Assembly (NCBI GenBank): GCA_937880065.1
Contig: CALFMA010000725.1
Span: forward strand, 1 to 5,851
Length of the DNA stretch: 5,851 nucleotides
Direction: 5' to 3'
Source: an uncultured Ruminococcus sp.
GTDB taxonomy: Bacteria; Bacillota_A; Clostridia; Oscillospirales; Ruminococcaceae
Each line of letters starts with the position of its first letter. Position 1 is the first letter of the stretch. Under the pieces are notes generated by a model. It saw nothing but the letters and a program-made list of their open reading frames with translations. It ran no database searches and was not told the DNA's origin. Shown one piece after another: positions 1 through 5,851 of the stretch. The position numbers were made by a program, and so were the translations under genes.

Positions 1-85
1 GTTTGCGGATGTGCGAGGCACTTTAATATAATTATACATCATTTTTTCTGATTTGTAAAGCGTAAATTATGATACTTTTTTATTG
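1..85. other. Non-coding upstream stretch, no gene seen
   Basis: This short AT-rich stretch lies upstream of promoter P1. All three forward frames close within about 50 bases, so any upstream gene ends at or before the window edge and cannot be identified. I see no terminator hairpin or RNA gene in it. Confidence 0.5.
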
Positions 86-114
86 TTGACAATAATTGAA
101 ATTTGGTGTATAAT
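86..114 (+). promoter_or_regulatory. Sigma-A promoter P1 for genes 1-2
   Basis: A perfect -35 box TTGACA (86-91) and a perfect -10 box TATAAT (109-114) are separated by 17 nt, the optimal housekeeping sigma spacing. The predicted transcription start is near 121, giving a short leader of about 24 nt before the ATG at 145. It sits directly upstream of gene 1 and should also drive gene 2, since no promoter of comparable quality lies in the 16-nt gap between them. Unlike P2 and P3, its surroundings do not contain the shared AAAAAGTATTGACTTTT block. Confidence 0.85.
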
Positions 115-129
115 AATAAAAAATAATTC

Positions 130-134
130 GGAGG
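130..134 (+). promoter_or_regulatory. Ribosome binding site that sets the gene 1 start
   Basis: GGAGG at 130-134 lies 10 nt before ATG 145 and 7 nt before an in-frame TTG at 142. The more upstream in-frame TTG at 136 is only 1 nt from the GGAGG, too close to be used. ATG 145 also gives a signal peptide that starts with a normal basic n-region (MNRLKK). Confidence 0.7.
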
Positions 135-144
135 ATTGATTTTG

Positions 145-1314
145 ATGAATAGATTAAAGAAAATGGCGGTTGTTGTTACAGCTATGGTAACTATGGGAAG
201 CGTTGCAAATATGCCGATTATTCAGAATGTTATAACAAATCCAACCTTAAATGCAAGTGCTGATTATTATGGGGATTTTGAATATTCTATTATTAAAATA
301 ACTGATACGCCTTATAAGGCAATAAACGGAACCTGTGTTATAACAAAATATTTGGGTACAGCTGAAACAGTAACTATTCCGTCAACCATTAACGGAATTA
401 AGGTGTGCGTAATCGGTGATAGTGCGTTTAAGGGGAATACAAAGGTTAAAAAAGTAATTTTGCCTGATACAATTATTGATTTGCAGGTAAGTGCCTTCCA
501 TGGCTGTACAAATCTTGAAACAATAAATACACCTGACAGTCTTAAAGTGATAAGATCCAACTGTTTTGAGAATTGCTCCAAATTAAAATCTTTTAACTTC
601 AATAAGGTTGAAATCATAGGCTGGTATATTTTGAAAAGCTGTAAAAGTATTACAGAAGCTTATATTCCCGGAACTTTAAAAAGAGTTGGTATCGGAGCAT
701 TTGAACAATGTACTAATCTCAAAACATTGACATTTGCCGAAGGAGTAGAAATAATTGAATCATACGTAGCATTAGATACTCCGGCTCTTGAGAAAATAAC
801 TATTGCGGGTAGTGTTAAGGAAATTAGTGACCTCGCTTTATGTTATGCCACATATAATTATAAAATTGATGAAAATACAAGCGGAACTACATATGTTTTG
901 TCTATTGATAACCTCAAAGAATACAACTTTGTTGAAGGTTCAGCTGCTGAACAATACGGAATTGACAAAGGAATAATCGAGGTTTTTGAGGGTGAATTCT
1001 CCTACGAAAACAATTTCGCTCCCATTCCTCCTCCAACATTTTATAATAAAGTGGGAGATCCAAACGGCAGCGGTGCTGTTGATGCCTCTGACGCATCAGT
1101 TGTTCTTGCGGAATACTCCGCAGTTCAGACAGGAAAAAAAGAAACTTTTACTGAAATGCAAAAAAGAATTGCGGATGTGAACAGAGATGGTTCAGTTGAT
1201 GCAGTTGATGCCTCTGAAATCCTCCGCTATTATGCAGAACTCTCCACAGGAAAAACTCCCACTTGGAGCTATACACCGAATATCGGAAACAAATTCCCAA
1301 ACTTAACTAGCTAA
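145..1314 (+). CDS. Secreted LRR_5 (BspA-like) dockerin protein, gene 1
   Basis: A 389-residue exported protein from ATG 145. Residues 1-21 form a signal peptide (MNRLKK, then a hydrophobic stretch rich in A, V, M, T). Cleavage could be after residue 21 or at ASA|D near residue 39. Residues about 62-232 hold degenerate LRR_5 repeats of the type 'CxxLxxxxxPxxLxxIgxxaFxxC', a fold known for binding proteins or surfaces, not catalysis. Residues 303-374 form a dockerin with two calcium loops: D305/N307/S309/D316 and D344/N346/D348/D355. Loop 1 has Ser where Asp is usual at position 5. A 15-residue tail follows the conserved PTW (372-374). The protein should be exported and attached to a cohesin encoded elsewhere; its ligand cannot be read from sequence. 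It ends in tandem TAA stops and is followed 16 nt later by gene 2, likely co-transcribed from P1. Domain calls are firm; biological role is unknown. Confidence 0.88.
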   Translation: MNRLKKMAVVVTAMVTMGSVANMPIIQNVITNPTLNASADYYGDFEYSIIKITDTPYKAINGTCVITKYLGTAETVTIPSTINGIKVCVIGDSAFKGNTKVKKVILPDTIIDLQVSAFHGCTNLETINTPDSLKVIRSNCFENCSKLKSFNFNKVEIIGWYILKSCKSITEAYIPGTLKRVGIGAFEQCTNLKTLTFAEGVEIIESYVALDTPALEKITIAGSVKEISDLALCYATYNYKIDENTSGTTYVLSIDNLKEYNFVEGSAAEQYGIDKGIIEVFEGEFSYENNFAPIPPPTFYNKVGDPNGSGAVDASDASVVLAEYSAVQTGKKETFTEMQKRIADVNRDGSVDAVDASEILRYYAELSTGKTPTWSYTPNIGNKFPNLTS

Positions 1315-1330
1315 TAAAAGGAAGAAAAGA

Positions 1331-2428
1331 ATGAATATTATTAAGCGTATTGTCAATATAGTTTTATCGGCTGCAATTTCTATAGGCTGTGTAGGTACTG
1401 TCTATAGAAATTATGAAAGTGAATATTCTTTTATCTGCTTAGCCGCTGGTGATTACCTCGGTGTTGAAGCGAATGATGACGGAACTTTAGCAATTTCTAA
1501 GTACACGGGAACAGCAGAAACAGTTGTAATTCCCGCAGCACACAATGGAAGAAAAATTACTTCTATCAAAAGAGATGTTTTCAAGAAAAATCAGTCAATA
1601 AAGAAAGTTGTTTTTTCCGAAAATTTAAAAAGAATTGAATATAATGCATTTGCGTCCTGTCCAAATCTTGAAATTGCAGAATTCCCCGACAGCCTTGAAG
1701 TTGTGGAGGAATATGCATTCGACAGATGCCCAAAGCTTTCAACGGTTAACCTTAACAATGTAAAAGAAGTGGGAAATTGTGCTTTTCAGCTTTGCACTTC
1801 ACTTACTTTTATACACGTTCCGGGAAGTTTAACCACACTTGTTGACCACGCTTTCCACGGCTGTGAAAATGTGTCAACAATGGTTATTGCTGAGGGTGTG
1901 AAAACAATTGAGGAAGATGCGGCATTGAACCTCTATAATCTCAAAAATATAACAATTCCAAAAAGTGTTACAAGTATTGCAGATAATTCATTGGGATTCT
2001 TTTACAGAAACGGTAATTACATTAAATCGGATGATGTTGTATTTAATGTATACAGCAATTCGGCTGGGCTTGAATATGCAAAGAAATTCGGATTTAATTA
2101 TATAGTCATTGACAGCCTTCTGACAACTCCAAATGCTACATATCCAAATATTGTACGTCCTCCTGTTAATACAAGCGTAACAACTGCAACACCTGTGTAT
2201 ATCATTGGCGATGCAAATAATGATGCGGTAATAGATTCTTCTGATGCGTCAACAGTTCTTGCGGAATATTCGGCAATTCAGACAGGTAAAAGCAGTTTGC
2301 TGGGAAATAGTCAGGAAAAAGCCGCCGATGTAAACGGTGACGGATTAATTAATTCCTCTGATGCTTCTGAAATACTTCAATACTACTCTAAAACCGCAAC
2401 AGGTTATCATCCAACTTGGAAGCGATAG
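1331..2428 (+). CDS. Secreted LRR_5 dockerin protein, gene 2
   Basis: A 365-residue protein starting at ATG 1331, with AAGGAAG at 1318-1324 six nt upstream. The N-terminus (MNIIKR plus a hydrophobic core to about residue 25) is a signal peptide. C20 sits in ISIGC, a weak lipobox look-alike with Ser at -3. LRR_5 repeats span about 52-222, followed by a cap strand near 237-262 (AGLEYAKKFGFNYIVI) typical of the end of such arrays. A Pro/Thr-rich linker (265-290) leads to a dockerin (291-363) with complete loops D294/N296/D298/D305 and D333/N335/D337/D344. It ends shortly after PTW. Positions 10-11 of both loops are Ser-Ser, as in gene 3. It is a close paralogue of gene 4, with near-identical DNA over the signal-peptide codons. 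Likely exported and cohesin-bound, acting as an adhesin or surface-binding module; no catalytic domain is seen. Confidence 0.88.
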   Translation: MNIIKRIVNIVLSAAISIGCVGTVYRNYESEYSFICLAAGDYLGVEANDDGTLAISKYTGTAETVVIPAAHNGRKITSIKRDVFKKNQSIKKVVFSENLKRIEYNAFASCPNLEIAEFPDSLEVVEEYAFDRCPKLSTVNLNNVKEVGNCAFQLCTSLTFIHVPGSLTTLVDHAFHGCENVSTMVIAEGVKTIEEDAALNLYNLKNITIPKSVTSIADNSLGFFYRNGNYIKSDDVVFNVYSNSAGLEYAKKFGFNYIVIDSLLTTPNATYPNIVRPPVNTSVTTATPVYIIGDANNDAVIDSSDASTVLAEYSAIQTGKSSLLGNSQEKAADVNGDGLINSSDASEILQYYSKTATGYHPTWKR

Positions 2429-2434
2429 TTTGTT

Positions 2435-2470
2435 AAAAAGTATTGACTTTTGATTTGTATATGTTATAAT
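2435..2470 (+). promoter_or_regulatory. Promoter P2 (extended -10) for genes 3-4
   Basis: TTGACT (2443-2448) and TATAAT (2465-2470) are 16 nt apart, with TG at 2462-2463 giving an extended -10 (TGTTATAAT). The -35 is embedded in a 17-nt block, AAAAAGTATTGACTTTT (2435-2451), that recurs exactly at P3. The promoter starts 7 nt after the gene 2 stop, and transcription would begin near 2477, inside the hairpin described next. It can serve gene 3 and, through the 18-nt gap, gene 4. Confidence 0.82.
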
Positions 2471-2507
2471 AATGATATGCACAATCTGTGTATATCATTA
2501 TTTTTTT
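2471..2507 (+). promoter_or_regulatory. Hairpin plus T-tract at the start of the gene 3 leader
   Basis: The left arm 2471-2483 pairs with the right arm 2487-2499 across a 3-nt loop: 13 pairs, one of them a G-U (2479-2491). A run of seven T (2501-2507) follows almost at once, and the GGAGG of gene 3 is at 2511-2515. For transcripts reading through from gene 2 this could be a weak, AT-rich intrinsic terminator. For transcripts from P2, which start near 2477, only part of the left arm would be transcribed, leaving a short 5' hairpin. As DNA the symmetry could also be an operator. The sequence does not decide among these. Confidence 0.5.
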
Positions 2508-2520
2508 AACGGAGGATATT

Positions 2521-3390
2521 ATGAGAAAATTTAAAAAGTTTATGGCAATGTCAATGGCACTTGCGGTTTTGTCAACTTCAACAGCTGTAACATCTTTTGC
2601 AGCTTCAACAGAAACGGCAATTCCAATGGTAACCGCTGTGACAGAGGGGGAGGAAGAAACACCCTCAATAATTACAAGAACTATGGGTTCTTTAGAAATG
2701 ACTGTCAATCTGGAGAAAATTGAAGTTTTAATCAAAGAAACCACATCTGATATGTCTATGGAATTTAAAAAGGACGGCATATATATTGACGGTACAATAA
2801 TTGAAGCATTCGAAGATGAAGATAAATCCGAAACCGAATATGAAGCTACACAGGAAGATTTTGAATTTATTATGCTTGTGCTTGGTGTGCTTATGGAAAT
2901 TCAGACGGATAAGCTTATTTTTACTGATAATGTTATCGAAGTAAAATCCAACCTTATTGAAAACACTGGTGCCCCTGCTGAATATTTTGTACAGTTCGGA
3001 AAAAACATCAAATCAATTACTCCCGATTTGATAATTGCCCCTGATTCAAAAGTTACAATAGAGGGCTATAAGGGGACAGCTGCCGAAGTCTTTGCAGCTG
3101 AACAAAACTATACGTTCATTGCCCTTGACGAAACAGCTGATATTCCCGCTAAGTCCCATGAAAAAGGGGATATAAACGGTGACGGAGCAGTTGATTCTTC
3201 CGATGCCTCATCAGTTCTTGCAGGATATTCGGCAATTCAGACAGGGGGAGCATTGGATTTATCAGATGAACAGAAAAAAGCCGCTGATGTAAACGGTGAC
3301 AGCGTTGTTGATTCCTCTGATGCTTCTGAAATCCTCCGTTACTATGCTGACCTTTCTACAGGAAAAAATCCCACTTGGAACAACAACTAA
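2521..3390 (+). CDS. Secreted dockerin protein sharing its ectodomain with gene 5
   Basis: A 289-residue protein from ATG 2521, with GGAGG (2511-2515) 5 nt upstream; an in-frame GTG at 2488 lies upstream of that site and is not used. The signal peptide (MRKFKK, hydrophobic core, SFA|A near residue 27) closely resembles that of gene 5. Residues about 49-202 form an ectodomain I cannot assign to a named enzyme family. It is rich in beta-prone hydrophobic/charged alternation, has an acidic stretch around 97-115, and ends in a cap (GYKGTAAEVFAAEQNYTFIAL, in part) like the last strand of LRR_5 arrays. The dockerin (215-286) has full loops D217/N219/D221/D228 and D256/N258/D260/D267 and ends with PTW plus three Asn. 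It lies under P2 and 18 nt before gene 4. It is presumably exported and bound to a cohesin; the ectodomain partner is unknown. Confidence 0.87.
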   Translation: MRKFKKFMAMSMALAVLSTSTAVTSFAASTETAIPMVTAVTEGEEETPSIITRTMGSLEMTVNLEKIEVLIKETTSDMSMEFKKDGIYIDGTIIEAFEDEDKSETEYEATQEDFEFIMLVLGVLMEIQTDKLIFTDNVIEVKSNLIENTGAPAEYFVQFGKNIKSITPDLIIAPDSKVTIEGYKGTAAEVFAAEQNYTFIALDETADIPAKSHEKGDINGDGAVDSSDASSVLAGYSAIQTGGALDLSDEQKKAADVNGDSVVDSSDASEILRYYADLSTGKNPTWNNN

Positions 3391-3392
3391 TT

Positions 3393-3398
3393 GAGAGG
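3393..3398 (+). promoter_or_regulatory. Ribosome binding site that sets the gene 4 start
   Basis: GAGAGG (3393-3398) is 10 nt before ATG 3409 and only 1 nt before the in-frame ATG at 3400; a TTG at 3391 lies upstream of it. ATG 3409 is preferred because it aligns exactly with the gene 2 start (both begin MNIIKRIVNIVLSAA). Spacing is slightly long, as for gene 1. Confidence 0.65.
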
Positions 3399-3408
3399 TA
3401 TGAAAAAG

Positions 3409-4440
3409 ATGAATATTATAAAGCGTATTGTCAATATAGTTTTATCAGCCGCACTTTCTATAGGTTGTGTAGAGTTAATGCAGTACAATTATAATAAGGA
3501 TTTTTCAATAATAAGCTCAGCCGCAGAACTTGATTTTAAGACATCTGTCAATGATGACGGTACTATAGCAGTTTTTGGCTATTCAGGAACAGATGAAAAG
3601 GTTATAGTTCCCCGAACAATTGGTGAAAGAACGGTAACTGCTATTGGGAAATGCTGTTTCGAGGACAATCAGACAATAAAGGAAGTTGTTTTGCCCGACA
3701 CCATAAAAACCATTGATTACAAGGCATTTTCAAAATGTAAAAATCTTGAAACAGTAAATATTCCCGGCGGCATAGAAATTATTGATGAATATGCTTTTAC
3801 AACCTGTCACAGCCTGAAATCCATTGACCTTAAAAACGTCAAAAAACTTGGCAATTATGCTTTCCAGCTCTGTATATCCCTTGAAGAAATATATGTTCCC
3901 GGAAGTGTAACTACTGTTGTAGACCACGCTTTTCACGGCTGTCATAGTGTGAAAACGCTGACATTCGGCGAAGGAGTAAAAAAAATTGAAAGTACGGCTG
4001 CTTTAAATTCGTTCAGCATTGAAAAAATAACAATTCCCAAAAGTGTTACCGAAATAGGAGAATATGCGCTGGGATACTATTATTATCACCCGAATTATGT
4101 ACTCTTTTCTCCGACATTTTATGTGTACAACAACACAGCAGGACTTGAATATGCCAAAAATAACGGTTTTGACTATGTAATTATTGACGGAGCGGAAACA
4201 ACTGATTTTCTTTTAGGCGATGTCAATTCCGACGGAACAGTAAATTCATCTGACGCATCAGCAGTTCTTGCGGAATATTCGGCAATTCAGACTGGGGGAG
4301 CGTCAACTTTATCGGCTGAACAGAAAAAAGCCGCCGATGTAAACGCTGACAGCAAAATTGATTCAACAGACGCTTCAAAAATCCTTGAATATTACGCAGC
4401 TGTTTCAACAGGGCAGATTCCGAATTGGAATGAAATGTGA
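3409..4440 (+). CDS. Secreted LRR_5 dockerin protein, paralogue of gene 2
   Basis: A 343-residue protein from ATG 3409. The signal peptide (MNIIKRIVNIVLSAALSIGC) matches gene 2 at 19 of 20 residues. LRR_5 repeats span about 52-228 and include the block VPGS.TT.VDHAFHGC shared with gene 2. A cap strand near 237-260 (AGLEYAKNNGFDYVII) ends the array. Unlike gene 2 there is almost no linker: the dockerin starts at about 268. Its loops are D271/N273/D275/D282 and D310/N312/D314/D321, and it ends PNWNEM, so the terminal Trp is retained. It follows gene 3 by 18 nt and is probably translated from the same P2 transcript, pairing an LRR protein with the gene 3 module. Role is inferred as non-catalytic surface binding via a cohesin-dockerin contact; the cohesin is not in the window. 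Confidence 0.88.
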   Translation: MNIIKRIVNIVLSAALSIGCVELMQYNYNKDFSIISSAAELDFKTSVNDDGTIAVFGYSGTDEKVIVPRTIGERTVTAIGKCCFEDNQTIKEVVLPDTIKTIDYKAFSKCKNLETVNIPGGIEIIDEYAFTTCHSLKSIDLKNVKKLGNYAFQLCISLEEIYVPGSVTTVVDHAFHGCHSVKTLTFGEGVKKIESTAALNSFSIEKITIPKSVTEIGEYALGYYYYHPNYVLFSPTFYVYNNTAGLEYAKNNGFDYVIIDGAETTDFLLGDVNSDGTVNSSDASAVLAEYSAIQTGGASTLSAEQKKAADVNADSKIDSTDASKILEYYAAVSTGQIPNWNEM

Positions 4441-4460
4441 AAAAATTGTGAATTTTCAGG

Positions 4461-4496
4461 AAAAAGTATTGACTTTTAATATATGTGTGCTATAAT
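4461..4496 (+). promoter_or_regulatory. Promoter P3 (extended -10) for gene 5
   Basis: TTGACT (4469-4474) and TATAAT (4491-4496) are 16 nt apart, and TGC directly before TATAAT gives an extended -10. The block AAAAAGTATTGACTTTT (4461-4477) is identical to that of P2, and the architecture (16-nt spacer, extended -10, hairpin next to the start) is the same, so the two promoters look duplicated and probably share control. Transcription would start near 4503, leaving a leader of about 60 nt. Confidence 0.82.
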
Positions 4497-4499
4497 ATA

Positions 4500-4522
4500 G
4501 GTGTATACTTGACGTATATATC
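4500..4522 (+). promoter_or_regulatory. Leader hairpin of gene 5
   Basis: Arms 4500-4508 and 4514-4522 pair across a 5-nt loop: 9 pairs with two G-U. It occupies the same place relative to the -10 as the hairpin at P2 but differs in stem sequence and has no T-tract after it, so it is unlikely to terminate. It may shield the 5' end of the mRNA or mark a DNA operator. At 9 AT-rich pairs, chance is a real alternative. Confidence 0.35.
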
Positions 4523-4548
4523 ATAGCTTAATTTACTTTAACACAATC

Positions 4549-4555
4549 AGGAGGT
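4549..4555 (+). promoter_or_regulatory. Strong ribosome binding site of gene 5
   Basis: AGGAGGT is the fullest anti-16S match in the window, with AGGAGG ending 8 nt before ATG 4563. It suggests that the anchored protein is translated at a high level compared with genes 2 and 4, whose sites are weaker. Confidence 0.75.
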
Positions 4556-4562
4556 CATAATT

Positions 4563-5471
4563 ATGAAGACATTCAGAAAAATCACAGCTTGGGCAATGGC
4601 TCTCGCAATCTCATCAACAGCAACAGCTGTAACTGCTTTTGCAGATGAAACTGAAACTACAACAACAGAGGCTGTAACTACTACTTTGGCAGAAGTTGTA
4701 ACAACTACAACTGCTCCTACAGAAAATGCTCCCATAATTGTTGATAATGCAAGAGCACAATTCGGTACGGTTACAGTTAAAGTTAAAGACGACACAGTTA
4801 CAAAGGAAGTTTCAATCAAGGATTCCGCAACAGGAATGAGTGTTGAATTAAAGGGAAATACCGTTAATTTCGACGGCTCCGTTATTCAGACAATTGATAT
4901 TTCCAATACTGAGCTTACAGATGAACAAAATGCCGTTCTTGCCGGACTTCTTAAAGTTGCATCATCAGTTAAGGTTGATACATTGAATTTCTCTGACAAT
5001 GTTACAGAGGTAAAGTCAATGGCTATCGGCAATGCAATGTCTGAAAATTTAACAATGGTATTCGGTAAGAACATCAAGACAATTGCTGATGATTTACTTG
5101 GCGAATCAACTGCAAAGGTAACAATTAAGGGTTATAAGGGTACAGCTGCTGAAACATTTGCGGCATCAAAGAATTACACATTTGTTGCTCTTGACGAACC
5201 TGCTGTAACTACAACAGAAACTACACCAATAACCACAACAACTCTTGATAATACAACAACTACAACTGCATCTTTATCAACAACTACAACAGCATCTTCA
5301 TCAACAAGCACAACAACTACAAAGAAATCAACTACAACAAGCAAGGCTACAACAACTAAGGCAGGCAGTTCACCTAAGACAGGGGATTCAGGCGTTGGTG
5401 CAGTTGCAGGTATCCTCGCACTTTCCGCAGTAACAGGTGCAATTGCTCTCAGAAAGAAAGATAACGAATAA
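4563..5471 (+). CDS. Sortase-anchored surface protein with the gene 3 ectodomain
   Basis: A 302-residue protein from ATG 4563. The signal peptide (MKTFRK, hydrophobic core, AFA|D after residue 27) is followed by a Thr-rich segment (28-52). The ectodomain (about 56-211) aligns along its length with gene 3, best from 'SDNVTEVKS' to the end: FGKNIK, then VTI.GYKGTAAE.FAA..NYTF.ALDE. This end resembles LRR_5 array caps. A long Thr/Ser-rich stalk (215-269) leads to SPKTG (270-274), a hydrophobic span (about 277-295) and a basic tail RKKDNE, the three-part layout of a cell-wall sorting signal, with Ser in place of Leu in LPXTG. Sortase should link Thr273 to peptidoglycan. It has no dockerin and no recognisable cohesin. 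It sits alone between P3 and a strong terminator, with tandem TAA stops. The ectodomain function is unknown; it could display a binding site or interact with the gene 3 module. Confidence 0.88.
   Translation: MKTFRKITAWAMALAISSTATAVTAFADETETTTTEAVTTTLAEVVTTTTAPTENAPIIVDNARAQFGTVTVKVKDDTVTKEVSIKDSATGMSVELKGNTVNFDGSVIQTIDISNTELTDEQNAVLAGLLKVASSVKVDTLNFSDNVTEVKSMAIGNAMSENLTMVFGKNIKTIADDLLGESTAKVTIKGYKGTAAETFAASKNYTFVALDEPAVTTTETTPITTTTLDNTTTTTASLSTTTTASSSTSTTTTKKSTTTSKATTTKAGSSPKTGDSGVGAVAGILALSAVTGAIALRKKDNE
5206..5369 (+). repeat. Low-complexity Thr/Ser stalk-coding DNA (ACA/ACT runs)
   Basis: Imperfect runs of ACA, ACT and ACC codons, with some TCA/TCT, encode residues 215-269 of gene 5. A shorter stretch of the same kind lies at about 4644-4712. 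Such tracts commonly form extended wall-spanning stalks, often glycosylated, and are prone to length change by slippage. Basic residues appear only toward the C-terminal end (KK, SK, TK), next to the sorting motif. Confidence 0.8.
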
Positions 5472-5511
5472 TAAGTGTAATTACCGTGTAAGGGCGGATG
5501 AATAATACAAT

Positions 5512-5544
5512 AGCTCCCCGAGATTTTCTCTTGGGGAGCTTTTT
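5512..5544 (+). terminator. Intrinsic terminator after gene 5
   Basis: Arms 5512-5523 and 5529-5540 pair over 12 positions. The outer eight are perfect (AGCTCCCC / GGGGAGCT), the inner four include one G-U, and the loop TTTTC is 5 nt. Five T (5540-5544) follow. This is the strongest terminator in the window, 40 nt after the gene 5 stop, and it closes the dockerin/anchor block. It lies 16 nt beyond the end of the convergent minus-strand gene; the AT-rich flank on the other side could let it work both ways, though less well. Confidence 0.9.
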
Positions 5545-5560
5545 GCGGTATTCTTAAAAA

Positions 5561-5851
5561 TTACTCATCGCTGTTTTTATACTCAATTCCCACATTTTTC
5601 AAAGTGCGGTTAATGGCATTTGTCCTTGTTCCGATGAGAGTTTCAAGGTCTTTATCAGCCATTCTGAGGCGATTTCTTGCAGATTCCAGAACATTTTCAA
5701 AGTTGGCAAATTCCGATTTTGCTTCTTCAAGAATTTTCTCTTTAATCAATCCCATCATGACTTCATCAAAATCATTTCCTCCAAGATTTTGATCTCCTCC
5801 ATTTGATGTAACTCTGATTCCTTCTTCTTCATTATAAACACATAGATCAAT
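5561..5851 (-). CDS. 3' end of an Hsp70-like / RmuC-tail gene, partial
   Basis: The minus-strand frame is open from the window edge (5851) to the TAA at 5563-5561: 96 residues, with the start outside. Its first ~30 residues read like the Hsp70/DnaK ATPase stretch after the phosphate loop: VTSNGGDQNLGGNDFDEVM, with LGGNDFD at 5765-5785 matching the family hallmark LGGxDFD. Instead of the rest of the Hsp70 ATPase lobe, the frame goes on with a charged helical tail (KSEFANFENVLESARNRL … LIGTRTNAINRTLKNV, the latter at 5591-5638). From memory this resembles the C-terminus of Firmicutes RmuC proteins (usual form LVGTRTRAIQRKLRxV). It is either a chimera with its junction near 5717-5734, a decayed gene fusion, or an Hsp70-like protein with an unusual tail. 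That it is coding is fairly sure; its identity is not. It converges on gene 5 and appears unrelated to the dockerin cluster. Confidence 0.65.
   Translation of the reverse strand: MDLCVYNEEEGIRVTSNGGDQNLGGNDFDEVMMGLIKEKILEEAKSEFANFENVLESARNRLRMADKDLETLIGTRTNAINRTLKNVGIEYKNSDE

What the first reader, a model, noticed from the sequence alone, without database searches (positions are those of the whole stretch)
2521..5471. One ectodomain on two surface-attachment devices: dockerin (gene 3) and sortase signal (gene 5)
Gene 3 residues ~49-202 and gene 5 residues ~56-211 align from end to end, with clear identity in the last ~75 residues (DNV.EVKS, FGKNIK, KVTI.GYKGTAAE.FAA, NYTF.ALDE). After that, gene 3 continues into a dockerin and gene 5 into a Thr-rich stalk and SPKTG anchor. 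Their signal peptides and promoters are also alike. A non-covalent and a covalent version of the same module side by side suggests a surface system where a wall-bound copy and a scaffold-bound copy cooperate, for example by self-association or by presenting the same ligand site at two places. The ectodomain matches no enzyme family I know. That genes 3 and 5 interact is inference.
Basis: partly seen in the sequence, partly recalled or inferred. Interest (0 to 1): 0.7.

Follow-up and report, generated by a model that had tools for sequence, protein, structure and literature searches.

The report
Swappable surface domain on two anchors
A gut Ruminococcus carries the same small surface domain on a cell-wall-anchored protein and on a scaffold-docking protein, and the outer part of that domain appears to have been exchanged between strains while the ends of each gene stayed almost the same.

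Summary
Genes 3 and 5 share one domain (42% identity over 221 residues, E 2e-38), with alike promoters and signal peptides; gene 3 ends in a dockerin, gene 5 in a Thr-rich stalk and SPKTG signal. The domain is not wholly unknown: its C half is a short BspA/LRR_5-like repeat with cap. In a genus survey it occurs in 9 of 125 genomes: the sortase form in 9 of 9, the dockerin form in 2 of 9, next to or one gene from the sortase form. Showing one module both ways has a precedent in R. bromii (PMC9112005), so the architecture is a variant of a known kind. Core and ends of gene 3 give conflicting trees. The domain is best read as an allele-swapped surface cassette, perhaps kept variable by a changing partner. 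The partner, selection, and contact between proteins 3 and 5 are not shown.

The parts
2521..3390 (+). gene 3: signal peptide, ectodomain (about 2665-3129), dockerin; 289 aa
3163..3342 (+). type I dockerin of gene 3 (residues 215-274), two Ca-loop motifs
   Evidence: Pfam PF00404 41.7 bits; loops by pattern in P0108
2651..3054 (+). replaced core of the gene 3 ectodomain: 53% DNA identity to L003 inside a block that is otherwise about 95% identical
   Evidence: tree conflict
3055..3138 (+). conserved LRR_5-like C-terminal cap of the gene 3 ectodomain (GYKGTAAE..FIALD)
4563..5471 (+). gene 5: signal peptide, ectodomain (about 4728-5195), Thr-rich stalk, sortase signal; 302 aa
4658..4880 (+). diverged linker and N part of the gene 5 ectodomain (65% DNA identity to L003)
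5183..5368 (+). Thr-rich stalk of gene 5, variable in length and sequence (74% to L003)
5370..5387 (+). SPKTGD sorting motif, followed by hydrophobic stretch and RKKDNE
   Evidence: sequence; (below curated cut-offs); SPKTGD in 56 of 57 gene-5-type proteins
2443..2470 (+). promoter-like site of gene 3 (TTGACT-16-TATAAT)
4469..4496 (+). promoter-like site of gene 5 (TTGACT-16-TATAAT), in a region alike that of gene 3
145..1314 (+). gene 1: LRR_5 protein with dockerin (neighbour)
1331..2428 (+). gene 2: LRR_5 protein with dockerin (neighbour)
3391..4440 (+). gene 4: LRR_5 protein with dockerin (neighbour)
5561..5740 (-). 3' end of rmuC, convergent downstream neighbour of gene 5
   Evidence: 98% aa identity to the L003 rmuC over 59 residues; the L001 homologue matches PF02646 with 232 bits

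Best explanation
Gene 5 is the older form: a sortase-anchored surface protein whose ectodomain is a beta-rich N part on a short BspA/LRR_5-like repeat and cap, held off the wall by a Thr-rich stalk. It was duplicated, most simply once, with its promoter and signal peptide, and the copy (gene 3) received a dockerin, probably from the LRR-dockerin genes beside it, so the same kind of domain is also shown on cohesin scaffolds. Conserved ends (signal peptide on one side, cap plus dockerin or anchor on the other) serve as homology arms through which strains and species exchange the middle of the ectodomain by ordinary recombination. Shown: homology, the two tails, the replaced core of gene 3, conflicting trees of core and ends, gene 5 ectodomains shared across three species-level genomes. 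Inferred: that dockerin and sortase signal work, the order of events, and that the exchange is kept by selection because the domain meets a changing partner (phage, competitor, host antibody or a recognition ligand).
For: Homology and tails. Sortase form in 9 of 9 genomes with the domain, dockerin form in 2 of 9, next to it (L002) or one gene away (L003). The five gene 3 ectodomains fall in one clade, 95/97, 96% of 200 bootstrap trees, in a 25-row tree. In its own locus gene 3's dockerin DNA is closest to gene 4 (76% over 200 bases) and gene 2 (75% over 190). Replacement: window against L003 core dS 2.0, dN 0.74; signal peptide and linker dS 0.13, cap 0.10, dockerin 0.18, genes 1, 2, 4 0.08-0.15; edges at 2651 and 3054. 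Protein 3 is 89/90/87% identical to P0110 (= L003) at signal+linker/cap/dockerin but 29% in the core; to P0109 60/70/56% outside and 71% in the core. AU tests reject the ends grouping on the core (p 0.035) and the core pair on the ends (p 1.9e-5). Gene 5: in 3 of 15 locus pairs (L001, L002, L003 with each other) the ectodomain dS is 0.11-0.22 while flanking rmuC, AMP-binding and thrH-like genes are 0.49-1.12. Among 16 gene 5 cluster representatives signal peptide and anchor average 99% identity but the N part 77%; among 9 others 99% and 94% against 55% in the middle.
Against: Only one close pair (window, L003) was available as DNA. In the other 12 of 15 gene 5 pairs the ectodomain dS (0.36-1.37) lies within or above the range of the flanking genes. 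PHI is positive for the flanking control genes too: rmuC 0 of 1000, AMP-binding gene 5 of 1000, gene 5 DNA only 23 of 1000 with and 70 of 1000 without the window, so recombination is general in this group. Core dS is saturated and dN below dS, so positive selection is not shown. The tree tool warned that the long P0110/P0111 branch may join falsely, the root is a midpoint and 10 of 22 inner branches are open, so the single origin is not secure. Gene 3's dockerin was not compared with the many others in these genomes. Alleles are representatives clustered at 90% and grouped by eye, which overstates diversity. All sequences are metagenomic. Most R. flavefaciens dockerins from LRR proteins did not bind tested cohesins on microarrays (PMC5301203, passages read).
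Confidence: 0.5

Rival explanations
1. A fixed-ligand binding module (plant or host glycan) shown both on the wall and on the cellulosome, as with starch modules in R. bromii; the variation is neutral and comes from general recombination.
For: Precedent of related modules on dockerin and sortase proteins (PMC9112005, passages); cohesin and dockerin matches in 9 of 9 genomes; control genes recombine too.
Against: No Trp in 60 of 60 ectodomains checked (2 of 62 were missed by the cap pattern), unusual for a glycan platform, though Tyr is present. The replaced cores lie in the two paralogues while three secreted proteins beside them stay 93-97% identical.
Confidence: 0.22
2. One reading: proteins 3 and 5 cooperate directly, a wall-bound and a scaffold-bound copy that self-associate.
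For: In the loci read, the dockerin form was only seen with the sortase form (window, L002, L003); both ectodomains differ between the same two strains.
Against: The sortase form is without the dockerin form in 7 of 9 genomes; gene 3 and gene 5 cores lie in separate parts of the tree; no complex was modelled.
Confidence: 0.13
3. The replaced core is an assembly artefact: strains were merged in one or both metagenomic contigs.
For: The window's right end joins rmuC to a DnaK-like piece, probably a chimeric contig end; P0013 is a perfect two-part mosaic (28 of 28 and 44 of 44 sites) that an assembler could also make; G003 is large (4.1 Mb).
Against: The window's gene 3 allele is 99% identical to P0108, a cluster of 34 member sequences; the other allele, P0110, has 7 members on 9 contigs. 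The nearest known protein with the window's core type, P0109, has quite different ends, so a stray join would need a strain not seen.
Confidence: 0.07
4. The likeness of genes 3 and 5 is only a generic LRR_5 cap and says nothing about a shared module.
For: The C half aligns with the caps of genes 1, 2 and 4 by profile comparison, 96.5%, E 7.5e-10.
Against: The N half alone scores z=7.6, signal peptides and promoters match too, and direct comparison with genes 1, 2, 4 is weak: the best is z=3.1, gene 4 with the gene 5 domain.
Confidence: 0.03

Closest known systems
R. bromii amylosome: Sas20 (dockerin), Sca5 and a predicted wall-anchored Sas20d1-like protein (sortase signals) (PMC9112005, passages read)
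   Same: Related binding modules on a dockerin protein and on sortase-signal proteins of one Ruminococcus.
   Different: Those modules are X25-type and Sas20d1-type starch binders; no sequence comparison with them was made here; allele swapping is not mentioned in the passages read.
LRR-dockerin proteins of R. flavefaciens FD-1 and R. bromii (PMC2930009, PMC5301203, PMC9112005, passages read)
   Same: Signal peptide, LRR domain and dockerin, as genes 1, 2 and 4, and distantly gene 3.
   Different: Gene 3 has no Pfam LRR match of its own and has a sortase-anchored sister.
BspA-type LRR proteins with solved structures: 4h09, 4oju, PcpA 4cp6
Mosaic surface antigens with conserved ends and exchanged middles (recalled from general knowledge, no call)
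   Same: Exchanged segments between conserved ends.
   Different: Here in a gut commensal, on two attachment devices, with no selective pressure shown.

Membership tests
Type I dockerin (PF00404), gene 3 | Pfam score over cut-off and two Ca-loop motifs | tested here: met
   41.7 bits, cut-off 22.9; two loops in P0108-P0112, 5 of 5
Type I dockerin, gene 3 | binds a cohesin | not testable with these tools
   cohesin matches exist in 9 of 9 genomes
Sortase substrate, gene 5 | LPXTG-like motif, hydrophobic stretch, basic tail | tested here: met
   SPKTGD...RKKDNE in the sequence; SPKTGD in 56 of 57 relatives; NF033846 matched by 38 of 45 alignment members at E 0.01
Sortase substrate, gene 5 | score over curated anchor-model cut-off | tested here: not met
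   NF033846 17.5 against 23.5; TIGR01167 14.0 against 15.9
BspA-type LRR_5 (PF13306), ectodomain of genes 3 and 5 | Pfam match of the protein itself | tested here: not met
   no match for genes 3 or 5; 10 of 45 family members match at E 0.01, best 7.8e-8
BspA-type LRR_5, ectodomain | profile and fold likeness to LRR_5 | tested here: inconclusive
Cassette-switching antigenic variation | silent copies of the domain elsewhere in the genome | tested here: not met
   G002 and G003 each show only the gene 3 and gene 5 copies at E 1e-15 (24 of 26 candidates scored; MAGs, completeness unstated)
Mosaic surface antigen | exchanged segment with conflicting trees | tested here: met
   (one close DNA pair, five proteins)
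Mosaic surface antigen | diversifying selection | tested here: inconclusive
   core dS saturated, dN below dS

The most novel reading that the evidence does not exclude
A gut cellulosome-type Ruminococcus shows one recognition domain in two places, on the wall and on its scaffold, and renews the outer part of both by allele exchange across strains and species: a population-level antigen or receptor variation system tied to a fibre-degrading machine.
Probability: 0.35. Interest if true: 0.68.

Novelty: new variant of a known kind. Interest (0 to 1): 0.5.

Why it matters
Exchanged ectodomains between conserved ends often mark a surface that something outside the cell attacks or recognises (general knowledge). 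If that holds for a dockerin protein, cellulosome-type scaffolds of commensals also carry exposed recognition modules under change, and this locus beside rmuC gives a place where phage, antibody or partner recognition in herbivore-gut Ruminococcus could be tested.

Tried and rejected
Foldseek against the PDB gave no match at E 0.001 (best 0.22, unrelated integrase and ClpP rows); not read as a new fold. The cap-only reading was rejected on the N half, promoters and signal peptides. Silent cassettes were looked for and not found at E 1e-15; the weaker matches cover, by their listed ranges, mostly the cap and dockerin or the anchor end. PHI was tried as proof that recombination is special to gene 5 and failed as such, because control genes are positive too. 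Positive selection was looked for by dN and dS and not shown. Paper searches for Ruminococcus + intragenic recombination + surface protein, and for dockerin + hypervariable + recombination + Ruminococcus, gave 0 papers each; a BspA/allelic search held 7 and listed 6 papers, none on this by title and abstract start. After the filing check I lowered the main confidence from 0.55 to 0.50 because of the tree tool's long-branch warning and the 12 of 15 gene 5 pairs without cross-species sharing, and raised the first rival by 0.02.
Full report
WHAT IS THERE. The window has five secreted-protein genes on the + strand and, on the - strand at the right end, the 3' end of rmuC. Genes 1, 2 and 4 are LRR_5 proteins with a C-terminal type I dockerin; gene 3 has a dockerin and no other Pfam match at E 0.1; gene 5 has no Pfam match above cut-off. 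Genes 3 and 5 share one ectodomain: 42% identity over 221 residues including the signal peptides, E 2e-38. The C half is the clearer part (z=35), but the N half alone also beats 2000 of 2000 shuffles (z=7.6). Their upstream regions are alike (score 95.5; 500 shuffles 55.9 +/- 4.8), while gene 1's is not clearly so (66.5 against 57.9 +/- 5.0). The window's origin is not given; its nearest relatives are called Ruminococcus sp..

WHERE IT OCCURS. A scan of genome contigs with protein 5 gave 9 loci, 8 of them from Ruminococcus MAGs of sheep, goat, water buffalo, water deer and an isolate called Lapin; the ninth, L009, matched 51 residues of the cap inside an LRR protein and was dropped. A gene 5 homologue with a sortase-type motif is present in these 8 of 8. 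A HAD-type phosphatase (called thrH-like by recall; only the L001 copy was scanned) lies upstream in 6 of 8; L004 and L005 have too little upstream sequence to tell. rmuC follows convergently in 6 of 8 (L001-L006); in L007 and L008 another gene follows (acyltransferase-type in L007). Directly upstream, LRR-dockerin genes number none in L007 and L008, one in L001, L005 and L006, one plus gene 3 in L002, and the full set in L003; L004 cannot be told. A survey of 125 genomes of the genus found the domain (E 1e-15) in 9: these 8 plus G039, whose copy is SPKTG-type and followed by an rmuC-like frame (by eye). Two (G002, G003) have the dockerin form. In 396 genomes drawn from the family only G003 and G004 matched at E 1e-12. 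In both surveys only the best candidates of candidate-rich genomes were scored (24 and 7), and completeness is unstated. In the loci read, the dockerin form was not seen without the sortase form; the reverse is common (7 of 9). The context of P0109 and P0111 is not known.

HOW IT AROSE. In a tree of 25 ectodomains the five gene 3 sequences form one clade (95/97; 96% of 200 bootstrap trees) among gene 5 sequences. The root is a midpoint, 10 of 22 inner branches are open, and the tool warns that the long P0110/P0111 branch may be placed falsely, so nesting and a single origin are a reading, not a proof. In its own locus gene 3's dockerin is closest to genes 4 and 2 (76% and 75% DNA identity), and L002's to the L002 LRR gene (73%); other dockerins of these genomes were not compared. 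With the shared promoter region, gene 3 looks like a duplicate of gene 5 that lost its anchor for a neighbour's dockerin.

THE EXCHANGED CORE. Window and L003 share the five-gene order at 95-97% DNA identity in genes 1, 2 and 4. A two-state segmentation puts diverged tracts at 1-202 (67%), 2651-3054 (53%), 3918-3927, 4658-4880 (65%), 5183-5368 (74%, the stalk) and 5739-5851 (contig end). In gene 3 the core has dS 2.0 against 0.10-0.18 in signal peptide with linker, cap and dockerin: this is replacement, not fast point mutation. The core type is shared with P0109 and P0112: the window's core is 71% and 51% identical to theirs but 29% to P0110 (= L003), while its ends are 87-90% identical to P0110 and 36-70% to P0109 and P0112. 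AU tests support the conflict in both directions (p 0.035 and 1.9e-5; five sequences, groups named after seeing the identities). Even within the L003 core type, P0110 and P0111 are 97-99% alike outside and 79% in the core. A search with P0110 returned 23 proteins at E 1e-20; by coverage and identity only P0111, and more distantly P0108, match over the full length.

GENE 5 BEHAVES ALIKE. Among 16 cluster representatives with the window's anchor, signal peptide and anchor are 99% identical on average, the N part 77%; among 9 of another group the middle falls to 55% while signal peptide and anchor stay at 99% and 94%. These are 90% cluster representatives grouped by eye, so diversity is overstated. 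Across genomes, L001, L002 and L003 share gene 5 ectodomains at dS 0.11-0.22 while rmuC, the AMP-binding gene and the thrH-like gene are at 0.49-1.12 (two further genes of L001-L002 are at 0.31 and 0.43). The other 12 of 15 pairs do not show it: their ectodomain dS (0.36-1.37) lies within or above the range of the flanking genes. P0013 is a clean two-part mosaic of the L001 and P0002 types (28 of 28, 44 of 44 sites), which an assembler might also produce. PHI is strongly positive for 38 gene 5 proteins (0 of 1000), weaker for gene 5 DNA (23 of 1000 for 7 sequences, 70 of 1000 for 6), and positive for rmuC and the AMP-binding gene too (0 and 5 of 1000), so recombination as such is common here; what stands out is where the large tracts lie in the one close pair.

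HOW IT MAY WORK. Each of the 9 genomes has matches to cohesin (1-16), sortase (1-13) and dockerin (27-88) models, so both attachments are plausible. LRR-dockerin proteins are known in R. flavefaciens and R. bromii (PMC2930009, PMC5301203, PMC9112005; passages only), and R. bromii has related modules on dockerin and sortase proteins (PMC9112005), so the dual display has precedent. The exchanged outer part, between conserved ends that can recombine, fits a domain that meets a changing partner. That is inference: no partner is known, no selection was shown, and interaction between proteins 3 and 5 was not tested. In PMC5301203 most dockerins from LRR proteins did not bind tested cohesins, although several LRR-Doc rows in its table are marked positive.

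VERDICT. Observation confirmed; interpretation partly supported. Architecture: a new variant of a known kind. The exchanged core is the stronger finding, of moderate interest until close long-read genomes and a binding partner are available.

Noticed in passing
window 5739-5851: The - strand frame joins the 3' end of rmuC to a DnaK/HscA-like piece (weak HSP70, DnaK and HscA matches); identity to L003 ends at 5738. Probably a chimeric contig end.
   Followed up: partly
window 1-202: The promoter region and signal peptide of gene 1 are also diverged from L003 (67%); by eye the signal peptide is closer to that of the L002 gene 1, a further possible recombination edge.
   Followed up: partly
P0026: A gene-5-type database protein ends in an unrelated tail without SPKTG, perhaps an adapter or assembly artefact.
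   Followed up: no
L005 215-988: A dockerin protein with an unplaced N-terminal domain lies upstream of the LRR-dockerin gene at this locus; Pfam at E 0.001 shows only the dockerin and a weak FG-GAP match at its start.
   Followed up: partly
L007 14653-16323: A dockerin protein with a long Ser-Thr repeat stalk lies a few genes from the gene 5 homologue.
   Followed up: no
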